Positions 1 to 64,000 of a DNA stretch of 64,000 nt are shown here, piece after piece. Below the pieces are notes generated by a model. That model saw only the letters and a list, made by a program, of their open reading frames with translations, ran no database searches and was not told the DNA's origin. This DNA is from Sorex araneus (lineage: Eukaryota; Chordata; Mammalia; Eulipotyphla; Soricidae). The translations under genes and the position numbers were made by a program. Numbering within the stretch: the first letter of the stretch is position 1; every line of letters starts with the position of its first letter. Location: positions 157,801,219-157,865,218 of the forward strand of contig NC_073306.1 of NCBI RefSeq assembly GCF_027595985.1, read 5' to 3'.

Positions 1-367
1 TATCACTAGGAAGTCACTGAGATGGTGCTCTTTGCAATGCTCATGTTGCTTGAGGAGGAAAGAATAAGAGGAAGTAACAGTTGCCAATGGTGTTTCCTTA
101 GACCTTAAGGTTTAAGGCAAGAGGGGCTGAGAGATAGAGGAACAGGCTGGACAGCAGGCATTGCATGCAGAAGGTCCAGGTTCAGTGATTCAGAGCCCAG
201 AGCTCGGAGTAGCCCCTCGACCTTCCTGGTGTGCCCCGCCCCCCTCCCAACCCAACCCGGTGAAAAAGAGTGTAGGGCAAGTTATTTGAATGTCAAATGC
301 TTTTTGCACTTTAAGTCCCCAAGTGTCCCATCCCCTGTCCTGCAATTATGTGACAAAATCACAGTTA
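1..367. other. Mostly unique flank with a decayed SOR-like SINE
   Basis: No gene is seen. About 145-245 resembles a diverged, internally deleted SOR SINE on the + strand: a tRNA-like stretch with a GGTTCA B-box remnant, then a segment matching the end of SOR (cagagcc...gagtagcccct...ggtgtg). The rest is unassigned. Confidence 0.4.
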
Positions 368-840
368 TGTAAATGTCTTTTTATTTATCATTGAAGTCAC
401 ATTGAATGATAACATTATGTAAGTTTCAGGTATATAATCACTGAAAACCTACATATTACATAGTACATCAAGTGTGCACTGCAAGTCCACCTCTATCTGA
501 GACCCCATTTTTCTGCTTGCCTAACCCTTCTCTCCCATACCTCCACCTCCCTTCTACTTCTGGTGAGCTACATTGGTTTTCACAGTCCAAATGTTTATTG
601 TTTTATTTAGTTCAACTCTTTTTTATCTCTACGTGACACATGTGACAGAAATCATTTGGTGTTTGCCATTCTCTGGGTTATTTCTCTAAACAATTCACTG
701 TAGTTCTACCAGTATTGTATTTTTTTTTTTGCAGGTTATAAGATGTAATCCTTTTGGATAGGTAAATGATATTATATTGTTTATTTATATATCACATCTT
801 CTGTGCCCATTTGTGAGTCAAAAGCACTTGATTTCATTTT
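368..840 (-). mobile_element. Old L1 3'-region fragment, antisense
   Basis: The text reads like the reverse complement of an old mammalian L1 3' end: a 'tcattgaagtcacattgaatgataacattatgtaag' type start (given in part), then pyrimidine-rich 'cctcccttctac' sequence, then ORF2-terminal-like antisense. It is too diverged to translate. The subfamily is not assigned. Confidence 0.5.
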
Positions 841-867
841 TTAACTATCACAAAGAATGCTGTAGTT

Positions 868-1030
868 GGGGGGCCAGAGCGATAGTACAGTGGGTAAGGC
901 ACTTGCCTGGCAAGCAGCTGACCTGGGTTTGATCCCTCGAATCCCATATCATCCCCTGAGCACTGCCAGGAGTTATTCTTGAGTGCAGTGCCAGGAGCAA
1001 CTGCTGAGCACTGTCAGGTGTGGCCCCAAA
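868..1030 (+). mobile_element. SOR-type SINE
   Basis: This is a tRNA-related head (ggggccagagcgatag, B-box-like ggtttgatccc) followed by the SOR body ending in ggtgtggccccaaa. A 13-bp direct repeat (acaaagaatgctg) flanks it at 850-862 and 1031-1043, as expected of L1-mediated insertion. It is moderately diverged. Confidence 0.9.
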
Positions 1031-1138
1031 ACAAAGAATGCTGCAGTAATGTACAAGTAATATACATAGCAGTATATATGTCTGAATAAGAGCTTTTGCA
1101 CTTTTGGGGATAAAAATCCAGAATTGTGATGATTGCAT

Positions 1139-1317
1139 TTTTTTTTTTTTTTTGCTTTTTGGGTCACACCCAGCGATGCTCAGGGGTTACTCCTGGCTTT
1201 GCACTCAGGAATTACTCTTGGCAGTGCTTGGGGGACCATATGGGATGCCAGGGATCGAACCCGGGTCGGCCGCGTGCAAGGCAAACGCCCTACCCGCTGT
1301 GCTATCGCTCTGGCCCC
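1139..1317 (-). mobile_element. Full-length SOR-type SINE, young
   Basis: The reverse complement is a near-consensus SOR copy with A-box and B-box (ggttcgatccc) and a long A tail, seen as the T run at 1139-1154. The 14-bp duplication tgtgatgattgcat at 1125-1138 and 1318-1331 is perfect, which suggests a recent insertion. Confidence 0.95.
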
Positions 1318-1331
1318 TGTGATGATTGCAT

Positions 1332-2039
1332 CTTATAGAATTTATTTTATTTGGATGGTACACTGCATACTGGAGATTTCCATAATGGTCACACCAATGA
1401 ACAGATTTGCATTCCTGTCAAGGAGGATTCCCTTATTTCCATCGTTTCCAACACTTGTTCCTTATCGTTTGAACTTACTGTTTAAAGGGAAACAGAAAAA
1501 GTTTCCAGAGATTATACCTGCACCTAGGGTACAGTGTTTACCGGGTATTTCTGCAGGAGGAAGAGAAAACACATGCTTGCCCCAGGTGCTATAACAGGAG
1601 GATGTGTGTAAGATGTAAAGAGAAAGAAATGACAAGGCCTTCAGGCACCAGAGCTGTCAGGTCAGGATGCAGTGGACATGCTCACCAGGTCTGGGTGGTC
1701 TTGGGCCCATTGAGCCAACACAATTGGGCACTCATCTAGTTCTGAAAAGAGAACCAGGACTTTTGAAGAGTCAGGAAGTGACTCAGGTAGGTAACTACAA
1801 CCAGCCACTAGCTCCCCTGCAAATTAGTGGAGCTTGTCCAAAGGTTGTTGATTAGCATAACAATGCTTACACAGTGCCTCATGACAAGTCTGCCTTAAAG
1901 ACACCTACTCCCAGAAGACCTGCTGCAAGCTTACTCCACAATTGGGCCAAAAAGGAAGATACAGAAGAGCTATTAATTCTCATTTTACAGATGAGGAAAG
2001 TGAGGTCCCCAGAAGATGAGTGGATCCCAAAGGTCGGAG
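1332..2039. other. Unassigned unique sequence
   Basis: No gene or repeat is recognised. The short open frames here have no recognisable family features. Confidence 0.5.
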
Positions 2040-2262
2040 CAAGAGAGAGAGAGAGAGACAGACAGACAGAAACAGAGACAGAGACAGAGAGACAGAGACA
2101 GAGAGGCAGAGAGAGACAACAGAAAGACAGAGACACAGAGATACAGAGAGACAGAAACACAGAGAGACATGGAGAGACACAGAGAGAGTAGAGAAAGACA
2201 AAGACAGAGAGACAGAGAGATAGAGAGAGAGAAAGAGAGGAAGGAAGGAGGAGTGAGAGTGG
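2040..2262. repeat. Imperfect (GAGACA)n/(GA)n purine-rich tract
   Basis: About 220 bp consist of GA, GACA and GAGACA units with scattered interruptions. Open frames over it encode only Arg/Glu/Thr/Asp-rich or Ser/Leu-rich low-complexity peptides and are not genes. Confidence 0.9.
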
Positions 2263-3984
2263 AGCAAAATTAATATCTAGAAGCTAAGAATGAAAAGCCC
2301 ATAGGGTGTAGTAAAGAACTCTATTTTTGTTTATTTGCATCAGTCATACAATGATGCTTTTCCAACTCTGTAAATCTTTCCCAAATCCTCAAGGGAACCT
2401 CAGACTCTGCCTATTTAACTGGGGACAGGTAATATTGTTACACAGAGAAGATATCCCTCCAACCGTCTGAAAATAAACAAGTACTGGGTTGGAGACCAAA
2501 AGGTTGAGTCCAGAAGCAGGACTGAAATATTTTCTCTATTTCTGTCGGTAAGAATTGATTGCTTCCTTGAATTACTGGGTCAGTAGTTTGGTTATAATCA
2601 CATTCTTTTATGCCTTGCACTGGCACAGGTCCTTAGTAGGACACTGAGGTCACATGTGTGTGAGTGACTTTGTGTTTGTCTGCCATTGCTCTTCTCTCTC
2701 TTCCCTTTAGCAGAAAATACAGGCAGAGGTGTTCTCTGAAGTATTACTGCCAAGTGACCCGTATTTTCTCTTTGTCTGTTCAGATCCTTTCTCCACATTT
2801 CCTTACTCTTGACCTGGTGTAGCCAGCTCACGTGGATACTACAGCATGTTGGCTTCCATTTGGGTTTGATCTGTGACAAGCATTTGTGGGGGTAGAGTTG
2901 GGTGGAAGAAAAAAGAAATCAGATAGTACACTTGCCCATCTGATTTTCTCCCTCCTAGATGTCAGTGGGTTGGCTGTGTCTAACTTAAAGAGAAGGTTGT
3001 ACTCAGCAACTCATAAATATCACTCAGTTTTGAAAACGGAAAATGTTCTGGGAGGGGATGCCAAGGACTTCCAGTGTTTTTGAGCTCTGAGGTCCTACAC
3101 TAGTTCACCTTGCTTCATGGTGTACCGCCAACCCTGGTCATACTTTGTAAACAGTCCTTGTCTGAAATGCTCCCCAGTTGCCCAGTACAAGTGCCAGCTG
3201 TTTACTATGGAGGCCCTGGCTGGTAAGCAGGGCCTCTTTCAGTTGCAAAACACAGTCTCTTACTTTGGTATTTAGAATACCAAATCTGATTTGGGGCTGA
3301 CTTTTTCAGGGCTCCCAGCGGAAGGGCTGGTCATCTTTCTTCTCCTCATTCTCCTTTTTTCAGCTTCATTATCAAGGCTTCTCACCAGGTTGAACCTGGT
3401 TGATATGGTAAAGGTAAGGTAATAAAAAAGAAAGTTGAACCTGTAATGGACAGTCTGAAGATGTTAGCTAACAATACAGTTTTCCTATTTGGAGCATATT
3501 AAGACAGTAGATCTTCAAGTTCCCACTCCAAGAAAAATACAAGGGTAGCTATGAGTAGTAATGGCTATTAACTTGATATTACATGGTGAACATTTTCTGA
3601 TAGATAGCACTGTTGAATTAATACCTTGTATGAGTGAAATGAATAGAATGTTGGTATCAATGCATCAAAATTCTAAATTAAAAATGAAAAAATATACCCC
3701 CCTCTCTTTCCTTTCTTTCTTTTGTAGGGATGGCTAGGGGTTGCACACACTTGGTGGTAGTGTTTGCACACTTGGTTGTAGCCCCCCTGCAGGCCACACA
3801 CATGATTCGTTCTCACACTCACTTGGTTTTAGCTTTGGTGATTGCTCTCTCCATAAGGAGTAGTACTGAGGCTTGAAATAACATTTTATAACCCCACGTT
3901 CACAAGGCAGGTGATCTTTCAGATCTACTCAACATCCTCCAACTCTGAGCGGAGTTATGCCCAAGTCCCTGAGGGAAAGTTCTT
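2263..3984. other. Unassigned sequence with a possible unclassified repeat near 3735-3960
   Basis: No gene is seen. Around 3735-3960 a GT-rich stretch (cacacttgg...tgtagcc...) shares short phrases with 41660-41720. This may be a decayed repeat family, but the evidence is weak. Confidence 0.35.
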
Positions 3985-4165
3985 TTCTCTTCTTTTTGTT
4001 TGTTTTTGGGCCACACCCAGTGTGCTCAGAACTTATTCTTGACTCTGTGCTCAGAGATCACTCCTGGAGGTGCTCAGGGGACCACAGGTAGTGCCAGGGA
4101 TTGATCCTGGGTTGGCCATGCATAGGCAAGCACATAATTACCCACTGTACAATCTCTCTAGGCCC
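3985..4165 (-). mobile_element. SOR-type SINE, diverged
   Basis: The antisense SOR body (gggccacacccag...gtgctcaggggacc...) runs to a degraded tRNA-like head. A 10-bp repeat gaaagttctt at 3975-3984 and 4170-4179 is a likely target-site duplication. Confidence 0.85.
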
Positions 4166-4642
4166 CAAAGAAAGTTCTTAAATTAAAGCTCTGTCCAAAT
4201 ATTTATGGATTTTTTCCTCATGGATATGTCTGTGTCTTTTTGGAGGCCTCCGCAGGGCAGTATAGCAGAGTTCTGGATGCAGATGAAGCTGTCTCCTCCG
4301 TCTCGCTACTTACCTGTGCTAGGAACTCTGCCACTGATATTAGCTTCACCTGTTGAGAAACAGTCTGAGAGCATCTAGTTTTAAAGATATTTGCTTTCAT
4401 ATTTTTCTCTATTTCTTCTTCTTCATGGGAAGTGTTGCTGAAATGGGCCACATCTTGTAGTATTGAGGGACTACTCTGGGCTCTGTGCTGGTGTGGGGGG
4501 GCACTCCAGATGCTGCTCAGTGAATCTTTACTTCCACATGTAAAACATGTCCCTGATCCTCTTGATCGTCTTTCAGACTCCTTTTGTTAAAAATAATACA
4601 TGGCTCTAGGGATAAAACTCTGGCCTCATGCATGCAATGTAA
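4166..4642. other. Unassigned, possibly decayed SINE pieces
   Basis: There is no gene. Segments near 4460-4535 and 4600-4640 (gggataaaactctggcctcatgcatgc) vaguely resemble an antisense SINE, but they are too decayed to call firmly. Confidence 0.3.
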
Positions 4643-5650
4643 GTCTTCCGCCTTCCTCCCTCCCTCCCTCCCACCCTCCCTCTCTCCCTCCTTTCCTTCC
4701 TCCCTTTCTACCTCCCTCCCTCCCTCCCTCCTTTCCTTCCTCCCTTTCTACCTCCCTCCCTCCCTCCCTCCCTCCTTCCTTCCCTCCTTTCTTCCCTCCT
4801 TCCTTCCTTCCTTCCTTCCTTCCTTCCTTCCTTCCTTCCTTCCTTCCTTCCTTCCTTCCTTCCTTCCTTCCTTCCCTCCTTCCTTCCCTCCTTCCTTCCC
4901 TCCTTCCTTCCCTCCTTCCTTCCCTCCTTTCTTCCCTCCTTCCTTCCTTCCTTCCTTCCTTCCTTCCTTCCTTCCTTCCTTCCTTCCTTCCTTCCTTCCT
5001 TCCTTCCTTCCTTCCTTCCTTCCTCCCTTCCTTCCTCTCTCCCTCCCTCACTTCCTTTCTTCCTCCCTTCCTCCCTCCCTCCCTCACTTCCTTCCTTCCT
5101 TCCTTCCTTCCTTCCTTCCTTCCTTCCTTCCTTCCTTCCTTCCTTCCTTCCTTCCTTCCTTCCTTCCTTCCCTCCTTCCCTCCTTCCTTCCCTCCTTCCT
5201 TCCCTCCTTCCTTCCTTCCTTCCTTCCTTCCTTCCTTCCTTCCTTCCTTCCTTCCTTCCTTCCTTCCTTCCTTCCTTCCTTCCTTCCTTCCTTCCTTCCT
5301 TCCCTCCTTTCTTCCCTTCCTTCCTTCCTTCCTTCCTTCCTTCCTTCCTTCCTTCCTTCCTTCCTTCCTTCCTTCCTTCCTTCCTTCCTTCCTCCCTTCC
5401 TTCCTTCCTCTCTCCCTCCCTCACTCACTTCCTTCCTTCTTTCCTCCCTCCCTCACTTCCTTCCTTCCTTCCTTCCTTCCTTCCTTCCTTCCTTCCTTCC
5501 TTCCTTCCTTCCTTCCTTCCTTCCTTCCTTCCTTCCTTCCTTCCTCCCTCCCTCACTTCCTTCCTCCCTCCCTCACTCCCTTCCTTCCTTCCCTCCCTCC
5601 CTTCCTCTATTTTATCTCTCTCTTCCTTCCCTCCCTCCCTCTTATGCTTC
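4643..5650. repeat. About 1-kb (TTCC)n pyrimidine tract
   Basis: This is nearly pure pyrimidine on the + strand: mainly TTCC/CCTT units with blocks of TCCC and a few higher-order duplications containing 'cctcactt'. All six frames yield only Pro/Ser/Leu/Phe or Lys/Glu/Gly/Arg repeats, so the long open frames are artefacts. Such tracts can form triplexes and are unstable in length. The assembled length may not be exact. Confidence 0.97.
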
Positions 5651-6780
5651 CTTTCCTCCGTTTTAATTGTAAGATAATGTATTATGAATGAAATAATTAT
5701 TTGAAATACTTCAAAGAAGTTTGAAAATAATATTTTATATAAATTCTGTTGCATATCAATCTCTGACTCATACATGAGTTAAAGTATATATATGTATATG
5801 TGCAGGTGTATATTTATATGGTAATACATAAACATGAGTCTATAGGAGAATATACTTATAAGCTATATTAATCAAATTCTCTCTTAGTTGCAAATATTTG
5901 AGAGTCTTTCACAAGTTAGTGGGATTTTCAATATATCCTTGTATTTATTTATGGAAGGATTTTTCTTGTACATTTCAAAACTATTATTAGAGATACAAAG
6001 GTTGACAATTAACCATATTGCTTTAGTGACCTGTAACTTTTACAATTGGAAGACTGTTGCTCTGTGTCCCATTTAATGCATTTTATTTGTATTCATTTTT
6101 ACCTAACATTCATATTGCTCAATCTATTTGATTTTATTTCTCAGAACTTGCATGGCAAATATTTTGCCCTCTTCTACCTTTGTTTGAGTAGAACTATTTA
6201 ACCCATACATAATTTCATGATTATCATTAGAGTTTCAACTTTTCAGGATATTATTTATATTTTCTCATGTGTAAGAATCTTTCTTTGGTTTCCCCCCGCC
6301 TCCTCTGTCCCATGTCTCTTTGCTCTTTTTTTCTATCCAGCACAGTGTTTCCTAGTGGAGGTGCTATTAATATTTAATCTGGCTGTATCTTGGTTGTGTG
6401 ACTGTTTTGCACTCGGCAGGGCTTCATGATTGGCTCTGATGCCAAATATTAGTAACAGCCCCATTGCTGGGACAATGGAAAACTTGTAGACATATCCTCT
6501 TGTCCCTCCTTGAGCTGTTATGTCAGAAATAACTGCAGCCCAGTGCTCCTTAGCTTGGGACATAGATGCAGTTTCTCTTCATTGGTGGTTATCTTTGTTT
6601 TTCTAACTGAATTTTTCTCTTTTTATCTTAGTATGCACAACATGTGCATAGGTTAAGAACTCAGAGCTCTGAGAGTTATGGTACCTAACATTAAGTTACC
6701 GTGTCATTCATCTCTATGTTTTTCCCATAATCAACAACTTTGAATCTTTTTATGATACTTTTTAAAAAATGTTTCTCTTT
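5651..6780. other. Unassigned AT-rich sequence
   Basis: No gene is recognised. A small TA-rich stretch lies at 5785-5800. Confidence 0.4.
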
Positions 6781-6784
6781 CCTT

Positions 6785-6945
6785 TTTGTTGGTTTTGTGG
6801 CTATACCCAGAATTGCTCAAGGATTACTCCTTTCTGTGTTTACTCCTGGGGGTGCTGGGGGGATCATATGTTTTTCCAGGGGTCAAAGCTTGACTGGCTG
6901 CCTGCAAGGGAAAGACCTTAGTCTTTGAACTCTCTGTATGTCTAT
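6785..6945 (-). mobile_element. SOR-type SINE, old
   Basis: A diverged antisense SOR: 'ctatacccagaattgctcaa', 'ggtgctggggggatcatatg', then a decayed head. No clear target-site duplication was found. Confidence 0.75.
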
Positions 6946-7039
6946 TTTTAAATTTCAAAATAAAAAACACATATAGTTAGTTGTGTGCTAATTAAAAATG
7001 TAATGGTGACTTTCCCCTATTTAAGGTGTGTGTGTGTCG

Positions 7040-7172
7040 TGTTTTGTTTTGGTTTTTGGGACACACCCCCTCCTGGATGTGCTCTGGAAGAACTTTTGGG
7101 GTGCTAGGGATCGAACTCAGGTCGGCCACATGCTAGTCAAACACCCTACCACTGTACTATCTCTCAGGACCC
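7040..7172 (-). mobile_element. SOR-type SINE, internally shortened
   Basis: Antisense SOR with a well preserved head (gggatcgaactcaggtcggc; ccctaccactgtactatc). The middle of the body is missing, giving about 133 bp instead of about 175. Confidence 0.8.
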
Positions 7173-8173
7173 TGAAACCAGTTTATATTATCTTACTGTT
7201 TTTCTATCTCCTTCTTTTTCTCCCAATTTAGTCACTAAGAAATTTTGTTTAAAATTGTGACTCAGCTTCAATATCATTTTTTTCTTTCAAAGACGGCACA
7301 ACACTGAGCCACTCACATACTTCCCTCTCTCTTGGCTTGTGTCATCTTCATTTTGCCTGACAGTTAATAATTGTCTTTGTTGTTGCTGGCATCCTCGTCT
7401 GTGAATCTTTCACTGATTCATTCCCATATTGCCTGCCAGAAATGTAAATATCTTCTTGACGTGTTTAAACACATCAGATGCTTTATCAGTTTCTTTCTTC
7501 CCTTTCCCCCTCAGAGCCATCTCCACTGGGGCTCTCCCTCCTCTGGGACCTGGCAGGGAAAAGCATCTCTCCATGGGACCCTGGCTTCCTTTTACCCTGG
7601 GGACTCTCATCCCTCTCAGATGTGCTTAGAGCACTGAGAACTCTTTCTAGATAGGACACTTCTCAACACCGCTTCACATCTGCCTTAGAACAAATATTTA
7701 ATACACACTGTCCATGTTCCTTGTGAAAACAACCCCCTCTTTTATTTTATTTGGTGAGTATGTCCAGACACAATGTGTAAGTGGTAATTACTTGAATTTT
7801 TTAGCCACACCCCCTTTCAAATAAAGAATTTATGATAACTGGCAAGAATGAAGATAATACCTCTTGACATCTGGAAAGCAACGAGACAAAGCAGCGAGTG
7901 TCAGCATTTCTGGTTTGGGTTAAGCACGCCCCCAAGAAAAACCATTTCACTCAGCACATATCCTGTCTGTCTCCTTTGCTGCTTCTGGAGAGACACATGT
8001 TAAGTGAGTGAAACCTGAACTGGCTTGACAGACCTTGATGTACTAGGAGGTTAAGATATTTTTAAAGATGACTCAAACAGCCTGTGTTATTTCTGCAGTG
8101 GAAGCATGGAGCAAGGTGGGACCATATGGGGAGTTAGGAAAGGTTTCTAAACAGAGAAAGGGATTCATGCCAT
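7173..8173. other. Unassigned sequence
   Basis: No gene or confident repeat is seen. Confidence 0.4.
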
Positions 8174-8362
8174 TATTATTATTATTATTATTTTTGGCTT
8201 TTTGAGTCACACCCGGAGATGCTCAGGGGTTACTCATGGCTCTGCACTCAGGAATCAACACTACTCATGGTGCTCTGGGGACAATATGGGATGCCGAAGA
8301 TTGATTCCTGGTCAGCAGTGTGCAAAGCAAATGCCCTACCCGCTGTACTATTTCTCCAGCCG
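8174..8362 (-). mobile_element. SOR-type SINE
   Basis: Antisense full-length SOR with an (ATT)n-modified tail at 8174-8191. Flanks 'ttcatgccatt' (8164-8174) and 'ttcttgccatt' (about 8363) look like a duplication with one change. A further SINE-like scrap (gagattgaacccaggttc) lies at about 8425-8490. Confidence 0.9.
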
Positions 8363-10076
8363 TTCTTGCCATTTTTGGATTTAAATTGTTGTTGGCGGTG
8401 GAATGACAGCTGTATGTTGGGGGAGATTGAACCCAGGTTCTTGCACATGCAAAGTCTTTGCTCTACCAGTAAGCCATATTGTCAACCCCACCCATCATTC
8501 TAATTTTGGATCTTGGAAGAATGCATACACAAATGCATACACCTGCATACACAAATGTACACTCACATACACTGATTTGTTTTTAACTCAACCTGGGTTC
8601 CTTTCTGCAGAGGACTTGGGTTCATATAGTTCTAGTTCCTGGCAGAAGAAAGCAGTGTAATCACAAAAGTGAGTATGACAGACCACCGTTTGCATCGACA
8701 GCTTTCTTAAATCAGGATGCTGGGACACACCCAACCATGCCTGTCCAGACACCAGTTCTCAAGCACAGCAAGTTTGCCAACACATCTAGAGTATCTTCTC
8801 TGTACACTCTGCTATGAATAACAGGACTCTGAGAGAAGAGGTAAAATAGCAGCTGGCCAATTCTTGTGTAAATGTAGCTTGGTGTTGATTGCAGAATCTT
8901 GGATAGAAGAAAAGGAGCCTGCCCTGACACAGGGGCTCATTGAACATGCACTGTCTTGTACCATACTGAAAGGACCTCTTGCTTTGATGCAATTGGTTTT
9001 TCCTAGCTACCACTTCATAGACAGTGAAGTTAGGGGGAGAGAGAGGTTTCTAACTCATCTAGGCTTATTCCAACTTAGCACATGCCTTTCCATAATAATC
9101 TGTAGCCTAGAAAAACTTTGGTAGTTAGGCCTGTAAACAAAACTCATACATACCCGCAAACACACATATAAGTATATGTGTATATATACAAATACGCAAA
9201 CACATACATAATCTTCCTCTCCCCCAACTTCTTTCCTATTTGTTGAGAATTTCAGATACAGCTTTCTATTTTTCCAAATTACTTAAAAATCAGAAAAGTA
9301 GGGTCTTATCATTTCATGCCCAAAATATTGTAATATACTGCAATTGGGTCCTTCTGCCTTCTTTCTCAAATTCACACAGCATGACCACTGGATCATGCAT
9401 TTGCTTTTGTTGTTGTAGGGTTGACTGTGAGAATTCTTCCTTATCTTTCAACATCTGCCTTCCAATATTTGCTTTTGGGCAAGTGTATCAGACTCTCAAT
9501 GACAGAAGTAGCTCAGGAGTGCTTGTTTCTTGATTGTCCTGTGTTTTTCCCCCCTCAGGATCTTAAAATACAAAGCTTATCTTCATGTAGACTAAGAAAA
9601 TGTCTGATATTTACTTGACGATGAAATCCTCAAAGGGAACTGGCTATGCAGTAATAATTTGTCAAATGCGTAAATATGAAATAAAATACTCATTCACAAA
9701 GAAACTTTTCATTTTTTCAAAGTCTCACCTAAGTTGTAATCGACTTAAAGAAGCCTGATCAACTTGCATGATAAGGTGGGGCTGGTATTGTGTATGTCTT
9801 TCACACAATTAGTAGCTATTTGATTTGAGAAAGTCACTCAGTCTTTTTAAAACCTTGTATTTTTTTCTTATTAGCAATAAAATTCTAGTGCATTTTAAAA
9901 TAGTTATTATGAAGGAAGAACCATGAATGTACATTGTTGGTTTAAGACTGACAATTATCACATAATAAATTACATTTATTATAAACAGTGAAATGCCGCA
10001 TAAAATTGAATTTTTGTTAGGTAGTAGACACAATAATATAATTTATGTCTATAGCATAAAAATATAAATGATTCTA
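8363..10076. other. Unassigned AT-rich sequence
   Basis: No gene is recognised. A short (CA/TA) alternating tract lies at about 9145-9205. Confidence 0.4.
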
Positions 10077-10807
10077 CAAATGAGTGCAATCTTTCTGTGT
10101 CTGTACTTCTCTTTCTGACTCATTTCACTTAACATGATACTTTTCATGTTGCTCCACCCATATGCAAATTTCATAACTTCATCTTTTCTAAAAGCTGCAT
10201 AATATTCCATTGTGTAGATGTACCAAAGTTTCTTTAACTAGTCATCTGTTCTCAGGCACTTGGGTTTTTTTCCAGATTCTGTCTATTGTAAACAGTGCTG
10301 TAATTAACATATAAAGTAACAGAAAGGGAGACTAATACCCAAGAACAGCGGAGATAAGTACCAGGAGGATTACTCCACAGCTTAGAAGCCCGCCTCGCAT
10401 GCTGGGGGAAAAGGCAGCTCAGATAGAGAAGGGAACACCAAGCAAAGGGTGGTAGGAGGGCCTGCTCAGGATGGGAGATGCAGGCTGAAAGTAGACTATA
10501 GACCGAACATGATGGCAACTTAATACCTCTACTGCAAACCACAACACCCCAAAGGAGAGAGAGAGCAAAAGGGAATGCCCTGCCACAGAGGCGGGTGGGA
10601 TGGGGTGGGGGAATGGGGTGGGGGTGGTGGGAGGGATGCTGGGCCCATTGGTGGTGGATAATGGGCACTGGTGGAAAGATGGGTAATTGATCATTGTATG
10701 ACTGAAATGCAAGCACAAAATTTTGTAAGTCTGTATTCACTAATGCATATATATATAGTGTGTACATATATACATATATATGTATATATATACGGTGATT
10801 CACTAAT
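10077..10807 (+). mobile_element. 5'-inverted (twin-primed) L1 3' end
   Basis: 10077-10306 is antisense to the end of L1 ORF2 and the start of its 3'UTR (…cataatattccattgtgtagatg…). 10307-10740 is sense L1 3'UTR (gggagactaatacccaagaac … ggtaattgatcattgtatgac). This antisense-then-sense layout is the signature of twin priming. An AT/GTAC microsatellite (10747-10792) has grown inside the last bases, because the L1 terminus 'ggtgattcactaat' reappears at about 10794-10807. No target-site duplication is clear. Confidence 0.8.
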
Positions 10808-12310
10808 ACATATATATATGATATATGCTCACTGTATTTCTTTTTTCCAATATTGTTTCCATACTTCTCTGCCCAGAGGTACCCACTGAAGTGAAATTTA
10901 CACTTATCAATTCCTTATTTATGGAATACACAAAGAACCACACTTCTTTGTGGTTCTGATACAAGAAAATAAATAGCTAATTATTTGTTGCTTACATGTT
11001 TTAGACATCATATGAGTGAAAATATCTACCAGGTATCTTTTTAAATCTTTTCCCCCTCACAATATGTGTTTGGGTGATTTATGTATTTACATCTGTGTGG
11101 ATGTAGTTGATTCATTCTTACCCCTGCCTGGTCTTTCATTATATGACTATTTAGTTTAGGTATTTACTCATTATTTCATTTCCCTGACAAAAGAATTTGG
11201 ATGGTTTCCAGCTTATGCTTCTGTTGTTGTTCACTTTGGTTTTATAAGTGTCTTGCTCTACATTTGTAGAAACAGGTTATACGGTGGCTAGTGAAATACT
11301 GGCTTTGGTATATGAGTGTTTTCAACTTTCTTAGAGATTTTCTGTTATCTTAGTAGCAGTATATGAATAAGCCTGCTATGCTGCTGTCTTTCCAGTGCTT
11401 GATATTACCCAACTTTGAAATCTCTGCCAACCATGTGGGTGTAGAACAGTTACTCATTGTGGTTTTCATTTTGCATTTCCCAGATTTTTTAATGTTCCCT
11501 TACATTTAAAGAAATGTTTACCGCTCATGTATTTATCCTGTGACGAAACTGTGTCTCTTTTATTTATTTTCTTGCAGCTTTGTTGGTTGCTTGAATGGAA
11601 ATATCTAAAAATAATGTTGGATTTATCTATTATTTAATAGTTATTACAAGTTTTGTATCATCTATTTTGAATTTTTGTTAAAAGGCATATAAACATTTAG
11701 TGTTGTTAATCCTTGTGATAAATTGTTTGATATTATGAAAGGACTTTTTATGGTAATATTCCTGCTCTGAAATCTATGTCAATATAAATATAGGCGTCTT
11801 AGTTTTATTTGACTAGTGTTAGCATCATATCTATATTTTATTTGATGTCATTTTGGGTTTAGGGCCACTCCTGGCTCTGTGCTTAAGTGAGTCTGGGCAG
11901 TACCCAGGGACCATCTGTATTCTTGGATTTAATCCAAAATCACATCCAAGGCAGTGCCTTGCCCCCTGGACTATTGCTCTGACCCTATCCTGTCACTTTA
12001 AACCCTCTTATGACTATGTTTAAAGTGACTTTCTAGAAGGCAGTATGTACCAGAGCCCAGTGGTTTCTTTTTTCAATCTGATGATCTCTGCCTTTCAATT
12101 ATTTAGACTCATTTACATCTAATGTTATTATTGATATAGTTAGCTTTAAGTAAAATATTCTATTTATTTTCTATGTGTTCTAATGGTGTTTTTGAAACTT
12201 TCTTCCTCTTTAATTTAAAAAATTATTCTGTTATATACACTTTGTTGGTTTGTCAGCTCTAAATCATAGTTTTATTATTAAATGTTTTCTGTTGGATTTC
12301 TAGGATTTTT
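10808..12310 (-). mobile_element. Old L1 ORF2-region remnants, antisense, with a decayed SINE
   Basis: Phrases such as 'tactcattgtggttttcattttgcatttccc' (about 11450-11480, quoted in part) match the antisense of L1 ORF2. The region is heavily decayed and not translatable. 11850-11985 looks like an old antisense SOR. A 9-bp stem hairpin (agaaccaca/tgtggttct) lies near 10935-10960. Confidence 0.5.
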
Positions 12311-12475
12311 TAATTGTTATTTTGAAGCCATATCCAGCTGTGCTTAGGATTTCTTTCTAGCTCTCATCTCAGGGGTCATTCCTGGCAGGGTGTAGGGGAC
12401 CGTATGGGGTACCAAATATAAAACCTGAGTCATCAAGCACCCTGCTCACTTTATTTCTCTGGCGCCTCTTCATTC
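12311..12475 (-). mobile_element. SOR-type SINE, old
   Basis: Diverged antisense SOR: 'aagccatatccagctgtgct', 'ggtgtaggggaccgtatgg', decayed head ending 'tctctggcgcc'. Confidence 0.7.
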
Positions 12476-12763
12476 CTTTGTAGATCTGTACTCCCATTTC
12501 ATACCCAATTTCTTCTGCCTTGAGGACTATCTCTCAGCCTGCTGTCCATTAATTGTAGAACTTGTATGTGAAAAACTTGATCTCATTTTGGAAACATTGG
12601 GTATAGAATTCTAGCTAGACATTTTTTCACTTCATTATTTTAAGAGCTAAGTAAATTCCGTTGTTTTTTCCTTACATTGTTTTTGACAACAAATCTGTCT
12701 TCTACTCTTTGTTCATTTAGCTAGTACATTTCTTTTCTTGTAGCTTTTAAGAATTGTCTCTTC

Positions 12764-14198
12764 CCTCGACCTGACACCATGCACAGAAGTCAGATCAAAA
12801 TGGATTAAAGACCTCAACATCAGACCGCAAACCATAAGATACATTCAAGACAAGGTCGGCAAAACTGTCCACAATATTGAAGATAAAGGTATCTTCAAAG
12901 ATGACACGGAACTAAGCAATTTAGTAGAAACAGATATCAACAAATGGGACTACATTAAACTAAAAAGCTTCTGCACCGCCAAAGATACAGTGACCAGAAT
13001 ACAAAGACTATCTACAGAATGGGAAAGGATATTTACACAATACCCATCAGATAAGGGGTTGATATCAAGGGTATATAAAGCACTGGTTGAACTCTACAAG
13101 AAGAAAACATCCAACCCCATCAAAAAATGGGGCGAAGAAATGAACAGAGGAAGAGATACGAATGGCCAAAAGGCACATGAAAAAGTGCTCTACATCACTA
13201 ATCATCAGGAAGCTGCAGATCAAAACAACCATGAGATACCACCTCACACCACAGAAAATGGCACACATCCAAAAGAACAAAAGCAACCGCTGTTGGAGAG
13301 GATGTGGGGAGAAAGGGACCCTTCTACACTGCTGGTGGGAATGTCGGCTAGTTCAGCCCTTTTGGAAAACAATATGGACGATTCTCAAAAAATTAGATAT
13401 TGAGCTCCCATTTGACCCAGCAATACCACTGCTGGGAATATATTCCAGAGAAGCAAAAAAGTATAGTCGAAATGACATCTGCACTTATGTGTTCATCGCA
13501 GCACTGTTTACAATAGCCAGAATCTGGAAAAAACCCGAGTGCCCTAGAACAGATGACTGGTTGAAGAAATTTTGGTACATCTATACAATGGAATATTATG
13601 CAGCTGTTAGGAAAAAGGAGATCATGAATTTTGCATATAAGTGGATCGGCATGGAAATTTTCATGCTGAGTGAAATGAGTCAGAAAGAGAGAGACGGACA
13701 TAGAAAGATTGCACTCATCTGTGGAATAGAGAATAACAGAGTGGGAGACTAACACCCAAGAATTGTAGAAATAAGTACCAGGAGGTTGACTCCATGGTTT
13801 GGAGGCTGGCCTCACATTCTGGGGAGAGGGCAACTCAGAGAAGGGATCACCAAGTATAATGTGGTCGGAGGCCATGTGGGGCAAGGGTGTTGCTGGCTGA
13901 ATGTGAGCTAGAGACTGAACACAGTGGCCACTGAACACCTTTTTTGCAAACCACAACAGCTAATTAGAGAGAGAGAACAGAAGGGAATGCCCTGCCACAG
14001 TGGCAAGGTGGGGTGGGGGGAGATGGGATTGGGGAGGGTGAGAGGGATGCTGGGTTTACTGGTGGTGGAGAATGGGCACTGGTGAAGTGATGGGTTCTCA
14101 AACTTTGTATGAGGGAAACATGAGTACAAAAGTGTATAAATCTGTAGCTGTACCCTCATGGCGATTCACTAGTTAAAAATAAATTTTTTTTTTAAAAA
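12764..14198 (+). mobile_element. 5'-truncated young L1 (ORF2 C-terminus + 3'UTR)
   Basis: The sense strand encodes the C-terminal part of L1 ORF2: KWIKDLNIRPQTIRYI-like start, [67 protein letters not shown] 3'UTR of about 430 bp and a short A tail follow. Frameshifts split the frame between 12990 and 13752. A 15-bp duplication with one mismatch lies at 12749-12763 and 14199-14213. The 3'UTR has the 'ttctcaaactttgtatgagg' variant also seen in the 50817-52578 copy. Confidence 0.93.
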
Positions 14199-14293
14199 AA
14201 GAATTTTCTCTTCATCACTGTTCCCTCTTTTTTTATTATTAGTGAGTCACCTTGAGGGTACAGTTACAGATTTACATATTTATTTACATATTT

Positions 14294-14530
14294 TCGGGCT
14301 GGAGCGATAGCAGTGGTTGGGCGTTCACCTTTCACGCAGCCAACTCGATTCCTCCGCCCCTCTCGGAGAGCCGGCAAGCTACAGAGACTATCGAGCTCGC
14401 ACAGCAGAGCCTGGCTAGCTACCCGTGCATATTGGATATGCCAAAACAGTAACAATAAGTCTCTCAATGAGAACATTACTGGTGCCCCCTCGAACAAATC
14501 GATGAGCAACAGGATGACAGTGACAGTGAC
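14294..14530 (+). mobile_element. SINE2: tRNA head with RTE-like tail
   Basis: The SOR-like head (gggctggagcgatagcag) leads into a different body (tctcggagagccggcaagc … gatatgccaaaacagtaaca), then a tail 'gaacattactggtgccc … aaatcgatgagcaac' and a terminal repeat gacagtgacagtgac. The last ~60 bp match the 3' end of the RTE LINE at 19133. Unlike SOR there is no poly-A. Flanking duplication is short at best (tttc). Confidence 0.88.
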
Positions 14531-14547
14531 TTTCGTGCTTGTGTTTC

Positions 14548-16237
14548 TTTCTTTTTTTTTAAATTTTTTAAATTTTATTGAATCACTGTGAGATAGTTAC
14601 AAGCTTTCATGTTTGGGTTACAATCTCACAATGATCAAATACCCATCCCTCCACCAGTGCACATTCCCCACCACCAATATCCCGGGAATACCCCCCTTTT
14701 CCACCCTCCCCCTGCCTCTAAGACAGACAATATTCCCCATACTCTCTCTCTACTTTGGGGCATTATAGTTTGCAACACAGACACTGAGAGGTCATCATGT
14801 TTGGTCCATTATGTACTTTCAGCATGCATCTCCCATCCCAACTGGTTCCTCCAGCCATCATTTTCTTAATGATCCCTTCTCTATTCCATCTGCCTTCTCC
14901 CTTCCGCTCATGAAGCAGTCTTCCAGCTATGGGGCAATCCCCCTGGCCATTGTATCTACCATCCTTGGGTGTCATCCTCATGTGATGCTACCCCACACTC
15001 CACACATGAGTGCAGTCCCTCTATGTCTGTCCTTCTTTTTCTGACTCATTTCACTTAGCATGATACTCTCCATGTTTATCCATTTATAAGCAAATTTCAT
15101 GACTTCATCTCTCCTAACAGCTGCATAGTATTCCATTGTGTAGATGTACCAAAGTTTCTTTTTTTTTTTTCTTTTTGGCTCACACCCAGCGATGCACAGG
15201 GGTCACTCCTGGCTCTGCACTCAGGAATCACCCCCGGTGGTGCTCAGGGGACCATATGGGATGCTGGGAATAGAACCCGGGTCCGCCATGTGCAAGGCAA
15301 ATGCCCTACCTGCTGTGCTATCACTCCAGCCCCCCCAAAGTTTCTTTAACCAGTCATCTGTTAAACAGTCATCTGTTCTAGGGCACTCAGGTTGTTTCCA
15401 TATTTTGGCTATTGTGAACAGTGCTGCAATGAATATATAGGTACAGATGTCATTTCTACTGTGATCTTTTGAATCCTCGGGATATATTCCCAGAAGTGGT
15501 ATTGCAGGGTCATATGGAAGCTCAATTTCTAGTTTTTGAAGAAATTCTGACCTCTGTCTAATGCCAGGCGCAAAAGTCAGATCAAAGTGGATTAAAGACC
15601 TCAATATCAGACATGAATCTATAAGATTCATAGAAGAAAATGTAGGCAGAACTCTCCATGACATTGAAACTAAAAGCATCTTTAAGGACAAAACAGCACT
15701 GCCCATGCAAGTGGAAACAAACATAAACAAATGGGACTACATCAAACTAAGAAGCTTCTGCACTTCAAAAGAAACAGTCACCAAAATACAGAAAGAGCCC
15801 ACAGAATGGGAAAGAATATTTGCCCAATACCCATCTGATACGGAATTAATATCCAGGATATACAAGGCACTAGTAGTACAGGAAAAAAACCTCCAATCCC
15901 ATAAAAAATGGGGAGAAGAAATGAACAGAAGTTTCCTCAAAAAGAAATACAAATGGCCAAAAGGCACATGAAAAAATGCTCCACATCACTAGTCATCAGG
16001 GAGATGCAAATCAAAACAACAATGAGATATCATCTCACACCACAGAGACTGGCACACATTCAAAAGAACAAAAGCAACCAATGCTGGCGTGGATGTGGGG
16101 GGAAAAGGGACACTCCTTCACTGTTGGTGGGAATGTCGACTGTCCAACCTTTCTGGAAAACAATATGGACAGTCCTTCAAAAACTAGAAATTGAGCTTCT
16201 ATATGACCCCACAATACCACTTCTGGGAATATATCCT
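14548..16237 (-). mobile_element. Twin-primed L1, antisense with inverted 5' part
   Basis: 14548-15544 is antisense L1 (poly-T, 3'UTR, end of ORF2, carrying a SOR at 15162-15334). From about 15545 to 16237 the same element continues in sense orientation, coding for SKWIKDLNIRHES…, TEWERIFAQYPSDTELIS and QCWRGCG. A short overlap around the [16 protein letters not shown] codons is present in both arms. A 13-bp duplication gtgcttgtgtttc at 14535-14547 and 16238-16250 shows that both arms arrived as one insertion. Confidence 0.9.
15162..15334 (-). mobile_element. SOR-type SINE inside L1
   Basis: Full-length antisense SOR with a well preserved B-box (gaacccgggtcc). The 13-bp duplication ccaaagtttcttt lies at 15149-15161 and 15335-15347. 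It interrupts the L1 'gtaccaaagtttctttaacc' stretch, so it is younger than that L1. Confidence 0.95.
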
Positions 16238-16714
16238 GTGCTTGTGTTTCAGTCATACAATGCTCGAGTACCCATCCCCCACCAGTGCCCATTGTCCACC
16301 TCTGATGATCCCAGCATCCCTCCCACTCCTCCACTCCATCCCCCCCGCCACCTGCCTCTGTGGCAGGGCTTTCCCTTTTGTTCTTCATATCATTTTGGGT
16401 GTTGTGGTTTGCAATAGAGGTATTGAGTGGCCATCGTGTTCAATCTATAGTCTACTTTCAGCCCACATCTCCCATCCCAAGCGGGTCTTCAAACCACACT
16501 TTACATGGTGTTCCCTTCTCTGTCAGATCTGCCTTTTTTCCCAGCATGTGAGACCAGCTTCCAAGCCGTGGGGCAAACCTCCTGGTACTTATTTCTACTA
16601 TTCTTGGGTGTTAGTCTCCCATTCTATTATTTTATATTCCACAGATGAGTGCAATCTTTCTATGTCTGTCTCTCTCTTTCTGACACATTTCACTTAGCAT
16701 ATTCATCACTGTTC

Positions 16715-18084
16715 TTGAACAACTCTGTTATACTCTGCTTTCACACAGTTTTCTTCATTTGTCTTGTGCTGATTTTAAATCCATGAGTTTACAGTTTTCA
16801 TTAAATTTAGAAAAATATTCATTGTTTCATATATACAAATTTAGAAAAAATATTTAGTCATTGTTTCATATATACATATATATATATATATATATTTCTC
16901 TTTTTTTTTACTTACTTTGAGATTCGGATCACTCAGATTCTGAACTCTGATAATTGATTGGAATCTGGAATCTGCATGACTCCAATATTTTGGAATTTAT
17001 GGGTACTTTATTTATGGGCCAATTTGTGCTTAACGTCTATACATTTTTTGTCTGCTTGACAATAATGTGTGCTCTGAATTGTGGCATTCGTTATTGTGCA
17101 TTGTCATTTATATCAATTAGATAAGGCTTGTTAATACCTGCCATCCCTATCCTCTCTTTTCCAACCACTGAGAGATGTTTGGAACAAGATTATTCTAGTG
17201 ATAAAAAATGAGTTAAGGACTTCTCTCTAACTTTCTGGAGTACTATGCACAAGGTTACAGTTTTGTTTTGTTTTTTAATGTTTGAAAAACTCATCTTAAT
17301 TGAAACCTCCCATGATGGAAGTGGCCTTGTCAACTTTGCTTTGCAATTGTGTCAATTTTTGCTTCACATACTTGAAAGCAAAAAAAAAAATACTTCACAT
17401 ACAGTTTCTTAGCTGTACACACGTTTAAAAGTGTTGCAATCACACATCAACCCAGGTTATTTCTACAAATGCTTTCTTCCACCCCATTGACATATACTTT
17501 GGGGGGGATGAGGAATAATATTTCTTTTATATTTTTACTTTCAATTTTTGTGTATTCTTATTGATATAAAGAATGTAGAATACACAATTTCCAAGTGATA
17601 GAATGCAGTACTCTTTGTACTCTTTGCTGCAAGCTCTATGCAGCCATTTAAATCTTAAAGAATGGACTTTTTGGTAAGTTCTTAGATCAGCGACCAAGCT
17701 GTGATTACAATATTACAAATGTGGGGCTCCCACTTGAATGTTGATAAATTTCTTGGTTATTCACCTTATGAATAACCAAGTTATTTCTCTAATGAATAAG
17801 GTGACAATATGTATGTACAAAGATGTACCAACATTTTCCTTATTAATCAGAGACAAGAATTAGGATAATTTGATTTTAATTAATTAATTTATTGTATCAC
17901 CATGAGATACAGTTACAAATAGGATAATTAGATAATTAAATTAGAATGTAGGAATATTTCCCCAATTTAAAAAAGCATAATAGCTCCCAATAGATAACTA
18001 CTGACTCTCTTCATATCAATAAAACACACGTATTCTGGGGTTAGTCTGGTGACCTTACAAAATCCTGTTACAACTGTGCATATA
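16715..18084. other. Unassigned AT-rich sequence
   Basis: No gene is seen. (AT)n lies at about 16868-16893. A 12-bp perfect hairpin (cttggttattca / tgaataaccaag, 5-nt loop) lies at 17752-17780. A short stretch near 17875-17925 looks like an antisense L1 3' terminus. Confidence 0.4.
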
Positions 18085-18245
18085 AAAGGGGCAAGAGGGA
18101 AACTACAGCAGTAAGGCACTTGCCTTTTTTTCTTATCCAGCCAGGTTCAATCCCTGGCACCATATATGGTGCCTTAGGTATTACCAGGAGTTTACCCTTA
18201 GCACAGAGAAAGGAGTAAGCTCTGAGTAACTTCAAATCAACCAAC
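18085..18245 (+). mobile_element. Old SOR-type SINE
   Basis: Decayed tRNA-like head (aaggcacttgcc … aggttcaatccctggcacc), then a body with 'accaggagttt' and 'gagtaagctctgagtaac'. No duplication is recognised. Confidence 0.65.
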
Positions 18246-18514
18246 CAAACAGACAATGTAATAGGATTCTGGACAACATAATTACCAACCTCACGCACAT
18301 CTTTAACAGAATTAAAGGAATGAAACATAAGAAATATAGTAAAAGCTTCTTATACACTTTTCATGTTTGTTTACTCCCCAAACATAACTACTAACCCTGC
18401 AGATCATTCCTGACTTTGAATGTCTATATGTTTGCCGTATATGTACACACAGATATATACATTCAAAAATGCAAGTATACATTGTTTTACATATTTAAAA
18501 ATCTAAAACATACT

Positions 18515-19132
18515 TTTAATCCGAGTGTCTAAGAACAGACAACTGGTTAAAGAAACTTTGGTACATCTACACAATGGAATACTCTGCAGTTGTTAGGAAA
18601 GATGAAGTCATGAAATTTGCTTTTAAGTGGATGGTCATGGAGAGTATCATGCTAAGTGAAATGAGTCAGAAAGAGAGGGACAGACATAGAAGGACTGCTC
18701 TTATTTGTGGAGTATAAAATAACATAACTTGAGACTGCCACCCAAGGACAGTAAACCCAAAGGCCAGGAATATTGCTCTATAGTTGGAATCCTGCCTCAT
18801 GAGTCGGGGGAGAAGACAGCTGGAATAGAGATGGAACCACCAAGAAAATGATGGTTGGAGGGATCAGTCGTGATGGGAGATGTGTGCTGAAAGCAGATGA
18901 AGACCAAACATGATGACCTCTCAGTATCTGTATTGCAAACCATAATGCCCAAAGTAGAAAAAGAGTCTGGGGGAAATTACTTGCCATAGAGGCAGTGGGA
19001 GGGTGGGAAGGGGGGGTATACTGGAAAGATTGGTGGTACGAAATATGCACTGGTGAAAAGATGGGTGTTGGATCATTGTGTGATTGTAACTCAAACATGG
19101 AAGCTTGTAACTGTATCTCATGGTGATTCAAT
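18515..19132 (+). mobile_element. L1 3' end (ORF2 terminus + 3'UTR)
   Basis: It starts at the codons for the L1 segment '…[20 protein letters not shown]' and runs through the 3'UTR to 'tctcatggtgattcaat'. The last 11 bp are repeated after the RTE fragment (19563-19573), so the L1 terminus and its A-rich tail continue at 19563. Confidence 0.85.
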
Positions 19133-19509
19133 TCACTTCTATCACTTGTTATTCTGTTGCTCATCGATTTTCTCGAGTGGGCACCAGTAACGTCTCCATT
19201 CGTCCCTGCCACGTGCTAGTGTAGCCCAATGGTGTCTGCTAGCTCCAGAAACACAAAGAGCATCAACGCATTAGTTCAGGGTCTTGGCGAAGAAGTCTGA
19301 CCAGCTCATAGGTGAGCAGCCATGCATTCTTTTGACATTCCATGGAATCCAGTAGGTAATGGCTCTAGTCCAGCGGTCGTCTCCAAATAGCATTATGTGT
19401 CCGGCCCATTTGAGTTTTGATGCCTTGGCAAATGAGGCAGTGTCCTTGATGCTCGATTGTTGACGGAGGTCGGAACTCCAGCTTCCTTCTCTCACTTGAG
19501 TGAAACGTC

Positions 19510-19555
<46 letters not shown>

Positions 19556-19562
19556 AGAGCCC
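19133..19562 (-). mobile_element. RTE-clade LINE fragment (3' end)
   Basis: The complement encodes a C-terminal RTE-type ORF segment: SSDLRQQSSIKDTASFAKAS, LKWAGHIM, DDRWTRAITYWIPWNVKR and SWSDFFAKTLN. A 3'UTR follows, ending in the same 'gagacgttactggtgccc … aaatcgatgagcaac' tail as SINE2 and then a short repeat. The 5' side merges into a (CT)n run at 19514-19553. An 11-bp duplication ggtgattcaat at 19122-19132 and 19563-19573 shows insertion into the L1 end. The conserved 'KWAGH…RW…' block is typical of RTE/BovB-like ORFs (family knowledge). Confidence 0.85.
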
Positions 19563-19819
19563 GGTGATTCAATAAAAGAAAAGGAAGGAAGGAAGGAAGG
19601 AAGGAAGGAAGGAAGGAAGGAAGGAAGGAAGGAAGGGAAGGAAGGGAAGGAAGGAAAGAGAGGAAAGGAAGGAAAGAAGGAAGGGAAGGAAGGAAAGAGA
19701 GGAAAGGAAGGAAAGAAAGAATTAAAGAAAGAGAGAAAGACAGAAAGAAAAAGAAAGAAAGAAGGAAGAAAGGAAGGAAGGAAGGAAGGAAGGAAGGAAA
19801 GAAGGAAGGAAGGAAGGAA

Positions 19820-19889
<70 letters not shown>

Positions 19890-20070
19890 AGGAAGGAAGG
19901 AAGGAAGGAAAGAAAGAAGGAAGGAAGGAAGAAAGAAAGAAAGAAGGAAAGAAAGAAAAAGAAAGAGAAGAAAGAAAGAAAGAAAGAAGGAAAGAGAAAG
20001 AAAGAGGGAAGGAAGGAAAGAAAGAAAAAGAAAGGGAAGAAAGGAAGAAAGAAAGAAAGGAAGAGAGAGA
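19563..20070. repeat. About 490-bp (GGAA/GAAA)n purine tract grown from an L1 A tail
   Basis: After the resumed L1 terminus 'ggtgattcaataaaag' the sequence becomes pure purine: GGAA, GAAA and GGGA units with an internal duplication around 19640-19720. Long open frames here are low-complexity artefacts. Confidence 0.95.
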
Positions 20071-20840
20071 CTTCACAAAAATGCATACTTTTAAGATCCT
20101 ACAACATAATTTTAAATGTAAAGACAAGATAAATAACATTTATATATATTTAAAATAAATAGGCAAAATATATTAGAAAGGTTTAGATTTATAGAAAAAC
20201 TGAGCAGAAAGAACTGTCTCATCCCTCCAGTTTCCCCTACAATGGACATCTTACAAGATGTGTGTTAGAACTTATTGATGTATTACTATTAAAGAAAATT
20301 CATTGTTGATGAGTGTTGACAATTTTATAAAGCAAACCAACCATTATAGTACCATTCAGAACAGTCTCACTGCTTTAATGCTCCACTTATTGCAAATGCT
20401 CTGCTCATTCACGCTTGTCTCTGTTCTTCCGAATTTTATAGTTTATTGTTGTTTGACCTTATCGTTTGGAGGGGACTGCTCTAGTACCAGGGTCATAAAA
20501 ACTAGGTTAAATAAACTGAGTGGTTTTAGCAGATATTTACCTATATTTTTCATTTTATTAGAACACACATGCAAGCAGTTTTTCTGCTCGTTGTTCTGGA
20601 GGCTGGAAACCCAAATCAGAGCACTGGGAAGGCCAGCGTGCCCTTGTCCAACGACAGATTTCTTTGTTCCCACACAGTAGAAGAGACTAGCGAACGTTGT
20701 GGCTTTCTCTCCTAAAGGATGTTTTTGATGCATCTGCTTTTATGACCTGAGCACCTCCCAAAGGGTCTCATCTAATACCATCCCCTTGCACATTAGGATT
20801 ATCTGAAGAGATGCAAACATTCAGATCATAGCAGAGAGTT
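20071..20840. other. Decayed old repeats, unassigned
   Basis: 20170-20310 ('tagaaaaactgagcagaaag…') and 20570-20835 ('tctggaggctggaaaccc … cattcagatcatagca') read like old interspersed repeats of mammalian type (L1- or LTR-derived). Families are not assigned. No gene is seen. Confidence 0.4.
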
Positions 20841-21542
20841 ACTTGTACTCTGATTTTCCCATTTTAGCTGCAAGTAGAGTTCGCGTCTCTATGGGTGCAC
20901 CTCACATTAATGCTCTCGTATACTGTTGGGTGGTTGGAAGAATGAGGGTTGCTTCTAGGATTTTACTCTTGCAGTATATGTATCACAAATATGTATATAC
21001 ATACATATGTAAAACACCTACTGAAAAAGTGCTGGTATGAATGAATGAAGGTAGGACACCAATATCATATTTAAAATGGCAGGATATACTGGACCGAGAT
21101 AGTCTTTGTCATATAACAGGAGACTCTTGCTCAAACGGAGAGGGTGAAGATAAGGTCTAAGAGTAAGTCATGACATCAGGGAGAGGGGGTGTTGGTAATG
21201 GCTAAGAGGAATGTTCACAGGGTAATGTTTTCAACTCTGACATGCATAGACTGGGCCCTGCCTCTGTTTACCAGCAGGGAGATATTCAGATAATGAACCA
21301 TGAAAGTCTGCTTTGCAGCAGCACTCAGCAATAATTTTTCATTTGCCACCAGTCAGCTTCAGGGATCAAGGAGAGCTAAACATATAACCCGCTCATGCAT
21401 GTTATTTTAAAGGCATATTTTAAAGTTATAAAACTGGTACATTGAGTTAATGAGGTATGTTCTTTTGGCGGCAAATATTTACATTCTACTTATGCTTCTC
21501 GATGTCAAGAGTGTAACCATTTCATTTTCTTCTTTTTCTCAG
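20841..21542. other. Upstream intronic sequence of GBA3
   Basis: Unique sequence with no repeat called. A pyrimidine-rich tract and AG acceptor (tctttttctcag) end at 21542. Confidence 0.5.
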
Positions 21543-21770
21543 GAGGCTGGGATGCAGACGGGAAAGGCCCGAGTGTCTGGGATACATTCACCCATCAGGG
21601 AGGAGAGAGAGTGTTCAAGAACCAGACTGGCGATGTAGCTTGTAGCAGCTACACTCTGTGGGAGGAAGATTTGAAATGTATCAAACAGCTTGGATTGACT
21701 CATTACCGCTTCTCTCTTTCCTGGTCACGTCTGTTACCTGATGGGACGACAGGTTTCATCAACCAGAAAG
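21543..21770 (+). CDS. GBA3: GBA3 internal exon (residues ~20-96), cytosolic beta-glucosidase
   Basis: This exon encodes part of a glycoside hydrolase family 1 (beta/alpha)8 barrel that cleaves beta-glucosides such as flavonoid and other xenobiotic glucosides in the cytosol. The 228 bp are open in the GBA3 frame: the first two bases complete a Gly codon, then [49 protein letters not shown] and [14 protein letters not shown] follow, nearly identical to my memory of human GBA3. The acceptor is tctttttctcag. The donor reads AAAG|GCAAGT, so the intron seems to start with GC rather than GT. This is the only choice that restores the family frame into the next exon (…NQKG|VDYYNK). No disruption is seen. 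Exon 1 (about 20 residues) was not found upstream and is probably outside the window. Confidence 0.95.
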
Positions 21771-23140
21771 GCAAGTGTTTCTTAAAATTAGAAGGTTGCA
21801 GCTTTAATTCAAGGTTATTGCTGCAGTCTGGCATAATTAATCCAGTATGCTATTCTGCAGTGTAGCTTTGAAATGGCAACTTTTTAGAGTGATTATAGGG
21901 TAATTTTTTTGAGATAGGCTTGCATTACTTTTCCTCGATGATAATGATATATATATCTATACATATGTATACACACATACACACATATATGCGTGTTATA
22001 TATATAATATACATATATTTATTTTCCCCCTTAATTGGATAGCTATGCTGGACAAGGAGAGGAGGTAATAGGGTAACGAGAAGGGGATTGAAGTAAGTGT
22101 TTCTAAAATGTAAGCTTTTACTTGAGAGTGAACCTAAAGGTGGGTTTTCAAAAATTATGTATTCAGCTATTTGCTGTTGAGGTGTACTGTGATGAGTAAT
22201 GAAGAGGCCTGCAAATCTTGAGAAGATTCTGAACATTTCCATTGGACCAGAGTTCCTAGAGCTCAGTAATTTGTAGCAAGGTCTCTGATTTGGAACTGGC
22301 CATAACCATCACTTATTATCAACAAGAGCATTGCTTGGTGCCTCAGTTTCCCCTCAGATAGAAAGGCTACTATAATACTTCCTTCTTCAGAGAGTTGTAG
22401 GAAGTTAGGTGAAATAACCTTTGCAAAGTGCTTTACAAATTGGCTGATCTGTCATAAAAACATTCAATAAACGCTAGCTAGCCTTATGATTATGCATTGC
22501 AATTAAAAAGGACTGCGGCCCTATTTGAATGCCTGCATTTATGAGGCATTTTACATGCATATTTTTTCTAACCCCCACAATCAATGAGGGAGGTATAATT
22601 ATCACATTTTGCAGACATGCTTATTCATACCCAGATGTTTGGTAGATGGAAGGTGTGGCATTTAAGCCCAAGACCTGGCTGGCCCTTCCAAACACAAGGT
22701 CACGTGGTTCCTGAGTCCTATTTTGATAAACACAATTGTGCCCACTCATGACTCCCTGCAGCAGCACCTCCCACCCCCACTCTTCTTCAAGGCACTGGAC
22801 AGGCTTGGAAAGGACCAGTAAAACTTGTAAAAAGTACTGTTCTGTACAGGAAACGTATGGCCCCGGTGTTACAGTTCAGCGAGGTCTTTACAAAGAAGTT
22901 TGTTGCTATTGTGTCTTGGAAAAGACGTCACACACACTCATAGGTGAGGCCAGCGAAGAAACTAGGCACAATATTGAAGGAACCAGGAAGGCCCCATTGG
23001 CAAGACGAGCACTTATGCAAACCCGACAGCATCTACTCCATACTTTGGGTTTCCAGAGTCCTCATCAATTCTAGAAAATTCTTGAGATGTTTACCTGTTT
23101 GCTCACACAGGAAGAGCATCAGGGACTAATAAATCTTATG
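21771..23140 (+). other. GBA3 intron (first part), unique
   Basis: The intron between the two GBA3 exons spans 21771-34098, about 12.3 kb. This part holds TA-rich tracts near 21945-22020 and no recognised gene or confident repeat. Confidence 0.6.
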
Positions 23141-23640
23141 TCTTTATTGAATCACTAGGAATCACAAAGGTACAAAGTAACTCATGATTGAGTTCCAGGT
23201 GGACAATGTTTTGACCCCTTCACCAGTGTCCACTTCCCTCTGTCAGCGTTGCCCATCCCCCTCCTGCTCCCAGCAGGTTCTTTTATCTTTTTACTTTTGT
23301 TTTTTCTTTTAGGCACTGTGGTTCACCAGCCTGTTACTGATAGAGTATCATGCATGTCACTTTGCCACCTTTCAGCACCTAATCCTCCTACCAAGTGACC
23401 ACTTCCCGCCACCATTGTCCTGGTGTTCCCTTCCTTGACCTATCTCCTCACCCGCCTTTCTCCCCAGCGGCAAGCTTCCTACTGAAGATCAGTTCTCGGG
23501 CTCCTTTGCCTTTAGCTATCTGTTCTTCACCAGGGCCATACTCAATTCATGTAAAGGGGGATAATCTCCAGATGGTAAAATGGAACTGCAACTCACAGTG
23601 GCTTCCAAGTAGTGTCTTACTAATAGGGACAATGCAGTCT
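23141..23640 (-). mobile_element. Old antisense L1 3'UTR
   Basis: It begins 'tttattgaatcactaggaatcac', then 'cttcaccagtgtccacttccctc', a layout seen at the 3' ends of other antisense L1 copies in this window, but strongly diverged. Confidence 0.6.
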
Positions 23641-23753
23641 TAATAGGTCCTAATTGCTGCTGATAAATTCTTCAACAAACAAACAAATGAGCTAATGTTA
23701 GTTTATATATCTAACATTTACGTGGTACAATTTCATGTCTCAAAATTGGTACA

Positions 23754-23940
23754 GGGGCCAGAGCCATAGTACCACAGACAGGGCATTTGCCTTGTAAGTA
23801 GCTGATCCACGTTTGATCCCTGGCATCCATATGGTCCCCGAAGCACTGCCAGGGGAAATTCCTGAGTGCAGAGCCAGGAGTTACCCCTGAGTACTGCTAG
23901 GTGTGGCCCAAAATGTAAAAAAAGAAAAAAAGAAAGAAAG
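23754..23940 (+). mobile_element. SOR-type SINE
   Basis: Full-length SOR (ggggccagagccatagtacc … ggtgtggcccaaaatg) with an (AAAG)n-modified A tail. Possible short duplication 'tggtac' at about 23747 and 23944. Confidence 0.9.
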
Positions 23941-24129
23941 AACTGGTACCTTACCTTACCTACCCTTACTTATATTCCTTAATTTAATACCACTGAACAC
24001 TCTCCAGATTAAAATCCCCTTCCCTTTTGGCAGCCTCAGTGTTGATCAGGGTCCAAGAGTTTATTTTTGCTTAGTTTGTCTATTTCCTCGCGTAGCTTCT
24101 CTGTATCCCACACAGATGAGAAAATCCTG

Positions 24130-24530
24130 TATGCATTTTTGTATTTTTGGATAGATAACTAGGAGTGGAACTGCTGGATCATGTGGCAATCTTTTTGTTT
24201 TTATTTTATATTTTCTAGCTTTTGAGGTTATCCCCATCAGTGCTCAGGGGTTACTCCTGGCTCAGCACTCAGGAATTCCTCCTGGCAGCGCTGGGGAGAC
24301 TGTGTGGAATGCTAGGGATCAAACCCGGGTCAACTCCATGCAAGGCAAATGTCCTACCCACTGTACTATCACTCTGGTCCCATATGGCAATTTTTAAAAC
24401 TTTTCCAAATTTCCCCAGCAGAGCTGAACTAATTTACGTCCCCACTGGTAGATATGAGGGCTCCTTTAACACCCTTGCCAGTGCTGGCACTTTCTTGACA
24501 TTATTCATCAGCCTTGCTTTTTGATGTTCA
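24130..24530 (-). mobile_element. Old antisense L1 ORF2 segment interrupted by a SINE
   Basis: 'gtatttttggatagataact…gctggatcatgtggcaat' resumes after the SINE as 'catatggcaatttttaaaac…ccagcagagctg', the standard antisense order of L1 ORF2 DNA. Confidence 0.7.
24197..24380 (-). mobile_element. SOR-type SINE
   Basis: Antisense full-length SOR with head 'gggatcaaacccgggtcaac'. Flanking 'atgtggcaatctttt' (24181) and 'atatggcaattttt' (24381) form an imperfect target-site duplication. Confidence 0.9.
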
Positions 24531-25288
24531 ACATGAAGAAATTTTTTGTTCAATTTAAGAATTAATTCACATCATCTTCCGCAGACACTAGCACTCAGTT
24601 GTCAGGCCTAGAGTTCTTGGCTGAGAAGCATGCAGAGTAATGCCTGTGGTGTACAGGGTGGGCCTGAGAACTTCAGAGGGGCCAGGCCCACCCTCCAAAT
24701 AGAAACAAAACTGAACTCAGACCCTTTCAAATCCAGCCTCAGTACCTCCGCCTCTTTCTGACATCACCACATCCCCCAAGGTCTACAAGCTAAAAGTAAT
24801 CTTTGAATCCTTTCTGTTATTCTCTTCCTACATTTAATTGGTTGCCAAATATGATTTGTTCTACTTTGGTCTTTTCAGATTTTCTCCATCCAGCATTGTT
24901 TCTGTTTCTGCCCTAGTTTGGGCATTTCTCATTACTATCAAGGATGAAGGGTACAATCTTGGCAGTTTCACTGGCTCTCACTGTTTCTCTGTCCATTTAT
25001 TCTTTGACGAAAACGCCATCACAGAAATTTCTCAAAAGCTCTGTCATGTTGACTAACACTATCGTTATCTCCTGCTCCAAAAATAAAAAAGGCCAGATAA
25101 TAATTTAATGGTCATATCCAAGTATAGTCTACATTCATTCATATGTTATACGGGGTTTTATTTGATTTAGTCTTAATTAACTTCTAAGATTGAGATTTCT
25201 CTGTGCCTATGAGCCAAGCAATTTCTCCATATCATTCCCTAAGGATATAACATACTAATTTCTAAATAAACTATGTGTAATTCACCTT
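24531..25288. other. GBA3 intronic sequence, unassigned
   Basis: No gene or clear repeat is seen. Confidence 0.4.
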
Positions 25289-25893
25289 TGTAGGAATTTT
25301 CTTTTAAAAACAAACATTTATTTGTATTGTCATTGTTGTAGTGTGGACAGTTCAGTCTGAGGCCTCTGAATGTGGCAGTGCTAAGGGGCTGTGGCAGCCA
25401 GACCACGGGGACCACCCTGGAAGTGTGCAGGGGCACACCAGAACTCCATCCACCCACGCTCGGGCCTCTTGGGCCCTTCCTCACCCTCCTGTGCTGCGGA
25501 ATTCTTACCAGGCCCCACCGTACAACACACAGACTGTCTCCTTGGCCTTCTCATTCTTTTCTGCAAGTTCATAGAGTGTAATGAATTCTCCCAGGTCTAA
25601 CAACTAATACAAGTCAAACTTCATGGTGTCAAGGTGCCCTTCAGGCCACGAAGGGAAGGTGAAATGTCATGTTCAGTGTCATTTGCTCCCTCTGACTCGA
25701 GGCCTTCACTTTCCAGTCAGGAATCGCAGAGATCTCTGTGCACAGCACAAGGTGGAGATCATCGTGATCATCGTGTCTTTGTTGTGAAGCTAAGGAAGAA
25801 AGATGGGCCCAAGTATTGACTGAAATGCTTCCACAGACTAAAAAGCTGATTCCTGGATAGAGAGAAAATGATTAGAAAGTTTATGATGAGAGT

Positions 25894-26139
25894 GGACTGG
25901 AGTAATAGCACAGCAGGTATGGCGTTTGCTTTGCATGTGGTCGACCTGGGTTCAATTCCTCCATCTTTCTATGAGAGCCCGGCAAACTGCCAATAGTATC
26001 CTGCTCCCATGGCAGAACCTGGCAAGCTACCTGTGGCTATTTGATATGTCAAAAACAGTAACAAGTCTCACAATAGAGACGTTACTGGTGCCCACTCGAA
26101 CAAATCGATGACCAATGGGATGACAATGGCAGTGGCAGA
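25894..26139 (+). mobile_element. SINE2: tRNA head with RTE-like tail
   Basis: Head 'ggactggagtaatagcacagcagg', B-box 'gggttcaattcc', body with 'gagagcccggcaaactgcc' and 'gatatgtcaaaaacagtaac', tail 'gagacgttactggtgccc … aaatcgatgaccaatggg'. The terminal repeat is degenerate (tgacaatggcagtggcag). Confidence 0.9.
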
Positions 26140-26322
26140 TTTGATTATTTATTTTTTTTGCTTTTTGGGTCACACCCAGCAATGCTCAGGGGTTGCTCCT
26201 GACTCTGCACTCAGAAATTCCTCCTGGGGTGCTTGGAGGACCATATGGGATGCTGGGAATCAAATCTGGGTTGGCTGCATACAAGGCAAATACCCTACTC
26301 ACTGAGCTATTGCTCCAGTCCC
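26140..26322 (-). mobile_element. SOR-type SINE
   Basis: Antisense full-length SOR (tttgggtcacacccagcaatg … ctattgctccagtcc). Its 5' end abuts the 15-bp repeat at 26323-26337. No matching copy lies next to its poly-T end; the other copy is about 840 bp further away at 25289. Confidence 0.92.
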
Positions 26323-26646
26323 TGTAGGAATTTTCTTAAAGGATTTCTCCTGTCTGGGATGAACTATCTTTAATCTCCACCTATTCCAGCTGGATATCTG
26401 TCTTCCAGTTCAATTGTAGCAGAAATTCTCATCTTCTTTAAAGTTTTTTTGTACTGCAGGACAGAAGGAAGAAAGTTATCTTATCCCATAACACTGTGTA
26501 AATCTCATAGGGCACTTCTCACATTCTCTGTTAGGCTGTGAGCCCCTTGAGTTTGATTTAATTCAACATTAAGTATCTATTGTGTGAGAGGAACTGTTAG
26601 GTGAATGTAAGAGAGCCTCTACATTTTCTGACATTGTGATAGGCAT

Positions 26647-27116
26647 AATTACCCACACCGAGCAGAGCTCCCGGCAGCCGAAGACCACCGGAACCTAGCT
26701 ACAGCCATGCCGGAGGCCCCTCTCCACGCGTTGGAACAGGCCTCATGCATGAAGGTACTGGCAGAGGAACCCAGGTGTGTGTAATCCCATCAATGGCCAA
26801 CATCCAGAGATATACTTAAAAGCAAGCTCTCAGAATCGATATCTTTAGCTTACTTCTCCCTCTGGGAGAAACTGGCAATCTTCTGAGAGTTTCCTGCCCA
26901 CATGGGACAGCCTTGCAAGCTTCCCATGGTGTATTCATATGCAAAATCCAGTAACAAGCTGGATCTCATTTCCCTGACTCTGAAGAGCCCCCAGTGCAAC
27001 ATTGTTAGGAGGGCCGAGTCGAGATAGACTTCTAAGATTTCAGGGAAAGGACGAAATGAGATGTTACTGAGTCCGTCCGAGAAATCGGTGATTACGGGAT
27101 TTCGTGATCGTGATCG
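26647..27116 (+). mobile_element. 470-bp RTE-tailed element with non-tRNA head
   Basis: The 12-bp duplication tgtgataggcat lies at 26635-26646 and 27117-27128. The first ~200 bp (GC-rich: accgagcagagctcccgg…) match neither SOR nor SINE2. Then comes a SINE2-like body (ctctgggagaaactggcaa … catatgcaaaatccagtaacaa). Next come about 100 extra bases, then a tail 'gagatgttactg … cgagaaatcggtgattacggg' homologous to the RTE/SINE2 tail, ending in tgatcg repeats. I do not recognise it as a named family. Confidence 0.75.
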
Positions 27117-27414
27117 TGTGATAGGCATGTGTAATTCTGCCCTGTTCACCCTCTCACCTAGTTCAACATTTTGTACGAAGGAATTTGGTAAGCATGTACT
27201 GAATAAAGTCAAATTAAATCAAAAACAATGATGAAAGTCACTCTGAATGTAGTAATGAGTGCTTATTGAGGAAGAAATGTGTATGCTCTCCACAAATTGT
27301 TCCTGCTTTTGTGGATTCAGTGCTTTGAGGCTGGGTACAAATTAGACAAAATAATAAATTTAGTTAGAAATGAGTTCAATCTAGGATTGTGTGACAATAA
27401 GAACCTGGGCTCTC

Positions 27415-27565
27415 TCTTGTCTTTGGTTTTGGGACAAATCAAGCAATGCTCAGGGCTCACTCATGATGGGCCTTAGGGTAATGATTTGTGGCCAGGGATT
27501 TAACCCTGATTGACTGTGTGCAAGGTAAGCACCCTACTTGCTGTACTATTGCTCTGATGCCTGGT
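27415..27565 (-). mobile_element. Old SOR-type SINE
   Basis: Antisense and diverged: 'aagcaatgctcagggctcactc', 'ccagggatttaaccctgattg', 'ctgtactattgctctgatgcc'. Confidence 0.7.
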
Positions 27566-27689
27566 CTCTACTCTTGGGTCAGTTCCAACCTCACTAAACT
27601 GCTTGTACTCTTCCAAAAACTCCCTGTTGATGATAATGAAGCAGTGGCTCCAACCCTTTCTCGTGTTCTAGTTAACGATTCTAGGCATT

Positions 27690-28660
27690 GAGACTTTTCA
27701 CTGAAGTTACATTCAATGATAAGCATCAGAAAATTTAACAAGCCCACCAACATATAGTATGGAACCACAACCTTTTCTGTGGTTTCTAAAATCTGAAAGG
27801 TTCTGAATGCCAACCCAACAGCACCCACATTTAATTATTTATTTATTTATTTAATGAAAGCACCATGATTTACACAGCTATTCACAGTTGAGTTTTTAAC
27901 ATACTGTGTTCCAGCATCAATCCCACCCCTGGTGTCAGGTTCCCTTGAACAGGGTTCCAGGTTACCCCTCCTGCCCGAATCTCCCTACCTCCCTCATTTG
28001 TGACCTTGACATACACATTTTAAGGTTTGGTTGTTTAAGTGCACATCCCCTGCTTCTTTGCTATTGACTGTGGTTTGGATACTTACCTGTAGCACTCGTC
28101 TATACCACTGATGTACCCAGTTCCCCTTGACCCCTGTCTCCTACTGCTTCCCATGTCTCTTCTTCCTCCCTTTATTTCTTTTCTTCTCTATTCTCTCCTC
28201 CCTATACTAGGTTTCTTCCCTTTAAAACTTTGTGCTCCCTCATCTAGTAATTTTATATACCACAGGCAAGTGAGGTCTTTGTCCTTTTTTTGGCTTACTT
28301 CATCTAACATGATATCTTCTAGTCCCAACCAAGTTGAAGCAAATCACATGATTTCATCACTATTTTCATCATTCCATAGAGTATATGGATTACTTTTATC
28401 TTTCCTTTCATCATTTCACAGAGTATATAGACCGCACATTCATGGCCCACATATATCATTGGGCACCTATATTAAGTTCATATTTTAGCTACTGTACTTA
28501 GTGCTGTAATGAATAATGCTGCATGTCCTTCTGAATGACTGTTTTAATGTTCTGGGGGAAGATGCCCAGAAGTAGAATTGTTGGATTGTATAGCAGCTCA
28601 ATACTTCGTTTACTGAGAAATCTTCATATTGTTTCCCGTAAACCAACCACATAAAAAAAA
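27690..28660 (-). mobile_element. Old antisense L1 (ORF2 end and 3'UTR)
   Basis: It starts with a 3'UTR-like antisense segment and ends in ORF2 antisense: 'agatgcccagaagtagaattg' is the reverse of the NS.SGHL/IPLLGI-type coding region. Long and diverged; no intact reading frame. Confidence 0.65.
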
Positions 28661-29825
28661 AAAAGTTTAGTTCTAAAACTAATTTGGCAGCACAATTTGA
28701 CCCACATTGATGTGACCATTTGTTATCATTTCAGTGTTTTCTCCCTGGTTTAAACATTTGTATTATATTTTACCATAGAAATATGAGGGTGTTGAACTGG
28801 ACCCACTGGAAATGTTAATTTCAAATATGTAATTTGCTTCAAGTTTCTTTTTACTAGAATTCAAGAATTCTTAACATGTTTGTTCTTAGGATTTTCAGGT
28901 AAAGGGTAACATGTCTGAATAAATCTGTTAACATATGAAACTATTTAAAAACCACAGAAGTTCATGGGGGACACTGTAGACCAGCAGTGCAAGATTGGGG
29001 CAATGTAAAACTGGAGGGTGGCAGTATGGAAGACATCTAAAAAATGGGGGTGTCACTTGTACAACCTCTCATGGTTATGATATCTACTGAGATCACGGGG
29101 TTTGACCCCAGCTTTTAAAAAAATCTGTAACTGGTTAATATTACAGGATTTTCCATGAACATGAGGGCACAGGAGGTATTTCTAGTGGGCTGAATTTCAA
29201 TAAGCAGCTGCTCACTCTTGTGCAGTGATCTGTTGAAGCAATTGGAACTGCTTTAACTCAGAGAGACCATCATTTATTTCTTCTGTTAAACAATTTCTCA
29301 AAAAGCATGTAAAGAATTAGAAAAAACCTCATCACTATCCTTTCTGAGAAACCCTCTACTTACTATAGTAAATCATTTCACAGAGTATGGCCCATGTATA
29401 TCATTGGGCACCTATATTGAGTTCATATTTTAGCTACTGTGTAGCTAAAGCTTGATTAGAGGACATTTGGAAACTTTAAAAAAATCCCTTTTCCAAACTG
29501 GAGGAATATCTTATAAAATAAAAATGTTCTATAGCCTTTGTCTTTCATATGTCAAGATTTAAAAGATTTAACAATAAGAGATTGAGTTGGCAACTGAAAT
29601 CATGTAGTTCTCCCTTCCTCCACTGTTCAAGACATTTTCATTTCTGTCACAAATGTAAGTTTGGGGCATTGATGAGGATACCCAGTACTGGAAAGGAATG
29701 GAAAAAAGGATTTTCATACAGAATTTCTCATCACTTTTACATTTAAAATATGAGCACACACTTAACAGGAATAGTATTTCTATAAATTTGCTGCAACAAT
29801 CTTCATTAATCTCTTACTCCCCTGG
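28661..29825. other. GBA3 intronic sequence with a duplicated L1 scrap
   Basis: Mostly unassigned. 29366-29440 repeats part of the antisense L1 at 28408-28500 ('tatcattgggcacctatatt', 'ttcatattttagctactgt'). No gene is seen. Confidence 0.5.
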
Positions 29826-30325
29826 GCAATATAGTAGGCTGAATAATGGGCCCCCAAATATGTCCTTGTCCTCATTACTACTTACATTAATGTATTATCT
29901 TTAATGTTAAAGGAACTTTACAGATATTTTAGGATCATGAGATAGCAACTGGATTACCAAGGAGGTCTCAATGTAATCATATGCATCTTTATAAGAGTGA
30001 GGCATGAGGCTCAGAGCCAGAAAGAAAATATATAAAGAATAAAGCCTGGACAGAAAGTATGGATGATGTACTGCTGCTGGATTTGGATATGGGAAAAGGG
30101 GCCACGAGCCAAATATGCAGACCGATTCTGGAATCTGCAAGAAGCAGGGCATGGTTTCTCCATGATAGTCTCTGGAATGCAGTCCTGCTGATAACTTACC
30201 TTGATTTTAACTCAGAGAGAATATTTGGACATCTGATGCCCTAAACTAATAAAATACCTTCGTGTTGTTTAAGTCTACTACATTTCTGACAAATTGTTCT
30301 AGAAACCATAAGAAACTAATATAAA
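29826..30325 (+). mobile_element. Ancient solo LTR, MLT1/MaLR-like
   Basis: The order of phrases (gctgaataatgggcccccaaatatgtcc; aaggaactttacagatattt; gaggtctcaatgtaatc; ccttgattttaactc; taataaaatacctt…; ataagaaactaatata) matches the general plan of mammalian-wide MaLR LTRs from memory. It is a decayed fossil with no coding capacity. The subfamily is uncertain. Confidence 0.55.
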
Positions 30326-31190
30326 CATTTTTCCAAGAACACCTAGTAAAGTGAAAAAAATTGGTAAAGAATTAATCTGCAGTTATGCGTCATACACATG
30401 GTGGGCCTCAGCCAACATTAATTCTCTGGTTAAGACATTTATAGTTTAAGTGGGATAGTAGCAGTTCAATTATTTTCTGTACACAGGCATCATTTTTTGC
30501 AAACTTCAGCCACATCCTCTTCTAAAGGAATGTCCCCATTTCTTCATTCTTTATAATTTAGCTCTGTTCCTGGCCACAACTTACTGAATGAAAAAAAATT
30601 CTTCCCTTGTGACATCTGATATGGACAACCTCATTGGAAAAGATATTCTTGCACAATTATCTTCTCTTCCAGGGATGTTTGGAATTGAGATCTGAGAGAA
30701 AAATAAGTTCAGAACCACCAGGAGGACTGTCATTGGCAGATGGGGTAGCATTTTGAGATGATGGAAAATAAGATGCATAAAGAAAATTAGTCGTTGAAGA
30801 AGAGGAATAGGGTGTAGTGGGAAAAGTTGGAATAGGTGTATTTATTTCTCAAGTACAACTTCTCATAGTTGTACTTGAGAAATAAAGATACTTTCAGCTT
30901 CTAATTTCAGTTCCCTAGAATTCCAGTTGCATTTATTTCCTGTCGTGAAGTATCTGCTACTTTTCTCTCATTGTTTCTAATCATTTCCACTGCATTCCAC
31001 ACTAACAAGTCATCTGTCCACAATACCACTGCTTTGCTTGGATTAATATGAGTGGGTTCTTTTTGCCATACATATGAATGACCCCTCACCCAAAAATGCT
31101 TCATATTTTTGTAGATAAAATGAGTATAAATGGATACAATTCAAACAGATAAGAAGATAGGTCAAATTGATAATATTCCCAGTATGACAT
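30326..31190. other. GBA3 intronic sequence with a perfect hairpin
   Basis: Otherwise unassigned. A 19-bp perfect stem with an 8-nt loop lies at 30841-30886. Confidence 0.5.
30841..30886. repeat. Perfect 19-bp inverted repeat, 8-nt loop
   Basis: The left arm 30841-30859 (tttatttctcaagtacaac) is exactly complementary to the right arm 30868-30886; the loop is ttctcata. It could be a cruciform or RNA hairpin, or the remnant of a palindromic element. No function can be assigned. Confidence 0.9.
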
Positions 31191-31335
31191 AGTTGTGCTC
31201 ATGGCCAACTGGGCTCCATTCCTGACATCCCTGTGATCCCCCTGAGAATCATCAGGAGTAATTCTATCATGAGTGCAGAGCCAGGAATAACCCCTGAGCA
31301 TCGTTGAGTGTTGCCGCCAAGCAAACGAAAACAAA
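31191..31335 (+). mobile_element. SOR-type SINE, 5'-degraded
   Basis: The body 'cagagccaggaataacccctgagcatcg' is clear. The head is decayed (attcctgacatccctgtgatcccc). Confidence 0.8.
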
Positions 31336-32117
31336 TAAAAACATTCAAATGGAGAAGGGGAGAGTAAGCATAAAAGAAGGATTTGACATTTAATACTGAA
31401 AATAATCATTCCCATTATAAATATTATAAATATTCAGAAGCAGAATACAGCCTAGATGGGCTTGCTTCAGAGTTTTAATATTTCTATATTGATAATACAT
31501 GATTGTGGGGGAAAGAACGTATTTACTAAGAGGACTACCTGTGAGTGAATTATTTCAACTGGAGAAAGTAAAGAACAATTTAATAATGTATTGTCATTTG
31601 ATACCTACAAATGATAATAGGTATTATCAATTCTCATGGCGTGATGTTATTTCTTTTTCTCTTTTACAGGTTAGCAAACTTGGGTGTAGTAATATCAGGT
31701 GACTTATTTCTGTGGTGCTATAACTGAACTGTCCCACTCTGGAGCTCTTCTCATGAAATCCATAATCTTCTGCATCATGGGAAATTTCCTTTGAGAACTT
31801 AGAAAGGAAAAAAAAGACAGAACACTGCACAAACCAGAAGTAAAGTGTACACTTCTGAGCTGTTAAATATTAGTTATGCAATAGTTTTGATGTACCATCA
31901 TGCTGGGGTACAAACACTTTTAGCTTAAAATATTTTTATCTTCGGTTCAATGGAAAATTATCTTGTTGCTTGAATTACAGTAATTGCCATCATTAATGGT
32001 AGTATCATGTCTAATAATGCTCACAAGAGGTAAATCACTTATTCCTTCCATTTCTCTTCAAGGATCTGGTAGTAAGAATCAGCTGCAAAATAGATGATTG
32101 TTCTGGCTATTAAAATG
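31336..32117. other. GBA3 intronic sequence, unassigned
   Basis: No gene or confident repeat is seen. Confidence 0.4.
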
Positions 32118-32214
32118 AATTTTCCTGGGAGATGTGTGCTGTACATGGGTAGAAGACCAAACATGATCCTCTTAGTGTCTGTATTGCAAATCACAATACC
32201 CCAAAGGAAAGAGG

Positions 32215-32217
<3 letters not shown>

Positions 32218-32292
<75 letters not shown>
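32218..32292. repeat. (GA)n microsatellite inside L1
   Basis: About 36 GA units lie where other L1 copies in this window have only 'ggagagagagagcaaaaggg' (for example near 10553 and 50497). Confidence 0.95.
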
Positions 32293-32295
<3 letters not shown>

Positions 32296-32340
32296 CCTGC
32301 CCTAGAGGCAGATTGAGGGTTGGGATGGCAGAAGTGATAT

Positions 32341-32577
32341 CACTGTCACTGTCACTGTCATCCCTCCTGTTGCTCATAGATTTGCTCGAGTGGGCACCAG
32401 TAACATCTCCATTATGAGACTTGTTGTTACCATTTTTGGCATATAGAATACGCCATGGGTAGCTTGCCAGGCTCTGCCACGCAAGTGGGATACTCTCAGT
32501 AGCTTGCTGGGCTCTTCGAGAGGGATCTAACCCAGGTCAGCTGCGTGCAAGGCAAATGCCCTACCACTGTGCTATCA
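32341..32577 (-). mobile_element. SINE2, antisense
   Basis: It starts with the terminal repeat (cactgtcactgtcactgtc), then the reverse of the RTE-like tail (gctcgagtgggcaccagtaac), body and tRNA-like head. The flanks cagaagtgatat (32329-32340) and cagaagggatat (32578-32589) form a 12-bp duplication with one mismatch. Confidence 0.92.
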
Positions 32578-32740
32578 CAGAAGGGATATGGGGGATATTA
32601 TTGATGGTGGGAAATGTACACTGGAGAAGCGATGGGTGTTGAAATGTTGTATGACTGAAATCCAATCATGAAAGTTTTATAACCATGTCTCACAGTGGTT
32701 CAATAATAAATGAATTAAATAAAAATATAAAATAAAATAA

Positions 32741-33290
32741 AATTGCTATGCTTCTTGTTGTGAAATGTTAGCAAGCCTGGTAACAGACGCTTTAGCAAGG
32801 AGGGCTCAGATGTCACACTGTGACAGAAAGAGGGTTGTCACTTTCAGTCTGGCACTGATCTTTCCTGAAGATTTTCTTACATATTTCTCAAGATGAAGAA
32901 TGCCACACCTCTTAGCTTGAGGATTAAACAAAATATGTGTCATCTGACACTCAGGTATGAAAACAATATATGAGTGCAGATATTATTTTTATATTTAAAG
33001 GAAGGAGTTGGCTGTGAAACTCTCGACTTAGTCAGGGAATTCTCACAGACCAGGTTAGAATTTCAGAGAATAGCCCTCAGCTTAACATTCCTTAATATCC
33101 CAAGTCCCTGGCTCACTGCCCTTTTCTACTATTTTCTGAAGCAGATGCCAAGTTCTTATGCTTAGTGGTCTCTTTCCCAAGATCCAAAAGGCTAAGGGGC
33201 TTCAAGAAGCACTGAAGTAGTCATCTGGTTTAATCCTTAACCTTTATGTTTAAGGCATCTGAGATCAGTTCATTCAATCTACATATATTC
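32741..33290. other. GBA3 intronic sequence, unassigned
   Basis: No gene or clear repeat is seen. Confidence 0.4.
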
Positions 33291-33470
33291 ATGAAGAGGC
33301 TGAAGACATAGTAAAGCAAATAGGGTGCCTGCCCTGCATGTGTCTGCCCCAGGTTCTATCGCTGGCACCCACATGGTCCCCAAAACCTGCCAAAAGTGAT
33401 TCCTGAGTACAAATTCAGCTGCAAGCTCTGAGCCCATATGGGTGTGGCCCCGAAAGAAGAAAACAAAGCA
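33291..33470 (+). mobile_element. SOR-type SINE, old
   Basis: Head 'gaggctgaagacatagtaaag', B-box remnant 'aggttctatcgctgg', end 'gggtgtggccccgaaag'. Confidence 0.8.
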
Positions 33471-33479
33471 AATATTTGT

Positions 33480-33635
33480 GAAGGGCTGGAGAACAGGGGT
33501 TAAAGCATTTGCCTTGCATCCTGACAGTTCCAAGTTAGTGGCACCACGTATGGACCCCTGTGCATCACCAGGAACAACCTCTGAGCACAGAGCCGGGAAA
33601 AATTCCTGAGAACAAATGGGTGTGGCCCAAACCCT
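33480..33635 (+). mobile_element. SOR-type SINE, old
   Basis: A second diverged copy in tandem with the previous one: 'gggctggagaacaggggttaaag … tgagcacagagccgggaaaa … gggtgtggcccaaacc'. Confidence 0.8.
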
Positions 33636-34098
33636 CTACCCAATTTATTTGTTTACTCCAACTTTCTAAGAGGAAGTGTTTGCTACCTTTCTGGTATTGT
33701 TCCAGGATTTAGGAGATCTGGAGATGAAGCAGACAGACTAATCTGCTGTCACTGTACCTATGTTTCAGAAAGTTAAGGGGCACATAAAACATCCAAATGT
33801 ATAAAATAAATTTACTAAGTGTGGCAATAACACAAAGCAATGCCCTAGGAACTTATCAAAATAAGTCTTTGAGAATAAATATCTCCCATGATCGCATTGT
33901 CCCATCACACTTACTGTCTCTGATCAGCCAGGTTTTCTCAGACTTCTTCCTGTTGTCCTCTTCAGTCTTCAACTGATTATATGTAGAATGTAGTAGAAAC
34001 TTATAAAACATAAATTATGTAGGAATTTATCATGCCCCCCTTAAAATGTATTGCTAACATCCTAAGCATAACTACTCAAATTTTTTCCTCTCTCTTAG
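33636..34098 (+). other. End of GBA3 intron, acceptor site
   Basis: Unique sequence ending in a strong pyrimidine tract and AG (tttttcctctctcttag) at 34098. Confidence 0.6.
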
Positions 34099-34895
34099 GA
34101 GTTGACTATTACAACAAGATCATCGATGATTTGTTGGAAAATGGCATCAAGCCTATAGTGACACTCTTCCACTTTGATTTGCCTCAGGGTTTAGAAGACA
34201 AAGGCGGTTGGCTGTCAGAGACAATAGTTGAATCCTTTGACAAATATGCTCAGTTTTGCTTCCGTACATTTGGGGATCGAGTCAAGTTGTGGATCACCTT
34301 AAATGAGCCTAATCTGTTTGCCCTGATGGCATATGATCATGGCACATTTCCTCCTGGTGTGCCTCACCTAGGAACTGGGGGTTATCAGGCCGCTCACAAC
34401 TTGATTAAAGCTCATGCCAAATCCTGGCACAGCTATGATTCCTTATTCCGAAAAGAGCAGAAGGGTCTGGTGTCCCTGTCATTCTTCATTGGCTGGGTGG
34501 AACCAGCAGACCCCAACTCAGCATCTGACCAAGAAGCTGCTAGGAGAGTCATGGCTTTCCATCTAGATCTTTTTGCTAAACCCATATTTACTGATGGTGA
34601 TTATCCTGAAGGGGTCAAGTCCCAGATTGCCTCCATGAGTAAGAAGCAAGGCTACCCATCATCCAGGCTTCCGGAATTTACAGAGGAAGAGAAGAAGATG
34701 ATCAAAGGCACTGGTGATTTCTTTGCTGTGCAATATTATACGACTCGCTTAGTCAGATACAAGGAGAACAAGAAAGGAGAGCTGGGTGCTATCCACGATG
34801 CCGAGGCTGAAGTTTTGACAGACCCATCTTGGGTCAATTTGGACTGGGTCTATGTAGTGCCATGGGGAATACGTAAATTACTGAAGTATGTAAAG
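34099..34895 (+). CDS. GBA3: GBA3 large internal exon (residues ~96-361), catalytic acid/base
   Basis: This exon carries the core of the GH1 barrel. It opens with the last two bases of a split Gly codon, then [15 protein letters not shown]. In order it has HFDLPQ (substrate-pocket His/Phe), the acid/base motif TLNEP with the catalytic Glu codon at 34305-34307 (E165 by human numbering), [30 protein letters not shown] and [14 protein letters not shown]. The 797 bp are open, with no frameshift or stop. The acceptor is tctcttag and the donor is AAAG|GTAAAC. The 'NEP' form is the usual GH1 motif; I recall human GBA3 having NEA here. It joins the flanking exons in phase. The few codons read past 34895 are intron. 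Residue spacing agrees with the ~469-residue family length. Confidence 0.97.
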
Positions 34896-35619
34896 GTAAA
34901 CACAATTATTTTTATGTTCATGTACCTCAATGAAGGTGGGAAGAAAGGCATACGTATGCATGTATGTGATCCTAAATAAGGACACTTGTAGGCAGTATTA
35001 CAAGCAGTTGTTGGGAACAAAAAAAATTAGAATTTAAGTGGGTGAGGGTTTGCTAGCTCATAAGGGCTTCAAAATCTGTGATTAAAGTGGTGATTCATTA
35101 TTCAAGTCAGTCATGGTCTTAGAAGTAGATTGAATACATTTCGTTTTTTTTTTCAGGCTATGCTATGATTATGATTTTTAAAAAGGCATATCAAGGGTTG
35201 ACATAGCTGGGCTCTTTTGGGGGGTCCTTTGTTTTGCTGGATAACATGGAGGTAGCTGAAATTAAAATTGCAAGTGATTCATTTTTTAGATAGCCTCTAG
35301 TGGGGAAAGAATATAGCTGCTGGCCAAGGGGTTAAGGAGCAGTGACAATCAGCAGATGTTGATGGGAAAGAGATATTTCTGTCTTCTTATGATAATAAGA
35401 GTCATTTAACTGTTTTCATGGACATTTGCACAGCTTTGCTTTTCCATTGTTAGTCATGAAAGGTCAGTGCATGGAAAATTAAGTTAATGGGGTCAGTGCA
35501 ATTTGATGAAAACCAGTTTGGAGATTGGAACTTAGAGAAGATAGAAAGACACCTGATTTTATGAGGGATTTTTTTTGGGTATATTTGTTTGAAATAAAAC
35601 TTGTGCTCTCTTGTTCTAG
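34896..35619 (+). other. GBA3 intron of 724 bp
   Basis: Canonical GT donor (gtaaac) and AG acceptor (ttgttctag). No repeat is recognised inside. Confidence 0.85.
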
Positions 35620-35743
35620 GAAATGTATAACAACCCTGTAATTTACATCACTGAGAATGGTTTTCCCCACAGTGACCTCACGTCTTTGGATGACACTCAG
35701 CGCTGGGAATATTTCAGACAGACATTTGAGGAGCTGCTCAAAG
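35620..35743 (+). CDS. GBA3: GBA3 internal exon (residues ~362-402), catalytic nucleophile
   Basis: The 124 bp encode [15 protein letters not shown], then [19 protein letters not shown] and one base of the next codon. YITENG is the GH1 nucleophile motif; its Glu codon is at 35653-35655 (E373 by human numbering). The acceptor is ttgttctag and the donor AAAG|GTACCA. Phase matches the known next exon, which begins with an Ala codon and carries the end of the barrel (…LLDNFEW…). I could not find that terminal exon anywhere from 35744 to 64000, so it most likely lies beyond the window; loss cannot be excluded. Confidence 0.95.
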
Positions 35744-37370
35744 GTACCATTTGAAATGATGAAAGATCAATTGTACAAACTTAATATAATTTTCCCATGC
35801 ACCTATTTAGCGTTCAGTAAAAACCAATGATTTTAAAAGCTGAAATTCATGTAAATCAGTGTAAAGGTATATAATTAAGAGAGAGGAGAAAAAATATTTA
35901 GGAAAGAAGAAGGTGATGATGTTGGCTAGCTTCAACCTCCTGAAATTTAATCAAGTAAAAAGCTACTGTCTACAGTATTTTGTGACTTCTGGATGAAGGT
36001 TACTTAACTAGAAGGTGAGGTGGCTGCTGGGAGAGAACATTAGTTATTATAAAAAGATTAGCAGTGACCAGCTAGAACATGCTGATTTGCATATTTTAAT
36101 ATCATAACTAGCAAAGATAAATTGGCAGACTTTTTTTAAGGAACCAAATTAAGCATTTGTGCAATAAACACTAAAATGGCATGAGTCTTTGATCAATGTG
36201 GGTTTCATTTATGCTGTAAATTTGTAGTGCAGTAAGAGACTTTTTTTTTCATATAGAATTTGTATATTGTGTTTCAGGACATTGTGATTTTTCTTGTAAT
36301 TCTTTTCTCTTCTGGGATTCTCTTCATATTTGAAAATAAACGTAAAGCAATAATTTTTAGCTCATAACACATATCTCTGAACTAAGTAGCTTATTCCTTT
36401 TCTACCTCTTGGAACACTGCTAGAACACATGCATTTAATTTATCTTCCATCTAAAGGAATCAAAGCAACAAAGTCCAACAGAAAATGAAATTTTCAGCTT
36501 GATTGCTTAATATTGCTTAATAGAGAGAAGGCACACTTCTCTCTTAATAGTTGTGTCTGAAAAACCATGGAATAATTTTTTCTAAAATTAATCCATGATA
36601 TATAGGAATCAACCCAAGGATACCAGGAAAGTAACACAAAGAAGACTTTTTCCATAACCAAAACTATATTGACTCAATCCCACAGTCAGTTATGGATTCT
36701 TATTAGCATAAAGGATCAGATTCTTACAGTCCTACCCAAGTGAAACAATTCACTTGTGTAATGCAAAATAGATTTTCTGGGTGTAAAACCAACTTGTGAT
36801 AGGAATGGTAAATATCTTGTTTTTAGAGCTACTCTCTACTTTCTGTAAATGTATCCTATTTATAGTTAATAGATACTTATTACCAGGTTTGTCCTGAAAG
36901 TATGGTGTACAAATGACTTGTCTACATTTGTTCTGCATAACCTAATACAACTAAATTGGATAATTTAAAAGAAATGAACAGAATCTTAGGATCTTAAAAC
37001 TTCTCAAGATGAAATCAGGAGAAAACAGAAAACATAAATAGCAAGGGAATTGAAATAGTAATCAAGTCTATCTCAAACAAAAGTCAGAGACCAGATTTCA
37101 TTAATGAATTATACTAAGCCTTTGAAAATGAACTACTACATAACTTTCTCAAGTTTTCGCTCCCATAATGAAGAAAAAGTCATTCTTTCAAATATGTTTT
37201 ATGATACCAATATTATCCTGATACCAAAAATCAGACAGGGAAATAATAATAATGAAAAAAGAAAACAACAGACAAATATCCTTGATGAGCAAATGACACA
37301 AAAATCCTCAATAGATTTTAGGGAAATGAATTTGACAATATATTAAAAAGATTAGGCTAAAAAGAAGAAA
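35744..37370 (+). other. GBA3 downstream intron, unique
   Basis: AT-rich, with no gene or confident repeat. It is intronic if the terminal GBA3 exon lies downstream of this window. Confidence 0.5.
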
Positions 37371-37548
37371 AGAAGAAGAAAAAGTGTCCTCCATGAGGTA
37401 GGTCCTGGGGTGGAAAGAGAATCAGTGATCTGATGGAGGGAAATGGACATTGGCAAAGGGATTGGTGTTGAAACATTGTATACATGCAACTCAGCCATGA
37501 ATATAATTTTGTAATGTATGCTGATTAAATTAAAATAAATAAATACAA
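37371..37548 (+). mobile_element. L1 3' terminus, old
   Basis: Sense L1 3'UTR scrap (ggaaatggacattggcaaagggattggtgttgaaacattgtatac…; given in part) ending in an A-rich taaaataaataaa tail directly before a SINE2. Confidence 0.65.
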
Positions 37549-37790
37549 ATACTATCACTCCAGCACAGTGGGTAGGGCGTTTGCCTTGCACACAGCCAAC
37601 CTGGGTTTGATTCCTCTGTCTCTCTGGGAGTGCCTGGAAAGCTATGACCCCCACACGGCAGAGCCTGGCAAGCTACCTGCGGCATATTCGATATGCCAAA
37701 AACAGTAACAACAAGTCTCACAATGGAGACGTTACTGCTGCCCGCTCGAGCAAATCAATGAACAATGGGATGACAGTGCTGCAGTGCTAA
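37549..37790 (+). mobile_element. SINE2: tRNA head with RTE-like tail
   Basis: Slightly 5'-shortened head (atcactccagcacagtggg), B-box 'gggtttgattcc', body 'gatatgccaaaaacagtaac', tail 'gagacgttactgctgcccgc … aaatcaatgaacaatggg', terminal tgacagtgctgcagtgct. Confidence 0.92.
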
Positions 37791-38616
37791 ATATAAGTAC
37801 AAAATAAATCTACCCCCCCAAATAATAAAAAACAAAAGGAACATGCTCTATGACCAAATGGTATTTATTCCAGGGATGGAAACATTGCTCAAACATGGCA
37901 ACCATATTAACAAAATAAAGATAAAAACTATATAATGAAAAAAAGCAACAAAATATTTTTGTACAAAAGTCAACATCTGTTTATGTTCAAAACTCCTAAA
38001 TTTGAAAAAGGACATGTTTTGACGGAGTAAACACCATACAAAACAAAACCCAAATCATTTTGAAAAATGGAAAGCTTTTCTCTAAGATCAGGAACAAGAC
38101 AAAAAGGTCCATCTTAACCACTACTATTTTACCTAGTATTGGAAGTACTGGTCAAAGCAAATAGACAAGAAGAAAAAGAGATGGGATCAAAATTGTAAAA
38201 TTAAAAATAAATTTATCACTATTTGCAATATATATAGAAAAATTCTAAAGAGTCTGCTAAAATCTATTAGAAACAATAAACAAATACAGTAAAGTGGGAG
38301 GATATAAATGTTCAAAAATTCATTACATTTTTGGTGATTCTTATGTTATTTTTCTTGAACTCATCCCATAGCTCTCGTGTATGCTGTTCATTTCTTTTCA
38401 GGTTATGTTCCACCTTCTGCTGTTTTTCCACTAGGAAAACAGCTCCTTGTCTTCCTGGAGCTCCTTGATCTTTTGCTCAGCTTCTATTATTCTGCCATTC
38501 AAAGCTTCAAAGCTTCTGTTGTCTTTTATCACCTACCATGTTCTTCTTTTCTGTCATTTCTGACTGTAGCAGACTTTCATTTTCACTCTCATACTTTCTT
38601 GTGCTTTTCTGATTGT
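37791..38616. other. Unassigned, possibly L1-derived AT-rich sequence
   Basis: 37850-38330 reads like decayed L1 ORF2 DNA in sense orientation (for example '…ctactattttacctagtattgg…'). No intact frame. No gene is recognised. Confidence 0.4.
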
Positions 38617-38629
38617 CTGTGCTATGTTT

Positions 38630-38806
38630 TTTTTTTCTTTTTTTTGGGGGGGTCACACCCGGCGATGCACAGGGGTTACTCCTGACTTTGCACTCAGGAG
38701 TTACTCCTGACAGTGCTCAGGGGACCATATGGGATGCTGGGAATCAAACCTGGGTCAGCCCCATGCAAGGCAAATGCCCTACCTGCTGTGCTATCGCTCC
38801 AGCCCC
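38630..38806 (-). mobile_element. Full-length SOR-type SINE
   Basis: Antisense copy close to consensus (ggtcacacccggcgatgcac … gtgctatcgctccagcccc). A direct repeat ctgtgctatgttttttttt starts at 38617 and again at 38806, and is perfect apart from T-run length. Recent insertion. Confidence 0.93.
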
Positions 38807-38877
38807 TGTGCTATGTTTTTTTTTTTAACTCTTAGAATATCATACTGTCATTGGAGACATTTTCTGAGGATTTGCTG

Positions 38878-39400
38878 GTGTTTCACTTGTCACTTGTATC
38901 ACTTATCTTCCCATTGATCTTCTATTTGCTCAAGCAGGCGTCAGTAATGTGTCCGTTTGTCCCTGTTGTGTGCTAGTGTAGCCCAATGATATGTGCTCGC
39001 TCCAGGAACAGGAAGAGTCTCAAACCAATTCAGGGTTTTGACAAAGAAGTCTGACCATCTCATTGGTGGGTGACCACGCGGTCTGTGGAATCCAGTCAGG
39101 TAACAGCTCTAGTCCAATGGTCGTCTCTGAATCACATTACATGTCCAGCCCATCTGATTTTTGATGTCTTGGCAAATGAAACAGTGTCCCTGATTCTTGA
39201 CTGTCAACAGAGGTCAGAACTCTGGGTTCCTTCTCTCACTTGAGTGAGATGTGATATTCCAAGCATAGCTCTTTCGATTCCTCTTTGGGATACCCGAATA
39301 ACCTTCTCATCCTGTTTGCATAGGGCCCCAGTCTCTGAGGCATACATTAGTGCAGGAAGAATGGTGGAATCGAAAAGATGTCCTTCATCCTCTTAACCAC
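38878..39400 (-). mobile_element. RTE-clade LINE fragment (3' end), second copy
   Basis: Collinear with the 19133-19562 element: the same 3' tail (reverse of '…gacgcctgcttgagcaaat…'), then ORF antisense encoding pieces like KIRWAGH-type and WIPQTA/SPTNEMVRLL segments. It extends about 150 bp further 5' (cctctttgggatacccgaat … gtctctgaggcatacattag). Stops and shifts are frequent. The terminal repeat is cacttgtcacttg. Boundaries are approximate. Confidence 0.8.
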
Positions 39401-41907
39401 TTCTTCGATGCTCTTGTTTATGTCTTTGATTTTGTGTTATGTATTTCATTTCTCTCATTGAGCTTTGTGGGCTTCTATGTGTTTTCCCCACTGGTTTTTT
39501 TGCTGTGCTGGGGTGAATTTTTTAAATTCACCCTCTGGGAAATGCTGAGGGATTAAGCTAGAGAATGCTCTCTGTCATATCTGCCCATGCTCACAGAATG
39601 ACAGGGAGAATAATTTTGAGCAGCACGTAATTTTTTTCAGTAGATTTGTCACATGACTTCTTATGTGGCTTGTACTTCAGGAGCTGTAATATGAATCCTT
39701 AATGTGACGGAGGTCATGTGGAAGCTGTTGGGACCCACCCAATAGGGATGGACACTGCTTCCTATTCTGGAATAGGCTCACTGATATTTGCCAGAGGCAG
39801 GCATCACCTAGTATGGTGGCACAACAAGCAGAAGGTCAGGAGAAATCCACTGGAATTTTATAAGCAAACAATGAACTGAAAAAAAATCCATGACATAACA
39901 TTAAAACATTAATTGTTCACAGATTCTTTGTGTTACTTTGTTTGGGCTCTTGAACAACATTCTCCAATGCTTTGGGGACCACGTGATGCTGGGAAATCTA
40001 ATTAATGTTCTCTGCATGTTCGGCATACATACGCCTCAAACCATATACTATATTTTCATTTCCCTCTTTACTGATTCTTCAGATGATTTAGAGTAACTAT
40101 AATTTGCACTTAATACTATATATATTTTAAAAGTAGTATTTCAAAGAATCTGCGTATTGACCAAGAGCCCACATACAATTATAACTATTTTGAACAGCAT
40201 ATGGTGATAACTATTTATGATGTATCATAGTGGACAACAGATTTTTAGTCTTTAGGGAAACTCAGTATATGATCTCTTTTCTTCCAAGAAATATCCACTT
40301 ACCCATATCCCCACACTCCAAATGCACAGTTTTCTAAGTAAAGTTACTTGGTGTAATTATAGCACATGACATAAGCTGAACTAATCCTATTTCTTTCTTG
40401 GTAATTAGACTTGGACCAATCAGTTTGCTTCTTAGTTTGGATTGGCAGAGGGTGTAACACTGTGGCCCTTTGGTTGCGAAGTTCTGCCATGAAACGTTAT
40501 GAATAGTGAGAAAGAGAGAGGCAGGGAAGGGGAGTCAAGAGTTTAGGATGGACTCAAACCCATTGGTTTTCTTGCTGTGCTGGGGTGAAGCAAAGCTTCC
40601 CACGGGCTTTTCCTCAGACCCAACTGCATGTTCTCCAGACACTTTTACTTTTACTTATAATTAAATGCTCATTCTGCTCAGCTTGATTCTCAACGACTTT
40701 CTATCACTTGGAAGAAAACCAACCTTAATTGATACCATCATGTGACTCTTCCCCTCCCCCACTCATTTTCAGAGCAGTGCTATGAGGTCATTGCTCATAT
40801 TTTACAGATGAGGAAAAGGAGTTTTCAAGGACTAAATTTGTTCATTTTACAAAGCAGCTGAGTGATATTTCCTGGAACAAGGCGGACTATGCATATCATT
40901 TTGGGGGCTACTATAGGTTTTGATAAGCTTAGTGAATCCAAGGATTTCTGATTCAGGGTGCTTGCTCTTCTACCATTCTGCAGAGCGACTTTCTCACCTG
41001 TGACACTCTGGACGGGTCTTGGCTTCTTTGGAAGTGCTTCACACTCTCTTTGCAAGAGCCAGCAGGGCAAGCGACCTTACACACGGCTAAGCTAGCCACA
41101 TCTCCGCTCTCATAAGAACGGAGCTGCATTTACTAACGGGTTTCTTGAGACTCCTCCAAGGTAGCACTGATGATTTTGATGGGTGAGAACTATCCTAGGA
41201 AGAAGCACCCTGGGAGCAATTTAAAACAACCAGCCCTGGGCAAGACGTTTGCGTTAAAGATCGCGGGTGTAAGCCTTCCAGCACGGGGGTGTCAGATGGG
41301 TGTGGGCACGGCAGTTCCCAGGAACACAGCCATTCCTACAACACACTCCAGGCACGCAGACAGGCACACAGCAGCGGCACCTGAGTTAGATCCGTGGCAT
41401 CCGCCTGGAATTCGTGCTGATCTCTTCAGGTCAAATCCCACAGCAATTAATTGAGCAGTAAAAAGAAAGCTAATGTTCCCGTTTCCTTTTGAGACTAGGA
41501 GAAAATAAGAGGCAGAATGTCATTTCAAGACAAAGAAAGAAATCAGCCAATGCCATTGAATCAGGGCACTGTTTCAGCAGCTTTAAGTAGGTGCTGTGCA
41601 CCGTTTATTTTTCCTGCCCGCCTGGGTTGCCTTTGTTCTTAGCATGACTGAGTTTTGCACATCAAATTGTGGTGCTCGCACACTTGGCTGCAGTGCTTGC
41701 CAGGGTGGAGTTTACATTTTAGTTGTGGATACTGTATAATGGTGTATGTGGGAGGGGTGGGGGGGGCTGCACTCATTCTTGACGAGGTGTTTGGGCATGC
41801 ACTGGTGTTAGTGCTCACCAGGTAACTGTGATGCTTAGGAGGGTGCACTTCTGGCTGCAGAGCCTATGCCTCTTTCCCTGATACGGGGGTCTCACACTTT
41901 TGTTGAA

Positions 41908-41955
<48 letters not shown>

Positions 41956-42490
41956 CCCCCCCCCACACACAGACACACACGTGGTGGTATGCGGGAGCTC
42001 ATACACTTTGTCACAGCACTACAGTTCCCCGTCTATAGAGTGCTGGTATTAAGTTCTGCACACACGTATATCATTGGGCTTCACATGCTCAGCCTCATAC
42101 TTACAAGGCAAGGGCTTTTGTTGAGCCCCAGAACCCTGCCCCGTCCCCCTCAAGAAGGTATTGCTTTAATTCCTGTACTGATAGAGAAGAGAAATAGATG
42201 CAGCAGAGGAAACAAAAATATGTGAAATAGCAAACATAACCAGGCTGGCTTTTCACCATTTGTTCAGTAAGGATTTTTTTGTAAACTGTTAAATCTTTCA
42301 AACCTTCCATTTGTTTGTCTAGGGGAATGGGATAATATTCTAATAAAGATTCCACTTAGCCCCTCCTTCCCCACACCCCACGCCTCCTGAGGCTGGGCCA
42401 TAGTCAGTGCCTAGCCAGTGTAACAATGATTCCTATGAAACATACTCTCTTAAGATGATCAAACAAACTTATTTTATTGTTTAAAAAAAG
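39401..42490. other. Mostly unassigned sequence
   Basis: No gene is seen. A decayed antisense SINE may lie at 39930-40045. 41640-42130 shares short GT-rich phrases with 3735-3960 and may be an unclassified repeat. A (CT)n(CA)n microsatellite lies at 41911-41975. Confidence 0.4.
41911..41975. repeat. (CT)n followed by C-run and (CA)n
   Basis: About 20 CT units, a C9-like run, then CACA repeats. Simple sequence; open frames across it are artefacts. Confidence 0.95.
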
Positions 42491-42494
42491 TGAT

Positions 42495-43321
42495 GACTCC
42501 AGGGATATGCAAATCAAAACAACCATGAGATATCACCTCACACCACAGAGAATGGCACACATCCAAAAAACAAAAGCAACCGCTTTTGGAGAGGATGTGG
42601 GGAGAAAGGGACCTTCTACACTGCTGGTGGGAATGCCGACTGGTCCAGCCCCTATGGAAAACAATATGGACGCTTCTCAAAAAATTAGAAATTGAGCTTC
42701 CATTTGATCCAGCAATACCACTTCTGGGAATATATCCTGGAGAAACAAAAAAGTAAAGTCGAAATGACATCTGCACTTATATGTTCATCGCAGCACTATT
42801 TACAATAGCCAGAATCTGGAAAAAACCCGAGTGCCCGAGAACAGATGACTGGTTAAAGAAACTTTGGTACATCTATACAATGGAATACTATGCAGCTATT
42901 AGAAAGGATGAAGTCATGAACTTTGCATATAAGTGAATCAACATGGAAAGTACCATGCTAAGTGAAATGAGCCAGAAAGAGAGGGACAGACATAGAAAGA
43001 TTGCACTCACCTGTGGAATATAAAACAACAGAGTAGGAGACTAGTACCCAAGAATAGTAGTATATAATACCAGGAGGTTGACTCCATAGTTTGGAAGCTG
43101 GGGGAAAGTCATCCCAGATAGAGAAGGGAACACCAAGTAATATGTGATTGGAGATTCCGCGTGGGAAGGGAGATGCGTGCTGAAAGTAGACTAGAGACTG
43201 AACAGGATGACCACTCAATACCCCTATTGCAAACCACAACACCCTAAAGGAAAGAGAGATATCAAATTGGAATGCCCCGCCACAGAGGCAGGGTGGGGTG
43301 GGGGGATGGGATTGGGGGGGT
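42495..43321 (+). mobile_element. L1 fragment: ORF2 C-terminus and 3'UTR, 3'-truncated
   Basis: It starts at [21 protein letters not shown] codons, passes [14 protein letters not shown] and [16 protein letters not shown], and enters the 3'UTR. It stops abruptly at 'gattggggggg', before the normal 3' terminus and A tail. The missing end suggests a later deletion. Frame breaks are present. Confidence 0.88.
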
Positions 43322-45835
43322 GCCATCATCTTCAAGGAGTTCACCTTTCTCATGCTATAGGAATCTTTATGGTATTAATAAAATTTGCTTCAATCCTTCT
43401 TGCTTTAGAACCAGCAATCAAGTCTGACTTTCTAGGTAACACACACACACACAGACACACACACACACACTCATGGATACCTCTGTTATCTAACGCTGTT
43501 GGGGAAATGAGCAAGTGCAGGAAATCAAGGAAAGTGATCAGTGATATTCAGTGGGCTGTAGTTCACCCACGACCTAAGCCCTTCCCAAAGGGGCTAGAGA
43601 GTGTCTAACCTGATCTTTTCTGCATCCCACTGTGGCACTGCCCTTCATCAGACTCATGCGCTCTTATCAGTCTGCAATGCCACCCCTTTGCCTCTTTCCA
43701 CACCCTATGCTGTTTGTTTGCAGATCATGAGCAAGCTTGAAGTCAGACCAGCATTTAAAACTGTTTGAGATTTGGCTCTGCTTCTCTCAAGCTCAGTGAT
43801 TTGAGGGAAAATTTCAAGCAAAGAGTGGACATCTGGTCTTTAAAATAAGGATAGAAAGAACATGTATCATTTCATGTTCAAAAAATGAATAAGGTCATTC
43901 TTACAAATTCTAGAGTCTTGAGGATTATGAGGCTTCTGCAATGGCTAATTTGGGGGAGTAGGGTTAAGAATTCTCTGGGAACTGTGCTTCTATAATTCCA
44001 CCTTCAAGCCCCATTTCTGCAGAAAACTTGATGTTCCTTACATATTACCTGAATTTGAAGGTGACTATCAGAGAAGGTCTAGACAATGAACAATGAAAAA
44101 TAAATGATTAAATCATTGGGTATCATTTTTTTCTCCAAAGAAATATACCCCACACATTAAAAAAAAACACCAAAAAAAAATCCCCCCAAAAAAACACCAG
44201 CTCTGCCGTCTGGAAAGTTTCTGAGCCAGTCCAACTTTCCAGACAGATCCATGCCTGAGTTAGCACAGTGGTAGATGATTGTAGAGAAGATTTGTTAATG
44301 ACCAGCTTTAGGCTTTTAATGACAAAACCCCTCAGCAAGATGTCATCAAAGTTATTGAAGACTTCACTGAAAGTGTGGAAGCTGATGCATTGCAACAAGA
44401 AAGTTATAAATCTTGCAGCTTGGGTATACCACCAAGACAAGATGCTGAGCACAGAATCACCCTGCTGTCACCTGTCAGCATCTCCCTCCCCTGGTCTCTT
44501 CCCCTTCCCATGAAGAGCCAGGAAAGGAGAAATGCATCCATTTCCCAAAGCAGTGCAGGCCTGGTAGCCACCTGCCTCGGCCAATTTCAGATCACAGAGG
44601 CTCATTTAACTGGACAAAATGTGTTAAGCACCTGTGCTTTTTGAAATGTGCATTTAAAAAATCCCAAGAATTAAGGAAAGATCTCAGAGGTTAATATGTT
44701 GACCTTTTAGAAAATGGACCAATTAAAAATCCATTGCAGCTCAGAATCGAGATCCAGCTACCCGAAGGTAGAGTCCCGCTCGACATCTGTTCTTTCACTG
44801 CTTCTCAAAGGAGACCTTTGTCGCTTTGTCCCAGTGAAGCAGTTCATCTTTGGGCTCAGGTGAACTTCTTGAAACATATTTGTTTGACTTTGGGTCTGTG
44901 TGGGGAAGACAATACTTGATATCATTGCTCTCCGCTACCCTGGGTGGCCATAGACAGGGTTAGAATTCAGAATAACCAGACTCAGCAGCTGCACATAATT
45001 GTTATTATGTCAGCATCTGGGCTTAAAGATTTGAATAGTTGCTAAGAACCTATTTCTAATTTATTTACGTTACCAATTTACATACTCAGGCCACACATAG
45101 ACTCAGCCTGAGATTACAGTTTACCTTCCAAGGCTATTTCTTATTTCTGTCCGCTGGCAAACTTACTTTTGGAATGTGACAGGGTAGAATGCCTGCATTT
45201 CTGCCCTGCACTTTTGGAGAGTGAACACTGAAACCAAGTCCTGTATTCTAGGAGTGTGCCTTTGCATGGGTTAACATTAGAATGTTCTGAATGTCAACTT
45301 CTACCCTTGTTAGTGGGACAGCTTGGCAAAGTTAGTTGACAAAATAAAATGAGATAATTCACATATTTGATATATTTTATGTAACTTTTAGGAGCATCCA
45401 TCACTCTGGCTGAAATATATAATTTGGACCTCAGCTTTCTCTGTAAAGGGTGGGGTTTGGTTCTCATTAGCAAGATCATTTCAACATCTACAAATCTGAG
45501 TTACCCTGATTCTTACTTTATTGTGTGTTTTAAACTGCCTCGATAATGGGATCTGCTTAGGCTCCTCAAGCCCCCATTAAAAAAATTAGTCATGGTGAAG
45601 TTACAAATTCTTTAGGAATGGGTTTCAGGCAAACAGTGTTTCAATATCACCAGTGTCCTGTCAATATCACCCTTCACCAGTGTCCACTTCCCTCCACCAA
45701 AGTCCTCCAACTACCTTGTTTGCACTTAGGATTTTTAGAGAATATGATCTATGACCAAATGGTGGTGTAGTACTCAGTAATCAGTACTCAGAATCTCTTT
45801 CTCTGTCTATCTCTGTCTCTGTCTCTCTGTCTCTT

Positions 45836-45872
<37 letters not shown>

Positions 45873-46406
45873 TGCTATTTTTGTTAAGCTGTGCCTCGGG
45901 TTTATCAGATAAGGTGCATCCTGCTATGATCAGACACTTCCATTCAACAGGTGCACCCTATTAGAAACATAACCTCATGTGCATCTGCTTTGTGAGAGCA
46001 GAAACCCCGGGGCTGCCCATGTGAGAAGCAGTCACATATAGGAGCATATAGGAGCTCTGCCCTTGAGCATTCTGAGTGAAGAATATTCTTTCTATTCGCT
46101 TGCCACAGCATTCAAATACTGAGTGCTGTTCCCTCACTATGGACAGGCCTCTGGGGTTCTTTGAGCTTCACTTCCAACTGTTCTTTACCTAAGTTACTCC
46201 AATATCCATTCCTAGTAAATTTTATGATTTCTTTAATGTTTTTAAATATTTCAGATTATTTCAAAAACGTCAATGGAAGCTTACTTTTTAGAATTGTAAA
46301 AGAGACCTGCAAAATGATTGGAGTCAAATTTATCTGAGGAAAATTTACTTTTCCTGTATGAAGATCTTGAAAATGGGAGAAAGTGTGAAGGTTTTGACAA
46401 TGATTT
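43322..46406. other. Unassigned sequence with microsatellites and one L1 scrap
   Basis: (CA)n lies at about 43439-43470. A mixed (TCTG/CT/CA)n tract lies at 45797-45870. An antisense L1 3'UTR-like scrap with a local duplication (tcaatatcacc… twice) lies at about 45590-45730. No gene is recognised; the open frames at 44268-44644 show no family signature. Confidence 0.45.
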
Positions 46407-50752
<4,346 letters not shown>

Positions 50753-50816
50753 TAATTGACATAGAGTGTGTAGCGTTTTTATTTTTTTTGTACTCAAGTT
50801 CCCCCCAAATTTTTAA

Positions 50817-52578
50817 AAAAATTATTTATTTTTAATTAGTGAATCACTGTGAGGGAATAGTTAGAGATTTATACATTTTTGTGCTCATGTTTCCCTCATA
50901 CAAAGTTTGAGAACCCATCCCTTCACCTGTGCCCATTCTCCACCACCAGTAAACCCAGCATCCCTCCCACCCTCCCCAATACCATCTCCCCCCACCCCAC
51001 CCTGCCACTGTGGCAGGGCATTTCCTTCTGTTCTCTCTCTCTAATTAGCTGTTGTGGTTTACAAAAGAGGTGCTCAGTGGCCACTGTGCTCAGTCTCTAG
51101 CCCACATTCAGCCCGCATCACCCTTGCCCCGCATGGCCTCCGACCACATTATAGTTGGTGATCCCTTCTCTGAGTTGCCCTCTCCCCAGAATGTGAGGCC
51201 AGCCTCCAAACCATGGAGTAAACCTCCTGGTACTTATTTCTACAATTCTTGGGTGTTAGTCTCCCACTCTGTTATTCTCTATTCCACAGATGAGTGCAAT
51301 CTTTCTATGTCTGTCTCTCTCTTTCTGACTCATTTCACTCAGCATGAAAATTTCCATGCCGATCCACTTATATGCAAAATTCATGATCTCCTTTTTTTCT
51401 AACAGCTGCATAATATTCCATTGTATAGATGTACCAAAATTTCTTCAACCAGTCATCTGTTCTAGGGCACTCGGGTTTTTTCCAGATTCTGGCTATTGTA
51501 AACAGTGGTGCGATGAACACATAAGTGCAGATGTCATTTCGACTATACTTTTTTGCTTCTCTGGGATATATTCCCAGCAGTGGTATTGCTGGGTCAAATG
51601 GGAGCTCAATATCTAATTTTTTGAGAATTGTCCATATTGTTTTCCAAAAGGGCTGAACCAGTCGGCATTCCCACCAGCAGTGTAGAAGGGTCCCTTTCTC
51701 CCCACATCCTCTCCAACAGCGGTTGCTTTTTTTCTTTTCGATGTGTGCCATTGTATCTCATGGTTGTTTTGATCTGCATCTTCCTGATGATTAGTGATGT
51801 AGAGCACTTTTTCATGTGCCTTTTGGCCATTCGTATCTCTTCCTTGGGAAAGATTCTGTTCATTTCTTCGCCCCATTTTCTGATGGGGTTGGATGTTTTC
51901 TTCTTGTAGAGTTCAACCAGTGCTTTATATACCATTGATATCAACCCCTTATCTGATGGGTATTGTGTAAATATCTTTTCCCATTCTGTAGATAGTCTTT
52001 GTATTCTGGTCACTGTATCTTTTGTGGTGCAGAAGCTTTTTAGTTTAATGTAGTCCCATTTTTTGATCTCTGTTTCTACTAAATTGCTTAGTTCCGTGTC
52101 ATCTTTGAAGATACCTTTATCTTCAATATTGTGGAGGGTTTTGCCGACCTTGTCTTCAATGTACCTTATGGTTTGTGGTCTGATGTTGAGGTCTTTAATC
52201 CATTTTAATCTGACTTTTGTGCATGGTGTCAGGTCGAGGTCTAAGCCCATTCTTTTGCATGTGGTTGTCCAGTTGTGCCAGCACCATTTGTTAAAGAGGC
52301 TTTCCTTGCTCCACTTCACATCTCCTGCTCCCTTATCAAAGATTAGATGATCATACATTTGGGGTTGTGTCTAGGGATATTCCACCCTGTTCCATTGGTC
52401 TATGGCTCTGCCTTTGTTCCAGTACCATGCTGTTTTAATTGTTACTGCTTTGTAGTAAAGTTTGAGGTTGGGGAGGGTGATGCCTCCCATCATTTTTTCC
52501 CCAAGAATTATTTTAGCTATCCGTGGGCATTTGTTGTTCCATATGAATTTTAGGATTGCTTGATCCGTTTCTTTGAAG
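50817..52578 (-). mobile_element. Young 5'-truncated L1, antisense
   Basis: On the - strand it encodes L1 ORF2 from a [14 protein letters not shown]-like segment through [45 protein letters not shown], the 'CWRGCG' and '[12 protein letters not shown]' blocks, then the 3'UTR and tail. A few stops and shifts break it (one open stretch is 51606-52358). A perfect 21-bp duplication lies at 50796-50816 and 52579-52599. The 3'UTR is the same variant as 12764-14198, which lies in the opposite orientation. Confidence 0.95.
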
Positions 52579-52599
52579 AAGTTCCCCCCAAATTTTTAA

Positions 52600-53230
52600 C
52601 CTAAATGGGCATAATATGTTGACTTGATTTGTTTACACATAGCAATATAATTACAATTTTAATGTTAGTTAACACATTTATTACACTATTATCTCAACTT
52701 TCAAGAAGGAAGAATTAAGATCTAGTCTCTTGATAACTTTTAACATTGGGCATAGCCACTGTGTTGTGTAGAACTTATGTGTTAACCAGTTCTGAGTTTG
52801 TAGTTGGGAAGAACATTTCTATAATTTCCCCACTTCTGTGTCTAAGAACTACCATTTTACTCTGCTTTTACAAGATATATATATATATGTATATACATAG
52901 TGGTTGTTGTTGTTCTACATGATGGATATCATACAGCTTTTGTCTTATTCATCTGACATATCTCACAAAGCATGATTCTTTTAAGGTTCATCCATATTTT
53001 CATATTTTAAGGTTCATCCATATTTTCATCCATGAAAATGTCAGGATTTCCTTACTTCACATCAGAATCACACTTTATTGTGTGCATGTGATAGCAATGT
53101 CTGTGCATATGCATACATGTATATTTTGTGTCTCTCACAATTCTCAATTTATGTGTTTAAGATGTTGGGTATATAGGTTGTCTGCATATCTTGGGTATTA
53201 TGACTATAATAAACATGACAGTATTGGTGT
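52600..53230. other. Unassigned, with an old antisense L1-like stretch
   Basis: An (AT)n tract lies at 52875-52900. An approximately 26-bp unit (ttttaaggttcatccatat…) is tandemly duplicated at about 52978-53032. 52900-53220 may be old antisense L1. No gene is seen. Confidence 0.4.
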
Positions 53231-53234
53231 CTCT

Positions 53235-53524
53235 TGACTATCATTAAGAAAGCAAGAAATGACATTGACAGGATGTGGAGATAAGGAAATACTTGTGCAT
53301 TGTTGGTGGAATGTATTTCCATTATGGAAAAAGAATGGAGTTTCTTTAAGAGTTAAAAATGGAGGGGCCGGAGCGATAGCACAGCGGGTAGGGCGTTTGC
53401 CTTGCACGCGGCCGACCCGGGTTCGATCCCCGGCATCCCATATGGTCCCCCAAGCACTGCCAGGAGTAATTCTTGAGTGCAAAGCCAGGAGTAACCCCTG
53501 GGCATCGCTGGGTGTGACCCAAAA

Positions 53525-53560
<36 letters not shown>

Positions 53561-53665
53561 TTAAAAATGGAACTACCCTGTGATTTAGCAATACCACTTC
53601 TGAATACACATCCAGAGGAAATGAAGACAGGAATCCAAAGTGATAATATAATTTCAGCTTGTTCT
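53235..53665 (+). mobile_element. Old L1 ORF2 segment, interrupted by a SINE
   Basis: 'aggatgtggagataaggaaatacttgtgcattgttggtggaatg…' and, after the SINE, 'aactaccctgtgatttagcaataccacttctg' are the usual L1 codons for the [11 protein letters not shown]/…DPAIPLL region, diverged. Confidence 0.75.
53364..53556 (+). mobile_element. Near-consensus SOR SINE with intact pol III boxes
   Basis: The best-preserved SOR copy in the window. A-box tagcacagcgg (53377-53387) and B-box ggttcgatccc (53420-53430) are perfect matches to the tRNA-type promoter. The body ends 'gggtgtgacccaaaaagc', with an unbroken A tail of about 30 bases. The 15-bp duplication agagttaaaaatgga at 53349-53363 and 53557-53571 is exact. 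This is one of the youngest insertions here and a candidate for being transcribed by pol III and polymorphic. Confidence 0.97.
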
Positions 53666-54504
53666 AGAAAAGAACAGTGCTAGAATATTCAAGCAGTGAG
53701 GATGCTACTGGAATTTAGACACGGTAAACTCAGGTTTTCCCTAGGGCTGGAGGGAAAATGGTCCTCAAGTGTCTGCTTATATTTGTTCTTGTTTCCTTAT
53801 CTCCAAAATAACCTGATTACTATCTGGCCTCTCAAGAGATCTTGAGAGTGAAAAAAGCACTGCTTTGGAACAGGACTGGTAGATTTTACCTTAGAGATTG
53901 GCAGGGGTTGCTAGGATCATTGTGTTAACAAGAATTCCATTGGGCAGCTCAAGGCTCATTCAAAAAGTGCCTAGAACAGCTAGCTGACCAGTATTACTCA
54001 GGGAGCTTAACATGAGCTTTTAAGGCAAGGGAAGCACTCTTTTCCATTAAAAATTAACAACTGACATTATGCTATGTAAATCAAGGCCCTGTAAGTTCAT
54101 CCATGGTGATTATCTCTGGATGAACTAAAACAAGGAGTTTCTGGATCTGCAGTGCTCATAATCAGACCTTATTAATCTCACCAGTTCTGTGGCCATCCTC
54201 CATGGGGTTTTCTTTTACCTATTTATAACATTGGCATTACTAGGCTGAGCCATCACTCCTTAGTGACATGAATACTGTTTCTGCCAGCTTTCCCAGGAAT
54301 TTCCTCACTTGCACTTGGGAGAATTGATGGTTAAGTGCTTCTGCTACTGTTTTGACAATAGCAAGTTAGGTAGAAGAAAATCAGCAATATTATGAATAAA
54401 CCTGTTAAAAATTGGCACCATTATCAGTTTCTGAACTCCTGCAGCCCTGTTATAGATAAGTACTTGTTGAAGAAAGCAATTGACTAGATAGAACTGAAGA
54501 GACA
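53666..54504. other. Unassigned unique sequence
   Basis: No gene or repeat is recognised. Confidence 0.4.
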
Positions 54505-54692
54505 CAGGTTCTTTTTTGTTTGGCTGTGGGAAGGTATACACTTGTAGTGGTGTTCAGGGTTTACTCCTGGCTCTGCACTCAGGGATCACTCCTGGCAGGC
54601 TTGGAGAACCCTATGGGTTGCGGGGGATACACTCTACATCAGTCACATGCAAGGTAAGGCCCCTATCCACTGAACTTTCTCTCTGGTCTCAT
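54505..54692 (-). mobile_element. SOR-type SINE
   Basis: Antisense, moderately diverged: 'ggtgttcagggtttactcctgg', 'cactcagggatcactcctggc', decayed head 'gtcacatgcaaggtaagg … ctctctggtctc'. Confidence 0.85.
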
Positions 54693-54923
54693 GATTCTTG
54701 CAGAAAATACCAATTATAAGGAAGGAAACGACTTTTAGGAGAAAATAATTTGTTAGATGTTTAAGTACTCATATGCAGGAATAGCATATCTAAAGATTTT
54801 TTTGTCCCTTTATAAATCAACCAGAATAGAATTTTGGAGTTTTGGGCTGTGTACTTATTCAGTAAGTGCTCAGTAAATGTTTAGTGAATGCCTATGGAAG
54901 TGATTCTAAATTAGCAGGAAAGG

Positions 54924-55030
54924 GGCTGCAGTACAGTGGGTAGGGATTTGCTTTGCAAGCGGCCGACCCGGGTTCGATTCCCAGCACCCGATATGGTCCC
55001 CTGAGCACCGCCAGGAGTAATTCCTGAGGC
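54924..55030 (+). mobile_element. SOR-type SINE, 3'-truncated
   Basis: Well preserved head and B-box (gacccgggttcgattcccag). The sequence stops after 'caggagtaattcctgagg' and lacks the last ~60 bp and the tail, so it was truncated by deletion after insertion. Confidence 0.9.
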
Positions 55031-55239
55031 TATTAAAATAATTTTTATGCACTACTGTTATACATGGGAACTGATTATATTTTTTAATCTTCATTTCTGG
55101 TTTGTGGTGACAATAATTGAGATATATGCCAAAGTTTTCTTTTTTTAAAATCTTATATACACTTATCTCAGTTTCTTCATTTGAAAACTAAAAACATTTA
55201 ACATACTAATGAATGATTTAAAATTATTATTATTATAAT

Positions 55240-55408
55240 TTTTCAGTGTTTAGGCCAGACCTGGTGGTGCTCAGAACTTACTCCAGGTTCTGTGCTCAGG
55301 GTTCACTACTGGTGGTGCTCAGGGAACCTTATGTAATGCCGGGGATTAAACCTGGGTTGGCTGCGTGGAAGGTAAGCATATTGCTTCCTGTACTATCTTC
55401 CTAGGCCC
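55240..55408 (-). mobile_element. SOR-type SINE, old
   Basis: Antisense and diverged: 'ggtggtgctcagaacttactcc', 'gccggggattaaacctgggttggc', 'tgtactatcttcctaggcc'. Confidence 0.8.
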
Positions 55409-56961
55409 AAACTAACTAGCCTGTTGGGATTCATCCAGTTTAAGAATTATATGATCCTCAAAATATTCCTTGTAGGCAGGGATGTCAAGGATGATGCTTT
55501 ATGATCACATTTTATGATCATATTTTATTAGAACTCTTTGTACTTTCTGAGGCTATAAAATTAAGTCTAAGAACTGGTAAGTAATTGCCTGAAAATTTTT
55601 TTCTTTATTCTAACCCAATGACTTAACTTGAAATTTGAATGCCTTTCTTTTCTGGACATAAAATTAGATCTTGTTCTTCAATGAACTCTTTCTATTGATA
55701 TTGATTCAAGGGAACATTTTCTTAACCTTCACTCCATGTGTTTCCTCTTCTATTCACTCATATTGAAAATGAACCTGACTTGGTACCCCTAGGAAAGATA
55801 TCTCTTGACATTCCAATTCAGAAGGGTCAGCTCAGATTCAAGTTTAACAAAGTTACAGTACAGAGCGTAAAATCTCTCAGGCGAAATCGAATGAACAAAT
55901 CAGTTCCTAGCATTAGAGTAAAAAACTCAGCTGAACAACTCCACTGCAGTTACAATATGCACAGGGGAATCACCTTTCAAAATAGCATGGCTAGCACCTA
56001 CCACCTAATCTGTCATGTTTTAAGACAGTTAAGTATGATTTTCAAGCTTTTCCATAAACGAAATTTAATTCAGTTAGACAGTACAAATAATTTTAACTTT
56101 CCTTCAATTTAACTCTGGGCAAGAAGGGCTGAGTTAAAGGAAGGATCAAATTGCAACATTTTTGAAATCACCTTCTCTGCTATCCCCTTGTAATTCTGAG
56201 TAATTCCCTCCTCATTGGTGGGAAGATTTATTATTTTTTTCCCCGTTCTTCTGAACTTGTAAGCACAGAGCTTACTCCAATCCTGTCTCCTCCTTCCCTC
56301 TGCCCCCAAGTTACTTGTTTAGATGGAGTTTCTTCAATAGAATGAAAATATCAGCCTGTGCTAGTGATGAAAACAGTCTCTTCTGGAATGGAAAGTATTT
56401 CTTAGGCTTATCAGTAAATGCTATGTGCAGAGGTTGGGAGCAGGGGTGGATGGGAGGGATACCTGTCTTTCTGAATAGGGTCATCTCTACCATTGCAGAG
56501 TGGTTGGTGTGTGAATGAGATTAGCTAATGAAACAGTATCATGGCCTGAGATTATTTTGTGCCATTTGAAAGTTCAGCCACATTCCCCCCCTTGTTTGTG
56601 AAATTCCATTATAGGATTCACAGCCTGCTTTAGAGATAAGTGAAAGCATTATGGGTGGAAGAGACATTTGGACCTTGAAGAATTTTAATTGGTGCTGGTG
56701 AGTAAAGGTGGGTGAGAAACCATAAGGTTTCAGGTGAAAATTAATGAGTTTGGGACCAAAAAATTATAAGATGGGAGGAAGAAGGTATTTATGTGGATGA
56801 AGTTACTCTCTGCCTCCTCATGCAAGTGGGGCTTCTTCCTTTAATGGATGTAAACCCAGACTAAAATTTTAAGTAATTTTAGATAACCATGTCCTCTTAT
56901 GAGTAAAAGAGAGGTCAGATATTTCATTGTTAGAAATAAGTGGTGTAATAGAAAGATTGTC
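55409..56961. other. Unassigned unique sequence
   Basis: No gene is recognised. The 124-codon open frame at 55738-56112 shows no domain, repeat or family feature that would support it. Confidence 0.4.
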
Positions 56962-57132
56962 TAGTGTCTTTCAACCTCTTTACCTCTGTGGAAAGGTACT
57001 TGCCCTGCATATTGATCCATAGACCAATATTTATAACCAATATTTAAAACACTTGTCTATGGATCAATGGTTTTTAGCTCATTTACATTGTAAACTGGCA
57101 CCAGTTCATGGAAGGATGGTCGAAGATCACTA
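56962..57132. mobile_element. hAT-like palindromic DNA-transposon fossil (tentative)
   Basis: The ends tagtgtctttcaacc and ggtcgaagatcacta are imperfect inverted repeats (11 of 15 positions), resembling the 'agtg…tcaacc' ends of mammalian hAT-type MITEs. A perfect 14-bp inner palindrome pairs 57011-57024 (attgatccatagac) with 57055-57068. No coding capacity. No clear 8-bp target duplication. Confidence 0.45.
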
Positions 57133-57341
57133 GATTAGATCATTGCAGATAATGAGATGATTACATATAAAATGCATTCATTTACATATTTCTTGGTAGA
57201 TTATTGTGTTATGCAGCTGAGGCTATGTTGATTTCGTGTTTCTTTTCCTTGGTGATGTTCAGGCTATGTCCTTGAACCTTTAAATGAGTTATTAGCCTTT
57301 AATTTTGGGGAAAAGTACCTTCAAAAATATTTTATGGCCAG

Positions 57342-57515
57342 GGGCTGGATAAGTAGTACAGCAGGTAAGGTGTTTGCATTTCATGTGCCCCACCTAGGTT
57401 GGATCCCTGGCATTCCACATGGTCACATGAGCCTGCCAGGAATAATTCTTGAGGCAGAGTAGGAGTAACTTTTGAGCACTGCTGGGTATAGCCCCCAAAC
57501 AAAACAAAAACAAGT
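57342..57515 (+). mobile_element. SOR-type SINE
   Basis: Head 'ggggctggataagtagtacagc', B-box remnant 'aggttggatccc', end 'gctgggtatagcccccaaac' with a CAAAA tail. Possible imperfect duplication (ttatggcc / tcatggtc). Confidence 0.85.
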
Positions 57516-59800
57516 TCATGGTCAAAGTTGACTGCCCTCATGAATATATAGTAACAGTGTCACGAATGGCTTAAAGCAATCTTTCAACTCTTCTGCCAAA
57601 ACAAGAAGCATTACATATTTGCCACGAATAAGTTTTATATATAAAGGCAGCAACTTTTATGAATGCATTCATATGACAAGGATTTGTGTGCTTGACATGG
57701 AGAAAAAGCCCTTCTTTAAAGACAGATAGTTCTGCATTCAAGACTAGCTCAGGTTCCTTTTCATGTTATGTAACCTTGGAAAAGTTATTCTTATGCTATG
57801 AATGTCAGTTCATCATCAGTGAAATTTTATTTTGGGCAAGGATTAATGATACACTTCATATCCTAGTGAAATGCCTAGCACATAAATCCTCCAAATGATA
57901 TCTATTGCAGTGAATTCTTTGTTACCCAGCGTCTATTAGCCAGAATTTTAGAAAAACTGTGACTTCCTGCACAATCATCAAGCCCTGATAATTTATGCTT
58001 CTCTTGATGACCCTGAAATGCATTCTGAATAATTAGAGAAAGATTAAATTATAATCAGTTTAGTTTCAGTGTTAAGTGTATTTTAATTTATTCTCATTCT
58101 TTAAAAAATTGTAATCCTTCTGCATGTGGTAACAATTAACAAAAATATTTGATTAGCCGGAGCACTTCATTTCCTGATTCTTGGACTAATAAAGAGTTTA
58201 TTATATATTCTTGGAGTCTAAACTCTGCCCTATAGATAAACTGGGCATTTATTAGATGAATTCACTTCACCTTAGTATTATATTCATTCACAGAGCCAAT
58301 GTGTTGATTTATTATTTATTGGAAATTCTAGAATTAATTTTTCAATCTATTTAAACAATAGTCTATGTGCATATTAGGCCTTCTTTGCATATTTTTGATT
58401 ACAAGTTCTTAATGGAAGTCATTCTGTGTGATTTTGTGCAGATAAATAAATCTACCAGCCCTGAGGGGTATCTTTTCTTTTCCTATGTATTTCTAGAGAT
58501 CGACCCTCTGCTGTAATCAATCTTTCTTGGTGTCTCATCAACCTTTACTCTTATCCAATTATGTTTTAGGCTTATTTCCACTGGGCTTTTCAGGCCTGGT
58601 AACCTTCCTGATAAAACTTCACTGTGCATTTTATCGTTGTTTTTACAATTTTTTCTTTGAACTTTCCAAATTTTATCCCATTCCTCTCTCCTACCAAATG
58701 TCATACACTGCTTTAAACTATTATTTAACAACTGACCTCTGTTAAAATTAGCCTCTTCAAAGAGCCATCTATATTATTGTTCATTTGTGAGCTCAGTTGA
58801 TAAGGTTAATAAGGTAGATTGATATTTGTGGTTTAATTGTCACGATAGGTCATAGTAGTCAACCCAACTTTTTCCTTCAATCTACCATTTCTTCAATTTT
58901 TGTTTTGCCCTGAAATTCTCTCTTCCAACTCAACTGTCTTCTCTTCCATTATTCTAAGCTCATTACACATTCACTTTGACATGTTTACACATACTTTTTC
59001 CTTAGTGGGAGCAATGGTGCCAAAATAAGAAGGTTGATTGTTTCTTTTAAAGCGGGAGCAAAGACATTGTGGAAAAGAGTTGATGATGAGGTACTTTAAA
59101 GCTAGACCACTCTAGCTCTCATGAAAGAATTCTTTAGTCAAAATTATCTATTATCTAGGCTGCGTTGGTGATGTCTGAATGAGTGCTAGAAGAGGACAAA
59201 GAGTGTGGGTGTAGATCCAGTAAGCAACACTTAATATTCTCCTGAAAGCTGGTGATTTCTCTGAGACTAAACATACCAGGTAGCTGTCACTCAGTTGATG
59301 TAGTAAGTAGTTGCCTGTGTAACTCAAAGTAATATATAATTAAAAATGAAGAACTGAATACAATTGTTGTAACAGTTTCTTTAGCTTTGGGAAAACTATT
59401 GAATCATTTAATAACTTCAAATATGTTTTATGTTTGACAAACCCTATTTACTTAATTGGAATATTTTTGAATCTTCTGGGAACCATGATTTTGAACTTTG
59501 TTATATTAGAGTGGCCAATTGCAGTGTTCTATTGAATAGGCTTCTCTAAAAAATTTTGACATTTTCATAAGTAGAGTATCACTTTTCCTGGTGTAACAAA
59601 TGAATGTATGTTAATATAAAATGTCTAAACTTAAGAGCATTCATAAAAGTGGTGCTAAATTATCTCCACTGTCTTTAAGAGCACAATATTAGTCATGAAA
59701 TATATTAAGTGCATGTGTTGGTCAATAGTCTAAGGAAATTTCTATGGTATTATCTGATGTAGTTTTTAATTTTTTTTTGCATAAGTAAAACACTGCTTTA
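57516..59800. other. Unassigned AT-rich sequence
   Basis: No gene or confident repeat is seen. Confidence 0.4.
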
Positions 59801-59814
59801 GGAAATATGAGGAA

Positions 59815-60035
59815 AGGTGGAGAGAGATGAGCGAGAGAGAGGGAGAAATAAGAGGAGGAAGGGAGGAGAGAGATATTGGAAGAGAGACAGAGACAGAGAA
59901 AGAATACGGGCTTTTACCGAGGGCATTGAGCCTAGAATTATATATCATATATGTATATATATGTACTCATATATATATAACTGTCATCCCATTACTCATT
60001 GATTTATATATATATATGTATATATCAGTTTAGAT
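59815..60035. repeat. (GA)-rich and (TA)n low-complexity cluster with a SINE2 scrap
   Basis: A GA-rich stretch lies at 59815-59905 and TA repeats at 59940-60025. A 25-bp antisense scrap (aactgtcatcccattactc) at about 59979-60003 matches the SINE2/RTE terminus. Confidence 0.7.
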
Positions 60036-60960
60036 GTAGGGCAAATCTCAGAATGGCAATGTATCTAAAATTATTACATTTAAAATATCAGATCATTTCT
60101 ATATGTAGTTGTGTTTAGTCATTTATTATTTTTCTTCTATCTAAGGGTGACTTGCTTCTTAAAATTTTTCTTCTAAATTTCTATTAAAATTATGTTTTGG
60201 TAAATGTAAACACTTACAAGTTTCCATTGCTCAGAATAGTCTTAGGGAACACAGTTAAGAAATGCCAATTTAGACTTGATGAGAGGTTTTAATTTTCATC
60301 AATTAGGGAAGATGGGTCATTTGATTACCTTCAAATTCTTGAAGAGAAGAAAACCAATAAAGCAGAACCAGGAGGAAATGACACACTGCATATGTTTTCA
60401 AACCAGAGGTGTTGACATAAATATTGAACTCTGGCTGTAGCTTCCTGGCATTCCGATCAAAATGAATTTTTGATTAGTTTCATCAGTAATTTTCACCTCA
60501 GGAGGAATGATTGGGAACTCTGTTCTCAGCGTAGAGAACATGTAAGTAAGCAGGGCTCCAGAACAACCAAATGATTATTGGTTTTCTATACTAGAAACCT
60601 ATAAAAATTTCATTTGAACTAAAGACTTATACTAAAAAAGGACAAAATTGGAAAGCTATTGAAAAATAGGGATATCATTAACAGATGGAAAGAAACAGTC
60701 ACTCTTTTGAGGAAATGAAGTTTAACTTACTTTCTCTTTCACTTAATTATTTTATATATTCATAAAAATATAGGTACACCATAATAGTGACCCAAATTTA
60801 AGAAAATCTTGCCACATCTATCTTTACATTAAAAAAAAAAGTACTCTTATCCTCGGGGAGACCACTTTATATCCTTCCAAATCTCCTCCCTCTCTCACCT
60901 GAGCTAACCCTGATCCTGAAACTGATGTGTATTATTGGCATACTAAAGACCCATTTTGTA
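60036..60960. other. Unassigned sequence
   Basis: No gene or confident repeat is seen. Confidence 0.4.
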
Positions 60961-61060
60961 ACAAATATTTGATATGCCAAAAACAGTAACAAGTCTCACA
61001 ATGGAGACATCACTGGTGCCCACTCAAGCAAATCGATGAGCAATTGGATGACAGTGATAT
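60961..61060 (+). mobile_element. SINE2 3' fragment (body end and RTE-like tail)
   Basis: Only the last ~100 bp are present: 'gatatgccaaaaacagtaac', 'gagacatcactggtgcccac', 'aaatcgatgagcaattgg', 'gatgacagtgat', running into a TA tract. 5' truncation of this kind is typical of LINE-mobilised copies. Confidence 0.88.
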
Positions 61061-61714
61061 ATATATAAATACAAAAATATACATATATAATACATGATAT
61101 ATGTATATATAAAGGAGAGAGAGCCTATATTGTTTAAGTGAAGACTACTTATATCACCTCTTTATAGATTGTTTCATGAATTTTACTAAGATGATGATAT
61201 GCTTCATATGTTCATTGCACAACATTAAGATTTTTATCATTTGTCCATACTGGTAGTGTAGCTTTAGTTCATTTTTTAAAAACAGCTTTGCAGTGCTTTA
61301 ATATGTAAGCATTTATCCATTTCCCTTCTTGGTGGATGTTCAGGGATTAAGTGATGGGTGTCTTTTCACTTCCACAAAAAGTGCTGTGCTGTATATCCAC
61401 AGTTCACAAAGTGTTTTATAGATACAAAGGAGTCCATAGAACAGCCCCAGTACGTGCACACACATGTCCACACTTTTAGAATGAGGCTCCCTTTCCCCAA
61501 AACGTTCCACTCTCTGGAATATGGTGACAAGGACTAATCTTAAGACTAAAAACTTTATGTCAAAGGCATCCTTTAGGGTTTTTCCACTAAAACTCTGCAT
61601 AATCATAAACAGCAGACATAATGGGATGGGATGGCGCACTGTGAAAATCAGCAGGACATAATGTAAGTGAATAGCGTGCTTACACAGGTTAGCAACTACA
61701 ATGAAAAGTGTGTG
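61061..61714. other. Unassigned, with TA tract at 61060-61112
   Basis: A possible antisense L1-like stretch lies at 61215-61340 ('gcagtgctttaatatgtaagc'). No gene is seen. Confidence 0.35.
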
Positions 61715-61815
61715 TTTAGGGGCTAAATATATAGAGTACAGGAGGTGAAGAACTTGCCTTGCACGAAGCCTCTCCAGGAACCCTGGTACCACATTAATAA
61801 CATTGGGTTTGGTCC
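61715..61815 (+). mobile_element. SOR-type SINE head, old and truncated
   Basis: 'ggggctaaatatatagagtacaggaggtgaagaacttgccttgcac' (shown in part) matches the SOR 5' end. The rest decays after the B-box region. Confidence 0.6.
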
Positions 61816-64000
61816 CAACCTCCTCTCCCACCCCCCACAAACATCTGCCTTTGGTATCTATATGTAGTCCCCCCTTTTTTAACTAAAGACTGATTTCTTT
61901 GTTAGTGATATTATTTTTTCGAATGGAGAACATCACAATCAAACTGTATAAGGCCTCCACTTTGTTCCTGGTTACATGAACCAGGGGCATGACCAATGGA
62001 CAATGTGTGGCAGCATTATCCATCAATCCCCCCATTTTCAGAAGACTATTCTCAAGTCCTTCAATGCAGACACGTATTTAAAGGAAAGCCTCTCCCAGCT
62101 TTCATCAGCTAACTCAACAACGTGCTACCAAGGCGGGAGGCGGGGGTCAAGGGAAAGCACTGGAGAAGGAAATTGGTATGGCCTGGTGGAGCTGCAGTAC
62201 TGAAATGTAAGCCTCTTGCTGGGGCTGGTGTCCAAGTGCTCTCACTTGAATGCTCTGTGGGGCATTTCTCTAAAGTTCCTGTGACCCTCACCATTTGTCC
62301 TCACTTAGTGGCTTTGCCTGCAGTGGGTAACAGTCCCATAGCCAGCAATGCGACTTTCTCACTATTATGATCGGGAGTTTACTTGGGGAGAAATCGTGCC
62401 TTGCTTCGGATATCTTGCAATGTTTGTAATATTTGCTTTCTGAAGCCTTTAAAGGAGATGTTGTTGCAAGAGAGCCTAGCAAGAGACATCCAGAGGCCTG
62501 AGGTTGCCTCTGGACTGTCCCAAGTTACTTTCTATTCAATCATTTCGAATTTGTAGAGGACCAAAAGGATCATTAGGAGCGAGAGTAGAAATATGCTTGT
62601 TGCTTCTTGGTCGATGGGTTGTTCATTTTCATCATAATGGGTCATGGCTGAAATTTGACCTCCTCATGGGTTTTTTTCCCTATAGTTCTGACTAAGGTAC
62701 GACCTCCATTTCCGATCTATTTTTCACCTGTTTTCTTTCCCTGAAATTGTATTTCCTAGTTTTTAATGGTTTCCTGACACATCTCCATAGACTATAACCT
62801 TGATGAGAGTAGGGACCAGGTCTCCCTGTTCATTTTTGGTACCTCACAATATAAACTAGTTCCCGGAGAGTATTAGGAAGTGAATAAATTTTGGTTGATT
62901 GAACAAAAGTCATGGGAACCAATGAAAAATATTGGACAAAATTTAGTGGCATCAAGTCCCAGTTTAGAAAGGAAATTTGGAAGGAATCAAGATAATCAAC
63001 CTGATAAATATTGCTGAATATGCTTTCTGGAAGTAAACACATGTTGCAGGCATTTAAAAATTGCTCAATGTCTTCAGAGAGTCAGAGCTCTAGATTTATA
63101 TCTGGAATATGATCTTCCAGCTTTGGCATCATTAAGCATTTATGCTAATATTTAACAATCTAAATGTTACCCCAAAGAGAGTATCTGAGATGAACTCATG
63201 TAGAGAGAGGCCTAATAGTGTTCAAATTGTTAAAGAACGATAAGGTAGAAGATTGAAAGGTGTCATTTGTGTTGAGGAGAAGGAAGAAATAAGGCCAGTG
63301 TTGAAAACAAGTTTTAGTTCAACATAAACAGAGCTTTCTAACAATTAGTGGGGATGAGTAGTGAAATGAATGACCTCAGGTGATCTTCAAATACATATTA
63401 ATAGATGGCATTGCAGCAGATGCCAGATAGAGAGGATATCTGTCTCTCGTGGGAGGTCCTTCCACATGTGTGTAATCACCTAGTATTTATTGAGTAGCTA
63501 AGTACACATACTATACTCGATTCTATGGAAGAATGCAGAAATATATGTCTCAGCCGCTGCCTGGACACGATCACCTTACAATCCTAAATTTTGTGACTCT
63601 CAGGGAGTTGCCGCTGAGGCTCTGATGTAATTTCACAAATTCTACATTATAGAAGTCTATAGAAGTCTGAAGTTATGAGGTCTCTAAACAGCATCTACCT
63701 ATCAATAATACTTAAAACTTTAAGGAAGAATATGATGCAGAATTCCAAAACCTACTTTTATCCCTTGATTTAAGCACTGCTTTTGCTTTGTTTCTTTCTT
63801 TAAAATAAAAAGGAAGTACATCACATATGAATATATATAAGTATATATAAAATTATATAAATTTAAAACACTTAGGTATTGGTTTTATGCACTTATTTCA
63901 TTGCCTTTGTAGGTATAATTTGTACCTCTATCATATCATATAATAGAATTATTTCTTTTTAGGTTTAGGATTACTAAACATCTAGGGACTTTGCTTTTGA
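61816..64000. other. Unassigned unique sequence to window end
   Basis: No gene or confident repeat is seen. The terminal exon of GBA3 was looked for here and not found. Confidence 0.4.

Follow-up and report, generated by a model that had tools for sequence, protein, structure and literature searches.

A SINE of the common shrew with a SOR-like head and two pieces of an RTE-type LINE, probably mobilised by the LINE enzyme

Results

Repeats in the window

The window analysed here is a stretch of 64,000 nucleotides of the common shrew (Sorex araneus) genome (contig NC_073306.1, positions 157,801,219 to 157,865,218). A sequence-only reading had placed in it five copies of a short element with a tRNA-like head, SINE2. 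All five are present as placed and four carry the head; the copy at 60961 is 5′-truncated and headless. The repeats that bear on SINE2 are the following.

14294..14534, plus strand: SINE2 copy of the young subfamily A; 224/235 aligned nt identical to the 27-copy A consensus
25892..26139, plus strand: SINE2 copy, nearer to subfamily B (200/241)
32341..32582, minus strand: SINE2 copy of subfamily B (215/228)
37545..37790, plus strand: SINE2 copy, nearer to subfamily B (191/217); head without its first 13 nt
60961..61062, plus strand: SINE2 copy, 5′-truncated and headless, covering consensus positions ~143–240 only
19133..19515, minus strand: 3′ end of an RTE-type LINE (C-terminal ORF and tail); 89% identical to a 29-copy 3′ consensus over 375 nt
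~38885..39415, minus strand: second RTE-type LINE 3′ end; 83% identity with the 3′ consensus in an alignment of 401 columns
38625..38806, minus strand: SOR copy with an A-rich tail
53364..53546, plus strand: SOR copy, query for the SOR control set; head as in SINE2, another body, poly-A and a 16-nt duplication
26851..27124, plus strand: separate young family with LINE-like nt 210–401 and an RTE-like 3′ tail with (CGTGAT)n; reaches upstream of 26851

The copy at 14294 is built from a head (to ~14350), a part matching LINE nt 204–314 (14351–14458), a part matching the LINE 3′ end (14473–14523) and then (ACAGTG)n, as located by blastn against consensuses of the two LINE ends. In the copy at 25892, the LINE 5′ and 3′ parts lie at 25973–26064 and 26072–26126, and the copy at 60961 starts inside the LINE-derived middle. 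The copy at 32341 (minus strand) has a 12-nt duplication with one mismatch. The other four copies are 76–84% identical to that at 14294 over the blastn-aligned parts. By eye, poly-A ends none of the five, as the sequence-only reading had stated. The SOR elements are presumably copies of Sor, the name given to them in that reading.

Two oddities of the SINE2 copies were seen. At 37545–37565 (plus strand), TATCACTCC stands in place of the first 13 nucleotides of the head and reads, by eye, as the head's GGAGTGATA in reverse complement; 5′ snap-back on insertion is a possible origin of this inverted scrap. A 26-nt piece of the SINE2/LINE tail alone lies inside a (TA)n stretch at 59980–60005 (minus strand, E = 0.005) and is possibly an extreme 5′ truncation.

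The family at 26851–27124 had been considered as an old SINE2 copy, which was ruled out by a genome search that revealed it as a separate young family. All 40 listed matches, itself included, are 94–100% identical, which suggests recent activity of an RTE-type enzyme, and the family (L111–L120) contains a length-variable spot.

SINE2 and the LINE share a 3′ tail

The ~60-bp tail that SINE2 had been said to share with the LINE is common to both far beyond chance. The best match between them in the window covers 44/47 nt (93.6%, E = 7e-15, blastn). The Smith-Waterman score of the tail is 87 for the LINE at 19.1–19.5 kb, where 2000 dinucleotide shuffles reached no more than 31, and 50 for the second LINE fragment against a shuffle maximum of 34. 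The homology begins sharply at AATGGAGACG: in an ungapped comparison of the window SINE2 consensus with the 19-kb LINE, 41/44 positions are identical downstream of this motif and 13/60 upstream. The tail does end the LINE that had been placed at 19133–19562, with the corrections that this LINE lies on the minus strand and that its sequence stops near 19515, beyond which a (GA)n run extends to 19562. The second LINE 3′ end had been overlooked; the ORF of another LINE copy reaches 39415 in it (tblastn).

The LINE partner

Copies were collected from the host genome assembly (2,405,902,106 bases, 65 contigs). They are throughout the ranked best matches to a query and no random sample, and the older SINE2 copies of the window are not fully represented among them. 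Consensuses of the two LINE ends were derived from 29 of the 39 other matches listed for the 3′ end and 29 of the 39 other matches listed for the 5′ end. The 3′ consensus is a single open frame; its translation ends in ...HWATLARDRDEWRRYWRPLEQIDEQRDDK*, and a (TACAAGTGA)-type repeat begins directly after the stop codon. The tail shared with SINE2 accordingly consists of the last ~19 codons and the start of the repeat. The LINE 3′ end that SINE2 had been said to borrow is thus open reading frame and not UTR. Individual 3′ copies are 6.8–10.5% off the consensus.

The 5′ start of the LINE is definite. Column agreement rises from 0.39–0.47 in the flank to at least 0.81 in the element, and 34 of the 39 other listed matches begin at query nt 8–14. 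No stop codon interrupts the first 432 nt, upstream of MTVCTF, when they are read in the frame of the endonuclease region; any fully open frame over this 5′ stretch was found in 0.65% of dinucleotide shuffles. Part of the stretch could be a leader in practice. The open frames at the 3′ and 5′ ends together support a coding nature for both LINE pieces described below. Differences between the two window LINE copies fall on the three codon positions without bias (27, 23 and 29) and are neutral on coding.

Two single LINE copies scored above the Pfam cut-off of 29.6 bits for RVT_1 (30.9 and 51.6 bits), and R2 and LINE-1 proteins are among the solved structures that the reverse transcriptase frame matches. 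Of two LINE 5′ reading frames, one gave Exo_endo_phos at 13.9 bits, short of the 24.5-bit cut-off, and the other did not give it; the C-terminus gave no useful Pfam match. The length was estimated at ~3.26 kb on C3, where the 5′ and 3′ matches were treated as belonging to a single copy. This architecture, ~3.2 kb with a very short 3′ UTR and a simple repeat, fits the RTE clade, and the C-terminal motifs look RTE-type. On both counts, the LINE appears to belong to the RTE clade.

Composition and abundance of SINE2

Searches with the young window copy and with the 32-kb copy each listed 40 other places; 27 of the former served for the consensus of subfamily A and 14 of the latter for that of the older subfamily B. 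On average, copies diverge from the consensus of their subfamily by 4.5% (2.4–6.6) in A and by 8.0% (4.9–11.0) in B. SINE2 is ~246 nt long and is a short dispersed multicopy element within the 100–500 bp range of tRNA-derived SINEs. It is composed as follows (B numbering).

nt 1–64/66: head, 60/66 identical to SOR
nt 65–175: LINE nt 204–314, 102/111 identical
nt 176–182: 7-nt junction
nt 183–240: LINE 3′ end, 56/58 identical, with (ACAGTG)n after it

Subfamily A matches the two LINE pieces at 102/110 and 56/58 positions, and its head is more changed (58/65 to a young SOR copy). Local alignment scores are 175–177 for LINE nt 204–314 and 96–101 for the LINE 3′ end, against shuffle maxima of 28–33 in 1000. 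Consistently, near-full-length LINE copies carry the middle of SINE2 near their 5′ end. The sequence-only reading had described SINE2 as an RTE tail behind a SOR-like head and had proposed an alignment of consensus tails as a check. Head and tail both hold at the identities given, and the description was incomplete: the ~110-nt body is also LINE, so that SINE2 is a SOR head followed by two RTE pieces. What SINE2 and SOR have in common is limited to the first ~66 nt; the body and A-rich tail of SOR were not found in SINE2.

A B-type pattern covering the end of the head, the middle and the junction was matched exactly 9,115 times genome-wide, and a reversed control not once. This count necessarily falls short of the true number of SINE2 copies, because an exact match to 33 fixed bases is rare among older ones; a crude extrapolation from the five in the 64-kb window gives roughly 190,000 for the genome.

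The head of the copy at 32341 (minus strand) matches the tRNA model RF00005 at 31.3 bits (cut-off 29) and is the only tRNA match in the window at the Rfam gathering score. No tRNA match reaching E = 5 was obtained for the other three headed window copies, and one SOR head scored 25.8 bits, below the cut-off. Judging from the tRNA match, the SINE2 head may supply a pol III promoter. Alternatively, SINE2 could be a non-autonomous LINE, a short RTE with an internal deletion, and its tRNA-like 5′ end would then not work as a pol III promoter. Beyond nt ~66 all of SINE2 is indeed LINE except for 7 nt, non-autonomous elements with a '5′-end of RTE' head are on record (MAR4, RTESINE1, Bov-A2 and RTE1-N1_LA; PMC3747384, Table 1), and the sister family at 26851–27124 has no SOR head in the stretch seen. 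We nevertheless consider this improbable: the head is retained, nearly identical to that of SOR, in both subfamilies, the tRNA model recognises one SINE2 head and, below the cut-off, one SOR head, and neither consensus contains an internal TTTT. The tRNA-headed SINE is the reading retained below.

Insertion marks differ between SINE2 and SOR

Target-site duplications were identified with one caller across the SINE2-A, SINE2-B and SOR sets, a duplication being a score of at least 8 (95% and 99% of the null at 7 and 10 in the LINE set). In subfamily A, 23/27 copies have a duplication, with a median of 11 nt (8–16). The cut is at T|A in 16/23, and TTT occurs at −15 to −6 in 10/23 compared with 186/1710 in the background (p = 7e-5). 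Poly-A directly before the second repeat is found in 0/27. Subfamily B gave duplications in 7/14 copies (median 12 nt), with T|A in 3/7, TTT in 3/7 and poly-A in 0/14.

The SOR control set comprised 16 of the 39 other listed matches, all on the plus strand, with one plus-strand match left out. All 16 have a duplication, with a median of 18 nt (14–24); lengths are upper estimates in those copies, L131 most of all, in which the called repeat is largely A. TTT is present upstream in 2/16 and T|A in 5/16. Poly-A is found in 14/16 SOR copies versus none of the 27 of SINE2-A (Fisher p = 1.5e-9), and the duplication starts A-rich in 13/16 versus 1/23 (p = 9e-7). This comparison had been proposed by the sequence-only reading, and it separates the two elements: no poly-A and short duplications at T|A in SINE2, poly-A and long A-rich duplications in SOR. 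The window alone gives no significant contrast (score of at least 13 in 0/5 SINE2 versus 5/10 SOR copies, p = 0.10), and by eye the two window SINE2 duplications have no T-run upstream.

For the LINE itself, 23 of the 29 copies were used; the other six run up to, or almost up to, the limit of the retrieved sequence and were left out. Only 8/23 have a duplication score of at least 8. Among these eight, T is at −1 in 6 and A at +1 in 6, and T is at −11, −10 and −9 in 6, 5 and 5. Enrichment of T|A and of upstream T is seen in SINE2 and, on the 8 usable copies of 23, in the LINE, and the two may share these marks. RTE-clade LINEs and SINEs are described as having a T-run about ten nucleotides upstream of a T|A cut (PMC13295347). 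These marks, unlike those of SOR, support the earlier proposal that an RTE enzyme moves SINE2.

It is very unlikely that SINE2 is moved by L1 like SOR, with an RTE sequence that plays no part and only records how SINE2 arose. Such a view draws on the head that SINE2 shares with SOR and on L1-like fragments, which seem common in the window from ORFs recognised by eye; two L1-like ORFs that were tried matched no Pfam family. The contrasts in poly-A and in A-rich duplication starts strongly disfavour it. Least likely of all is the reverse direction, in which the LINE took its 3′ end or nt 204–314 from a SINE: identity alone has no direction, but both pieces are in frame within one LINE ORF and lie ~3 kb apart there with LINE sequence on both sides, while in SINE2 they are joined. 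The marks thus fit best with SINE2 as a SINE served by the RTE-type LINE. SOR carries the same head together with poly-A and L1-type marks, so that one head would be served by two LINE machines; L1 as the enzyme source of SOR is suggested by the type of its tail and target sites.

Probable relics of a founder stage

A pattern joining the end of the head to LINE sequence beyond nt 314 has two exact matches in the genome, compared with 9,115 for the SINE2 pattern of like length. Both (L137 and L138) consist of the SOR/SINE2 head, LINE sequence from nt 204 to 379 or 393, and then LINE 3′ sequence. L137 retains the LINE 3′ end nearly whole (3′ consensus 332–400); in L138 just 33 nt of it align (324–356), with a damaged stretch after them. 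Both close with a GTGATACAGG-like repeat that is, by eye, nearer to that of the LINE than to that of SINE2. They share the head/LINE joint of SINE2 and do not have its internal deletion (~82–88 nt), and they look like a founder stage of SINE2. With two relics in hand, fusion, then deletion, then a change of repeat would be the simplest order of events.

A hairpin formed by the two LINE pieces

SINE2 contains a hairpin with one arm in each LINE piece, CAGTAAC...GTCTCTC pairing with GAGAGAC...GTTACTG. The internal deletion brings CAGTAAC and GTTACTG close together. The region folds to −16.6 kcal/mol in subfamily A and −13.5 kcal/mol in the window consensus; 0/1000 and 3/1000 shuffles, respectively, folded as low. 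Subfamily A has GTCTCTC/GAGAGAC where B has GTCTC/GAGAC, a two-sided change that keeps the pairing and the single coordinated subfamily change in favour of selection on the hairpin. Four decayed single copies folded unevenly (z from −2.87 to −0.48), and the 7-nt match alone is no more than chance would give: the 5′ region and the 3′ end have two 7-mer complements, about the random expectation. The hairpin may play a part in recognition by the enzyme. A panhandle of the LINE's own 5′ and 3′ ends was also considered and rejected: for three choices of 5′ stretch, 247, 791 and 360 of 1000 shuffles had a duplex energy as low.

Discussion

The composition and the insertion marks together make it highly probable that SINE2 combines a tRNA-derived head, common to it and SOR, with two pieces of an RTE-type LINE and lives as a parasite of that LINE, using its enzyme for mobilisation. 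In the proposed path, the promoter head of SOR, or of a head donor common to both, would have been joined, directly behind its box B, to a LINE copy with an internal deletion, of which nt ~204–390 and the last ~70 nt remained; a later internal deletion of ~82–88 nt would have given the present ~246-nt SINE2. The LINE-derived 3′ end, which is ORF sequence in the LINE, is likely the part recognised by the LINE reverse transcriptase. The LINE enzyme would cut the target at T|A roughly ten nucleotides downstream of a T-run and reverse transcription would start in the 3′ repeat, leaving duplications of ~11 nt; the marks are observed, and the enzyme is deduced from them.

SINEs of this kind are already known from the AviRTE SINEs, Bov-tA and Ped-2. 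Mammalian SINE/RTE pairs have been tabulated, several with a '5′-end of RTE' (PMC3747384, Table 1). Ped-2 of the springhare likewise has a head from another host SINE and a tail from an RTE-clade LINE (promoter 'tRNA (ID SINE)', LINE tail BovB_Pca; PMC3747384, Table 1), and differs from SINE2 in its head and its LINE. Bov-tA and Bov-A2, with ruminant BovB, similarly combine a tRNA head with an RTE-clade 3′ end (PMC3747384, Table 1, where Bov-A2 is listed with '5′-end of BovB'); their head is from tRNA-Glu and their LINE is another one. The AviRTE SINEs of birds and nematodes (ManaSINE1, GymnSINE) resemble SINE2 in having a promoter head and a bipartite 5′/3′ tail from one RTE, and AviRTE was horizontally transferred between animals and nematodes (PMC4844689). 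They differ in that their pieces are described as 5′ and 3′ UTR whereas both pieces of SINE2 lie in the open reading frame, and in that their host is a bird and not a mammal, with tRNA-Glu or 5S heads among others (PMC4844689). Sor has been called a shrew T- SINE (PMC8466645); it is alike to SINE2 in the head and differs in body, tail, poly-A and the 14–24 nt A-rich duplications.

RTE1_Sar of the common shrew is the probable identity of the LINE, proposed from likeness of description, both being abundant shrew RTEs. RTE1_Sar is reported to be highly abundant in the common shrew, to be absent from reads of hedgehog, solenodon and star-nosed mole, and to have been horizontally transferred, most likely from strongylid nematodes; the authors call the direction uncertain (PMC6542046). 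Among the literature searched, RTE1_Sar appears otherwise in one article, which cites the first. PMC6542046 mentions no SINE or tail, and the words 'shrew' and 'Sorex' are absent from the main text of PMC3747384. A literature search, of a kind that misses most subscription papers, revealed no published shrew SINE/RTE pair, and neither sequence strings nor 'tRNA-RTE' with Sorex gave a match. It is quite possible that SINE2 has an entry under another name in Repbase, Dfam or SINEBase. Pattern and protein searches of viral contigs gave nothing useful, and a pattern search of other genome contigs gave two matches, both in bacterial MAG contigs.

The features that set SINE2 apart are that its two LINE pieces lie in an open frame and that the LINE may be of nematode origin. 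We lean, by a small step, towards a joint reading in which SINE2, after its head, is a mammalian SINE made from two protein-coding pieces of a nematode-derived LINE, with the RNA signal in the coding end of the LINE, a hairpin of its own that the LINE does not have, and a path from the relics through the deletion to subfamilies B and A. RTE proteins would be under a specific and testable constraint if the recognised 3′ end lies inside the ORF. Should the LINE be RTE1_Sar, then a retrotransposon that reached the shrew from a worm parasite would have seeded a second, very large repeat family there, which would widen the view of what one horizontal transfer does to a mammalian genome.

SOR and SINE2 would represent a clear case of one promoter head with two mobilising enzymes in one genome, and they can therefore serve as mutual controls for the effect of the tail on insertion. 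With founder relics and two subfamilies of different age, the birth of the SINE can be traced stepwise.

Other features of the window

Outside the repeats, pieces of glycosyl hydrolase family 1 are found at 21446–21862 and 34023–34976 (both plus strand), the latter with cytosolic beta-glucosidase as its best match among solved structures; they probably belong to a GBA3-like host gene, as exons, or to a pseudogene. Long AAGG-type purine/pyrimidine tracts at 4566–5688 and 19500–20155 produce spurious long ORFs on both strands. At 47375–50110 (plus strand) lies an intronless and nearly open copy of a ubiquitin-specific protease gene (best solved match USP15), with DUSP, ubiquitin-like and UCH domains across two abutting frames, which looks like a processed retrocopy.
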